Below are positions 1 through 42,666 of a stretch of 42,666 nucleotides of DNA, piece by piece. The number at the start of each line of letters is the position of its first letter. Position 1 is the stretch's first letter. Source of the DNA: Phycisphaeraceae bacterium (GTDB lineage: Bacteria > Planctomycetota > Phycisphaerae > Phycisphaerales > Phycisphaeraceae); contig JAHQVV010000185.1 of NCBI GenBank assembly GCA_019634195.1, positions 1 through 42,666 on the forward strand. The letters run 5' to 3'. A program made the translations under genes and the position numbers. The notes below the pieces were generated by a model, which saw nothing but the letters and a program-made list of their open reading frames with translations, did no database searches and had not been told where the DNA came from.

Positions 1-53
1 CGCTGGCGCCCGAGCACCCGGCGATCGAAGCGCTCTGGGCAAAGCTACAGTAA
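1..53 (+). pseudogene. 3' end of a second copy of the TPR gene (partial)
   Basis: Read on the + strand from base 3, this segment encodes LAPEHPAIEALWAKLQ followed by TAA at 51-53. That is the C-terminus of the minus-strand TPR protein at 139-1248, with one change (Arg to Trp, AGG to TGG). The two copies therefore face each other tail to tail. The rest of the copy, if it exists, lies outside the window. It may be a real inverted duplication, a short duplicated fragment, or a hairpin assembly artefact at a contig end. The sequence alone cannot separate these. Confidence 0.5.
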
Positions 54-191
54 GCCTTTCCGAGCACGAAGCGCAAGCGTGTGACCCCAGCGCTCTGTGA
101 CTTGAGGTCACTCGCTTGCGCTTCGTGCTCGGAAAGGCTTACTGTAGCTTTGCCCTGAGCGCTTCGATCGCCGGGTGCTCGGGCGCCAGCG
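1..191. repeat. Large inverted repeat at the window edge
   Basis: Bases 1-79 are the reverse complement of 113-191 with a single mismatch (base 36 against 156). The similarity resumes after a T/T mismatch as GTGACC (81-86) facing GGTCAC (106-111), leaving a loop of about 19 bases. The arms include the last 17 codons of the TPR gene plus about 26 bases downstream. The repeat may continue beyond base 1. It could also act as a strong bidirectional terminator. Confidence 0.85.
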
Positions 192-1248
192 TCTGCAGGT
201 TGTGCAGCGAGACCTTGGCCGCGTCGGTACGCTTGGCCTTGACCTGCCAGTTGGCGAGCAGCGCGGTGAAGTCGGCGAGGGTCTCGTCTTTGCGTTGTTC
301 GGACAGCCGGTGCGCTTCGGTGATGGACTGGAGGTAGTCGACGGCCGCGTCGAGCTGGCCTGCGCGTTCGTAGAGCTTGGCGCGCAGCCGGGCGGACTCG
401 ATCCGCCAGAGCGCAGCGGGGAACTCGCTCCAGGTATAGCCCAGCATGGTGATCGCGTCGTTGTCGCGGTCGGCGTCCATGTAGATGCGCGCCTTCTGGA
501 TGTGGTAGGCGGCGCTGTCGGCGTTGCTGTCGAGCTTGGCCATCTTGATCGCGCGGTCGACCCACGACAGCGCCTCGGCGGTGTCGCCCCCGACCGCCGC
601 GACGTCGGCCAGGCCAGCGTAGGCCTGGTGCTTGTAGTTCGTGTCTTCGCCGGGGCCACGGGCCTCGGCCGCGCGCTTGAACATCTGCTCCGCGTCATCG
701 GGTTCGTTCAGCGAGAGGCGCAGCCGGCCCAGCGCCGCGTAGACCTCGCTGTCCGCTTGGTCGTCGGCTGCGGCCACGGCCTGCTGGTAGTGCGACAACG
801 CCTGCTCGATACGCCCGAGCTTCGCGGCGCAGAGGCCGGCCATCTTGCACAGCTCAAACGCGCCCTCGCCGTAGCCCAGCGCCTTGTCCCAGGCGGCGTA
901 GGCCTTGCCCCACTGCTTGAGCCCCATGCGTGTCTGGGCGAGCAGCACGTAGCCGCCCTGCTGTTCCGGGTATTGTTCCGTGAAGGCGCGGGCCTGCGCG
1001 GCTAGGCGCGAGAGGTCCTGCTTCTCCTGCAACGCTTTCTGAAAAGCCTGCTGCAGGACGGCGAGTTCTTGATCGATCTCTTCCTGCGTGGCGGGTGGCG
1101 GGTTGACCGTGCCGCTGTCGCCGCGGTTGGCGGCGAAGTAGATCACCGCGGCGATGGCCAACGCCAAGATGGCCAGCACGATTCTGAATTCGGTTTTGAT
1201 AAAACCGGTTCGATTCAACGCGCGTCGTTGTGTCGTTTTTTGTTTCAC
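139..1248 (-). CDS. Membrane-anchored TPR-repeat protein
   Basis: The product is 369 residues from a GTG start. The N-terminus is basic and is followed by one hydrophobic segment at about residues 22-40 (VLAILALAIAAVIYFAA), so the protein is probably anchored in the inner membrane with its bulk outside the cytoplasm. From about residue 60 onward it has repeated helical Ala/Leu-rich units of the TPR type, with recurring AY..LG or AY.GLA signatures around residues 105-340. TPR solenoids mediate protein-protein contacts, and nothing here identifies the partner. The stop at 139-141 lies inside the right arm of the edge inverted repeat. The family assignment (TPR) is firm; the biological role is unknown. 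Confidence 0.8.
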   Translation of the reverse strand: MKQKTTQRRALNRTGFIKTEFRIVLAILALAIAAVIYFAANRGDSGTVNPPPATQEEIDQELAVLQQAFQKALQEKQDLSRLAAQARAFTEQYPEQQGGYVLLAQTRMGLKQWGKAYAAWDKALGYGEGAFELCKMAGLCAAKLGRIEQALSHYQQAVAAADDQADSEVYAALGRLRLSLNEPDDAEQMFKRAAEARGPGEDTNYKHQAYAGLADVAAVGGDTAEALSWVDRAIKMAKLDSNADSAAYHIQKARIYMDADRDNDAITMLGYTWSEFPAALWRIESARLRAKLYERAGQLDAAVDYLQSITEAHRLSEQRKDETLADFTALLANWQVKAKRTDAAKVSLHNLQTLAPEHPAIEALRAKLQ

Positions 1249-1325
1249 CCGCGCAGCGTATCACATCGTTCCTGCGTGTACGAGCAATGCCTTAGGCGGG
1301 ATGGCTATCCCACCTTTGATGTATA

Positions 1326-1526
1326 TCAGACCGAGACATCGGCCTTGGCGGGCTGTGGCGACCGCGGCGTGCTTGGCACTTGCTCGCCGCTGGGCGGCAC
1401 CTCGTGGTAGACGCTCGGCGCGATCGGCGTCTCGGGGGCCGGGGCGCGCCACGGCTGGCGGGCCAGGGCCCCGGAGATGAGCAGCCCGATGTAGACCGCG
1501 ACGCTGTATCGAACCCAGCTTGACAT
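1326..1526 (-). CDS. Small single-pass membrane peptide, hypothetical
   Basis: The product is 66 residues from the ATG at 1526, with AGAGG just upstream. Residues 5-21 form one hydrophobic segment (VRYSVAVYIGLLISGAL). A Pro-rich, polar tail follows (PWRAPAPETPIAPS...). An upstream extension of the same frame is possible but looks non-coding. The gene is divergent from the pterin gene at 1634. I do not recognise a family. It could be a genuine small membrane protein or a chance reading frame. Confidence 0.4.
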   Translation of the reverse strand: MSSWVRYSVAVYIGLLISGALARQPWRAPAPETPIAPSVYHEVPPSGEQVPSTPRSPQPAKADVSV

Positions 1527-1621
1527 GCCTCTAGTCACCGATTCACCTGGATGGGGGGCAAGACGATTGCCCGATTCCTTTGCGATACGACTGTTCGGAG
1601 CCAGCCTAACCGTTACAGACC

Positions 1622-1627
1622 TATACT
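1622..1627 (+). promoter_or_regulatory. -10 box giving an apparently leaderless transcript
   Basis: TATACT sits only six bases before the ATG at 1634. A transcript starting the usual 6-8 bases after the -10 would begin at or next to the start codon, and there is no Shine-Dalgarno sequence. No good -35 is visible 16-18 bases upstream. Confidence 0.4.
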
Positions 1628-1633
1628 CCCGCC

Positions 1634-2431
1634 ATGCTCGAGTTGTCACGCACGGTTCGGTTTTGCCTGTCCGGGGAGATCGGCGACCTCGCGTCGCCAC
1701 GGGACAACACGTTCAGCGCCTGGCCGGCGATGCGCGGGCTGGGGCGGTACTACGAGTTGGGCGTGACCTGCAAGGGCGAGGCGGACCCGCGGACGGGCTA
1801 CTTCATCAACATCAAGACGATCGACCAGGTGGTACGCGACCACGTGCTGCCGATGCTGACCGAGCGGATCTCGGACGAGTCGGTCGCCGCGGCGACGCCG
1901 ATGGGCGGGCTGATGCGCCGCGTGTTCGGAGCGATCAACCCGCCCTTGAATGAAACCGTCGCGCAGGCCCGATTGGTCTTGACCCCGACGCTGAGCCTTG
2001 CGATCGAAAGGAACGACATGGACCACGTGATCATCCGGCAGCAGTACGAGTTCTCCGCGGCGCACCGGCTGCACGTGCCGACCATGAGTGATGACGAGAA
2101 CCGGGCGACCTTCGGCAAGTGCAACAACCCCGCGGGCCACGGCCACAACTACCGCGTGGAGGTCGCGGCGCGCTGCCCGATCGATGCGCAGGGCACGACG
2201 CTGCGGCCCGCCGAGTTGGACGCGGTGGTTGACCGCGAGGCGATCGAGAAGCTGGACCACAAGCACCTGAACGTCGATGTGCCCGAGTTCGCGGGGCTCA
2301 ACCCCTCGGTCGAACACATCGTCAAGGTCGTCTGGCAGATGCTCGACGGCGAGCTGCCCGGCGGCGCGACGCTCGACGAGGTGAAGGTCTGGGAGACCGG
2401 CAAGACGGTGTGCGCGTACCGCGGGGATTGA
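1634..2431 (+). CDS. Tandem-domain 6-pyruvoyl-tetrahydropterin synthase family protein
   Basis: The product is 265 residues made of two PTPS/QueD-fold halves. The C-terminal half (about 130-265) is complete. It has FSAAHRL, the FGKCNNPAGHGHNY block with the catalytic Cys and two zinc-ligand His, LDHKHLN, a PSVEHI segment with the conserved Glu, and VWETGKT. These blocks resemble the animal PTPS enzymes more than E. coli QueD. The N-terminal half (about 1-115) aligns in pattern (LGRYYELGV matching HGHNYRVEV) but lacks the zinc His and the Cys, so it is probably structural. The usual substrate is 7,8-dihydroneopterin triphosphate, on the way to tetrahydropterins or queuosine. Family certain; exact product (6-pyruvoyl- or 6-carboxy-tetrahydropterin) not settled. 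Confidence 0.88.
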   Translation: MLELSRTVRFCLSGEIGDLASPRDNTFSAWPAMRGLGRYYELGVTCKGEADPRTGYFINIKTIDQVVRDHVLPMLTERISDESVAAATPMGGLMRRVFGAINPPLNETVAQARLVLTPTLSLAIERNDMDHVIIRQQYEFSAAHRLHVPTMSDDENRATFGKCNNPAGHGHNYRVEVAARCPIDAQGTTLRPAELDAVVDREAIEKLDHKHLNVDVPEFAGLNPSVEHIVKVVWQMLDGELPGGATLDEVKVWETGKTVCAYRGD

Positions 2432-2445
2432 TTTCGACGGCACCC

Positions 2446-2538
2446 GGTAGGACAGGCATTCCTGCCTGTCGACGGCGTAGCCGAATCAATTTGTGATAGG
2501 CCTTCGGCCTAGTGACAGGCAGGAATGCCTGTCCTACC
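2446..2538. repeat. Compound palindromic intergenic repeat (GGTAGGACAGG type)
   Basis: A perfect 25-base inverted repeat has arms at 2446-2470 and 2514-2538. Between them lies a second, smaller hairpin (TAGGCC TTC GGCCTA, 2497-2511). The element fills almost the whole gap between the PTPS gene and the release-factor-like gene. It has the architecture of a mobile palindromic or REP-like unit and could end transcription in both directions. Confidence 0.85.
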
Positions 2539-2563
2539 CGTCATTCTGATGTAGCCTTGGGCC

Positions 2564-3064
2564 ATGCACCCTGCCGCCCTGGATCATGATGCGTTGCTGA
2601 AGGACTGCACGGTCACGTCCGGCCGATCGTCCGGCCCCGGCGGGCAGAACCGCAACAAGGTTGAGACCGCGATCCGGATCACCCACGACCCCACGGGCCT
2701 GATCGCGAGCGCGACCGAGCGCCGCCACAAGGGACAGAACAAGCAGCAGGCGCTGTTTCGATTGCGCGTGAAGCTGGCGGTGCAGGTGCGCGAGCCGGCC
2801 GACCCCGGCGGACCAGCAAGTGAATGTTGGGCGTTGCGCGTCAAAGACAAGAAGCTGCTGATCAACCCGTCGCACGAGGATTTCCCGGCTCTGCTCGCAG
2901 AAGGGCTGGACCGCATCGCGGTGATGCAGCACGATGTCTCGGCCGCGGCGGAGGCGTTGGGTGTGTCGACGTCGCAGCTGCTGAAGCTGGTCAAGCACGA
3001 GCCGGAGGCGTTGTCATCTCTGAATCGGGCGCGCCAAGCACGTGGCCTGCGTCCACTGCGATGA
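2564..3064 (+). CDS. Class I release-factor-like GGQ domain protein
   Basis: The product is 166 residues. SGRSSGPGGQNRNKVETAI at about 19-37 is the peptidyl-tRNA hydrolysis domain signature, with GGQ at residues 26-28. Basic residues follow (ERRHKGQNKQQAL), as in the domain-3 proteins related to ArfB/YaeJ and RF homologues. The codon-recognition domains of RF1 and RF2 are missing, so this is not a standard termination factor. Members of this family release stalled ribosomes by hydrolysing peptidyl-tRNA, but the long C-terminal part (about 75-166) is not the short basic tail of ArfB. Function is inferred from the catalytic motif. Confidence 0.8.
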   Translation: MHPAALDHDALLKDCTVTSGRSSGPGGQNRNKVETAIRITHDPTGLIASATERRHKGQNKQQALFRLRVKLAVQVREPADPGGPASECWALRVKDKKLLINPSHEDFPALLAEGLDRIAVMQHDVSAAAEALGVSTSQLLKLVKHEPEALSSLNRARQARGLRPLR

Positions 3065-3102
3065 CACGGGACGCTTCGCGTCTGCCGCTAAACGATCGTG
3101 CT

Positions 3103-5517
3103 TCAGATCCCCGCGCCTTCGTAGTGCGCGGTGTTGAGGTGGCAGGCGATCATCTGGATCAGTTTGTGGCGGTCGATGGGCTTGCTGAGGTAGTCGTTGC
3201 AGCCGGCGGCGAGGCACTTATTGCGGTCCTCGCTGGAGGCGTGGGCGGTCAGCGCGATGATGGGTCGGTCGTAGCCCGCGTCGCGGAGCTGGGTGGCTGC
3301 GTTGTAGCCGTCGAGCACGGGCATCTGCATGTCCATGAGGATGACATCGAAGGGCTGGTTGTCTTGCAGGGCCTGGAGGGCCGCTTCTTTGCCGACCTCG
3401 CCGTTCTCTGCGAGCACGGTGGCTGCGCCGGCCTTGCGGATGAAGTGCTGGAAGAGCCGCTGGTTGTCCGGCCCGTCCTCGACGATGAGGATGCGCGTGC
3501 CGTGCAGGGTGTCGGCGGTGGTCGGGGCTGTGGTTGCCGGGCTTGGCTCGGTGGGCGAGGCGTGATCCGTGGTTTCGATGCGGAAGGTGGCGGTGAAGGT
3601 CGAGCCCTGGCCGGGGGCGGAGGTGCTGACGAGCTCGCCGCCGAGCATCTTGCAGAGGTTGGTGCAGATTGCCAGGCCCAGCCCGGTGCCGCCGAACTTC
3701 CGTGTGGTGGATTCGTCGGCCTGGCTGAAGGGCTTGAAGAGCTTGGTCATCTGCTCGTCAGTGATGCCGATACCGGTATCGCTGACGTCGCATTTCAGGC
3801 ATGCCGTGCCGTTGTCGTCGGGCTCGATGCTTACGGCTAAGCCAACCTCGCCCTGCTCGGTGAACTTGATCGCGTTGCCGATGAGGTTGATGAGCACCTG
3901 TCGGACGCGCGTGGGGTCGGTCTTGATGTACTCGGGCAGCTTGCTGTTGGCCTTGAAGCCTAGGCGGATGCCGCGCTCGTCCGCTTTGGGCGCCATGAGG
4001 TCGGTGACGCTTTGGAATAGTTCTGCTGGGTCGCAGGTGATTTGTTCGACCGCGAGCTTGCCGGCCTCGATCTTAGAGAGGTCCAGGACGTCGTTGAGGA
4101 CGCTCAGGAGGTGCTTGCCGCTGCGTCGGATGGTCTGGGCGTGGTTGCGTTTGTCGGCCTCGGTCTGCCCGCCGTCGAGCAGGAGGTCCGCGTAACCGAG
4201 GATCGCGTTCATCGGGGTGCGGATCTCGTGGCTCATGTTGGCGAGGAAGGCGCTCTTGGCGGCGCTGGCCTTCTGGGCCTGGTCGCGTGCCTGCTCGAGC
4301 TGCTGCTGCGCGGTTTTCTGCTCGTGGATATCGACGTGCAGGCCGACCATGCGTGTGACTTTACCGTTCTCGTCGCGTTCAACGGCTTCGCCGACGTCCA
4401 GGACCCATTGCCAATCCCCGGCCTTGTTCTTCACGCGGATCTCGCAGGTGTAGCGTTCACTCTCGCCTTGGAAATACGCTTCCAATGCTGCCATCGCGCG
4501 TTTCAGGTCTTCGGGCTCGGTCAGGTCGGTCCAGGACTGCAGCGTCATCGGCAGCTCACCGGGTTCGTAGCCGAGCATCGTGAACCATGTCTCGGAGAAA
4601 TAGGTCTGATCCGTTTCGACGAGCCAGTCCCAGAGGCCCGACCGTGATGCCTGCAGCGCGAACTCCAGGCGGTGTTTTTGTTCCTCGAGCTCGCGCGCGG
4701 AGGCTTTGCGTTTTGAGATATCACTGATCGACCCGGCCATGCGGATGGGGTTGCCCAGCTCGTCCCATTGGGCCTGGCCCGCGGCGTGGCACCAGACGTA
4801 GTGCCCGTCTTTGTGCCGCAGCCGGTACTCCACGTCGTAGGGCTCTTGCTGTTCGATGTGGCGCTTGAGCTTGCCAAGCGTGCGCTCTTTGTCTTGCGGG
4901 TGCAGGCGGGAGACAAAGTCGTCGAGGACCGGGTCGGCTTCATCGGCCGTGTAGCCGATCAGCTCCTTGAACCTTGGCGACCAGTAGAGCTGGTCGGTCT
5001 TGCAGTCCCAGTCCCAGATACCGCTGGCGTTGCCCGCGACGAGCAGCTTAAAACGCTCGTTGGCTATTTTGAGCTTCTCGTCGGCGGACTTCTGAGCGGT
5101 GATGTCCGAGAAGGTGACGGTCAAGCCATCGCCGCACCTGGCGGCTTTGATGCTGGACCAGTGGTTTAGGCCGTCGTGGTGTTCGGTGTAGAAGGGCGCG
5201 CCGGTCTCGACGACCTTGATGTACGCGTCGAAGAGCCCGGCCTCCTTGTTGCCCGGGAAGGCATTGAGCATCGTTTGCCCGAGCAGTTGGGCCGAGGTCT
5301 GGCCGACGATCTCCTCGCACTTGCGGTTGACGAACTCGACCGCGAAATCGACGACCCGCCTCTGGTCGTCGCGGACCGAGGAGAACAGGATGACCCCGTC
5401 CAGCGAGCTGTCAAGCACACTGGCGAGGAGATCGGCTTGGTTATTGGAGCTGTATTTCGCGTGCATGTATGGCGCGATCATAGAATCGGCGCCCCCGCCC
5501 GAACCGCTAATCGGCAC
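3103..5517 (-). CDS. Hybrid sensor histidine kinase with PAS repeats and C-terminal receiver
   Basis: The product is 804 residues from GTG; ATG starts at residues 13 (base 5481) and 18 are equally plausible. No membrane segment is seen, so it is a cytoplasmic sensor. In order it has three PAS/PAC modules (about 28-140, 155-270 and 283-402; each ends with a motif like SDIT, SDISKRK or VDIHEQK), then HisKA with SHEIRTPMNAIL (His430). The ATPase domain follows (N box LIGNAIKF around Asn548, DTGIGI at 580, GGTGLGLAI at 609). A receiver domain comes last (about 675-795), with the phospho-acceptor Asp729 in LMDMQMP and Lys779. All catalytic residues are present. There is no adjacent output regulator; the stand-alone Hpt protein at 23707 is a conceivable but unproven relay partner. 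The gene is divergent from the HD-GYP gene at 5625. Confidence 0.93.
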   Translation of the reverse strand: MPISGSGGGADSMIAPYMHAKYSSNNQADLLASVLDSSLDGVILFSSVRDDQRRVVDFAVEFVNRKCEEIVGQTSAQLLGQTMLNAFPGNKEAGLFDAYIKVVETGAPFYTEHHDGLNHWSSIKAARCGDGLTVTFSDITAQKSADEKLKIANERFKLLVAGNASGIWDWDCKTDQLYWSPRFKELIGYTADEADPVLDDFVSRLHPQDKERTLGKLKRHIEQQEPYDVEYRLRHKDGHYVWCHAAGQAQWDELGNPIRMAGSISDISKRKASARELEEQKHRLEFALQASRSGLWDWLVETDQTYFSETWFTMLGYEPGELPMTLQSWTDLTEPEDLKRAMAALEAYFQGESERYTCEIRVKNKAGDWQWVLDVGEAVERDENGKVTRMVGLHVDIHEQKTAQQQLEQARDQAQKASAAKSAFLANMSHEIRTPMNAILGYADLLLDGGQTEADKRNHAQTIRRSGKHLLSVLNDVLDLSKIEAGKLAVEQITCDPAELFQSVTDLMAPKADERGIRLGFKANSKLPEYIKTDPTRVRQVLINLIGNAIKFTEQGEVGLAVSIEPDDNGTACLKCDVSDTGIGITDEQMTKLFKPFSQADESTTRKFGGTGLGLAICTNLCKMLGGELVSTSAPGQGSTFTATFRIETTDHASPTEPSPATTAPTTADTLHGTRILIVEDGPDNQRLFQHFIRKAGAATVLAENGEVGKEAALQALQDNQPFDVILMDMQMPVLDGYNAATQLRDAGYDRPIIALTAHASSEDRNKCLAAGCNDYLSKPIDRHKLIQMIACHLNTAHYEGAGI

Positions 5518-5624
5518 AAACGGAACGAGACTTCACCAGTCGGTCGAATCCGCAGTGGCACCCTAACCCGCAGCGGTGCAGTAGTCGATGTAACCGGAGC
5601 AGGACCTTGCTACCGAGACCGCTG

Positions 5625-6830
5625 ATGCTTCGTGTGGATATCAAATCTGCCCGGCCGGAAATGACCCTGGCGTTGCCCGTGATGAACCCGCGGCTGCCGG
5701 GGCACCAGCTCTTGCGTATCGGCTACGAGCTGACGCCGAGCGTGATCGAGAGGCTCGACGAGATGCGCGTCCGCACGATCTGGGTGGACTACCCGAGCCT
5801 GTCCTTTATTAGCAAGTACGTGGACCCCAAGTCTATGGCCATCCGCGCCAACGTGGTCTCGCAGATGCAGCACACCTTCGAGGCCTTGCAGCAGACCTCC
5901 GCTGCCAAGCTCAACTACGACGCCTACACCGACACGATCTCCCGCCTGGTCGACAGCGTGATCTCCAACCCCGAGGCCGCGCTGTTCATCGGCGACCTGT
6001 GCGAACAAGAGAGCGGCGACGAATTGATGCGCTCCGGCTCGTCGGTGACCTACCTCAGTGTCCTGCTCGGGCTCAAGCTCGAGGGCTACCTCATCAAGCA
6101 GCGCAAGCACGTGACCGAGCCCGAGCGCGCCAAGCACGTCGTCCCGCTGGGCGTCGGCGCGATGCTGCACGACATCGGCGTCACGATGCTTCCTAAAGAA
6201 GTGGTGGCCCGCTACCAGGAAACACACGACGAGGCCGACCCCGCCTGGCGAGAGCATCCTGCGCTGGGCTTCCGCGCGGTGCGCGGCCGGATCGAGCCTA
6301 CCGCGGCGACCGTCGTCCTGCACCACCACCAGCGGTACGACGGCAACGGCTACGCGGGCAAGGACTTCCCCGCCCAGAGGGGCGAGGGCATCCATATCTT
6401 TGCGCGCATCGCGGCGGTCGCGGATGTGTTTACACGCCTGAGTAACCCGGCTGACGGCGAGACGATGCCGCAGGTCTGGGCCTTGGCCGTGATGCTTAGT
6501 GAAAAGCTCCGCGGCCGCTTTGACCCCAACGTCCTGCGGGCCTTGGTCGAGGTCGTCCCGCCCTACCCCCCGGGCAGCCGGGTCACGCTCAGCGACGGCA
6601 GCGAGGCGGTTGTCATCGACCACGATATCAACAACCCCTGCAACCCCACCGTGCAGCGCCTGCCCGGCAACGAGCTGCCCGCGCCCGGCGAAGCGCTTGG
6701 CGAGAGCATCGACCTCCGCGAGGTGGAGACGCTGAGCATCGTTGCCTGCGACGGGAAACGCACCGAGGCATACAACTTCGGCCCCGAAACCATCCCGGGC
6801 AACCGCGAGGCGATGTTCGGCTGGGCGTGA
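5625..6830 (+). CDS. HD-GYP domain protein (degenerate c-di-GMP phosphodiesterase type)
   Basis: The product is 401 residues from the ATG; a TTG six codons upstream is possible. The N-terminal segment (about 5-60; ARPEMTLALPV...GHQLLRIG...RVRTIWVDY) matches the module that commonly precedes HD-GYP domains. The HD-GYP core (about 130-315) has MLHDIG (His182, Asp183), EHPALG, VLHHHQRYDGNGYAG and AVADVFTRL. The tail PPYPPGSRVTLSDGSEAVV is typical of the family. Two departures are notable: the usual His-Ser at the start of the domain is Ser-Ser (about 139-140), and the HDIGK lysine and the Pro of GYP are replaced. Metal binding may be altered. The likely role is c-di-GMP turnover or sensing; activity is uncertain. 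Confidence 0.85.
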   Translation: MLRVDIKSARPEMTLALPVMNPRLPGHQLLRIGYELTPSVIERLDEMRVRTIWVDYPSLSFISKYVDPKSMAIRANVVSQMQHTFEALQQTSAAKLNYDAYTDTISRLVDSVISNPEAALFIGDLCEQESGDELMRSGSSVTYLSVLLGLKLEGYLIKQRKHVTEPERAKHVVPLGVGAMLHDIGVTMLPKEVVARYQETHDEADPAWREHPALGFRAVRGRIEPTAATVVLHHHQRYDGNGYAGKDFPAQRGEGIHIFARIAAVADVFTRLSNPADGETMPQVWALAVMLSEKLRGRFDPNVLRALVEVVPPYPPGSRVTLSDGSEAVVIDHDINNPCNPTVQRLPGNELPAPGEALGESIDLREVETLSIVACDGKRTEAYNFGPETIPGNREAMFGWA

Positions 6831-6888
6831 TCAGCGTTCCGTCGCATATCCAAGCCGCTGCGCACATCGTTCCGATAAGAACCGGACG

Positions 6889-8856
6889 ATGTCTGTCTAC
6901 CAAAAGAACCTGAACGCGATCACACGCCACCACCCGCACCTGGCGGAACAGCTTTCAGTTATTGAACCGGCGTCACTGGACTGGTCCGACTCTAAGGCGG
7001 GGCCGCTGACCGCGGTTCGCACGGACCTCGGGCCGCGCCCGGTGGCCTTGGCGAGCAAGTACGACCCGGTCAAGGAGGCGCAGAAGCTCGTCGAGCCGGT
7101 GAACCATGCGAAGACGGCGTGCACCGTGATCCTCGGGTTTGGCCTGGGCTACCACATCGACGAGCTGGTCGGGCACGTCGGCCCTAAAGACCTGGTGATC
7201 GTTTACGAGCCGGACCTGGCTCAGCTCAAGGCGGTGTTGGAGGAGCTGGACTACACGCATTGGCTGGCGCAGAACGGGCTGATCCTGGCCGGGCCTGACG
7301 CGAGCAAGTCGATGCTGCTGGGCCGGATCGAGAAGCGCAGCGCGACGCTGACGCTGGGCACGCAGATCGTTACGCACCCCGCTTCACGACAGCGGCATGG
7401 CGAGGCGTTCAACGCGTTCGGCAAGCTCGTTACCGAGACGCTCGCGTTCTGCCGGACGAATGTCGCGACGGCATTGGTCAACGCCTCGCGCACGGTCAGC
7501 AACCTGGCGAACAACCTGGCGCAGTACGCCGCGGGCCCGACGATCGCGGAGCTGGAGAACGCGGCCAAGGGCTACCCCGCCATCTGCGTCGGGGCGGGTC
7601 CTTCGCTGGTCAAGAACCTGGACCTGCTGTCGGACCCCGAGGTGCGGAAGAATGTCGTGGTCATCGGCGTGCAGACGACGCTCAAGCCGATGCTTCAGCG
7701 CGGGATCCGCCCGGACTTTATTACGGCGCTGGACTACTCGGCGATCTGTACGCGGTTCTACGAGGACCTGCCCGAGCTGCCTGACGTCACGCTGGTTGTT
7801 GAGCCCAAGTGCCACCCGGCGATCATCGCGGCGTACCCCGGCCCGGTGCGCGTCTGCCCGAACAGCCTGAACGACAAGCTGCTGGGCGAGATGGCCCGGC
7901 CGATGCCGAAGATCAAGGCGGGCACGACTGTTGCGCACCTGTCGTTCTACCTGGCCCAGCTGCTGGGCTGCGACCCGATCATCTTCATCGGGCAGGACCT
8001 TGGCTTTTCGGACGGCTTGTACTATGCGCCGGGGACCGCGGTGCACAAGGTCTGGGAGCCGGAGCTGGGCGCGTTCAACACGATCGAAACGATGGAGTGG
8101 ACGCGTGTCGTGCGGATGCGGGGCAACCTGCGCCGTGCCGAGGATGTGCATGGCCGGCCGATCTTCACCGACGAGCAGATGAGCACGTACCTGGGCCAGT
8201 TCGAGCGCGATTTCGATGAGGCGGAACAGGCGGGTCTGACGGTGATCGACGCGACCGAGGGCGGGGTGCCGAAGCAGCACACGGCGTTGAGCACGCTGCG
8301 TGAGGCGTTGGATGAGCACGCGACCAAGCCGGTGCCCGAGTTGCCGCGTGCCGAGGCCGTGCTCAGCCGCGAGCGGCTTTCGAAGCTGCGCGGGCTGCTC
8401 GATGGGCGGATCGACAGCGTGAAGGAACTCAAGCGCGTCACGCTGGACACGGACAAGCTCCTTAAGCGCTTGCGCGAGAACCAGCAGAACCCCAAGAAGG
8501 CGGGCAAGCTGTTTGACCAGGTGCAGAAGAACACCGCCAAGGTGCACGGCGAGCTGAAGGAGGCGTTCGAGCTGGTGAGCTCGGTGAACACGCTGGGCAC
8601 GTTCCGCCGCGAGCGGGCCGACCGCGGGATCCACCACACCGAGCACGGCGGCGAGTACGAGCGCCAGCTCGCACAGATCGAGCGCGACCTGGACAACATG
8701 GGCTTCATCGATCAGGCCTGCGACGAGGCGCTGACGATCTTCAACGAGGCGAGGCAGCGGCTGATGGACGCGGTCGATGCGAGCAAAGAAACGCACATTG
8801 TGGCAAGTGAAATAGCCCCCATCGCGAAGCGGGGGTTGAAGTCGCAGGTTGCTTGA
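6889..8856 (+). CDS. Maf/DUF115 motility-associated glycosyltransferase-like protein
   Basis: The product is 655 residues from ATG; the open frame extends upstream but only over the end of the HD-GYP gene. The central domain contains YPAICVGAGPSLVKNLDLL (about 230-248), the DUF115 (MptE-like) nucleotide-sugar-binding signature, and FIGQDLGFSDGLYYA at about 370-384. The N-terminal part has the family's GFGLGYHIDELV element. The C-terminal third is charged and helical. Maf proteins attach nonulosonic acids (pseudaminic or legionaminic acid) to flagellin Ser/Thr residues in the cytoplasm. The downstream CMP-sugar synthetase and NeuC-type epimerase support that role. It is the first gene of the + strand cluster. 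Domain call firm; sugar and acceptor inferred. Confidence 0.85.
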   Translation: MSVYQKNLNAITRHHPHLAEQLSVIEPASLDWSDSKAGPLTAVRTDLGPRPVALASKYDPVKEAQKLVEPVNHAKTACTVILGFGLGYHIDELVGHVGPKDLVIVYEPDLAQLKAVLEELDYTHWLAQNGLILAGPDASKSMLLGRIEKRSATLTLGTQIVTHPASRQRHGEAFNAFGKLVTETLAFCRTNVATALVNASRTVSNLANNLAQYAAGPTIAELENAAKGYPAICVGAGPSLVKNLDLLSDPEVRKNVVVIGVQTTLKPMLQRGIRPDFITALDYSAICTRFYEDLPELPDVTLVVEPKCHPAIIAAYPGPVRVCPNSLNDKLLGEMARPMPKIKAGTTVAHLSFYLAQLLGCDPIIFIGQDLGFSDGLYYAPGTAVHKVWEPELGAFNTIETMEWTRVVRMRGNLRRAEDVHGRPIFTDEQMSTYLGQFERDFDEAEQAGLTVIDATEGGVPKQHTALSTLREALDEHATKPVPELPRAEAVLSRERLSKLRGLLDGRIDSVKELKRVTLDTDKLLKRLRENQQNPKKAGKLFDQVQKNTAKVHGELKEAFELVSSVNTLGTFRRERADRGIHHTEHGGEYERQLAQIERDLDNMGFIDQACDEALTIFNEARQRLMDAVDASKETHIVASEIAPIAKRGLKSQVA

Positions 8857-8922
8857 ACCACTGCCTTGCGGCGGGGCTGTTGGCGGCTGCGTTTGGGCTG
8901 CTCACGACGAGACGAATAAACG

Positions 8923-10746
8923 ATGACCAACCTCGCCATTATCCAAGTCGATTTGACCCAAGGCCGGTTCGGTCACGCGGCATCGCTGCTGGACGGGCTG
9001 GCTGGCAAGACGGTGCTGCAGCACACGATCGACCGGGTCGCGCAGATCGAAGGCATCGACGAGGTCGTGCTCATGCACCCGGCGGATCAATCGCTGGAGG
9101 GGGTGTACGACCCGCCCGAGGCAAGCCCGCCGATCACGACGGCGGTCATGCAGACGCGCGATCAGGACGACTGGCTGCGCGGCGTCATCGGCTCGGGCCG
9201 CAAGTGGTCGCTCACGGCCTGGCGCGGCGGCATCGGCGGGGTGACGGTCTATGACGAGCTGCTGCCCGCCTACCCGTTTTTAAAGGTCCTGCAGGCAAAA
9301 AACGCCGAGTCGCTCGTCGCGGTGCGTGGCGACTGGTGCTTTGTTGACCCCGCGCTGGCGACGAAACAGTTGGAGCTGCACCGCTCGGCGCCCGAGGCGA
9401 TGAAGCTGACGTTCACCCAGGCGCCGCCCGGGCTGAGCCCGCTGGTCGTGCACCACAGCGTGCTGCGGGAGATGGTCGAGCATGCCGCGACGGTCGCGAA
9501 CATGCTGTGCTACAACCCCAAGAAGCCGGTGATCGACCCGATGGGCAAGGACGTGAACGTCCAGGTGCCCGCCTCGGTGCGTGGCCAGTACCGCCGGTTC
9601 ATCTACGACAGCCCGCGCGCGATCGCCCACCTGCGCGCCACCGCGCAGCGGCTGGGCGGCGCGCTTTGCGGTGCCGGTGCCGTGGCGGTGACCGACGCCT
9701 CGCGCGCGGTTGAAGCAAACGAGCCCTGGCTGGAGCTGGAGCGGCTGCCGCAGCAGGTCAACGTCGAGTTGTCGCCGAGGCGCGCGGCCAATGGCCCGAT
9801 CGTGCCGCAGCACTACCTCGACCTGCCGCGCGAGGACATGGCGGTCGAGACGATCGATGCGTTGTTCGATTCTCTCGGGAGGGCGAGGCTCCTGCCGAGC
9901 CGCGAATCTTCTGCGGGTATCGGCTCGGCGGGAGCCTCGCCCTCCCAGAGTGATGCCCCTACAACAACAGCAAACTACGTGATACTCAATGACGGGAGCG
10001 AGACCAGCCCCGCCTTGGATTCGGATACGTCGGTCCTCTTCGGCGGGCTCGGCGACCCGCTGCTGCACGGCGGTTGGTTTGAGACGCTGCAGCGAGCAAC
10101 CAGCGGCGCCCTGCTGGGCGTTGGGGTCGAGACGGACTTGTTGGTCGATGAAGACGCGGTGGGTCGTTTAGCGACGCTGCCGCTGGATGTGATCGCGGTG
10201 CGGATCAACGCGGACAGTGCGGCGACGTATAAGCAGTTGATGGGTGTCGATGGCTTTGGGCAGGTGATGGACAACCTGCAGCGGCTGTTCAAGGCGCGCA
10301 ACGCCAACCGCCAGCGGGGGGCGGGCTTTAGGGGCTGGGTGGTGCCGAGGCTGGTGAAGGTGGCGGAGAATTTATCGGACCTGGAAACGTTCTTTGAGCG
10401 TTGGATGACGGTGTCGGGCTGGGCGGTGGTGGACCGGGCGAAGACGGGCCGGGGCCTGATCCCGGATATGTCGCCGGTGCCGATGGAGGTGCCCCAGCCG
10501 CCGGGGGGCGCGTTGCCGCCGCCGCCGCCGAAGCAGCGGCTGACCGTGCTGAGCGACGGGACGGTCTGTCTTTGTGGCGAGGACTGGCTTGGCCGTTTGC
10601 CGCTGGGCTCGTTGGGTGATCACGGTTTGGATGAACTGTGGCGGGGTATTGCATCGCTGGCCGATGTGAGCGAGGGTGACTCATGTGTTTGCCCCAGTTG
10701 TGCCCGTTGGCTGGAAACGCATCGCCATCAGTTGGCGTCTGTTTAG
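8923..10746 (+). CDS. Nucleotidyltransferase-like / Cys-less radical-SAM-like / SPASM-like fusion protein
   Basis: The product is 607 residues. Residues 1-250 resemble an SpsF/CMP-sugar-type nucleotidyltransferase (LAIIQVDLTQGRFGHAASLL, GKTVLQHTIDRVAQIEGIDEVV). From about 275 the pattern is a radical SAM barrel: NVELSPRRAANG, then FGGLGDPLLHGG (about 373-384; compare GGEPLLH), ETDLLVDEDAV, LDVIAVRINA and a long Pro linker (523-536). The tail has SPASM-like cysteines at 549, 551, 588, 590 and 593 (VCLCGEDW ... CVCPSC). The CxxxCxxC motif for the SAM cluster is absent: PRRAANG occupies its place, so canonical radical chemistry is unlikely. Residues about 319-341 are encoded by a palindromic repeat inserted in frame. 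Role inferred: nonulosonate activation or modification with the neighbouring genes. Confidence 0.72.
   Translation: MTNLAIIQVDLTQGRFGHAASLLDGLAGKTVLQHTIDRVAQIEGIDEVVLMHPADQSLEGVYDPPEASPPITTAVMQTRDQDDWLRGVIGSGRKWSLTAWRGGIGGVTVYDELLPAYPFLKVLQAKNAESLVAVRGDWCFVDPALATKQLELHRSAPEAMKLTFTQAPPGLSPLVVHHSVLREMVEHAATVANMLCYNPKKPVIDPMGKDVNVQVPASVRGQYRRFIYDSPRAIAHLRATAQRLGGALCGAGAVAVTDASRAVEANEPWLELERLPQQVNVELSPRRAANGPIVPQHYLDLPREDMAVETIDALFDSLGRARLLPSRESSAGIGSAGASPSQSDAPTTTANYVILNDGSETSPALDSDTSVLFGGLGDPLLHGGWFETLQRATSGALLGVGVETDLLVDEDAVGRLATLPLDVIAVRINADSAATYKQLMGVDGFGQVMDNLQRLFKARNANRQRGAGFRGWVVPRLVKVAENLSDLETFFERWMTVSGWAVVDRAKTGRGLIPDMSPVPMEVPQPPGGALPPPPPKQRLTVLSDGTVCLCGEDWLGRLPLGSLGDHGLDELWRGIASLADVSEGDSCVCPSCARWLETHRHQLASV
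9877..9946. repeat. Palindromic repeat (GGGAGGGCGAGG type) inserted within a coding region
   Basis: The arms are 9877-9902 and 9921-9946, 26 bases each with one mismatch. The same arms, 25 of 26 identical, occur between genes at 13504-13573. Here the element is translated in frame as a low-complexity Arg/Ser/Ala/Gly stretch between two strands of the radical-SAM-like domain, without introducing a stop. This is the behaviour described for Rickettsia palindromic elements; I do not claim homology to them. Confidence 0.85.
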
Positions 10747-10784
10747 TGCCAGGGAAGGCCTGACATGAGTGTTAAGGAAGACAG

Positions 10785-11516
10785 ATGATTGATCAAGATG
10801 GAGCGCTGGGCGTGATCCTCGCCCGGGCGGGCAGCAAGGGGTTGCCGAACAAGAACTCGGTGAAGATCGCGGGCAAGCCGATGCTGGCCTGGACGATCGA
10901 GCACGCGCTGGCGAGCACGCAGATCGGGCGTGTGCTGGTGACGACCGATGGCGAGGCGCTCGCGCAGATCGCGGGCAAGTACGACGTCGAGGTCGTGCGC
11001 CGCCCGGCCGAGCTGGCGACGGATACCGCGACGGTGGACGCCGCGGCGCGCCACGCGGTGAACCAGGTCGTCGATACGCACGAGAACGTCTGCCTGCTGT
11101 ACGGCAACGTGCCGGTCCGGCCGGCCGACCTGAGCGACCGGGCGATCGATATGCTTCGGCAGGCGAACACCGACAGCGTGCAGAGCGTCTGCCCGGTCGG
11201 CAAGAACCACCCGTACTGGATGAAGACGGTCGACCCGGAGACGGGCCAGCTCGGGATGCTGCACGACAACCAGGTCTACCGCCGGCAGGAACTCCCGCCG
11301 GTGTACATGCTCGACGGGGGGGTGATCGCGGTGAAGCGGTCGAGCCTGTTCTGCCTGATCGAGGGCCAGCCGCACGCGTTTCTGGGCAGCGACCGCCGGG
11401 CCGTGGTGACCGAGCCGGGCGAGGTGGTGGATATCGACACGCAAGAAGACCTGAAGGCCGCAGAAGCGCTGCTTGAACAACGGCTGCAGGACGGGGCGAT
11501 CCGCGCGGTGGGTTGA
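10785..11516 (+). CDS. neuA: CMP-nonulosonate (acylneuraminate) cytidylyltransferase
   Basis: The product is 243 residues. The N-terminus GVILARAGSKGLPNKN is the CTP-binding signature of CMP-sialate/legionaminate synthetases (NeuA, LegF, PseF, KdsB relatives). It is followed by GKPMLAWTIEHAL, LVTTDGEAL, RRPAELATDTATV and the C-terminal VVDIDTQEDLKAAEALL. The usual length is about 230 residues, so it is complete. It activates a nonulosonic acid with CTP for transfer, probably by the Maf protein two genes upstream. A good ribosome site (AAGGAAG) precedes the ATG, 39 bases after the fusion gene. Whether the substrate is sialic, legionaminic or pseudaminic acid cannot be told from sequence. Confidence 0.85.
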   Translation: MIDQDGALGVILARAGSKGLPNKNSVKIAGKPMLAWTIEHALASTQIGRVLVTTDGEALAQIAGKYDVEVVRRPAELATDTATVDAAARHAVNQVVDTHENVCLLYGNVPVRPADLSDRAIDMLRQANTDSVQSVCPVGKNHPYWMKTVDPETGQLGMLHDNQVYRRQELPPVYMLDGGVIAVKRSSLFCLIEGQPHAFLGSDRRAVVTEPGEVVDIDTQEDLKAAEALLEQRLQDGAIRAVG

Positions 11517-11522
11517 TTCTTT

Positions 11523-11602
11523 ACCACAGAGGCACAGGGTTGTTACTGAGGAAGGCAATCTGTGAATCAGATTACTGAGTAACAGCTCTGTGCCTCTGCG
11601 GT
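11523..11602. repeat. Compound palindromic repeat (CCACAGAGGCACAG type)
   Basis: The arms are 11523-11550 and 11575-11602 (24 of 28 paired), with an inner hairpin AATCTG/CAGATT at 11557-11573. It occupies nearly the whole gap between the neuA-like and neuC-like genes. Its arms share the CCACAGAGG-CAC core with the element at 33465-33562. Confidence 0.8.
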
Positions 11603-11606
11603 TCAA

Positions 11607-11612
11607 TAAAAT
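11607..11612 (+). promoter_or_regulatory. -10 box close to the neuC-like start
   Basis: TAAAAT ends six bases before the ATG at 11619 and no Shine-Dalgarno is present. The spacing is the same as at 1622-1634 and suggests a leaderless or nearly leaderless transcript. If functional, the epimerase gene has its own promoter just after the palindrome. Confidence 0.35.
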
Positions 11613-11618
11613 AGAGCT

Positions 11619-12689
11619 ATGACCAAGCAGATCGCCGTCATCACGGGCACCCGGGCGGAGTACGGCTTGCTCGTGCCCGTGCTCGATGCGATCGAAGCGC
11701 ACGACGAGCTTGAACTCAACCTCATTGTGACGGGCACGCACCTGACGACGAACAGCGTCAGGGACATCCGCCACCGGGTCGCGGTGCGCGTGAAGATGCA
11801 GCGGACCGGCGCGGCGGCGACGCGCGAGGAAGACGTGCAGTCGCTGGGGCGCGGGGTGATGGCGATCGGGCGGGCGCTGCACCAGATGTCGCCTGACGTG
11901 GTGGTGGTGCTGGGGGATCGGATCGAGGCGCTGGCCGGGGCGCTGGCGGCGCAGGTCGGGGGGTTTCGTTTAGCGCACATCCATGGCGGGGACCGGGCCG
12001 AGGGCGTCGCGGACGAGGCGATGCGCCACGCGATCAGCAAGCTCGCCCACCTGCACTTGTGCGCAACCACGCAGAGCAAGCGGCGTCTCATCCGCATGGG
12101 CGAGCACAAGGCACACGTCCACCACACCGGCTCGCCCGCGATCGACGGGCTCAAAGGCGTTAAGCCCGACGGCGAAGCGCCCGAGCTGATCATCATGCAG
12201 CACCCCGTCGGCGCAACGCCCGATGACGAGTACCAGTGGATGCTCGCGACGCTCGAGGCGACCGCCAGGCACAACCGGCTGATCCTGGAGCCCAACCACG
12301 ACTCGGGGCGCAACGCGATCCTGCGTGCGATCCTGGACAGCAAGCTCACGCCGACCGAGCACCTGCCGCGCGACCGGTTCTTGTCCCTGCTCGCCGGCTG
12401 CCAGGCGATCGTCGGCAATTCCTCGGCCGGGCTCATCGAGGCCGCCGCGCTGAAGACCCCCGCGGTCAACCTCGGCACAAGGCAGGCGGGCCGCGAAAAA
12501 CCGGGCAACGTCATCGACGCCAAGCACACCAAGACCGCGGCCCAGCGCGCGATCAAAGAGGCCCTGGAGATGAAGACCGCCGGCCTGCGTCACCCTTACG
12601 GCAACGGCAAGGCGGGCCAGAAGATCGCGGCGCTCTTGGCGAAGGTCGACCTCGCAAAGATCCCGCTGCACAAGCACAACGCGTATTGA
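11619..12689 (+). CDS. neuC: UDP/GDP-N-acetylglucosamine 2-epimerase, hydrolysing (NeuC/LegG type)
   Basis: The product is 356 residues. AVITGTRAEYGLLVPVLDAI, LIVTGTHL, VVVLGDRIEALAGALAA, IHGGDRAEGVADEAMRHAISKLAHLHL and the C-terminal GNSSAGLIEAAALKTPAVNLGTRQ are the conserved GT-B epimerase blocks. The TGTRAEYGLL start distinguishes the NeuC/LegG group from WecB (TGTRPE). These enzymes convert UDP- or GDP-GlcNAc-type substrates to ManNAc-type sugars, the first step toward sialic or legionaminic acid. With the cytidylyltransferase upstream this gives the first and last nucleotide-sugar steps of a nonulosonate pathway. The condensing synthase (NeuB type) is missing from the window. Confidence 0.88.
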   Translation: MTKQIAVITGTRAEYGLLVPVLDAIEAHDELELNLIVTGTHLTTNSVRDIRHRVAVRVKMQRTGAAATREEDVQSLGRGVMAIGRALHQMSPDVVVVLGDRIEALAGALAAQVGGFRLAHIHGGDRAEGVADEAMRHAISKLAHLHLCATTQSKRRLIRMGEHKAHVHHTGSPAIDGLKGVKPDGEAPELIIMQHPVGATPDDEYQWMLATLEATARHNRLILEPNHDSGRNAILRAILDSKLTPTEHLPRDRFLSLLAGCQAIVGNSSAGLIEAAALKTPAVNLGTRQAGREKPGNVIDAKHTKTAAQRAIKEALEMKTAGLRHPYGNGKAGQKIAALLAKVDLAKIPLHKHNAY

Positions 12690-12712
12690 GGGGTGTCTTG
12701 CTGGCTTGGGCT

Positions 12713-12843
12713 CATTCTCCCTCTCAGGGAGAAGGCGGGGGGTGAGGGTGGGGCGTTAAATCGACAAAGGCTTTCTCAGTATTTCTTTGTGATTACCGCG
12801 CTGGACCCTCACCCCAGCCCTCTCCCTAAAAGGGAGAGGGAGC
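12713..12843. repeat. Compound palindromic repeat (CCCTCTCC/GGTGAGGGT type), copy 1
   Basis: The arms at 12713-12748 and 12805-12843 are inverted copies with a few mismatches. Each contains its own small hairpin (CTCCCT..AGGGAG). A second copy lies at 41543-41678. The element fills the gap after the neuC-like gene and may act as its terminator. Confidence 0.8.
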
Positions 12844-12871
12844 AAGGCGTCTGGTCACCTATGATGTGCTG

Positions 12872-13492
12872 ATGTTCGCGCAAGCTGCTGCACAATCCGG
12901 CTGGGTGCCTTACCTGGTCTTCGAGTCGCCGGGCTGGTTGATGGCGTTCTTTGCGCTGTGCTTTGCGGTCACGCGCATTGTTGGCCGGCGTACGGGCAAC
13001 CCGCGGGTGATGCGCCTGTCGTGGATCGCGTTGGGGCTGGTCGGGTTGTTGTTTGCTTCTTCGTACTTCGTGACCACGCCACGCGAGCGCCTGGCGGTGG
13101 CGCTTAAGGGATTGTTGCTTGCGGTGGAGGACAAGCGGCTCGACGACGTCCGGGCGATGGTGGCCGAAGACGCAACGATCGCTTACACCGGCAAGGAGAG
13201 CGGCCGGCCGTCGTTTATGCCCGACGAGCTGACGCGTGGGCAGATGATGGAGCGCATCGATCGTGTCGAGTTCAAAGACATCCTGCTGATCAATCAAAGT
13301 GCTCAGCTCGGCCCTGAGCCCGGCTATGGCACCACTGGGCTCCGCGTCAACGTCCGGGGCAGCGTCGGTGGCTTCCCCGGGACGAATGTCAGTATCTGGG
13401 GCATCCGCTGGCGGGAGGTCGATGGCCGATGGGTCGCGGTCCGGCTCGAGTGCATCGAGTTCGGGGCCGAGGCCCTGTTTAACCGCGAGTGA
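12872..13492 (+). CDS. Two-pass membrane protein with NTF2/SnoaL-like domain, hypothetical
   Basis: The product is 206 residues from ATG; a GTG two codons upstream is the alternative. Two hydrophobic segments (about 14-34 and 49-66) flank a short basic loop. The following domain (about 70-206: RLAVALKGLLLAVEDKRLDDVRAMVAEDATI ... GIRWREVDGRWVAVRLECIEF) has the length and pattern of a cone-shaped NTF2-like fold. The function is unknown. It stands between two palindromic elements and has no evident operon partner. Confidence 0.65.
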   Translation: MFAQAAAQSGWVPYLVFESPGWLMAFFALCFAVTRIVGRRTGNPRVMRLSWIALGLVGLLFASSYFVTTPRERLAVALKGLLLAVEDKRLDDVRAMVAEDATIAYTGKESGRPSFMPDELTRGQMMERIDRVEFKDILLINQSAQLGPEPGYGTTGLRVNVRGSVGGFPGTNVSIWGIRWREVDGRWVAVRLECIEFGAEALFNRE

Positions 13493-13503
13493 TTGTGGTT
13501 TTA

Positions 13504-13573
13504 GGGAGGGCGAGGCTCCCGCCGAGCCGCAAGTACCAGGTGATTCTCGGCTCGGTGGGAGCCTCGCCCTCCC
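13504..13573. repeat. Palindromic repeat (GGGAGGGCGAGG type), intergenic copy
   Basis: The arms are 13504-13529 and 13548-13573, 26 bases with one mismatch. This is the intergenic sibling of the in-gene copy at 9877-9946. The internal spacers differ in sequence but have the same 18-base length. Confidence 0.85.
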
Positions 13574-13646
13574 GTTCTATCCGAACTCGCCACGGCTTGG
13601 TTTCGTTTGGTATGGTTGGGGCCCCCTGAAGAAAGACCGGCTTATC

Positions 13647-14630
13647 ATGCGATCTACGATGAAAAAGACACTCGCCCCGCTGTTCCTGCTCCTCGCCCTT
13701 TTCGTGGCGTTGCCAGCGGCGGCGCAGGACGCCGAGGCGACGAACCTGCGCCCGAAGTGGGCCGTTGGCCAGAGCGCGACTTATGCGTTCTGGGGCAAGA
13801 CCCAGAAGGACGAGGCCGCGCAGATCCTCGGCCAGGAGCAGTCCGAGACCACGACCTTTATCAGTGAGGGCAAGGTGACGTGGCGTGTCGACGCGGTCAA
13901 CGACGACGGCAGCGCGACCTGCACCATGCAGCTCACCACGATCACCTTCACGATCAAGGCGGGCAAGAACGAGCCGATCACGATGGAATCGGACAACCCC
14001 TCGGGCGATCGGCCGGCGTTCGACAACCTGATGTCCGCGATGACGCAGACGCCGTTGACCGTCACCGTTAACGCCGACGGCAGCATCGACACGGTCGAAG
14101 GGATCGACAAGCTCACGGCCGCCGCGGGCACCGAGGCCCAGGATGCAGACATCATCCCCGACGAGCTGGACTTCAAGGAGACGGCCAGCGACCTGGCCAC
14201 GCTCATCGCCGCCCCCGCCGGCGCGACGCCCGGGCAGACGTGGAACGCCACCAACACCTGGAACCACGAAGACGTCTTCCCCCAGGCCGAGACCAAGGCC
14301 AAGTGGGACACGACCTTTACCTTCGATAGCGTCGGGCTCATCGCCGGCGTCCCGATCGCGACGATCAAGACCGAGTCGCAGGTCGATATCCAGGTCGACC
14401 TAAGCGAGCTTCCCGAGGGCGCGCCGGACATCGACATCCAGATCAGCAACACCTCCGCCAGCGGCGAGGTGCTCTTCGACTTGTCGCGCAATGAGACGGT
14501 CGCCCGCAACGACATGATGAAGTACACCGCGGCGATCACCGTCGCCTCGCCCCGCCCCGAGCTGCCCCCGATCACGGTGAAGATCGTCGAGACGAGCCAG
14601 TCGCAACTCCTGCGGGTGAGTGAGGAATAA
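13647..14630 (+). CDS. Secreted protein, DUF6263-like, function unknown
   Basis: The product is 327 residues. A classical signal peptide (MRSTMKKTLAPLFLLLALF... ending AAAQD) predicts export with cleavage near residue 26. The mature part is a beta-rich acidic protein with repeated Thr-rich strands (VTWRVDAVNDDGSATCTMQLTTITF; PLTVTVNADGSIDTVEGID; GATPGQTWNATNTW). This layout is common in planctomycete secreted proteins of the DUF6263 type, although I make that call from overall layout only. There are no catalytic motifs. The open frame continues upstream through the palindrome, but the signal peptide fixes the start at 13647 or 13659. Confidence 0.65.
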   Translation: MRSTMKKTLAPLFLLLALFVALPAAAQDAEATNLRPKWAVGQSATYAFWGKTQKDEAAQILGQEQSETTTFISEGKVTWRVDAVNDDGSATCTMQLTTITFTIKAGKNEPITMESDNPSGDRPAFDNLMSAMTQTPLTVTVNADGSIDTVEGIDKLTAAAGTEAQDADIIPDELDFKETASDLATLIAAPAGATPGQTWNATNTWNHEDVFPQAETKAKWDTTFTFDSVGLIAGVPIATIKTESQVDIQVDLSELPEGAPDIDIQISNTSASGEVLFDLSRNETVARNDMMKYTAAITVASPRPELPPITVKIVETSQSQLLRVSEE

Positions 14631-14660
14631 TACGAGCCGACGCAGTCGGCGTTCCTCGCT

Positions 14661-14741
14661 GTGTAGCGGGAGACGCGCAGCGTCCCGTTCTCGAATCATG
14701 ATAGACACCGCGCACGGGACGCTGCGCGTCACCCGCTACAC
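14661..14741. repeat. Palindromic repeat (GTGTAGCGGG type)
   Basis: The arms are 14661-14687 and 14715-14741, 26 of 27 bases paired. It lies between two convergent genes, where it may serve both as a terminator. Confidence 0.8.
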
Positions 14742-14758
14742 CGTTCTACAACAACACA

Positions 14759-14986
14759 TCAATACGGCGTCTTAAACCCCATCGCCCGCGCGACGCACCA
14801 CCCGGCCCGGGCCTCGTAGACTCCGAACCCGCCGAAGAGCGCCAGCACCACCACGCCGAGCCACACCCAGCCCCCCGCGACGACTTGAGCCAAGATCAGC
14901 CCCGCCAGCAGGCCCGCCAGCGCGAGCATGATCAGGCCCCAGATCAGCCGCACGAGCTTGCCCTTCGCATCGATATTGCATTGCAT
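14759..14986 (-). CDS. Small two-pass membrane protein, DUF2892-like
   Basis: The product is 75 residues with two hydrophobic segments (about 13-30 and 37-53). It ends with EARAGWCVARAMGFKTPY. The short basic N-terminus, two helices and a Cys-containing GWC..RA.G motif are reminiscent of DUF2892 inner-membrane proteins, including the membrane part of YgaP. No function can be assigned. It is transcribed away from the sigma factor gene at 15136. Confidence 0.6.
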   Translation of the reverse strand: MQCNIDAKGKLVRLIWGLIMLALAGLLAGLILAQVVAGGWVWLGVVVLALFGGFGVYEARAGWCVARAMGFKTPY

Positions 14987-15135
14987 GGCCTGATTCTAGG
15001 CCCAAAGCGGGTATTTTTAGAAAAATTACAAATTAGCAGTGACAAAACGATCGTTCGTGCACTGATATAGGTGCAGTCACCCTCTTTTCTCGCAATTCTG
15101 CTTCCTGACGCAAGGCCTTCTCTTTGACGCACCCG

Positions 15136-15669
15136 ATGGATCCATCTGATCGCCGAGCCCTCGTGGCCGAGCACTGGCACAAGTGGCAGACATCAATCCG
15201 CGCGTACCTGGTCGCGGCGGTGAGCGACTACCACGACGCGGAGGACCTGCTGTCCCAGGTCGCGGTGGCGGTCGCGCGGGATTTTGAGAAGTACGACCCG
15301 GAGACCCCGTTTATCCGCTGGGCGGTGGCGATCGCGCGCAACCGCGTGCTGAACTACCGCCGGGCCAAGGCGATGAGCAAGCTGGTCTTCTCGCAGGGCA
15401 CGCTCGATGTGCTGGCCGGGGCGATGCCCGAGGAGCCGCCTGCCGAGACCGCGGCCAAGGCCGCGCTGGATCAGTGCATCGAAAAGCTCCAGGACCGCTC
15501 GCAGCAGGCACTGAAGCTCCGCTACCAACAGGACCTCAAGCCCGCCGAGATCGCCCCGCGACTGAACATGACCGCAACGGCGGTGACCACCCTCATGCAC
15601 CGCGTGCACAAGGCCCTGGCCAAGTGCGTGAAGCAGGCCCTCGCCCCGACGGACCCCCGGCATCCATGA
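15136..15669 (+). CDS. ECF-type RNA polymerase sigma factor
   Basis: The product is 177 residues from the ATG; a TTG four codons earlier is possible. Region 2 is seen in YHDAEDLLSQVAVAVARDFEKYDPETPFIRWAVAIARNRVLNYRR (about 30-76). Region 4 is a helix-turn-helix in LKPAEIAPRLNMTATAVTTLMHRVHKALAKCV (about 132-163). Region 3 is absent, as in ECF sigmas. Its stop overlaps the ATG of the FecR/LamG gene (ATGA), so the two are translationally coupled. The upstream 130 bp is AT-rich with a palindrome AACGATCGTT (15046-15055), a possible control site. Likely role: transcription of surface/secretion genes under control of the downstream FecR-like protein. Confidence 0.9.
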   Translation: MDPSDRRALVAEHWHKWQTSIRAYLVAAVSDYHDAEDLLSQVAVAVARDFEKYDPETPFIRWAVAIARNRVLNYRRAKAMSKLVFSQGTLDVLAGAMPEEPPAETAAKAALDQCIEKLQDRSQQALKLRYQQDLKPAEIAPRLNMTATAVTTLMHRVHKALAKCVKQALAPTDPRHP

Positions 15670-17420
15670 CCGAACCCCCCCACGAGCTTGAAGCCTACTT
15701 CTCCGGCCAATACACGGAGGAGCAGCTCCGCGCTATCGAAGCCTGGATCAATGCCGACCCGGCGAACGCCAAGGCATTCATCGACCAGCTGCACTTCCGT
15801 GAGGTGCTGGGCCAGCACCTCCGCGATCGCCGCAATGACACGGGGGCGATCCTTGCCGACTTGGCCCAGCTCGAAGCCGCCGCCGCGGCCGACCCCGTCG
15901 CGTTGGTTGGCGAGCTGCCGGTCGATCATGCCGACACCCCTGGCGGTCTGTCGGCCCACGACCTTGCCGAGGCGGGCCGATACCTCTTTGAACACGCCCT
16001 GGCGAACAAGCGCGTGCTTTACACCGCCGGCTCCGCCCTCGCCGCCGCGGTGATCCTGATTGCAGCGATCCTCTGGCTGCCCTTTGGATCAACAGGGCCC
16101 ACGACGCCCGCCGACCCACTTGCAAACACCCCGTTGTGGGACACGCCGATCAACCGTCCGGTTGTCGCGGTCCTGACCGACAGTGTTGATGCGAGATGGC
16201 GGTCCGATGACAACCCCGTCCCGATGCCCATGGGCGCGCAGCTCGTGGCATGGGAGCGTTACACGCTCACGCACGGCTTTGCCGAGCTCACCACCAGGCA
16301 GGGCGCAACGGTCTTGCTCCAAGCCCCGTGCACGATCGAACTGACCGGCAGCGACAACGCGATCCGGCTGCACGCCGGCAAGCTTGTCGGCCGATGCCTG
16401 ACGCCGGCCAGCAAGGGCTTTGTCGTCCACACCCCGGGCATGGATGTGGTGGACCTGGGCACCGAGTTTGGCGTCGAGGCGGACCGGGCGAACGGCAGCA
16501 CCGTGTTGGTGTTGGACGGCTCGGTCCGGGCCCAGCCCACGGCCGAGTCGCCCCTTGCGTTCGAGCCGGTGGTACTGACCGAGTCACAGGCACGCCGTGT
16601 CACGCCAGAGACCGGATCGCTGGAGATGATCGCGGTGAGCGAGGCCCCGCGGTTCTTCAGCGAGAAGCCGCTCCCGTACGAGCTAGCCGTGATACAGGCT
16701 GAACCGGCCATGTGGTTGCGGCAGACGCCAGGGGACCATAGCCGACTGCTTGGCAGCGCAGCCTTCGATAAGGCGTTGGACCCCCGTTTCGGCGTCCTCC
16801 AGCTCGATGGCGGGGGGAGTTTAGATCGGGGTGATGTGCTCGGCTTTGAGGCCGACGAGCCCTTCTCGGTCGGCGTCTGGGTCCGCCCCGAATCTCAGAA
16901 AGACCGGATGTTTATCCTGGGTCGTGTCGGCCTAAGTGACGAGCAGGGTCTGCATGGGTACGACTTGTATCTCAAGGGGCTTTACCCACGTTTCCAGTTA
17001 CTCAATGTCTTTGAGGCCGAGGGGGTGGCCAACAATTCCTGTATCCGGGTTTTGTCGACCCAGCAGTTGACCGTTGGCCAGTGGCAACACGTTGTCGCAA
17101 CGTACGATGGCAGTCGTCAAGCATCTGGCGTGCATATTTATATCAACGGGGTCCCGGTTCGTACCCAAGTGGCGGATGACACGCTTGGAGGCAACTCGAT
17201 CCTCGCCGACACCACTTTCACTGTTGGTACGCGTGGGCTGGTTGACGATCGCCGCAAAGCCGGATCGTTGCCCGATCAGGAGATCATTAATTTAGACAGC
17301 CCGATGGTCGGCGGTGTTGGTGACTTGGTTGTGTTCGATCGTGTTATCAGCGAAACAGAGGTTTCATCGTTGTTTCGTCGTTCTTCTACAAGCTACTCCA
17401 AGCCCGCGCTACTGCGTTAG
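15666..17420 (+). CDS. FecR-domain / LamG-domain membrane protein (anti-sigma-like)
   Basis: The product is 584 residues. A short cytoplasmic N-terminus rich in acidic helices (1-115; ELEAYFSGQYTEEQLRAIEAWI) resembles an anti-sigma zinc-finger-like region without the Cys/His. One membrane helix follows (about 117-140). Outside it are a FecR beta domain (about 195-295; GFAELTTRQGATVLLQAPC, HTPGMDVVDLGTEFGVEAD) and a Con A/LamG-like domain (about 385-575; EPFSVGVWVRPESQ, QWQHVVATYDG...HIYINGVPV). It overlaps the sigma gene by four bases, which supports a sigma/transmembrane regulator pair. The LamG part suggests binding of carbohydrate outside the cell, but no ligand can be named. Confidence 0.85.
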   Translation: MTEPPHELEAYFSGQYTEEQLRAIEAWINADPANAKAFIDQLHFREVLGQHLRDRRNDTGAILADLAQLEAAAAADPVALVGELPVDHADTPGGLSAHDLAEAGRYLFEHALANKRVLYTAGSALAAAVILIAAILWLPFGSTGPTTPADPLANTPLWDTPINRPVVAVLTDSVDARWRSDDNPVPMPMGAQLVAWERYTLTHGFAELTTRQGATVLLQAPCTIELTGSDNAIRLHAGKLVGRCLTPASKGFVVHTPGMDVVDLGTEFGVEADRANGSTVLVLDGSVRAQPTAESPLAFEPVVLTESQARRVTPETGSLEMIAVSEAPRFFSEKPLPYELAVIQAEPAMWLRQTPGDHSRLLGSAAFDKALDPRFGVLQLDGGGSLDRGDVLGFEADEPFSVGVWVRPESQKDRMFILGRVGLSDEQGLHGYDLYLKGLYPRFQLLNVFEAEGVANNSCIRVLSTQQLTVGQWQHVVATYDGSRQASGVHIYINGVPVRTQVADDTLGGNSILADTTFTVGTRGLVDDRRKAGSLPDQEIINLDSPMVGGVGDLVVFDRVISETEVSSLFRRSSTSYSKPALLR

Positions 17421-17437
17421 TAGCTAAAGCGGGTTTT
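17403..17437 (+). terminator. Hairpin terminator at the end of the FecR/LamG gene
   Basis: CCCGC (17403-17407) pairs with GCGGG (17429-17433). Inside, GCTACT (17408-17413) pairs with AGTAGC (17419-17424). TTTT follows. The stem begins in the last codons of the gene and lies before a very strong ribosome site (AGGAGG, 17455-17460) for the next gene. It could be a partial terminator that makes downstream expression depend on another start. Confidence 0.6.
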
Positions 17438-17468
17438 CATTTTCTTTTCCCTCTAGGAGGTTTCTGAC

Positions 17469-18239
17469 ATGTTTTCACGTTCTTTTCTGACAGCCGCTTT
17501 GGTCGGTTCTCTCGCAACGACTGCTTCGGCCGGTACGGTCGTCAGTGTTGCGTTGTCGAGCACTGACACGGGCATCCCGACCGCCGTAACCGATGCCGGC
17601 GTCCTCGGCGATGTCGGTGACAGTTGGAATCTGATCCCGGATAACGCAACGGCTCCGAGCCGTGCCGTCCCCTCCTCGACGGGTAACGCACTACTGGATG
17701 GTAGTGGCAACGCCACGTCGTACACGCTCGATGTCTCTGAGGGTTGGGGTGGCCATGATGGTGACAATGATGAAGATGGGACCTCGATCGGTCCTTTGAT
17801 TAACTCGTGGTTTGTTGGTGCCGGTGGTAACGGTGCCGATGGTTGGGCCGGGACCGCTTTTGACAATCCAACGCTGACCGTCAACGGCTTCAACCCGGGT
17901 GATATCGTTGATCTCGCTGTCTTTACGACCTTCCACTTCCCGGCTGGTGGTGCGTCTGGCTTCAACCGCGGTACCGAAGTGACCGTCAACGGTAACACCG
18001 AAACTTCGACCGGCAGTTCTGGGACGGCGGCTAGCTATGTCCTGAATGAAAACTATGTCTCTTTCAGCGGCCTGGTTGTAGACGGCTCTGGCTCGCTCGT
18101 TCTGAACTTCGCCCCCAATGCTGCTACCGGGGACTTTTTCGACGTCAACGGTCTTCAGTTCTCTGTGGTTCCTGAGCCCAGCTCGCTCGCCCTGATCGGC
18201 CTGGGCGGTCTGGCCATACTCCGTCGACGCCGCGCCTGA
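17469..18239 (+). CDS. PEP-CTERM secreted protein, function unknown
   Basis: The product is 256 residues, preceded by AGGAGG at ideal spacing. The signal peptide is at about 1-22 (ending TTASAG). The mature part is Ser/Thr/Gly/Asn-rich and beta-like, with no enzyme motif. The end [24 protein letters not shown] is a textbook PEP-CTERM sorting tail: VPEP motif, hydrophobic helix and Arg cluster. Such tails are processed by exosortase and direct proteins to the cell surface or matrix; no exosortase gene is in this window. It follows the sigma/FecR pair in the same direction. Confidence 0.85.
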
Positions 18240-18355
18240 TCACTTGCCTCCTTCACGCCGCTGGTCGCGTCACTGTGGCCTGCGGTTTTCTCACCCGGTC
18301 AGGACAGGAACTCGGCGGCGTATCGATGCGCCCTAGCTACTCAAGGAGTAATGCC

Positions 18356-19168
18356 ATGAAACCCACCCGTGCTGCTTTCACGCTTATCGAATTACTGGTC
18401 GTTATCAGCATCATCGCGCTGCTGATCGCGATCCTGCTACCCGCCCTCGGTTCGGCAAGGGCGTTGGCCCGCGCGATCCAGTGCGCGTCGAACCTTCGGC
18501 AGATGGGGGTTGGTGTGGAAACGTACCATGTTGATAATTCGGTCTACCCCGCCAGCCACGCGAGGCCGTGGAACGCATCGACGACCCCGATCATCTGGAT
18601 CGGCCAGGTCCGCAAGAGCATGGGTTCGGGCACCGAGGCGTTTCACTGCCCGGATGCCCCGGACGAGGCCAAATGGGAGCTCACCACCGGCGCGTTCGAC
18701 TACACAAAGTACGGCTACAAGTCCGGCGAACGGGCGGTCTATTCCGGCGATCGGTTCAGCTACGGGATCAACAACTGGGGCCCGCGATTCGGTGGTACAC
18801 AACAATTGGGGATGGGGAACTTCCTGCCCGATGAAGCGGACCCGAATCAGGACCACGGGCAGATCGGTGACGGCCGTATTAAGAACCCGTCCGACATGAT
18901 TATGCTCGGCGACGCGAGGCCCGACGGGACGTGGGACCAGTTTATCGACCCGAACAGCAATCCGCTTTCCGGTGAGATTAACGGGGCCGAATCCCCGTCA
19001 GACCGGCACCCTGGGGAGAACGCGAATATCAGTTTTGTTGACGGGCACGTTGAGTCGCTTGGGATCGAGCGTCTCGACCGCCCGGCCGACGACGAAGATC
19101 GCAGGCGCTGGGTCAATACCAATGAAGCCAACCCCGCGGGGGTGGCGTGGAAGCCTTCGCCGTATTGA
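18356..19168 (+). CDS. Type II secretion/type IV pilin-like prepilin with H-x9-DG domain
   Basis: The product is 270 residues. AAGGAG at 18343-18348 selects the ATG at 18356; an ATG five bases earlier is out of frame. The N-terminus [19 protein letters not shown] is a type III signal (prepilin peptidase site before FTLIE, with Ala in place of Gly), followed by a hydrophobic helix to about residue 32. [17 protein letters not shown] (about 221-237) is the H-x9-DG signature of planctomycete prepilin-like proteins. These are often found in large paralogous families. Its position after the PEP-CTERM gene fits a secreted surface assembly. Confidence 0.88.
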
Positions 19169-19340
19169 TGGGTTGACTGAGCGGCGTGTTTCGGGCCTGT
19201 TGATAGGCTAGAACAAAAGACGCGTTCAAGTCCCCTAGCAAGCGCGCCTAAGGGTTTCGTTTAGCTTAGGCCAAGCTTAAAAAGCGTTTAGCGTCAGGAG
19301 TATTCTGTTGACTGTATTTAAATTAAAAGGGAGAAAAGAT

Positions 19341-20846
19341 ATGTACGACTCGTTGTTTCCGACCAGGCACCGTGTACTGAAGTTCTTGTGCTGTGCTTTG
19401 TCTGTGGCATCTCTTACCGCTTTGCCTGCCTTTGCGCAGCCAGCCGCCCCTCTCGCGTCCAGCTACACGCTGGGCCTGGATCAGTTCTCGACGCACACGG
19501 GTAGCCGGGCGATCGATGTGGTCGCCCCGCATGATGGGAGCGGGCGCGTTTTTGTTTCCGCGCAATCGGGCGAGATCTTCAGCTACGGCGCCGATGGTAC
19601 GCTCTTGAGCACGTTCGTCGATCTTGCATCGACGACGGCCAACACCGGCTTCCTGGACACCGCGGGCTCATTCCGTGGCTTGATGTATTTCGATTTCCAC
19701 CCGGACTACAACAACCCCACTGCAGACGGGTACCGCAAAGTCTATACGGGTTTTCAGTCCAACCCCTCTTTCGCAGCCGCCGACTATTCCCAGACGAACG
19801 GTACGCCCGTCCACTATGTGGTCGGCGAGTGGGAGGTCAGCACAACCAACCCCAACCAGATCGACACCAGCACCTACCGCGAGGTCATCCGGTTCGCAAT
19901 GGAAGGCAACAACCCGCACGGCCTGGGCGAGGTCGCGTTCAACCCGCTGGCTAAGCCGGGCGACGCCGACTACGGCCTGCTCTACGCCGCGATCGGCGAT
20001 GCCAACACCAATGGCAACTCGAACCCGGCCCCGAACTACATCCAGGACCTGTCCAACCCGTTCGGGAAGATCATCCGCATCAACCCGTTGGAGGACACGG
20101 CAGGCGGGAACAGCTACTCGGTGCCGACGAGCAACCCTTGGGCCAGCACACCCGGCGCCGCGCCGGAGAACTACGCGATCGGCTTCCGCGACCCGCAGAC
20201 CTTCAGCTTCGCCAAGGACGGCAACGGCGAGACGGTCTTGATCACGTTCGATATCGGCGCATCGGACCGAGAAGAAGTCGACCTGGTTCGTGCCGGCGAA
20301 AACTACGGCTGGGACCGCTACGAAGGCACCAACGACCTGAACCCAACCCGGCCCCTGGTGCCCGGCACAACGCACTCGCTGCCCGTTCTTGAGTACAGCC
20401 ACAGCACCGGCTTCGCGATCATCGGCGGGCTGCTCGTGTCGGACCCGGACGACCCAACGTTCCAGGACCAGGTGATCTTCAGCGACCTGGTGAACGGCAA
20501 GATGTTCCACGCGGATTTCCAGGAGATGCTCGATGCCGAGCTTAACGGCACGCAGGCGCAGATCTACGAGATGGCCGTGGCCTTCGGCGGCGACTCCGGC
20601 ACGTTCGCGGATGTGGTCGATGGCGTGGATGGCGGGCGGGGCGATGCGCGGTTCGGGTATGACGAGGCTGGGAACGTCTACATCGTGAGCAAGCAGAGCG
20701 GGACGGTGTTTGAGACCGGCCTTGTCACCGCGGTCCCCGAGCCGGCCTCGCTGGTCTTACTGGGCCTGGGCGGGTTGCTCTTCACGGGGAGGAAAAGGGG
20801 CGGGAGCCGTTTGCCCGTCTGTGACACACCGCGTGCACGGGATTGA
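19341..20846 (+). CDS. PQQ-dependent sugar (glucose/sorbosone) dehydrogenase-like protein with PEP-CTERM tail
   Basis: The product is 501 residues from the ATG that follows GGGAG. The signal peptide ends near AFAQPA (about residue 33). The body is a beta-propeller of the soluble aldose dehydrogenase/GSDH family: RVFVSAQSGEIFSY, RGLMYFDFHPDY, PHGLGEVAFNPL, DYGLLYAAIGDAN, PFGKIIRINPLED, AIGFRDPQTFSFAKDG, DREEVDLVRAGENYGWDRYEG. These enzymes oxidise sugars in the periplasm with PQQ and calcium. The end VPEPASLVLLGLGGLLFTGRKRG is a PEP-CTERM tail, so the enzyme is probably surface-sorted. A further 13 residues follow the Arg/Lys cluster. PQQ dependence is inferred from the family. Confidence 0.82.
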   Translation: MYDSLFPTRHRVLKFLCCALSVASLTALPAFAQPAAPLASSYTLGLDQFSTHTGSRAIDVVAPHDGSGRVFVSAQSGEIFSYGADGTLLSTFVDLASTTANTGFLDTAGSFRGLMYFDFHPDYNNPTADGYRKVYTGFQSNPSFAAADYSQTNGTPVHYVVGEWEVSTTNPNQIDTSTYREVIRFAMEGNNPHGLGEVAFNPLAKPGDADYGLLYAAIGDANTNGNSNPAPNYIQDLSNPFGKIIRINPLEDTAGGNSYSVPTSNPWASTPGAAPENYAIGFRDPQTFSFAKDGNGETVLITFDIGASDREEVDLVRAGENYGWDRYEGTNDLNPTRPLVPGTTHSLPVLEYSHSTGFAIIGGLLVSDPDDPTFQDQVIFSDLVNGKMFHADFQEMLDAELNGTQAQIYEMAVAFGGDSGTFADVVDGVDGGRGDARFGYDEAGNVYIVSKQSGTVFETGLVTAVPEPASLVLLGLGGLLFTGRKRGGSRLPVCDTPRARD

Positions 20847-21088
20847 AACCGTTGGTGGCTGAAAGCGCTTGTGTTTACCTGTCCGCGTTGTTTTATGTGT
20901 GATGGGTGGGTCTCTGCGCGCGCGGGCATAGGGATCGGGGCTTGATTGAAAAGGCTGGGCGTTTGGCGGGGTGGCTCAAGCCGCCTCGCTTTGAAGAGGC
21001 GCGTGCGCTACAGCGCGCCGATTGTGCGCGCCCGGTTTTGGGGCTTTGAAGGTAGGCGCCACCCTTAAAAGTGCGGTTCGGGCCGGGC
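20847..21088. other. Intergenic region with GC hairpins, no gene seen
   Basis: This gap lies between two convergent genes. It contains two adjacent GC-rich hairpins: CGCCTC/GAGGCG (20982-21001) and GGCGCG/CGCGCC (20998-21019). No coding potential or RNA gene is recognised. The hairpins may act as terminators. Confidence 0.4.
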
Positions 21089-22147
21089 CTACGGCCTTGG
21101 GTGGAACCGTGTCACGACGTCCTTGAGGCGGGAGCGGTCGACGTGGGTGTAGACCTGGGTGGTGTTGATGTTGGAATGGCCCAACAGTTCCTGGACGACG
21201 CGGAGGTCGGCGCCGCCGGCGAGCATCTGGGTGGCGAAGGAGTGGCGGAGGGTGTGGGGGTGCACGTCCTTGAGGCCGGCCCGCTTGGCGTGGCGTTTGA
21301 CGACCTGCCAGACGACGACGCGGGTGATCGGTTGGCCGGTGCGGCTTAGGAAGATGCGCTCGCCGGAGATCCCGGGCTTTTCGAGGTCGGGTCGGAGCTC
21401 GTCGAGGTAGCGTTGGACGGCCCGTAGCGCGGGTCGGCCGATGGGGACGAGGCGTTCCCTGTTGCCCTTGCCAAGGATGCGGCAGACGCCGAGCTCGAAA
21501 TGGATGGCCGAGGTGTCCATGTCGGCGAGCTCGGAGGCTCGGAGGCCGCCGGCGTAGAGCAGCTCGAGCAAGGCGACGTCGCGGAGGTACAGGGCGTCGC
21601 TGGGCTGGGGGGCGGAGAGGAGCTGCTTGACCTGTTCGTCGGCCATGACGGTCGGGAGCTTGGTCCAGGTCTCGGGCTGTTCGAGCCACTCGGCGGGGTT
21701 GTCTTCGATTGTGCCGGCGGTGTGCATGAAGCGGCAGAAGACGCGGATGGTGGCGACGTGTCGGGCGATGGTGGACAGTTCCAGGCCGCGCTGGTCGCGC
21801 AGGCTGGTCAGGTGGGCGGTGATGATCTCGTGGGTGAGGTCTTCCCAGGTGGCCAGGCCGAGCTGGGCCAGCTCGACCCAGAGGTCGCGGATGTCGCCCG
21901 CGTAGGCGGCGAGGGTGGCGGATGCGAAGCCGCACTCGACCTTGCAGTAGGTCAGGAAGTCGCGGACGGGCGCCTCGAAGCGGGAGGGCTTGCGTGTTTT
22001 GTTGGGCCTTGTGGCGCTAGGCGGCCTGGTTGCCGTCGGCTGAATCGCGTGCGTGCGCGGCAGGCGCGGCGACGCGGTCTGGGTGGCTAAGCGGCTGGGC
22101 TGGGACTGGTGCCGGGGTGCCGGGTTGAAGCTGGGTCGTTGGGTCAT
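21089..22147 (-). CDS. xerD: Tyrosine recombinase XerD-like
   Basis: The product is 352 residues. The catalytic set is complete: Arg203 (GLRASEL), Lys227 (ILGKGNRERLVP), His298 and Arg301 (HPHTLRHSFAT), His324 (LLGHSNINTTQ) and the nucleophile Tyr333 (VYTHVD). The core (about 57-352) has the length of chromosome-dimer-resolution recombinases, and the motif spacing is closest to XerD. XerC/D act with FtsK at dif to resolve chromosome dimers. Unusual is the first 55 residues, a Pro/Thr/Arg-rich tail with no homology I recognise. It overlaps the end of an upstream ORF in another frame (22017-22147). No later start codon precedes the core, so the tail is probably translated. Confidence 0.87.
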   Translation of the reverse strand: MTQRPSFNPAPRHQSQPSRLATQTASPRLPRTHAIQPTATRPPSATRPNKTRKPSRFEAPVRDFLTYCKVECGFASATLAAYAGDIRDLWVELAQLGLATWEDLTHEIITAHLTSLRDQRGLELSTIARHVATIRVFCRFMHTAGTIEDNPAEWLEQPETWTKLPTVMADEQVKQLLSAPQPSDALYLRDVALLELLYAGGLRASELADMDTSAIHFELGVCRILGKGNRERLVPIGRPALRAVQRYLDELRPDLEKPGISGERIFLSRTGQPITRVVVWQVVKRHAKRAGLKDVHPHTLRHSFATQMLAGGADLRVVQELLGHSNINTTQVYTHVDRSRLKDVVTRFHPRP

Positions 22148-22328
22148 CGCTTTGGGCCTGGCGTTCCCACTTGATGGCGTGGTAGGTCTGGCAGGTGAAG
22201 TGCCTGCCGCCCAGGCAGAAGTCGAAGGCCTGGGCGAGGGTCTGTTTGGTCATCCGACAACTGCATCGGCCGTCGCCTTGGTCGACGAACGGACACGGGC
22301 CGTGCTTGAGCATTGCGTCCTTGGCCAT
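22017..22328 (-). CDS. Small Cys-rich protein overlapping xerD, hypothetical
   Basis: The product is 103 residues from the ATG at 22328, with GGGAGG ten bases upstream. Residues 8-58 look ordered and contain Cys at 12, 22, 24, 38 and 46 (HGPCPF, GRCSCRMT, FDFCLGGRHFTC), suggesting a zinc or Fe-S site. From about residue 60 it becomes Pro/Ala-rich, and this part overlaps the xerD start by 131 bases in another frame. I recognise no family. Same-strand overlap suggests co-transcription with xerD. The Cys-rich half is more convincing than the tail. Confidence 0.5.
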   Translation of the reverse strand: MAKDAMLKHGPCPFVDQGDGRCSCRMTKQTLAQAFDFCLGGRHFTCQTYHAIKWERQAQSDDPTTQLQPGTPAPVPAQPLSHPDRVAAPAAHARDSADGNQAA

Positions 22329-22486
22329 GCCGGGGGGCCTCCCTGCCCTGCCCGTAGGTATCGGCGTGGACAGGATTAATGGGTCAAAAATCGGCGCGCT
22401 CGATCGGGGTTCAGAACGCGGTGTCAAGCTTGACTGGCGCAGCGGTACTAGACGCTTTGCGGCCTCCGCGTTGTCGTGGGTGCGCC

Positions 22487-22514
22487 TTGCCAAGCATGGG
22501 CGGTCAGATACAAT
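22487..22514 (+). promoter_or_regulatory. Promoter of the tRNA-Met gene
   Basis: The -35 TTGCCA (22487-22492) and -10 TACAAT (22509-22514) are separated by 16 bases. The predicted start is near 22521, about 12 bases before the tRNA 5' end. Confidence 0.6.
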
Positions 22515-22532
22515 GCCCCGTTCCGAATCAGA

Positions 22533-22605
22533 GGCGACGTAGCTCAGTTGGTAGAGCAGGGGATTCATAAGCCCCGGGTCACAGGTTCGAGTCCTGTCGT
22601 CGCCA
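22533..22605 (+). tRNA. tRNA-Met (CAU), elongator type
   Basis: A full cloverleaf can be drawn: acceptor GGCGACG/CGTCGCC, D arm GCTC/GAGC, anticodon stem GGGG/CCCC with loop TTCATAA (anticodon CAT at 22566-22568), and T arm ACAGG/CCTGT around TTCGAGT. The discriminator is A22605 and no CCA is encoded. A31 faces G39 at the top of the anticodon stem, a mismatch. The paired first acceptor base and overall similarity to elongator tRNA-Met argue against the initiator. An Ile2 tRNA (lysidine-modified CAU) cannot be fully excluded. Confidence 0.93.
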
Positions 22606-22608
22606 TTG

Positions 22609-22642
22609 CCCCGCCCCGCTGCACCTTGTCGGCGGGGTTTTT
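22609..22642 (+). terminator. Rho-independent terminator after tRNA-Met
   Basis: The stem CCCCGCC (22609-22615) pairs with GGCGGGG (22631-22637) and is followed by TTTTT, starting four bases after the tRNA. Confidence 0.8.
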
Positions 22643-22833
22643 CATGGGTGATTCCGGGGCCATTGCCGCAGGCTATCCCGGTGGTAGCGGTTGTAGGGCC
22701 GGGCATTTGCCCGATCGCGTGTGAGCCGGGGTTGCCGGGGTTATGGGGGTCTTTTCTGGTCGATGATGCAGTGTTGGCGCGTGTTGCCCGATCGTGGGCG
22801 GGCGCGCCGGCGGCCTCGCTGAGGAATCGTGCT

Positions 22834-23616
22834 ATGCGGATTGTCATCGACATCATGATTGTTTTGATGCTGGTCGCGGTCGTCGCGGGTGGGCTTTACC
22901 TCTACAACAGCGAGGCCCAGGGCGAGCGCGAGGTCGCGTCGGTCCGTGTGGCGTTGCAGCAGCTGCAAGAGCAGGCGGCGTACCACACAACGGTGCAGTC
23001 GGCGATGGCCGGCCGCGACGTGCTGTTGGTGCATCTGCACGAGCAGTGGTTTGGCGAGGACGTGCCGACGAATGTGCTGATCGGTGGTGATCGGCCTTGG
23101 ATTGATCTCGCGCCGCCGGGCGACCTGGGCGAGCACCCGCCTGACCCGGTGGTCTACAACAGGGACCAGGCGGGCTTCTGGTACAACCCGACGACGGGCA
23201 CGTTCCGCGCACGGGTTAGCCCCGCGACCAGCGAGGCGCAGACCCTGGCGCTGTACAACGAAGTCAACGGCACGGCCCTTTCAGCCTTCGATGTCATCCC
23301 CGACACGAGCCGCAAGCCATTGGCCCACGCGATCGGCCAGACGCCGGTGAAGCAGTACGCCACGATGGCCAATAAGACCTGGTCCGAGGCGACCGTCGAG
23401 GACGATTTGCCCGAGACGGACCTGATCGTCGCTGAGCAATCGGAGGCGTCGGCGAATGAGGGGGCCGTTTTAGGCGGAGAAGTGAACTCGGGTGTTGACC
23501 TGAATTCGGTAAACACACCCGATTCACAAGAGCCCGCAGATACCCTTCCAGAGCTTGTAGAAGTTGATTTATTACCCGATTCACGCCCCACGCTCGATCG
23601 TCTCAAAAACGACTAG
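22834..23616 (+). CDS. Single-pass membrane-anchored protein, hypothetical
   Basis: The product is 260 residues from ATG, with GAGGA upstream. The N-terminal hydrophobic helix (about 3-25, IVIDIMIVLMLVAVVAGGLYLY) runs into a long amphipathic helix (ASVRVALQQLQEQAAYHTTVQ). This resembles a pseudopilin stalk but lacks a prepilin peptidase motif. The middle has Trp/Tyr/Asn-Pro strands (DRPWIDLAPPG, AGFWYNPTTGTFRARV). The last 70 residues are acidic and probably disordered. The function is unknown. It is isolated between the tRNA terminator and its own terminator. Confidence 0.7.
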   Translation: MRIVIDIMIVLMLVAVVAGGLYLYNSEAQGEREVASVRVALQQLQEQAAYHTTVQSAMAGRDVLLVHLHEQWFGEDVPTNVLIGGDRPWIDLAPPGDLGEHPPDPVVYNRDQAGFWYNPTTGTFRARVSPATSEAQTLALYNEVNGTALSAFDVIPDTSRKPLAHAIGQTPVKQYATMANKTWSEATVEDDLPETDLIVAEQSEASANEGAVLGGEVNSGVDLNSVNTPDSQEPADTLPELVEVDLLPDSRPTLDRLKND

Positions 23617-23626
23617 TTGCTGAGAT

Positions 23627-23646
23627 AAAGCATTTCATATGCTTTT
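23627..23646 (+). terminator. Hairpin terminator
   Basis: AAAGCAT (23627-23633) pairs with ATGCTTT (23639-23645) across a 5-base loop and ends in a T run, just after the preceding gene. Confidence 0.55.
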
Positions 23647-23706
23647 GCCGATAGTTTAAAGGTAGGCGATCTATAACTTGTGGGGGGGGCTCAAACAGAG
23701 GTCCAC

Positions 23707-24054
23707 ATGTCTCACTCAGTTCAGGATCAAAATCAAAACCCATCTCCAGGCCCACTTGTCAGCACGCTGGCAAACGACCCCGACATGGTCGAACTCGTGC
23801 AGTTCTTCGTCGACGAGATAGACGACCGGATCACCACGATCCAGACGGCTTCTCAGGCCGACGACATTGCTGGCCTGCGCACCGTGGCACACCAGCTCAA
23901 GGGCGCCGCGACGGGCTACGGCTTTGAGCCGATCTCGCAGACCGCTGGCGAACTGGAGCGGCTGATCGACGCGACGGACGCGCTCGAGGTCACCAGCGCG
24001 ATCCAGCAGCAGGTGGATCACCTGATCGAGCTGTGCCGACGCGTGGCGGCGTAA
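23707..24054 (+). CDS. Stand-alone histidine phosphotransfer (Hpt) protein
   Basis: The product is 115 residues. The Hpt four-helix signature is clear: LVQFFVDEIDDRITTIQTA, then LRTVAHQLKGAATGYGFEPISQTAGELERL, with the phospho-accepting His in AHQLKG. Such proteins shuttle phosphate between hybrid kinases and response regulators in the cytoplasm. No kinase or regulator is adjacent; the hybrid kinase at 3103-5517 in this window is a candidate partner only by inference. An eight-G run just upstream (23683-23690) is prone to slippage. Confidence 0.88.
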   Translation: MSHSVQDQNQNPSPGPLVSTLANDPDMVELVQFFVDEIDDRITTIQTASQADDIAGLRTVAHQLKGAATGYGFEPISQTAGELERLIDATDALEVTSAIQQQVDHLIELCRRVAA

Positions 24055-24108
24055 ACCGGTTCTCCGGCCTGCTTCGTGCTCGGATAACCCCGCTACAATC
24101 TTCGGCCT

Positions 24109-25341
24109 ATGCCGGAGATCCACACCCACACGTTTTCAAATGGTCTGACCCTCGTCGCCGAGCCGATGGTCGGCGTGCGCTCGTTGGCGATGACGCTGCT
24201 GACGCCTGCCGGTGTTGCGCGCCAGCCCGAGCCCCAACAAGGTGTTGCGCCGCTATTGGCCGAGCTGCTGACCCGTGGCGCAGGCGGCAGTTCGTCGCGC
24301 GACTTCAACGAGGCGCTCGACACCCTCGGCGTGCACCGCTCGGCCGGCGCGGGTAACCGTCACCTGCGCCTCGGCGCGACGCTCGTCGGCGAGCACCTCG
24401 ACGCCGCCCTGCCGCTGCTGCTGAGCCAGGCGTTGGCGCCGAACCTCGACGCGAACGAGTTGGAGCCTTCGCGGGACCTGTGCCTGCAGGAGATCGCGGC
24501 GCTAGACGACGACCCGCAGCGGCGCGCGATGATCGCGCTGCGGGAGCACCACTTCCCCGAGCCTTTGGGCCGGCCAAGCGACGGTGTGGCGGAGCACCTC
24601 AAGGCGCTATCGATTGAGGATGTGCGCAGCTTCTGGCAGGCCGGCGTTGTGCCCGGCGGGTCGATCCTTTCGTTCGCGGGCCAGTTTGATTGGGACAAGC
24701 TGTGCGACACAGTGGCAGCGCTCACCGCCGACTGGTCCGGCCAGGCCGACGAGGTGCAGGCGACTAAAGACGCCCCGCGCGGCTACACGCACCTGGAGGC
24801 GCAGACCGAGCAGGCCCACATCGGCCTGGCTTACGACGCGCCGGCCGACCCCGACGAGCAGTCGATGCTCCAGCGGGCGGCGGTGTCCGTGCTGTCCGGC
24901 GGGATGTCCAGCCGACTGTTCACCGAGGTCCGCGAGAAACGTGGGCTGTGCTACTCGGTCTACGCGAGCTACGCCGGGATGCGCGACCGTGGGGCGGTGC
25001 TTGGGTATGCCGGGACGACAACGCCCCGGGCCCAGGAAACGCTGGATGTGTTTGTGGGCGAGCTCCGCCGGATGTCGCAGGGTGTCGAGGCCGACGAGTT
25101 ACAGCGAGCGATGGTCGGGATGAAGGCCCGGCTGGTCATGCAGGGCGAGTCCAGCGGCGCACGAGCCGGCGCCATCGCGGCGGACCTGTACGTCCACGGC
25201 CGGCCGCGCACGCTCGCTGAACTGGCTGATCGCGTGGACAGCGTGACGCTCGACGATGTAAACCGTTATGTGGCCGAGCGGGTTGTTAAAGACATCACCG
25301 CCGTGACGATCGGCCCGGAGCGATTAAACTTCCCGGAATGA
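24109..25341 (+). CDS. M16 peptidase-family protein lacking the zinc motif
   Basis: The product is 410 residues with the M16B two-domain layout: N-terminal FSNGLTLVAEPMVGVRSLAMTLLTPAG, and C-terminal SSRLFTEVREKRGLCYSVYASYAGMRDRGAVLGYAGT (Arg/Tyr of the substrate-binding half preserved). The inverted zinc motif HxxEH is replaced by Pro48-Leu-Leu-Ala-Glu52 in GVAPLLAELLTRG. It is therefore probably an inactive partner of the kind that pairs with an active M16 subunit. No active partner lies in the window. A -10-like TACAAT lies at 24094-24099. It is followed by coaB 40 bases downstream. Confidence 0.82.
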   Translation: MPEIHTHTFSNGLTLVAEPMVGVRSLAMTLLTPAGVARQPEPQQGVAPLLAELLTRGAGGSSSRDFNEALDTLGVHRSAGAGNRHLRLGATLVGEHLDAALPLLLSQALAPNLDANELEPSRDLCLQEIAALDDDPQRRAMIALREHHFPEPLGRPSDGVAEHLKALSIEDVRSFWQAGVVPGGSILSFAGQFDWDKLCDTVAALTADWSGQADEVQATKDAPRGYTHLEAQTEQAHIGLAYDAPADPDEQSMLQRAAVSVLSGGMSSRLFTEVREKRGLCYSVYASYAGMRDRGAVLGYAGTTTPRAQETLDVFVGELRRMSQGVEADELQRAMVGMKARLVMQGESSGARAGAIAADLYVHGRPRTLAELADRVDSVTLDDVNRYVAERVVKDITAVTIGPERLNFPE

Positions 25342-25381
25342 CCCCCGGAATAAACGGCCGCACTATGCAGCTCTACCCCTC

Positions 25382-26005
25382 ATGCGCATCCTGATCACAG
25401 CAGGCCCGACTCGCGAGCCGATTGATGATGTCCGGTTCATCTCCAACCGCTCCAGCGGGCAGATGGGCTTCGCCCTGGCGGAGGCCGCTTCAGCGGCCGG
25501 GCACGGCGTCACCTTGCTGCTAGGCCCTGTGTTGATGCCGCCCAGCGTCGCCGATGAAGTCCATGTCATCCGCTTCAACACCACCGCCGATCTCGAGGCC
25601 CTGTTGGCCGAGCACTTCCCCAAGTGCGATGTGTTGATCAAGGCCGCCGCTGTCGCCGATTACCGCCCGGCCGAGCTGATCAAAGGCAAAACCCCGCGCG
25701 GCAAGGGCCTGAAGATCGAGCTTGAGCCGACGCCCGACCTCGTTGCCGGCTGCGCCAAGACCAAGCGGGACGACCAGACGGTCATCGCGTTTGCATTAGA
25801 GGACCCCGCGGTGATAGAGACGCGAGCGGTCGAGAAGATGCAGCGCAAGAAAGTGGACGCGATCCTGGCCAACCCGCTGCAGACGATGGACGCCAGCGAC
25901 ATCGAGCCGATCTTGTTCTACGCCGACGGCCGACGCGATGCGCCCGGAAGAATGGCGAAGACTAAATTGGCGGGTTGGTTGATCGGTAGGGTTGAGACAA
26001 TGTAG
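25382..26005 (+). CDS. coaB: Phosphopantothenate--cysteine ligase (CoaB), stand-alone
   Basis: The product is 207 residues. [32 protein letters not shown] at the N-terminus is the CoaB nucleotide-binding signature. AAAVADYRP (about 85-95) and the basic [20 protein letters not shown] are also conserved, as are IAFALE and the C-terminal KTKLAGWLI. It joins cysteine to 4'-phosphopantothenate in coenzyme A synthesis. In most bacteria this domain is the C-terminal half of CoaBC. Here the CoaC decarboxylase half is absent, so it must be encoded elsewhere. The start follows directly after the stop of the M16-like gene by 40 bases. Confidence 0.88.
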
Positions 26006-26062
26006 TGGCAGGACGGTTTCGGATGGGTTCCACACCTGATCGGGAACTTGGTGGTTTGATCG

Positions 26063-26395
26063 GTGAAGGAATTGCAGATTGGATTGAGTAAAATGACGTC
26101 AGGCCTATTCTATTATGGCACTGAGGAGGAGGTTGCGATTGGCGACCGCATCCGGATAAAGAGGTTGTTTGGAAAGGACCTTAAAGGTGTCGTTGTCTAT
26201 ATTCCCGGGATAAGTCCTAAGAACTCAGACTTAGAATATGAAGATGTTAAACAGTGGGCAATCGAGCTCAGCAATGGTGAGCTGAATGTCATGCTGTATG
26301 CTCCGAACCATCGATTAGGACAGCCGAAAAAGAATATTTTTCTTGTGTCAAGAGGAGAAAGCGAAGGAGTGAAGCCTGAAGATCGATTCCACTAG
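26063..26395 (+). CDS. Small orphan protein in an AT-richer patch, hypothetical
   Basis: The product is 110 residues from GTG; the ATG at 26093 (MTSGLFYYGTEEE) is an equally good start and neither has a clear ribosome site. The sequence predicts a compact beta fold (EVAIGDRIRIKRLFGKDLKGVVVYIPG, EYEDVKQWAIELSNGELNVMLY). Codon use (AAA, GAT, TTT, ATT) and base composition differ visibly from all neighbours, which suggests recent acquisition. It could be an immunity-type or defence-associated accessory protein, but nothing proves this. The family is unrecognised. Confidence 0.6.
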   Translation: MKELQIGLSKMTSGLFYYGTEEEVAIGDRIRIKRLFGKDLKGVVVYIPGISPKNSDLEYEDVKQWAIELSNGELNVMLYAPNHRLGQPKKNIFLVSRGESEGVKPEDRFH

Positions 26396-26467
26396 TAGAG
26401 AGAAAGAGTTTCAGGTAATTAACCATAAAAAACGAATGGACCTCGCGCGAGTTTCAGCCGCGAGTCA

Positions 26468-27268
26468 CTATCGGGTCTTCGCGGTGGGGAACACCAGCAC
26501 CCGCCGGTACGCGCTGCTCGCCGCGTCGATCCGCTTGGCGAGTTGGTGCAGGTGGCAGGTCGGTACGGCCGGGAACAGGTGGTGCTCGGTGTGCAGGAAC
26601 ATGTTGTAGGACAGGCGGTTGAGCCAGCCGCTGCGCAGGGTGCGGTACGGGACGTCGTCGCCGCAGCCGTGGTGGACGGTCCATACGGCGGAGAACCCTA
26701 CAAAGCACTCGCCCACAAGCATCGCCAGCACGTGCCACTGCAAAGCGGTCGGCAGCCAGGGCGTCGCTGCAACGATACCCACGACAACCAGCAACTCTGC
26801 CACGACCCATCGGCGCTTACTTCGCCTGGCCAGCCGTAAGGCTTCGACGTGTAGGCGGATCGGGAATAGCGGCCCAGTGAGCAGCGCGAGCCAAAACGGC
26901 CGCCGGGCGATCTTGCCCTCGAAGTCATCATCATCCAGGCAGTGCCGGTGATGGTTCAGGTGCGTGGCCTGCACCGCGTGCATGGAGGTGAGCATCACCG
27001 CGCTGAGCGCGAAGAGGATCTTGTCCTGCCAGTGGCGGGCGACGGGTAGTTGATAGTGCTGGCAGCCGTGCGAGAGGCGGAGCCCTGTGAGGAAGACGAA
27101 GAACGAGCCGACCATGCCCAGCGGGACCAGCCCCAGGCCATAGAGCGCGGCGGACACCGCGAGCCAGGGCAGGCAGATCATCACCTCGTGTGCGATCTCA
27201 AGCCGAGTCATCGGCAGTAGGTCGCACCAGACAACATCGCGCAGGGCTTGGTCTCTTGTCGTTGCCAC
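26468..27268 (-). CDS. Fatty acid desaturase family protein
   Basis: The product is 266 residues from GTG; AAGGAGG six bases upstream supports this start. The three di-iron His boxes of membrane desaturases are present: HGCQH (67-71), HLNHHRH (103-109) and HTEHHLFP (226-233). Several membrane helices lie between (about 30-62, 84-97, 125-140, 155-190). The reaction is oxygen-dependent desaturation or hydroxylation of a lipid or carotenoid-type substrate; which one is not visible. The GTG shares one base with the TAG of the DCC gene, so the two are translationally coupled at the end of the six-gene operon. Confidence 0.88.
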   Translation of the reverse strand: MATTRDQALRDVVWCDLLPMTRLEIAHEVMICLPWLAVSAALYGLGLVPLGMVGSFFVFLTGLRLSHGCQHYQLPVARHWQDKILFALSAVMLTSMHAVQATHLNHHRHCLDDDDFEGKIARRPFWLALLTGPLFPIRLHVEALRLARRSKRRWVVAELLVVVGIVAATPWLPTALQWHVLAMLVGECFVGFSAVWTVHHGCGDDVPYRTLRSGWLNRLSYNMFLHTEHHLFPAVPTCHLHQLAKRIDAASSAYRRVLVFPTAKTR

Positions 27269-27768
27269 TACGCACCTCCTTGCTCAGCTCCTGCTTTTTC
27301 TTTCGCCTTGCGCAGCGCACAGACCGCGTTGTTGCAGTGTGGGACCTCGGGCTCGGCCTGGAGGTCGGTGCGCAGGTTGTCGTCGCCCTTCATGCCCAGC
27401 AGCGTGGAGATGGCCCGGCGGTTGGTGCTGATCGCGGCATACGCCCGGCGCGCCAGCCCCGCCATGCCCGGCCGGGCCAGCCGCATCGCCAGCGGGCGGT
27501 ACGCACGCAGCGCGTAGAAGCACATCACCCACGCCTTGTCGTCGCGGTAGACCTTGCCGGCGTCGTCGGCGACGAGCAGCTCCTCGGGCCGGCCCTGCGC
27601 ATCGGTCAGGTACAGCAACTCGGGGTACAGCGTTTGCTGCTTGCTCGATCCCTGCGGGAGGAAGCGCATCGTGATGAGCTTGGGCTGCTTATCCAGCCAC
27701 TGCCGACAACGTACGCAGAAACCGCAGGTCGGGTCGTAGAGGACGGTGAGTTGTTGGGGGTTTGTCAT
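27268..27768 (-). CDS. DCC-family thiol-disulfide oxidoreductase (DUF393)
   Basis: The product is 166 residues. LTVLYDPTCGFCVRCRQWL at 7-25 is the DUF393 signature with the redox pair Cys15/Cys18. The downstream KAWVMCFYALRAYRPLAM block is also typical. The C-terminal HCNNAVCAL adds two further Cys. The protein is predicted thioredoxin-like; substrates are unknown. The ATG overlaps the stop of the SRPBCC gene by four bases and its stop overlaps the desaturase start, so it is embedded in the operon. DUF393 genes frequently sit near lipid-modification and light-stress genes in other bacteria, which fits the desaturase. Confidence 0.87.
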   Translation of the reverse strand: MTNPQQLTVLYDPTCGFCVRCRQWLDKQPKLITMRFLPQGSSKQQTLYPELLYLTDAQGRPEELLVADDAGKVYRDDKAWVMCFYALRAYRPLAMRLARPGMAGLARRAYAAISTNRRAISTLLGMKGDDNLRTDLQAEPEVPHCNNAVCALRKAKEKAGAEQGGA

Positions 27769-28322
27769 TGGTTTGCCGCCTTTCTTTCGGGGGCCGTGGT
27801 GGCTTTGCTGTTTTGCCTTCTTAAGCGATCGATTCGGTGGGTGGTGTGCATGCGTAGCGACCAGTTTGCTTGGATCATGACCCACCCGAGCCAGGCGCGG
27901 ACCGCGAAGCGCGGCAACCAGCGGGCAGACCACCGGCCACGGACGCTAAGCGTCAGTTCGCAGGCGTCTTCCCCGATGGGTATGAGCATGTACTTGTAGA
28001 TGTGCGGGAAGCCCGCGTTGGGCTCGCGTTGTGACAGGTCGGTAAACGCGAAGCACTGGCCGGGCACGACGCGGGTGATCGTGCCGACGCGGTCGAACCA
28101 GTTGAAGCCGACGCCGTGGCCGATGCGGATCGCCGTGCCGCGTGGCGGCATTGTTTCGAGCCGGTTGCCCTGCGCGTCGGCCAAGTGCGTGTGGTACGGG
28201 TCGGCGGCGACGAACCGGCTCAGCCGCTGCATGACCGCCCAGATCTCGTCCGTGCTGGCATCAAGCCTGACGCTTGTTGTGGCGCTGACGCCCCAGCGTG
28301 GTGACAACGTGACCCGTGTCAT
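27765..28322 (-). CDS. SRPBCC/polyketide-cyclase-like protein
   Basis: The product is 185 residues. The START/SRPBCC pattern is visible: VSATTSVRLDASTDEIWAVMQRLSRFVAADPY at the N-terminus, GVGFNWFDRVGTITRVVPGQCFAFT in the middle, then ELTLSVRGRW and an amphipathic C-terminal helix (FAVRAWLGWVMIQANWSLRM). These helix-grip folds bind hydrophobic ligands. The ATG overlaps the preceding stop (ATGA, 28319-28322). The second SRPBCC-like domain is at the C-terminus of the upstream gene, so the operon encodes two. Confidence 0.7.
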   Translation of the reverse strand: MTRVTLSPRWGVSATTSVRLDASTDEIWAVMQRLSRFVAADPYHTHLADAQGNRLETMPPRGTAIRIGHGVGFNWFDRVGTITRVVPGQCFAFTDLSQREPNAGFPHIYKYMLIPIGEDACELTLSVRGRWSARWLPRFAVRAWLGWVMIQANWSLRMHTTHRIDRLRRQNSKATTAPERKAANQ

Positions 28323-29452
28323 GGCCTGCTCCTTTCCGCGCTCTTGGCGAAGGTTTTTGGTGGCTTGGGCTCGACCATGCCCCTGAGGACGTGGCGGTGC
28401 AGCTCGTGGGCGAAGGCGTGTTCGATCGGCTGCCAGAGCACACGCGGGCGCAGCAGCGGCTCGTAGCGCGTGGTCAGCGTGACGCGTGTCTGGTCGTCGG
28501 CGACGCGTTCAAAATCAAACGCCCCATCGATCAGGCGGATCGAGTTGTTCTCGAACTTGTGCTGCTCGATGACATCGAAGGCGAGGACCTCGCCGGGCAC
28601 GACGTGCGTGGCCTGTTTGACGAGCCTTGCGTCGCCGGTGTAGACGCAGGCCTGCCGGTCGCCGACGCCATGGATCTTGCCCTCGACATGGCTGGGTGTG
28701 GGCAGGCCGAGCCGCAGCAGCCACGGGCGGCCGTGCGTCACTTCTTCGTAGAACACCCACCGGCCCCAGGCCTGCATCTGGCCCATCGGCACGAGCTGCT
28801 CGGTCTGCACGGTTTCGACCTCGATCGGCGGGGCAAACGCGCGCTCGGCCAGGTGCGCGATGCCCGGCAGCAGCAGGAGCCCGAGGATCACGGGCAGGTG
28901 CTCGCGCTGGCTGAAGCGTGTGTTCTTTAAGATCGTGGCAAGGATGTAGGAGCCGAGGATGCCGAAGTAGAACCCGCCGAGGGTCGGGACGAAGAAGATG
29001 AGGATCAGCATGACCCCGCAGAGCACGCCCGCGAACTCGCCGGCCATCAGCATCAGGACAAGGATCAACGCGCAGATCAGGCCGACGACCTGGAGGGTGA
29101 TCAGGCCCGTCCGGCGCTTGGGCGACGGGCGATACCCCACCAGGGCGCCGATCATGAAGGGCACCGCGATGAAAATACCCCAGCCCAGTGACTGGTTGAG
29201 ATAGAACGCGACGCACCAGGCAAAACCCGCGCCGACCGAGAGCAGCGCCCCCGGCCACCAGTAGAGGTACCAGATGAACGGCGGCTTGCGGCTGAAGGTC
29301 CGCTCGTTGTCGGGGTCGAACGGCCGGCCACACTCCGGGCACACCGCTTCGTGCAGCCCGACGAGGCGGTACCCACACGCCAGGCACCGCGGGTGACGCC
29401 GGCTGTCGCTTGCGTCCTGCTGCGGGTTGATCGTGGGTTTCGGGGTGTTCAT
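28319..29452 (-). CDS. Zinc-ribbon, multi-pass membrane protein with C-terminal SRPBCC-like domain
   Basis: The product is 377 residues from the ATG at 29452. The N-terminus has a CxxCG...CPECG zinc ribbon (CLACGYRLVGLHEAVCPECGRPF, about 22-44). Several membrane helices follow (about 65-85, 90-105, 120-140, 143-175 and 186-200). The C-terminal soluble part (about 205-360: PPIEVETVQTEQLVPMG...RWVFYEEVTHG...VLAFDVIEQHKFENNSIRLIDGAFDFERVADDQTRVTLTTRYE) has the order of an SRPBCC lipid-binding domain. The family is unrecognised as a whole. It is coupled by ATGA to the next gene in the operon. Confidence 0.68.
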   Translation of the reverse strand: MNTPKPTINPQQDASDSRRHPRCLACGYRLVGLHEAVCPECGRPFDPDNERTFSRKPPFIWYLYWWPGALLSVGAGFAWCVAFYLNQSLGWGIFIAVPFMIGALVGYRPSPKRRTGLITLQVVGLICALILVLMLMAGEFAGVLCGVMLILIFFVPTLGGFYFGILGSYILATILKNTRFSQREHLPVILGLLLLPGIAHLAERAFAPPIEVETVQTEQLVPMGQMQAWGRWVFYEEVTHGRPWLLRLGLPTPSHVEGKIHGVGDRQACVYTGDARLVKQATHVVPGEVLAFDVIEQHKFENNSIRLIDGAFDFERVADDQTRVTLTTRYEPLLRPRVLWQPIEHAFAHELHRHVLRGMVEPKPPKTFAKSAERSRP

Positions 29453-29547
29453 GGCGGGCCTTTCCGGCGCACGTTGCTGTGCCGTGGCCTGAAAGGCCGG
29501 GCGCCCTGGCCCGGAATCCATGGGCGCCCGGCAGCAGGCGTGATGGG

Positions 29548-29988
29548 CTACGTCGCGGGCTCGAGCACCAGCTCTTCATCCGGCTCGATCGGCGGGGGCG
29601 CGGTCTCGTAGATCGCGTTCTTCCGCATCCGATTAAACACGTAGATGTTGAAGAAGTGCATCACGCCAAGGATCAGCAGCACGACACCGAGCTTGTAGCT
29701 GAGCACCTCGAAGATCTCGGCGACGTTGCGCGGGGCGAGTTCGGTCTTGAGGACCAGGGTGACCCAGCCGAGGTTGATGAGGTAGAACCCGACGACGAGC
29801 AGGTGGTTAACCGAGTCGGCCAGGGACTCGTCGCCATGGAACGCGGTGACGAGGAAGACCCGGCCGTGGTGGTGCAGCGTCTTGGCGACCCAGACGGTCA
29901 GCACGATGCTGATGAGTAGGTAGATCGCGTAGGTGGGCACGAGATGCTTGTCGGCGGTCTGAGTGGCGGCGAGCAGAAGGGCTTGCAT
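29548..29988 (-). CDS. Multi-pass membrane protein, hypothetical
   Basis: The product is 146 residues, preceded by a strong ribosome site (AAAGGAGG). Three or four hydrophobic helices lie at about 18-36, 62-80 and 97-117. A conserved-looking HHHGRVFLVTAFHGDESLADSVNHLL segment lies between them and an acidic Pro-rich C-terminus follows. The His-rich loop could bind metal. The family is not recognised. It is second in the operon after the GbsR/MarR regulator. Confidence 0.68.
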   Translation of the reverse strand: MQALLLAATQTADKHLVPTYAIYLLISIVLTVWVAKTLHHHGRVFLVTAFHGDESLADSVNHLLVVGFYLINLGWVTLVLKTELAPRNVAEIFEVLSYKLGVVLLILGVMHFFNIYVFNRMRKNAIYETAPPPIEPDEELVLEPAT

Positions 29989-30084
29989 GGTTGGCCTCCT
30001 TTGGGCCTGTTACGACGCTGACGCAGCATCGCGGAGTGGGTGGTCAAATTTACGAGGCGTGTTTGGGGAGCCGCGACCTCCCGG

Positions 30085-30609
30085 CTATTTGCCGATCAGT
30101 TTTTTGAGCTTCGAGCCCATCTTGAGGAAGCGGATGAGCAGCGGCCGAGGCAGCAGGCGGACCTGGCCGTACCAGCCGCTGAGCGCTTCGATCAGGCCCA
30201 GCAGGTCGGAGAGCCGGTCGTGCGTGTGCTTCTCGGAGGCCCCGGCGTCGGCGGCCTCGATCACGCACTCGCGCAGCAGCGTGAGCGTCGGATCGATCTC
30301 GCGCTTCTTACGCTCGTCGAGCACCGCCATGAACATCTCCCACACGTCCGTCTGCGTGCTGAAGTGCTCCTTCCGCTCGCCGAGGATGGGCACCGCCTGG
30401 ACGATGCCCCAGCCCTGCAACTCGCGCAGCGACGTGCTGACATTGGACCGGGCGACGCTGAGCGTCTCGGCGATCTCGTCGGCGTTGACCGGCTTGGGGG
30501 CGATATACAGCAGCGCGTGGATCTGCGCGACCGTGCGGTTGATGCCCCATCGGCTGCCCATCTCGCCCCAGTGGAGCACGAATTTTTGTTGGACTTCAGT
30601 GAGCTGCAT
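30085..30609 (-). CDS. GbsR/MarR-family transcriptional regulator
   Basis: The product is 174 residues. A winged helix-turn-helix occupies about 35-95 (GINRTVAQIHALLYIAPKPVNADEIAETLSVARSNVSTSLRELQGWGIVQAVPILGERKEHF). This is the characteristic GbsR opening with the MGSRWG block before it. The C-terminal part is a helical dimer or ligand domain. GbsR proteins sense small molecules such as choline or bind hydrophobic ligands; the ligand here is unknown. It is the first gene of the operon, and an operator-like inverted repeat lies 34-75 bases upstream, so autoregulation is likely. Confidence 0.88.
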   Translation of the reverse strand: MQLTEVQQKFVLHWGEMGSRWGINRTVAQIHALLYIAPKPVNADEIAETLSVARSNVSTSLRELQGWGIVQAVPILGERKEHFSTQTDVWEMFMAVLDERKKREIDPTLTLLRECVIEAADAGASEKHTHDRLSDLLGLIEALSGWYGQVRLLPRPLLIRFLKMGSKLKKLIGK

Positions 30610-30642
30610 GGCGGGCCTTTCGCGGGTTTCTTGCCTCTATGA

Positions 30643-30703
30643 CCTGTATCGGTCATTTATTTCTGTCTAAACAGAAAATACAGGAAAATCTGCGCACGGT
30701 CAA
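30643..30703 (-). promoter_or_regulatory. Promoter and nested operator of the GbsR/desaturase operon
   Basis: On the minus strand, -35 TTGACC (30703-30698) and -10 TATTTT (30680-30675) are 17 bases apart. The -10 is inside an inverted repeat TTTCTGT/ACAGAAA (30660-30666 and 30671-30677). That repeat is enclosed by a second pair CCTGTAT/ATACAGG (30643-30649 and 30678-30684). A regulator bound here would block RNA polymerase. This is the best-supported regulatory site in the window. Confidence 0.65.
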
Positions 30704-30732
30704 GCTCCTTGGGCGAAAAACCCGGTTTTATG

Positions 30733-30757
30733 AAATGAAAGGTCCGGCCGCCGGCCT
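30733..30757 (-). terminator. Possible terminator after the Deg-type protease
   Basis: On the minus strand AGGCCGG and CCGGACCT pair with one bulge immediately after the stop codon, followed by TTCATTT. The stem is strong; the T tract is imperfect. Confidence 0.35.
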
Positions 30758-32294
30758 ATTCTTCGTCCACAGCGAGGTCGCGTAGGTCCTTGCTGGTCGT
30801 GTAGCGGATGCCGTTGTCGGTCACGATCTCCTCGGTAGAGCCGATCAACTCGCTGCGTTTGAAGACGAGCTTTTCGCCGATGCGCTGGTCGAACTCGATC
30901 GTGACGAACTCGTCTTCGAGCTCGTTGATGACGGTCGCGAGGTGGCGGAGGTTCTTGATCTTGATGCCGTTGATTTTTCCCAGGACGCTGAGGTGGCTGC
31001 GGTCGTAGCTCTTGGCGATGCGGTGGTCGAACATGGGCGCAGCGACGACGATGAGTTCCTCGCCATCGAAACTGGGTTCTTCCGTTGCACGGGTTACCAG
31101 CGGGTTGCCTAAGAAGTTGAACACGGTGATGTACTGCGGCGGCAGCGAGCCAACGAGTTCGGTCGTGGCCTGGGTGAACACCAGCGGGCCGACGATGTAG
31201 TAGCGCGGGTGGTCGTTGTGCTTGGCCAGCGAAGGCAGGAGCGTCGGGGCATCGAGCCTGGCCTTCGCGTTGACCTTGATTGATTTGCCCTCGCGGTAAA
31301 CCGTCAGGGGCACGCCGCCTTCTTCATCGACCACCTGATGGACGAAGTAGGTAAACGCACCGCGCAGGTCGTCGCGGATCTTGCAGTTGCCGATGTTGTC
31401 GATGTCGTGCTCGCCGATGTGCGTGACGACGTCCCACGGCTTGAGCGGGGAATCGGTGTTTTCAAAGACGCGCGAGACGAGCATGCCCGTGACGTCGTCG
31501 TCCAGCTTGAGCATCTCGCGGAGCGCGTCGTTTTCAAGGGTCTGCATCGCGCCGAGCGTGACCTCGGGCCGGCCGTCGTAGCTGCCGTCCTCGGCATCAT
31601 TGAGAAAATCCTTGATCTCCTTGACCGGGATGAGGTAGCCGATGTTGTCGGCCTGCCGCATGCCGGAGAACACCAGGCCGACGACCTTGTCGTCGATGAG
31701 TGCCGGGCCGCCTGAGTTGCCTGGGTTGAGCGCGGCGTCGACCTGGACACGCAGGCCGATGAACCCGTGCTTGTAGCTGGCGACTTCGATGCGTGAGACG
31801 ATGCCTTTGGTGACGGAGAGGTCTTCGCCGCCCAGCGGGTATCCGTAGACGCTGACGTCGCCGCGGATGGCGGGCAGTTCCTCGGCAAACGCCAGCGCGG
31901 GCCGGTCCTCAAAGAAGCCCTGCTCTTTCTCGGGCAGCTCGATGAGCGCGAGATCGACACCCGGTGCGTACGCGACGACCTTCGCCTCGATGCGGTCGGC
32001 CGACTGGTAGGGCTGGACGTAGACCTGCGTGGCGTAGGCGACGACGTGTGCGTTGGTGAGGATCTTGTTGCCGGCGATGATCATGCCGGTGCCCGACCCC
32101 TCGCGCGGGGCTTGTTTGCGCCAGGGCTGGAAGACGCTGGGCAGCTTCGCGGTAGTGTGGATCTTGACGACCGAGTTGCGCAGGTCGGGCTTGGGCAGCA
32201 GCTGCGCGTGGATGCTTGGACTGACGAGGATCAGGCCGGCCAATGCAAGCAGTGCGAATAAGGGAGAACAGCGAGGGGTAATACGCAAGGTCAT
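30756..32294 (-). CDS. Trypsin-like serine protease (Deg family) with PDZ-like C-terminus, exported
   Basis: The product is 512 residues. The signal peptide is at about 1-30 (ending SIHAQ). The chymotrypsin-fold protease domain has its triad at His83 (LTNAHVV), Asp114 (GVDLALIEL) and Ser194 (NPGNSGGPAL). The oxyanion and substrate loop GYPLGG is also present. After about 230 come PDZ-like segments (GMLVSRVFENTDSPLKPWDVVTHIGEHDIDN and LSVLGKINGIKIKNLRHLATVI) with an unusual long spacer, a layout closer to plant Deg9/Deg2-type proteins than to E. coli DegP. The likely role is periplasmic protein quality control. It is a single gene preceding the zinc-ribbon gene's 3' end by 70 bases. Confidence 0.87.
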   Translation of the reverse strand: MTLRITPRCSPLFALLALAGLILVSPSIHAQLLPKPDLRNSVVKIHTTAKLPSVFQPWRKQAPREGSGTGMIIAGNKILTNAHVVAYATQVYVQPYQSADRIEAKVVAYAPGVDLALIELPEKEQGFFEDRPALAFAEELPAIRGDVSVYGYPLGGEDLSVTKGIVSRIEVASYKHGFIGLRVQVDAALNPGNSGGPALIDDKVVGLVFSGMRQADNIGYLIPVKEIKDFLNDAEDGSYDGRPEVTLGAMQTLENDALREMLKLDDDVTGMLVSRVFENTDSPLKPWDVVTHIGEHDIDNIGNCKIRDDLRGAFTYFVHQVVDEEGGVPLTVYREGKSIKVNAKARLDAPTLLPSLAKHNDHPRYYIVGPLVFTQATTELVGSLPPQYITVFNFLGNPLVTRATEEPSFDGEELIVVAAPMFDHRIAKSYDRSHLSVLGKINGIKIKNLRHLATVINELEDEFVTIEFDQRIGEKLVFKRSELIGSTEEIVTDNGIRYTTSKDLRDLAVDEE

Positions 32295-32364
32295 GCTCCA
32301 GCGGTGGGTGAACCCGGACGGAGCAAGTATAGCTGGGATGGTGGGTTGCCCGGTACGGCAGCGC

Positions 32365-32664
32365 CTAGTTCAGCTCTTCGTCAAACGAGTAGGCCACCAT
32401 CTTCTCGCCGGGGTCCTGCTCGGCGATCTCGGAGAGCTCGTCCAGTGCCGCGGCGGTTTTGTCCGCGTCCTTCGGCTGCTGGAGCTTGATGTTCCACTGC
32501 ACGTTGCCGCAGCTGCTGCAGGCGTGGGCGAGCAGCGGGCGGAGCTTCTTGTAGTTGCCGAAGATGTCCTTCTCGCCGGCGACGGGCGACCAGCCCACCG
32601 CGTTGTGGCCGGAGAATACTTTGATTGGTTGAAGCTCTTTCGAGCCGCAGGCACTGCATTTCAT
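32365..32664 (-). CDS. Small zinc-ribbon protein, hypothetical
   Basis: The product is 99 residues. It has two CxxC knuckles: CSACGSKEL (residues 3-6) and CSSCGNVQW (about 49-52). They form a single zinc ribbon, followed by an acidic helical tail. It is predicted cytoplasmic. There is no known function; such proteins often bind nucleic acid or other proteins. Confidence 0.7.
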   Translation of the reverse strand: MKCSACGSKELQPIKVFSGHNAVGWSPVAGEKDIFGNYKKLRPLLAHACSSCGNVQWNIKLQQPKDADKTAAALDELSEIAEQDPGEKMVAYSFDEELN

Positions 32665-32790
32665 ACTGGGACCCCATAGTTAGATAGGAAACGAACGGAC
32701 ACCAGGATAGACGCCCGCCGGGTCGTCTCGGTTGCAGTTTTACCGAAATAAATTGTTGTAAATCGTATAGATGACAGGCTTTGGGGGCTC

Positions 32791-33444
32791 TTAGCCGTTA
32801 TCCGATTGGAGTACAGCCAGGAGCTTGCGCGTCGCATCGCCCCGGTGGCTGATGGCGTTCTTGTCCGCCGGGGACAGCTCGGCGCTGGTGCAGCCCCGGG
32901 CTTCAAGCCAGAACAGCGGGTCGTAGCCAAAGCCGTTGGTACCGCATCCGGCGTAGGCGTGATGGATATCCTCGGCCTGATCCGGCGTGATGATCCGGCC
33001 CTCGAACGTGCCACGCACCTGGACCGGCTCACGCAGATCGTTGGGCCAGGCGACCGCGACGGCGCAGACAAACCGCGCGGTACGCTGATTGGCCGGCGTG
33101 TCGCCGAGCGCTTTCAAGAGCTTCTTGTTGTTCGCCGGGTCGACGACGTCGCGCCCGCCGGTGACGCCAGAGTAGCGTGCGCTGATCACGCCGGGGGCGC
33201 CGCCGATCGCATCAACCTCGAGCCCGCTGTCGTCGGCCATACAGGGCTTGCCCGATGCTTTGGCGTAGTAGCGTGCCTTGAGCAGCGCGTTGCCTTCGAA
33301 CGTGTCCCGGTCTTCGACCGGTTCGGGCACATCGACGCCCGCGTCCTTTAACGACGTCAATCCAAGGTCGGCCCCAGCCTCATTCACGACGGCCATGATC
33401 TCATCGATCTTGTGCGGGTTGGAGGTAGCGATGAGGAGTTTCAT
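32791..33444 (-). CDS. rdgB: Non-canonical purine NTP pyrophosphatase (RdgB/HAM1)
   Basis: The product is 217 residues from the ATG at 33444; the upstream extension of the frame crosses a palindrome and is not needed. LLIATSNPHKIDEI at the N-terminus, DTFEGNALLKARYYAKASGKPCMADDSGLEVDAIGGAPGVISARYSG, GFGYDPLF and SHRGDATRKLL are the family blocks, with the substrate and magnesium residues present. It hydrolyses (d)ITP and (d)XTP to monophosphates and so keeps deaminated purines out of nucleic acids. An insert (GRDVVDPANNKKLL) follows the SARYSG block, as in several homologues. Confidence 0.93.
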   Translation of the reverse strand: MKLLIATSNPHKIDEIMAVVNEAGADLGLTSLKDAGVDVPEPVEDRDTFEGNALLKARYYAKASGKPCMADDSGLEVDAIGGAPGVISARYSGVTGGRDVVDPANNKKLLKALGDTPANQRTARFVCAVAVAWPNDLREPVQVRGTFEGRIITPDQAEDIHHAYAGCGTNGFGYDPLFWLEARGCTSAELSPADKNAISHRGDATRKLLAVLQSDNG

Positions 33445-33464
33445 TCTTTGTAAGCCTTTGCAAC

Positions 33465-33562
33465 TTTCCACAGAGGGCACGGAGGCCACAGAGTAATGGA
33501 TTTGGTTTTGATCCCCTATGCCTTGCTCTGTGGCCTCCGTGCCTCTGTGTCCTCTGTGGAAA
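33465..33562. repeat. Palindromic repeat (CCACAGAGG type), copy 2
   Basis: The left arm 33465-33493 is the reverse complement of 33526-33562, except for an eight-base insertion (TCTGTGTC) in the right arm. The left arm begins 20 bases upstream of the rdgB start. The insertion looks like a slippage duplication of the CTCTGTG motif. It is related to the element at 11523-11602. Confidence 0.8.
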
Positions 33563-33576
33563 AGCTCTGAACCGCA

Positions 33577-33837
33577 TCAAGCGACGGCCCGCTGCAGCGC
33601 GAAAGTCCCCGTGATCACAGGCGACAGCGCCGCGACCGAATAGACCGTGTAGACGTGCGTCCCGCCGTTCCAGAACCAGAAGCAGGCGAGGAAGACGCCC
33701 AGTAGCGCGACGCCCATGCCCAGGAAGTACGCCAGTTCGCTCTTGGGCGCCTTGAGTGACGCCCCCACCGCTGCTGCGCCTAACAGGCACGCGGGCAGGA
33801 TCGTCATCAGCGTCAGCATGGGGAGTTGCGCGGTCAT
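33577..33837 (-). CDS. Small three-helix membrane protein, hypothetical
   Basis: The product is 86 residues with three hydrophobic segments (about 5-27, 35-56 and 62-80) and the charged turn KAPKSEL between the first two. The ATG at 33837 is seven bases after the stop of the branching-enzyme gene, so it is probably in the same transcript. The function is unknown. Confidence 0.62.
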   Translation of the reverse strand: MTAQLPMLTLMTILPACLLGAAAVGASLKAPKSELAYFLGMGVALLGVFLACFWFWNGGTHVYTVYSVAALSPVITGTFALQRAVA

Positions 33838-33843
33838 GGCAGG

Positions 33844-35574
33844 CTACATATTCCACCATTCCAGGTCGATCTCCGGGAAGATCACATCGTGGATGTCGGC
33901 GTCGGCGATCTCGTGCTTCTCGACCTCCGTCAGCCCGCCGAGGTACGCCGAGTCGGCTTGGACTTTTTCGGCGATGTCCATGATGGTTTCGAAGCGGGTC
34001 ACGTTCTGCATGAACCGCTTGATGCCGTAGTCCACCGCCTGGCCGCGCCGGATCACGAACGGCCAATCGCTCGCCTGCATCAGCAGCAGTTGTCGGCCGG
34101 CCTTCTCAAGCAGCTCCCTGAGCTTCTCGCTGCCCTTCTCACGCCAAGGCATCTCGTTCAGCGAGCGGCCGAAGTTCGTTTCGCAGCGGTAGAGGATGTC
34201 CCACATCCAGTTGACCTGGTCGTTGGTCCAGACGCGGTGGTCGCCCTCCTCGCCCCACGAGCCCTCGGGCATGGACACGACCTTGTCGGTGAACGTCGAA
34301 TCGAGGTATTCGCTGGTCGTGACGACGTCGATCTCGGGGATCGCGTTGAGCGAGAGCATAACGTCGCGGAGGAACTGCGGGCCTTCGAACCACCAGTGGC
34401 CGTACAACTCGGCGTCGAAGGTGCAGACGACGACGCCCTTCTTGCCGGTCTGTTCCTTGTAGGCGTACAGCCGCTGCTTGATCATGTCGCAGAAGTGGCT
34501 GGCGTGCTGGTGGAGCTTGGCCTCGGTGTCTTGGGGGTAGTACAGGTGCTTGTCGCCGAGGTCGACCTTGTTGCCGGTGATCTTCCAGTAGCGGAGGCCG
34601 CGCTTCGGGCCCCATGCTTTGTGGAACTCGAGGTACTCGCCCGACGCCGGGTAGCCGAAGTCGCCGGACCACACCTGCTCGCAGGCGACCTGGTCGCGCG
34701 CGAACGCGATCGCCCGGCCCAGCCCGGTGCCATCACTATTCACCCAGTGCGCCTCGTTGACCGACCGCCAGCCGCGGTTGGCGTATTTCTCCGCGTCTTC
34801 CCAGCCGACCTTGTGCCACTCGTCGTTGTCGAAGACGTACTCGCTCTTGCAGCCTTCGATGAGGTGGTTCTCGACGAAGAAGTGCGTGATGCCCTCGTCG
34901 GCGACGAGGTGCTCGATGCCGACGCGGTAGTCCTTGTGCCCCCAATTGATCGGCGGGGTCCATGGCCCGCCGGGCCGATACGCACACTCGGGCAGCCACA
35001 TCCCCGTCGGCTTAAAGCCAAGGATACGCTCGCTGCTCGCGACACCCGCGCGGATCTGCGCGCGGATCGAGGCGTCTTCAAAGAGCAGCGGCATGTAGCC
35101 GTGCGTCGCGTTGGAGGTGATCAACTCGACGTAGCCCTTGCCGCCTTCTTTCTGATTGCTGCGGTCGGCGAAGGCCTTGGGGATGTCGCGGTCGATGTCC
35201 TGGAACTGCGCGAGCAGGCCGGTGTAGAACGTCTCCCACCGCTGGGCCAGGTACAGCAGGTGGCCGTTGTCCATCGCTTTGAACTCGGCCTGGTCCTCGC
35301 GGGCCTTCTCCGCGCGGTCGTTGAGGTAGTGCTCAAAGCCCTTCTTGAAGTGCTCGTGGCTGAGCTGCTCGAGGAGGACGGGGGTGAGCCCCATGGTGAT
35401 CTTGGGGTTGCCGTTGAGAAACGCGCACTCGTCGAGCATCGCGAGGATGGGCAGGTAGGTCTCCGCCGCGGCCTCGTAGAGCCAGTCCTCGCCGTGCGGC
35501 CAGGTGCCGTGGCGCAGGACGTACGGGAGGTGGCCGTGCAGGACGAGGCAGAAGCTGCCGATGGATTCGCTCAT
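33844..35574 (-). CDS. GH57 1,4-alpha-glucan branching enzyme
   Basis: The product is 576 residues. The GH57 motifs are present in order: HGHLPYVLRHG (13-23), WLPECAYRPGG with the nucleophile Glu196, FDAELYGHWWFEGPQFL with the acid/base Asp387, and the DUF1957 C-terminal helical region. The length fits the branching subgroup (about 530-570) rather than the GH57 amylases. It forms alpha-1,6 branches in glycogen in the cytoplasm. No other glycogen gene is nearby. The long open frame on the opposite strand across this gene is a codon-bias shadow. Confidence 0.9.
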   Translation of the reverse strand: MSESIGSFCLVLHGHLPYVLRHGTWPHGEDWLYEAAAETYLPILAMLDECAFLNGNPKITMGLTPVLLEQLSHEHFKKGFEHYLNDRAEKAREDQAEFKAMDNGHLLYLAQRWETFYTGLLAQFQDIDRDIPKAFADRSNQKEGGKGYVELITSNATHGYMPLLFEDASIRAQIRAGVASSERILGFKPTGMWLPECAYRPGGPWTPPINWGHKDYRVGIEHLVADEGITHFFVENHLIEGCKSEYVFDNDEWHKVGWEDAEKYANRGWRSVNEAHWVNSDGTGLGRAIAFARDQVACEQVWSGDFGYPASGEYLEFHKAWGPKRGLRYWKITGNKVDLGDKHLYYPQDTEAKLHQHASHFCDMIKQRLYAYKEQTGKKGVVVCTFDAELYGHWWFEGPQFLRDVMLSLNAIPEIDVVTTSEYLDSTFTDKVVSMPEGSWGEEGDHRVWTNDQVNWMWDILYRCETNFGRSLNEMPWREKGSEKLRELLEKAGRQLLLMQASDWPFVIRRGQAVDYGIKRFMQNVTRFETIMDIAEKVQADSAYLGGLTEVEKHEIADADIHDVIFPEIDLEWWNM

Positions 35575-35579
35575 AGCGT

Positions 35580-36229
35580 CATGGTACCAGCCGGCCCGTC
35601 ACCGATGGCCCCACCGACCCGCCTGCCCCGCAACGACAACCGCCAAGCCCTGCGATGTGACACAGAGCGTGTAGGTCACGTCCCTTCGATGCCAGGCCCT
35701 GCCCCCCCCCGCGCACAACCGGCACGCCGCAGCGAACGCGCCCCTTCAAGCCGGGTCGCCTTTGGCCGCCCCGCCGAACACCCCGCCCCATCACTCAAGC
35801 CCCAACCCCAGCTCCCGCGCGCACAAAACGCCCGGCAGCCCCTCCCCGCAACGCTTACAACACAACGCACAGCCGCTCCCAAACCCCCGCCGACCGCACC
35901 CGTGCACCGCGTGTGTCAGCGACCCCCCGCCCCCGCCCTGCGCTGCGGCAGCCGCCCCAGCACGCCCGCCACCAAGCCCCCGACATAAACCGCCACCCCA
36001 CCAACACCGCCGGTCCCACGATCAACACCACCCGCGTCAGAAAGATGCGGCGGTGAGGAGGGTTCGGTCATAAAACGAACGATGACCACGAACCCTACCA
36101 CCACGCAGAAAGCCCGAGGGGTGCCGGCCAAAACGTATCGCACGCCGCCGCTGGCTGGACGATAAACTCTGGCCAAAACTGCCCCGGCAGCGTTGCTGGG
36201 GCATCCAAACAAGAACTGCCAGATTGAGC
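35580..36229. other. C-rich region without a convincing gene; possible decayed membrane gene
   Basis: About 650 bases have marked C on + / G on - strand bias and a C9 run at 35702-35710. On the minus strand an ATG at 36071 starts MTEPSSPPH. Hydrophobic stretches continue only if the frame is changed twice: RRIFLTRVVLIVGPAVLVG in one frame, then GVAVYVGGLVAGVLG back in the first. This could be a decayed gene for a two-helix membrane protein or indel errors in homopolymers. No intact CDS, RNA gene or clear promoter is seen. Confidence 0.3.
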
Positions 36230-37669
36230 ATGATGAGACCCGAGATCAAACACATACTCGCACTCACGCTTCCGACAACAACCGCCCGCTCGTTGGCCGC
36301 CGCTGAGGTAGCGGTGCATCCAGACGCAGCCCGCCGAAAAAAGGTGGCCCCCACCTTCTTCTTTCTCCCTTTTTTCCTGCTCCTGCTCTCACTCGCGGGC
36401 TGCGGTGTGGCGCATCAACGATCCGGCCATGCGCATTCCCACGACAACACCCAGGCGTGTGACGCGATTACGCCGCCGCACGCCCACGATGGGGCCCGGA
36501 CCGGCCGGGAATCGGTCGTGCCTTTGCCGAAGGCCGTCGGGCCCCTAACCCGTGAAAAAGCGGCTTATTGGCAGGGCGTGATGATGACTCACTACCGCGA
36601 GAGCAACACCGCCAAGCAGCTTGAGGCCATGCTTGACGCGAACGAGATCGTCCGCGATGGCGACCGTATGCCCATCGACATCCAGCTCCGCTGGGACGAA
36701 GGCACCCCCAAGCCAGATGCCGGCTACCCCGCCTACATCTCTATGCACGGCGGTGGCGCGTTCCCCGCTGAGCGAAACGACAGGCAGTGGGCCATCCATC
36801 AAAAACGCTACCCGGCCTTACGCGGGCTGTACATCTGCCCACGCGCGGCCCGTAACACCTGGGACCAATGGCATGAACAACACATGTGCGGCTTGATCGA
36901 TACCCTCGTCCGTGCCCTGCTCCTGCGCGACGACATCGACCCCGACCGCATCTACCTGACGGGCTTCTGCTCCGGGGGCAACGGCGTGTATCAACTCGGG
37001 CCCATCCTCGCCGATCGCTGGGCCGCCGTCTCTGCGACCAAGGGCATTCCAGAAGGCCCGCCGCTGGAGAACCTCCGTAACTGCCCGATCGATATCCAGT
37101 GGGCCGAAGACGACCCCGACACGATCGACCGCCCAGGCATGAACCGCGCAACGGTCAACGAACTCTACGACCTGCACAACGCCGACCGCGGCGGCTACAC
37201 CTTCCGCGAACTGGAACACTGGAAACAAGGCAAGTCCGTTAACGACCAATCCACCATCAAATGGCTCGCCCGCCACACCCGCGACCCCTACCCCCACCGT
37301 ATCGTCTGGGTGCAGAACAGCAACACCCGCGAATCCTCCAACCCCCTGCGCCACACCTTCTACTACCTCGCCATCAGCCCCGACGAAACTTGGGACGGCA
37401 CCGGCCCTGACCGTATCACCGCCGACCTCGACGCCGCCAACAACGCCATCCACCTGACAGCGGCAGGTTACGACAAAGTCATGCTCCGTCTCAACGACGC
37501 CATGCTCGATTTAGACGCTGACATCACTGTCACCCTCAATGGCCAGACCGTCCACGATGGCCCCGTCGAGCGCCGCCTCGAAACGATGACAAAAACCCTC
37601 CAAGAACGCGGCGACGCCCGCTACATCTTTTCGGTGGAGTTCGTGCTGCCGGTGCCAGCCAGGCCCTAG
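36230..37669 (+). CDS. Exported esterase-like alpha/beta hydrolase (lipoprotein)
   Basis: The product is 479 residues from the ATG at 36230. The hydrophobic stretch 43-57 ends in a lipobox LAGC (Cys58); the true start may be later (GTG at 36344 would give a standard-length signal). The hydrolase core shows HGGG (173-176, oxyanion), IDPDRIYLTGFCSGGNGVYQL (237-255) and a conserved WAEDDPDTID region. In place of GxSxG the nucleophile elbow reads Gly-Phe-Cys247-Ser-Gly. By alignment with GLSMGGNG-type esterases, Cys occupies the nucleophile position, as in dienelactone hydrolase. Substrate unknown. A C-terminal beta domain (about 395-475) may be carbohydrate- or protein-binding. Confidence 0.75.
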   Translation: MMRPEIKHILALTLPTTTARSLAAAEVAVHPDAARRKKVAPTFFFLPFFLLLLSLAGCGVAHQRSGHAHSHDNTQACDAITPPHAHDGARTGRESVVPLPKAVGPLTREKAAYWQGVMMTHYRESNTAKQLEAMLDANEIVRDGDRMPIDIQLRWDEGTPKPDAGYPAYISMHGGGAFPAERNDRQWAIHQKRYPALRGLYICPRAARNTWDQWHEQHMCGLIDTLVRALLLRDDIDPDRIYLTGFCSGGNGVYQLGPILADRWAAVSATKGIPEGPPLENLRNCPIDIQWAEDDPDTIDRPGMNRATVNELYDLHNADRGGYTFRELEHWKQGKSVNDQSTIKWLARHTRDPYPHRIVWVQNSNTRESSNPLRHTFYYLAISPDETWDGTGPDRITADLDAANNAIHLTAAGYDKVMLRLNDAMLDLDADITVTLNGQTVHDGPVERRLETMTKTLQERGDARYIFSVEFVLPVPARP

Positions 37670-37813
37670 AAAGAAACGAGGGGGCAGGTCGCCGCGAACG
37701 ATCCGACGCACGTAACGGCCTGTCTATTAAGCGGCGCACTCTGGCCCAAGCGGCCTTCGAGGGATGGGCGGCGAACAACGCCCAATTCGATGGGTATCAC
37801 ACAACCCCTGCCT

Positions 37814-38345
37814 TCAAGGCCAAACATACTCCAGCTCCACGAACACCGGCGCATGGTCGGACGCCACCGGCTCGTCGAGGACTTGAGCATCGATCACGCG
37901 CCAGAGGCTGGCCGGTTGGACGAAGACGTAGTCGATGTGCATCATTGGCTCGGCCGCTGAGTACGTCGGCTTGGCGTTCCCGAGGGCTGTGGCGGTATCG
38001 ACCCAGTTCGCGTCGATCATCGCCTTGTACGGGACCGAGTCGGGCGTGAAGTTGAAGTCGCCGGCGAGGATGTAGAACTGCCTGGGACTCGATAAGAGAT
38101 GCTCATTCACCTGATGAACCTGAGCGAGCCGCGTCTCGGCGGATTGATGGCAAAGGTGGGTGCCGCCGAACGGCACGCTAGGTTTGCCTTCACCCCACGG
38201 CTTGAACTCACCGATGGCAAGCGCGCGTGGCTCTTGGCCCGGTTGGGCGGGCAATGGGATCGTCTCCGCATCGGCGATGTCGTTTTCTACTTTGGTCAGG
38301 ATCGCGTTGCCGTACCCGCTGCCTTGGAACGGCATCGCCAGGCTC
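37814..38345 (-). pseudogene. 5'-truncated endonuclease/exonuclease/phosphatase (EEP) family gene
   Basis: From the ATG at 38335 the product is 173 residues. In-frame homology starts a few codons before it (SLAMPFQGSGYGNAILT). It retains the C-terminal EEP motifs: GTHLCH, GDFNFTPDS, HIDYVFV and SDHAPVFVELE. It lacks the first ~70-80 residues of the fold, which carry the catalytic Asn and the metal-binding Glu. The break coincides with the stop of the ankyrin gene (38344-38346), as if a recombination had placed that gene over the missing part. It is unlikely to be an active nuclease or phosphatase. Confidence 0.65.
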
Positions 38346-39168
38346 AGCGGTGACCCACCCGGGCAGGTAGTCGGAGGTTGGATCGCAGCGCCTTGGTTGC
38401 GTCGATGATCTCTTGGGCCGTGTAGCCGCGGTTGTCAGGCACATCCAGCGGGGCTCCGGCATCGATCAGCAATTGCGCCATCTTGACATCTCTCCCACTT
38501 AGGGCGAGGTGTAACGGTGTCTGATCTTTGCGGTTTTGAACACCCAGATCGGCACCCGCTTCAATCAGCTTTTCCGCACAAACCCTGGAACGTACATACT
38601 TGAAGTGCGCCGCGCTGGTGATCAGTTCATGCAGTGCAGAATTCCCGTTGTGATCAACAGGGTTCAACTCGATGCCGTTGCGGATCAGCGCGTCTGCGAC
38701 ATCCCGGTACTCCGCCTCGGTAAAGCGGTCGGTCCCGCGGGTATCAATCGTGAACCAAGGCGATCGCTCTGCTCCTGCGGCATTCGGGTCTAGCTCGCGG
38801 TCAAGCAGTTCAACCACAAGGTCGGCCGGGTACTCCCCTTTGACCAGACAGAACGTACGCAGCGCTTCGTCTTGAGCGGCGCGATCCATCGCACCCGGAT
38901 CGGCGCCCCGGCTGAGAAGATCGCGAACGATCTCTTCATTGGTGTAATACGGGTAGCTCCGATCTGCGCGGATCGCGGCCTGCAAGGGGGTCATCCCGTT
39001 GCTGTTCGCTTGATCGAGGTCTAGCTCCCCAGAACTCAATAGCACTGGTACCCGCTCGGGGTAATGTGCGATCGCGGCAGTCAGGGCATCTGCATTATGG
39101 CTACTTTGGGATTGGCAGCCCAACACGATCGGTAACAAGGCGGAAACGGCTAAGAAACGTAGTACCAT
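38344..39168 (-). CDS. Ankyrin-repeat lipoprotein
   Basis: The product is 274 residues from the ATG at 39168. The signal VLRFLAVSALLPIVLGCQ has a lipobox ending at Cys18, so it is predicted to be lipid-anchored. Ankyrin units are visible at about 53-88 (NSNGMTPLQAAIRAD), 120-155, 165-205 (DHNGNSALHELIT) and 210-260 (NRKDQTPLHLALSGRDVKMAQLLIDAGAPLDVPDNRGYTAQEII). Ankyrin repeats bind proteins; no target is known. Its end abuts the truncated EEP gene. Base composition is somewhat less GC-biased than murC next door. Confidence 0.82.
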   Translation of the reverse strand: MVLRFLAVSALLPIVLGCQSQSSHNADALTAAIAHYPERVPVLLSSGELDLDQANSNGMTPLQAAIRADRSYPYYTNEEIVRDLLSRGADPGAMDRAAQDEALRTFCLVKGEYPADLVVELLDRELDPNAAGAERSPWFTIDTRGTDRFTEAEYRDVADALIRNGIELNPVDHNGNSALHELITSAAHFKYVRSRVCAEKLIEAGADLGVQNRKDQTPLHLALSGRDVKMAQLLIDAGAPLDVPDNRGYTAQEIIDATKALRSNLRLPARVGHR

Positions 39169-39242
39169 GAGATTGGCCCTCGGAGTAATGGCATAGGAAA
39201 TAGGATTATACGCGCTGTCCACTCATTGCCGATATCTTTCTC

Positions 39243-40682
39243 ATGCCTGACCTCGACCCCACGACCGCTTGGACCGACACGACGACCCCGCTGGCGCTGG
39301 CCGGCAAACGCCTGCACTTCGTGGGCATCGGCGGGTGCGGGATGTCCGGGCTGGCACGGATGGCGGCGAAACAAGGCGCGACCTGCACCGGCACAGACAT
39401 GAGCGAGTCCGACACGGTCGCGACCTTGCGCGAGTCTGGTATTGCCGTGTCGCTGGATCAGAGCGGGGCCGCCCTTCCGGGGGCTGACGAGCTAGACATG
39501 CTCGTCATCAGCGCCGCGATCAAGCCGACGCACCCCGAGGTCGTCGAGGCGACCCGGCGCGGTGCGGATGTGGTGAAGTACGCCCAGCTGCTCGGCCGGC
39601 TCATGGTCGGACGCGTCGGCGTTGCCGTCGCCGGGACGCACGGCAAGTCCACCACCACCTCCATCCTCAGCCACATCCTCATCCAGACCGGGCTGGACCC
39701 GTCTTTCATCGTCGGCGCCCACTGCGAGCAGATCGGCGGCGGCGTCCGCGTCAGCGAAAAGCAAGGCCCGGACGAGGTCCTCGTCGCCGAGGCCTGCGAG
39801 TACGACCGCAGCTTCCACAACTTTTACCCGACCCACGCGGCGGTCTTGAACGTCGAGGCCGACCACTTGGACCTGTATTCGTCGATCGATGAGATCGTCG
39901 AGGCGTTCAAGGTCTTCGCCAAGCGGGTGCCCGGCAACGGCTCGCTGCTGATCCATCACGAGTCGTCGCACCGCCTCGAGATATGCTCGGGTTTGGACGC
40001 GAAGATCGAGACGGTCGGCTTCATGCCCCAGGCCGACTGGCGCGTCGGCGTACGGATGGGCAACGTCCGCCTGCACCACAAGGACAAGCCCGTCTGCGAG
40101 TGGGTCAACCCCATGCCCGGCGACCACTTCGCCTACAACGCCGCCGTTGCCGCGATCACCGCGCGGCGGCTCGGCGCACCGTGGGACGGCATCGCCAAAG
40201 CCATCACGTCCTTCACCGGCCTTGATCGCCGCATGCAGACCCTGGGCCAGCGGTCCATCCCCGGCGGCTCCGTCACCGTCATCGACGACTACGGCCACCA
40301 CCCCACCGAGGTCGACACCACCCTCCGCGCCCTAAGCCAGCACCACGACCCCAAGCGGCTGATCTGCGTCTTCCAGCCGCACCAGCACTCGCGGACGCGC
40401 CACCTCATGGAGCAGTTCGCGACAAGCTTCACCGAGGCCGACATCGTGATCGTGCCGGAGATCTACTTCGTGCGCGACTCGGAGCAGGAGCGGCACGCCG
40501 TGACGTCGGGCCACCTGGTCGAACGCCTGCGCAGACAAGGCGTCACCGCGATGCACCTGCACCCCTTCGAAGCCATCGTCGAACAACTCGAACTCATCAC
40601 CCGCCCCGGCGACCTGGTCGTCACTATGGGCGCGGGGGATGTGTGGAAGATCGGGCGGGCGTACCTGGGCGAGGATTTCTAA
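39243..40682 (+). CDS. murC: UDP-N-acetylmuramate--L-alanine ligase
   Basis: The product is 479 residues. LHFVGIGGCGMSGLARMA (24-41) is the Rossmann UDP-binding start specific to MurC. VAGTHGKSTTTSIL (129-142) is the ATP loop. EACEYDRSFHNFYPTHAAVLNVEADHLDLY, the FTGLDRRMQ and DDYGHHPTEV blocks and VFQPHQHSRT follow. It adds L-Ala to UDP-MurNAc, the first amino acid of the peptidoglycan stem. The window thus supports a peptidoglycan-making cell. It stands alone here rather than in a dcw cluster. Confidence 0.95.
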   Translation: MPDLDPTTAWTDTTTPLALAGKRLHFVGIGGCGMSGLARMAAKQGATCTGTDMSESDTVATLRESGIAVSLDQSGAALPGADELDMLVISAAIKPTHPEVVEATRRGADVVKYAQLLGRLMVGRVGVAVAGTHGKSTTTSILSHILIQTGLDPSFIVGAHCEQIGGGVRVSEKQGPDEVLVAEACEYDRSFHNFYPTHAAVLNVEADHLDLYSSIDEIVEAFKVFAKRVPGNGSLLIHHESSHRLEICSGLDAKIETVGFMPQADWRVGVRMGNVRLHHKDKPVCEWVNPMPGDHFAYNAAVAAITARRLGAPWDGIAKAITSFTGLDRRMQTLGQRSIPGGSVTVIDDYGHHPTEVDTTLRALSQHHDPKRLICVFQPHQHSRTRHLMEQFATSFTEADIVIVPEIYFVRDSEQERHAVTSGHLVERLRRQGVTAMHLHPFEAIVEQLELITRPGDLVVTMGAGDVWKIGRAYLGEDF

Positions 40683-40690
40683 TTTATTGC

Positions 40691-41497
40691 TCACCGCCAC
40701 CGGTTGTGTATCAGAATCGTATTGGGCACGGTGGTCTCTGGAACAACGTGATACTTCTCAAGCCCCTGCAGGTAGAGGCCGGTCGAGGGGCCGCCGTCTA
40801 GATTCAGCACGCGATCAAATCCTTTAACGCCGAGTTTGTTGGGGTGCTGGGTCAAGATCTCGGACAGCTCGTATAGCGTGCATGGCGTCGTGGAGATGAA
40901 GACGATCTCGCCTGAACGTGTTTGGCCGATTGCGGTACGTTTGGCCTTTTTCAGGTCGTTCGACTTAATCCCCGCCTTGCCGCCCGGGTCAACGATGAAC
41001 GGCCCTGCCTGAATTGCGCTTTTGATGGAATCATCTGGCCGGTAGGAATCGCGTGGGATGAGCTGAACCCCCCCGTCCTTATCGATCACGAAGACTCCCG
41101 AGAGAGCGGGTTGCTTGCTGATCTCTGAAACTGTCTGCCCGTCTTTTACAACGAGGCCAACTGGCTGGAACGACGCATCGAAGTACCCCCCATTGATCAT
41201 CACGGCCGCGTCTTGCCGTGTTGCGATCGAGAGAAATTCTCTTGGGTTGGATGCCTGATTCAAGCTGCCAAAATCGATCGCAAGTTTGTTGTTTTCTGGA
41301 TTGCATCGAACAGCCGTGATCCTGACACCTACAGAATCCGGATGCTCAAACGCGGCAATCACCATTTCCACCTGGTCGGAAACGCGTTGGCGGTCGAGCT
41401 GTTCGCCTGACCATCGTTGTGTGCTCCAGAACCAGTAGCCAGTCCCCGCAATCAGCAGGACAACAGCGAGAAGCACGAAGACACGTATACGCGGCAT
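40691..41497 (-). CDS. Phosphodiester glycosidase (NAGPA/DUF2233) family protein
   Basis: The product is 268 residues with an N-terminal membrane anchor or signal (about 4-24). The family motifs are VMINGGYFDASFQPVGLVVKDGQ (about 98-120), KRTAIGQTRSGEIVFI (about 185-200) and RVLNLDGGPSTGLYLQG (about 229-245). The human relative uncovers mannose-6-phosphate by removing GlcNAc. Bacterial members act on exopolysaccharide or wall-linked sugar phosphodiesters. It is convergent with murC. The substrate is unknown. Confidence 0.85.
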   Translation of the reverse strand: MPRIRVFVLLAVVLLIAGTGYWFWSTQRWSGEQLDRQRVSDQVEMVIAAFEHPDSVGVRITAVRCNPENNKLAIDFGSLNQASNPREFLSIATRQDAAVMINGGYFDASFQPVGLVVKDGQTVSEISKQPALSGVFVIDKDGGVQLIPRDSYRPDDSIKSAIQAGPFIVDPGGKAGIKSNDLKKAKRTAIGQTRSGEIVFISTTPCTLYELSEILTQHPNKLGVKGFDRVLNLDGGPSTGLYLQGLEKYHVVPETTVPNTILIHNRWR

Positions 41498-41542
41498 GCT
41501 CGCAGTCTAGAGCATCTTGCGTCCTTGTTGACACGATGCCTT

Positions 41543-41678
41543 GGCTCCCTCTCCCTTTTAGGGAGAGGATTGGGGTGAGGGTCTGGCGTTGTCTTTACAA
41601 TGAAATACAGGACAAGCCGCGGTCTGCTTCATGCCCGACCCTCATCCCCCGCCTTCTCCCTAGAAGGGAGAAGGAGCC
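41543..41678. repeat. Compound palindromic repeat (CCCTCTCC/GGTGAGGGT type), copy 2
   Basis: The arms 41543-41583 and 41637-41678 are inverted relative to each other. Each has an internal CTCCCT..AGGGAG hairpin. The element matches the one at 12713-12843 in architecture and arm sequence. It lies upstream of the phosphodiester glycosidase gene. Confidence 0.8.
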
Positions 41679-41725
41679 CGAGCCATGCCAGAAAAGAGGC
41701 AAGAGGCTCTAATCAAGATTGCTGA

Positions 41726-42217
41726 CTAAGCAGATTGTTGGGCTCGATTACCTGGCCCCGCACGCACCGGGTGGTCATGCAACTCGGTGCCGCATTCCGG
41801 GCATTGATCGCTTTGCTTGTTCGCACGCAGGTCGTAGAAGCAGTTCGCGCAGTGCCCGGCCAGGACGAGTTTGCGCTGTTTCACGCCGTGGATCAGCCAG
41901 CGGATACATGCGGCGATGATCGCGACCACCAGCAGGTCCGCGAGCAGCGCGAACCATAGCGGCAGGAAGGCGTGCGCGAGGATCAGGCTTGCCGTAATCG
42001 GCCAGACGCTGAAGACGACGCAGAACACGCGCAGGACGCGGCGCTGCTCCTGCGGGGTCCACTTGTGCTTGAACCGGCTGCGCGGCAGGGTCGAGATCGT
42101 TACGCCTATCGCGACCTCGAACGTGATCACGCCTAAGAAGATCAGGCCCAGCGGGGCGAGCGTCACCAGCAGCGCGGGGTCTTTCAGGATCGCCAGGATG
42201 GGAGTCCACTCGTTCAC
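41726..42217 (-). CDS. Membrane protein with C-terminal zinc ribbon, hypothetical
   Basis: The product is 163 residues from GTG. Hydrophobic helices lie at about 14-42, 63-82 and 84-108. The C-terminal HCANCFYDLRANKQSDQCPECGTEL (about 120-144) is a CxxC/CxxC ribbon of the FYDLR type, frequent in planctomycete membrane proteins; a related ribbon is at the N-terminus of the 28319-29452 product. No function is known. Confidence 0.65.
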   Translation of the reverse strand: MNEWTPILAILKDPALLVTLAPLGLIFLGVITFEVAIGVTISTLPRSRFKHKWTPQEQRRVLRVFCVVFSVWPITASLILAHAFLPLWFALLADLLVVAIIAACIRWLIHGVKQRKLVLAGHCANCFYDLRANKQSDQCPECGTELHDHPVRAGPGNRAQQSA

Positions 42218-42245
42218 CGCGTCATCCTAGCGCACGCGTGCAGGG

Positions 42246-42301
42246 TTAGCCGGCGGGAGAACAACCACGGCGCATACCGGCGGGACAAGCCCGCCGGCTA
42301 A
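42246..42301. repeat. Palindromic repeat (TTAGCCGGCGGG type)
   Basis: A perfect 12-base inverted repeat (42246-42257 and 42290-42301) contains a tighter inner hairpin CCGGCGGG/CCCGCCGG (42277-42284 and 42290-42297). It is positioned directly after the DUF2007 gene, where it may terminate it. Confidence 0.75.
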
Positions 42302-42305
42302 CGGC

Positions 42306-42575
42306 TTACTCCGGCTCACCCACATCGACCTTGGACCAATCGATCTCGTCGCGAGAGTGGACGTACTCGTCCAGCAGGGCCTTAGCCTTCTCGAGGTCGC
42401 TCGCGTGGACAAGCACCTTGACCCGGCCCGGGGCCTCGGCGCGGAAGCCGGCGGTCAGGATCCCGGCGGGCTCGGCCTGGACGCCCTCTCGCTTGAGCTC
42501 GTCGGCGATCATCGTCGCCTCGACTTCGGTCGGGAAAAAGGCGAGCGTTACGATGTTGTCGTCGGTTTCTTGCAT
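42306..42575 (-). CDS. DUF2007 (putative signal-transducing) protein
   Basis: The product is 89 residues. VTLAFFPTEVEATMIADELKREGVQAEPAG and RVKVLVHASDLEKAKALLDEY are the DUF2007 core, a small alpha/beta ferredoxin-like fold. It is also found as a domain in larger signalling proteins. The function is unproven. Confidence 0.85.
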   Translation of the reverse strand: MQETDDNIVTLAFFPTEVEATMIADELKREGVQAEPAGILTAGFRAEAPGRVKVLVHASDLEKAKALLDEYVHSRDEIDWSKVDVGEPE

Positions 42576-42666
42576 GGCTGTATTGTCGCACGATAGCGCG
42601 GTGAAAACAATGGGCAGCCGTCGGGCAACCCCCCCACGGTCGAGCGTCGGGTGTGTGTTGCCCCTC

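Follow-up and report, generated by a model that had tools for sequence, protein, structure and literature searches.

A probably mobile palindrome, apparently translated within a gene of a Phycisphaeraceae bacterium

Rickettsia palindromic elements (RPEs), in the available excerpts of PMC10969869, are small palindromes of about 150 bp that lie between genes and in frame within unrelated genes; they encode a conserved peptide, with close to half of their copies located in open reading frames (ORFs). REPs of the GTAG and CGTC types are intergenic palindromes behind coding regions, some of which also lie inside ORFs of several species, where many of the inserts encode 20-30 residues; intragenic REPs are most numerous in Opitutus terrae (Verrucomicrobia) and Rickettsia conorii, and flexible linkers or loops have already been proposed as the reason why they are tolerated (PMC3733652, available excerpts). 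The same excerpts attribute several REP families and many tyrosine transposase genes to R. baltica (PMC3733652). The TIRs of TIRtrons are palindromic or inverted repeats that flank Y1 transposase genes and can likewise disperse (PMC3733652, PMC6006769), and class 3 TnpA genes occur mainly in Planctomycetes, Acidobacteria and Proteobacteria, as far as the excerpts of PMC6006769 describe them.

Here we analysed a stretch of 42,666 nucleotides from a Phycisphaeraceae bacterium, referred to as the window, in which a palindromic element occupies positions 9877-9946 of the forward strand, inside a forward-strand gene for a protein of 607 residues (8923-10746). The 26-nt arms of the element (9877-9902 and 9921-9946) are 18 nt apart and 96% complementary; delimited more tightly, 25-nt arms (9877-9901 and 9922-9946) enclose a 20-nt loop (9902-9921). 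As the original prediction had claimed, the palindrome is read through without a stop or frameshift, the frame being open from 8923 to 10746, and residues 319-342 of the protein, GRARLLPSRESSAGIGSAGASPSQ, are encoded by the element in the frame that reads GRARLLPS...GSAGASPS. Its further claim of nearly identical arms in an intergenic element was also borne out: a family copy at 13504-13573 (forward strand), 11 nt behind a gene whose stop codon ends at 13492, has the same layout and 81% identity over 70 nt, with one base difference in each of the two arms. On both strands the two palindromes fold with z-scores of -9.2 to -10.5, a value that none of 200 shuffles equalled, and the RNA hairpin has a stability of -63 to -70 kcal/mol. 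The copy at 13504 was not found in the syntenic contig stretch of the relative G002.

The arms belong to a repeat family dispersed through this genome (G000; 3.62 Mb in 246 contigs). With at most one mismatch, a 17-nt arm core matched 59 places, compared to none for a reversed control, and with at most two mismatches it matched 70 places compared to nine. G000 carries at least 30 full-length copies, 28 of 70 nt and two of 69 nt, six lone two-mismatch matches being kept outside this set, and at least 67 full-length copies are present across eight genomes, 50 of which measure exactly 70 nt. All of these numbers are lower bounds, in every genome, because copies with more diverged arms are missed, and for G025 they cover two of five matches. 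The 20-nt loop is variable, yet a consensus is recognisable. Read outward from the 70 nt in G000, 55 of 59 sides begin with a purine (A or G), and the next five positions are A-rich. On this basis we delimit the unit as Y[70]R, that is 72 nt or 24 codons, which would place the probable insertion unit of the window gene at 9876-9947 (forward strand); its purine flanks and a clean 72-nt difference at a second gene, described below, are consistent with this delimitation.

Within the genus the family is patchily distributed, with no arm matches in G001 or G003, 17 in G002 and 20 in G004. The exact full palindrome was present in one of 392 genomes of a phylum sample, namely this genome, although that sample was drawn without the family carriers G002, G004, G013 and G081 and the exact pattern catches 12 of the 30 G000 copies. 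At one mismatch, the 17-nt core was matched in 29 of 101 relatives, many of these matches being single ones such as the control pattern also yields. In the order-level relative G081 (L183-L200), similar stems enclose a loop of about 29-30 nt, giving an element of 79-80 nt in 10 of 12 full copies. Two G000 copies, L073 (C152:5131) and L084 (C218:4960), one of them at a contig end, have a common left flank but carry identical loops facing opposite ways, suggesting that the segment between the arms was inverted. A search for similar DNA in phage records found none, and a protein search in plasmids gave no match. On one IMG/VR contig (L241), the same arms occur twice, at 5056-5116 and 7766-7826, with longer loops and similar flanks in inverted orientation; no transposase was recognised by eye among the ORFs between the two copies.

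Placement was assessed with gene calls from a codon-usage gene caller trained on the window. The recurrence of the arm, whose copies inside ORFs the original prediction had proposed to count, is mainly intergenic: 26-27 of the 30 full-length G000 copies lie between genes, and four lie within called genes, one of them (C93:3922) only if an early start codon is used. The three clear in-gene copies are in conserved genes, namely the window gene, an amine-oxidase gene on contig C201 and a DUF2071 gene on contig C225. Since the coding share of the window is about 86%, about 26 of 30 copies would be expected in genes under even placement, against at most four observed (P ~7e-19), and in-gene copies are therefore strongly depleted. 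The copy at C93:3922 and two in G002 (L147 and L148) were not counted as in-gene because they are so only near an early start codon, and a G081 copy in a weak 150-aa frame (L191) was likewise left out. The L148 frame matches two metallopeptidase families, both below cut-off. In G025, which belongs to another genus, a diverged copy (L202:730-798) lies in frame within a 929-aa open frame that has no Pfam match; it is a possible fourth in-gene case, outside a count that covers genes whose orthologues were compared.

The neighbourhood of the intergenic copies was examined for 23 of the 30, the four called in-gene and three at contig ends being set aside. Sixteen of these lie between tandem genes, four between convergent and three between divergent ones. 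For the tandem arrangement, the gene 3' end is the nearer one in 13 of 16 cases, at a median distance of 16 nt, and 20 of the 24 gene 3' ends that face a copy are within 30 nt of it (median 18).

The consensus arms are free of stop codons in every frame, and among 31 copies (38 positions minus seven partial ones), 21-29 are open in any one of the six frames. All three in-gene copies keep the frame of their gene. The GRARLLPS...GSAGASPS frame is used once, in the window gene, and the EGEAPAEP...RLGxSLAxP frame twice, in the C201 and C225 genes. That three genes use two frames argues for simple tolerance rather than selection of a single peptide.

Relatives of all three genes lack the element, with intact flanks, as the original prediction had anticipated for some orthologues. 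At the window-gene site the insert is absent from all 28 aligned relatives, these being the relatives with a locus at the site out of 52 with a match (29 had loci; L057 ends before the site and was left out, and L031 duplicates L033). The linker at this position is 2-8 residues long in 27 of them, compared to 50 here; that of L049 has 20 residues, which are its own and not the insert. In G002, the best match of the window gene, identity is 68% before the insert and 67% after it, and the window is collinear with G002 contig C3 (L031). The element is also absent from six of six relatives of the C201 amine-oxidase gene (PF01593) and from 12 of 12 relatives of the C225 DUF2071 gene (PF09844). The C201 gene is the cleanest of the insertion sites: compared to three relatives of the same genus it has gained exactly 72 nt, or 24 codons, in a protein with 84-86% identity to that of G004. 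The bases adjoining the element there, CAT and GAA, form no direct repeat, at this one site and against diverged relatives. For the C225 gene, a net gain of about 29-31 residues was counted on the alignment.

The size of the insertion in the window gene agrees only in part with the original prediction. The proposed figure of about 23 added residues fits the element itself, which accounts for about 21-24, but not the whole insertion, which amounts to a net 45 residues (135 nt) compared to G002, the closest orthologue. The remainder is a lineage-specific coding stretch of about 21-24 codons (63-69 nt) at 9947-10015 on the forward strand, with an approximate right border. This stretch is not palindromic (fold z-scores 0.2-0.3), and a search of the genome for a second copy of 9947-10030 returned chance-level matches only. 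Its codon score is lowish, 7.6% of other 24-codon gene windows scoring lower. In G004, the copy whose loop is most similar (L165) has no such stretch past the first few bases. Simple insertion of the element does not explain these additional 63-69 nt, which may have preceded it, come with it or arisen later.

The C-terminal half of the host protein is radical-SAM-like with a SPASM domain. SPASM (PF13186) was the sole domain seen by Pfam, and the nearest NCBIfam model, the spiro-SPASM protein TIGR04321, scored 58.8 bits, below its cut-off of 250. Radical SAM enzymes carry a CxxxCxxC motif; it was not found in the region compared in any aligned relative (L033-L061). Cysteines of the SPASM region are mostly retained in 11 relatives, and the neighbouring genes are MptE/Maf-like, cytidylyltransferase and UDP-GlcNAc 2-epimerase genes. 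An AlphaFold model of the 607-aa protein, built from two sequences, had a mean pLDDT of 36.9, too low to place the insert between two strands of the radical-SAM-like domain as the original prediction had done. Judged by homology, the insert is positioned directly before the GGLGD ('LFGGLGD') segment, and its place within the protein fold is something that we infer. That the gene is a recently inactivated copy is conceivable in principle; against this stand its open frame and the 67-68% identity of both halves to G002.

The repeat family and the empty sites in relatives support the view, put forward in the original prediction, that an intergenic mobile palindrome has become coding sequence; of the two observations that it had named as refuting this view, a homologous insert in all orthologues and an arm not repeated elsewhere, neither was made. 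Very probably, a mobile palindrome about 72 nt long, non-autonomous and of the REP or TIR type, entered the window gene on the lineage that led to this genome, and the cell, judging from the sequence, apparently translates a piece of selfish DNA. The target would have been a linker whose length varies among relatives, directly before the 'LFGGLGD' segment. Most insertions into genes would be frame-neutral, because the unit comprises 24 codons and the consensus arms are open in any frame; selection would in consequence purge copies from structured parts and spare those in tolerant loops, where the repeat would then be translated. A length that is a multiple of three together with stop-free stems would thus be a simple account of how such DNA survives in genes. 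The inserted peptide is most likely without function.

An alternative that we consider improbable is that the palindrome is a regulatory structure of the host, a terminator or RNA-processing hairpin spread by gene conversion, the in-gene copies being accidents of recombination. The stability of the hairpin and the position of copies close behind stop codons, including the preference for the 3' end among tandem genes, are what such a structure would lead one to expect. However, the flanks are T-rich before the stem and A-rich after it, whereas a bidirectional intrinsic terminator needs the opposite arrangement, and both the patchy presence inside one genus and the exact 72-nt gain in the C201 gene speak against a host structure. 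Far less probable still is that the insert is an old, selected feature of the protein, palindromic by chance and never inserted as DNA: although it is in frame and stop-free, it is missing from every one of the relatives aligned at the site, the same DNA recurs outside coding sequence and also, read in another frame, within two further genes, and the mean codon score of the element (-0.29) is unlike that of the gene before it (+0.55) and after it (+0.28). Finally, the repeat might have led the assembly to join two unrelated contigs, and four contigs (C24, C123, C209 and C218) do end in it or directly beside it; we regard this as barely conceivable for the in-gene copies, since both sides of every one match adjoining segments of a single orthologue, and the window and G002 contig C3 (L031) are collinear.

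R. baltica, introduced above, is a planctomycete. Compared to the described systems, the insertion family found here appears, by analogy, to work like both REPs and RPEs. As described for RPEs, in-frame copies lie in unrelated genes and are absent from the orthologues, in this case for three genes. In contrast to the RPEs of the available excerpts (PMC10969869), with their size of about 150 bp, nearly half of copies in ORFs and one peptide, the unit here is 72 nt (50 of 67 copies being 70 nt) and about three of 30 copies lie in genes, in two frames; the host lineage is also another one, and the comparison is one of published descriptions. As for REPs, the copies are mostly intergenic (26-27 of 30) and behind coding regions, with 20 of the 24 3' ends that face a copy no more than 30 nt away. 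The arms of 25-26 nt nevertheless differ from the 5-13 bp stems given for REPs in the excerpts of PMC3733652, and the GTAG or CGTC end tag typical of REPs has no consistent counterpart: on either strand, GTAG or CGTC falls in the interval from 8 nt beyond an end to 4 nt inside it in seven of 67 copies, and wholly within the 5 nt beyond an end in three of 67. We file the family under neither heading, because it lacks the tag and stem length of REPs as well as the size and single peptide of RPEs. The original prediction had held that coding palindromes are known for Rickettsia and undescribed in this lineage. The first part was too narrow, the phenomenon not being specific to Rickettsia in the excerpts of PMC3733652; as to the second, no report of translated palindromes in Phycisphaerae was found in the open-access literature, which is weak evidence of their absence from print. 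The present locus thus offers a clear example, backed by empty sites, of a small mobile palindrome turned coding, of a kind already known but in a lineage for which no earlier report was found.

The excerpts of PMC3733652 and PMC6006769 describe repeats that flank the transposase genes of TIRtrons and class 3 systems; the element's family was not found in such a position at the loci examined here. In ten genomes we located 22 Y1_Tnp loci (PF01797) and scanned about 1.5 kb around each, or up to the contig end, by script for palindromes with arms of at least 17 nt; the family was beside none of the 22, and seven of them had long palindromes of other families on either side. The Y1 gene on contig C50 of this genome has a second palindrome family on both sides, with 27-nt stems and an 18-nt loop. 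This C50 family is itself dispersed, with 57 arm matches at up to three mismatches compared to none in the control. In a set of 18 full copies, drawn from the 30 of the 57 arm matches with loci, none is in a gene interior and one overlaps the called start of the transposase frame.

The stems of the C50 family are unrelated to those of the element, and its loops resemble the element's loop. Scored on the element loop profile, the C50-family loops averaged 1.46, compared to 500 shuffles that averaged -5.2 and reached -1.7 at most, although this test overstates independence because the C50-family loops are related to each other, and seven of the 18 score below zero. The loops of the two palindromes flanking the C50 gene score 3.7 and 5.3, and that of one palindrome at the C198 transposase is higher, at 6.4. 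The string GAATCTTCTG is common to some loops of both families. Resting on loop sequence, the likeness is suggestive of a link between the element and the C50 transposase family. The element may have been moved by a Y1 (HUH) transposase reading the tip of the hairpin, with the C50 enzyme as candidate; we give this proposal about an even chance. The tip likeness to a transposase-linked family provides a way to test what mobilises palindromes lacking a transposase of their own.

An outer inverted repeat near CTTAGAACGTGTGTGAGAAG surrounds several copies of the element's family, and other instances surround different palindromes in different genomes (L073, L084, L088, L163, L169, L171, L148, L232, L234, L235 and L240), as if palindromes had been nested or swapped. 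A more speculative reading, which we hold to be possible but rather doubtful, is that these palindromes are modular: a tip of approximately CGARTC-NTCTGT-GAYTCG is common to unrelated stems, some with the outer repeat around different inner palindromes, and one tip-reading Y1 transposase could move several stem-swapped families, the stop-free 24-codon unit acting as a frame-neutral inserter of peptides.

The window contains other palindromes. One at 2446-2538 has arms GGTAGGACAGGCATTCCTGCCTGTC, and a near-identical stem is found on both sides of a Y1_Tnp gene on G002 contig C257 (L206). Another, at 14661-14741, contains GTGTAGCGGGAGACGCGCAGCGTCCCG; on contig C198 of this genome (L063), the Y1_Tnp gene is flanked by an almost identical stem. 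Positions 1-191, at the contig end, form a near-perfect inverted repeat of 86-89 nt, which may be a fold-back artefact of assembly; within it, the GAGCACGAAGCG palindrome family has matches at 62-130. A further palindrome, TTTCCACAGAGGGCACGGAGGC / GCCTCTGTGTCCTCTGTGGAAA, is located at 33465-33562.
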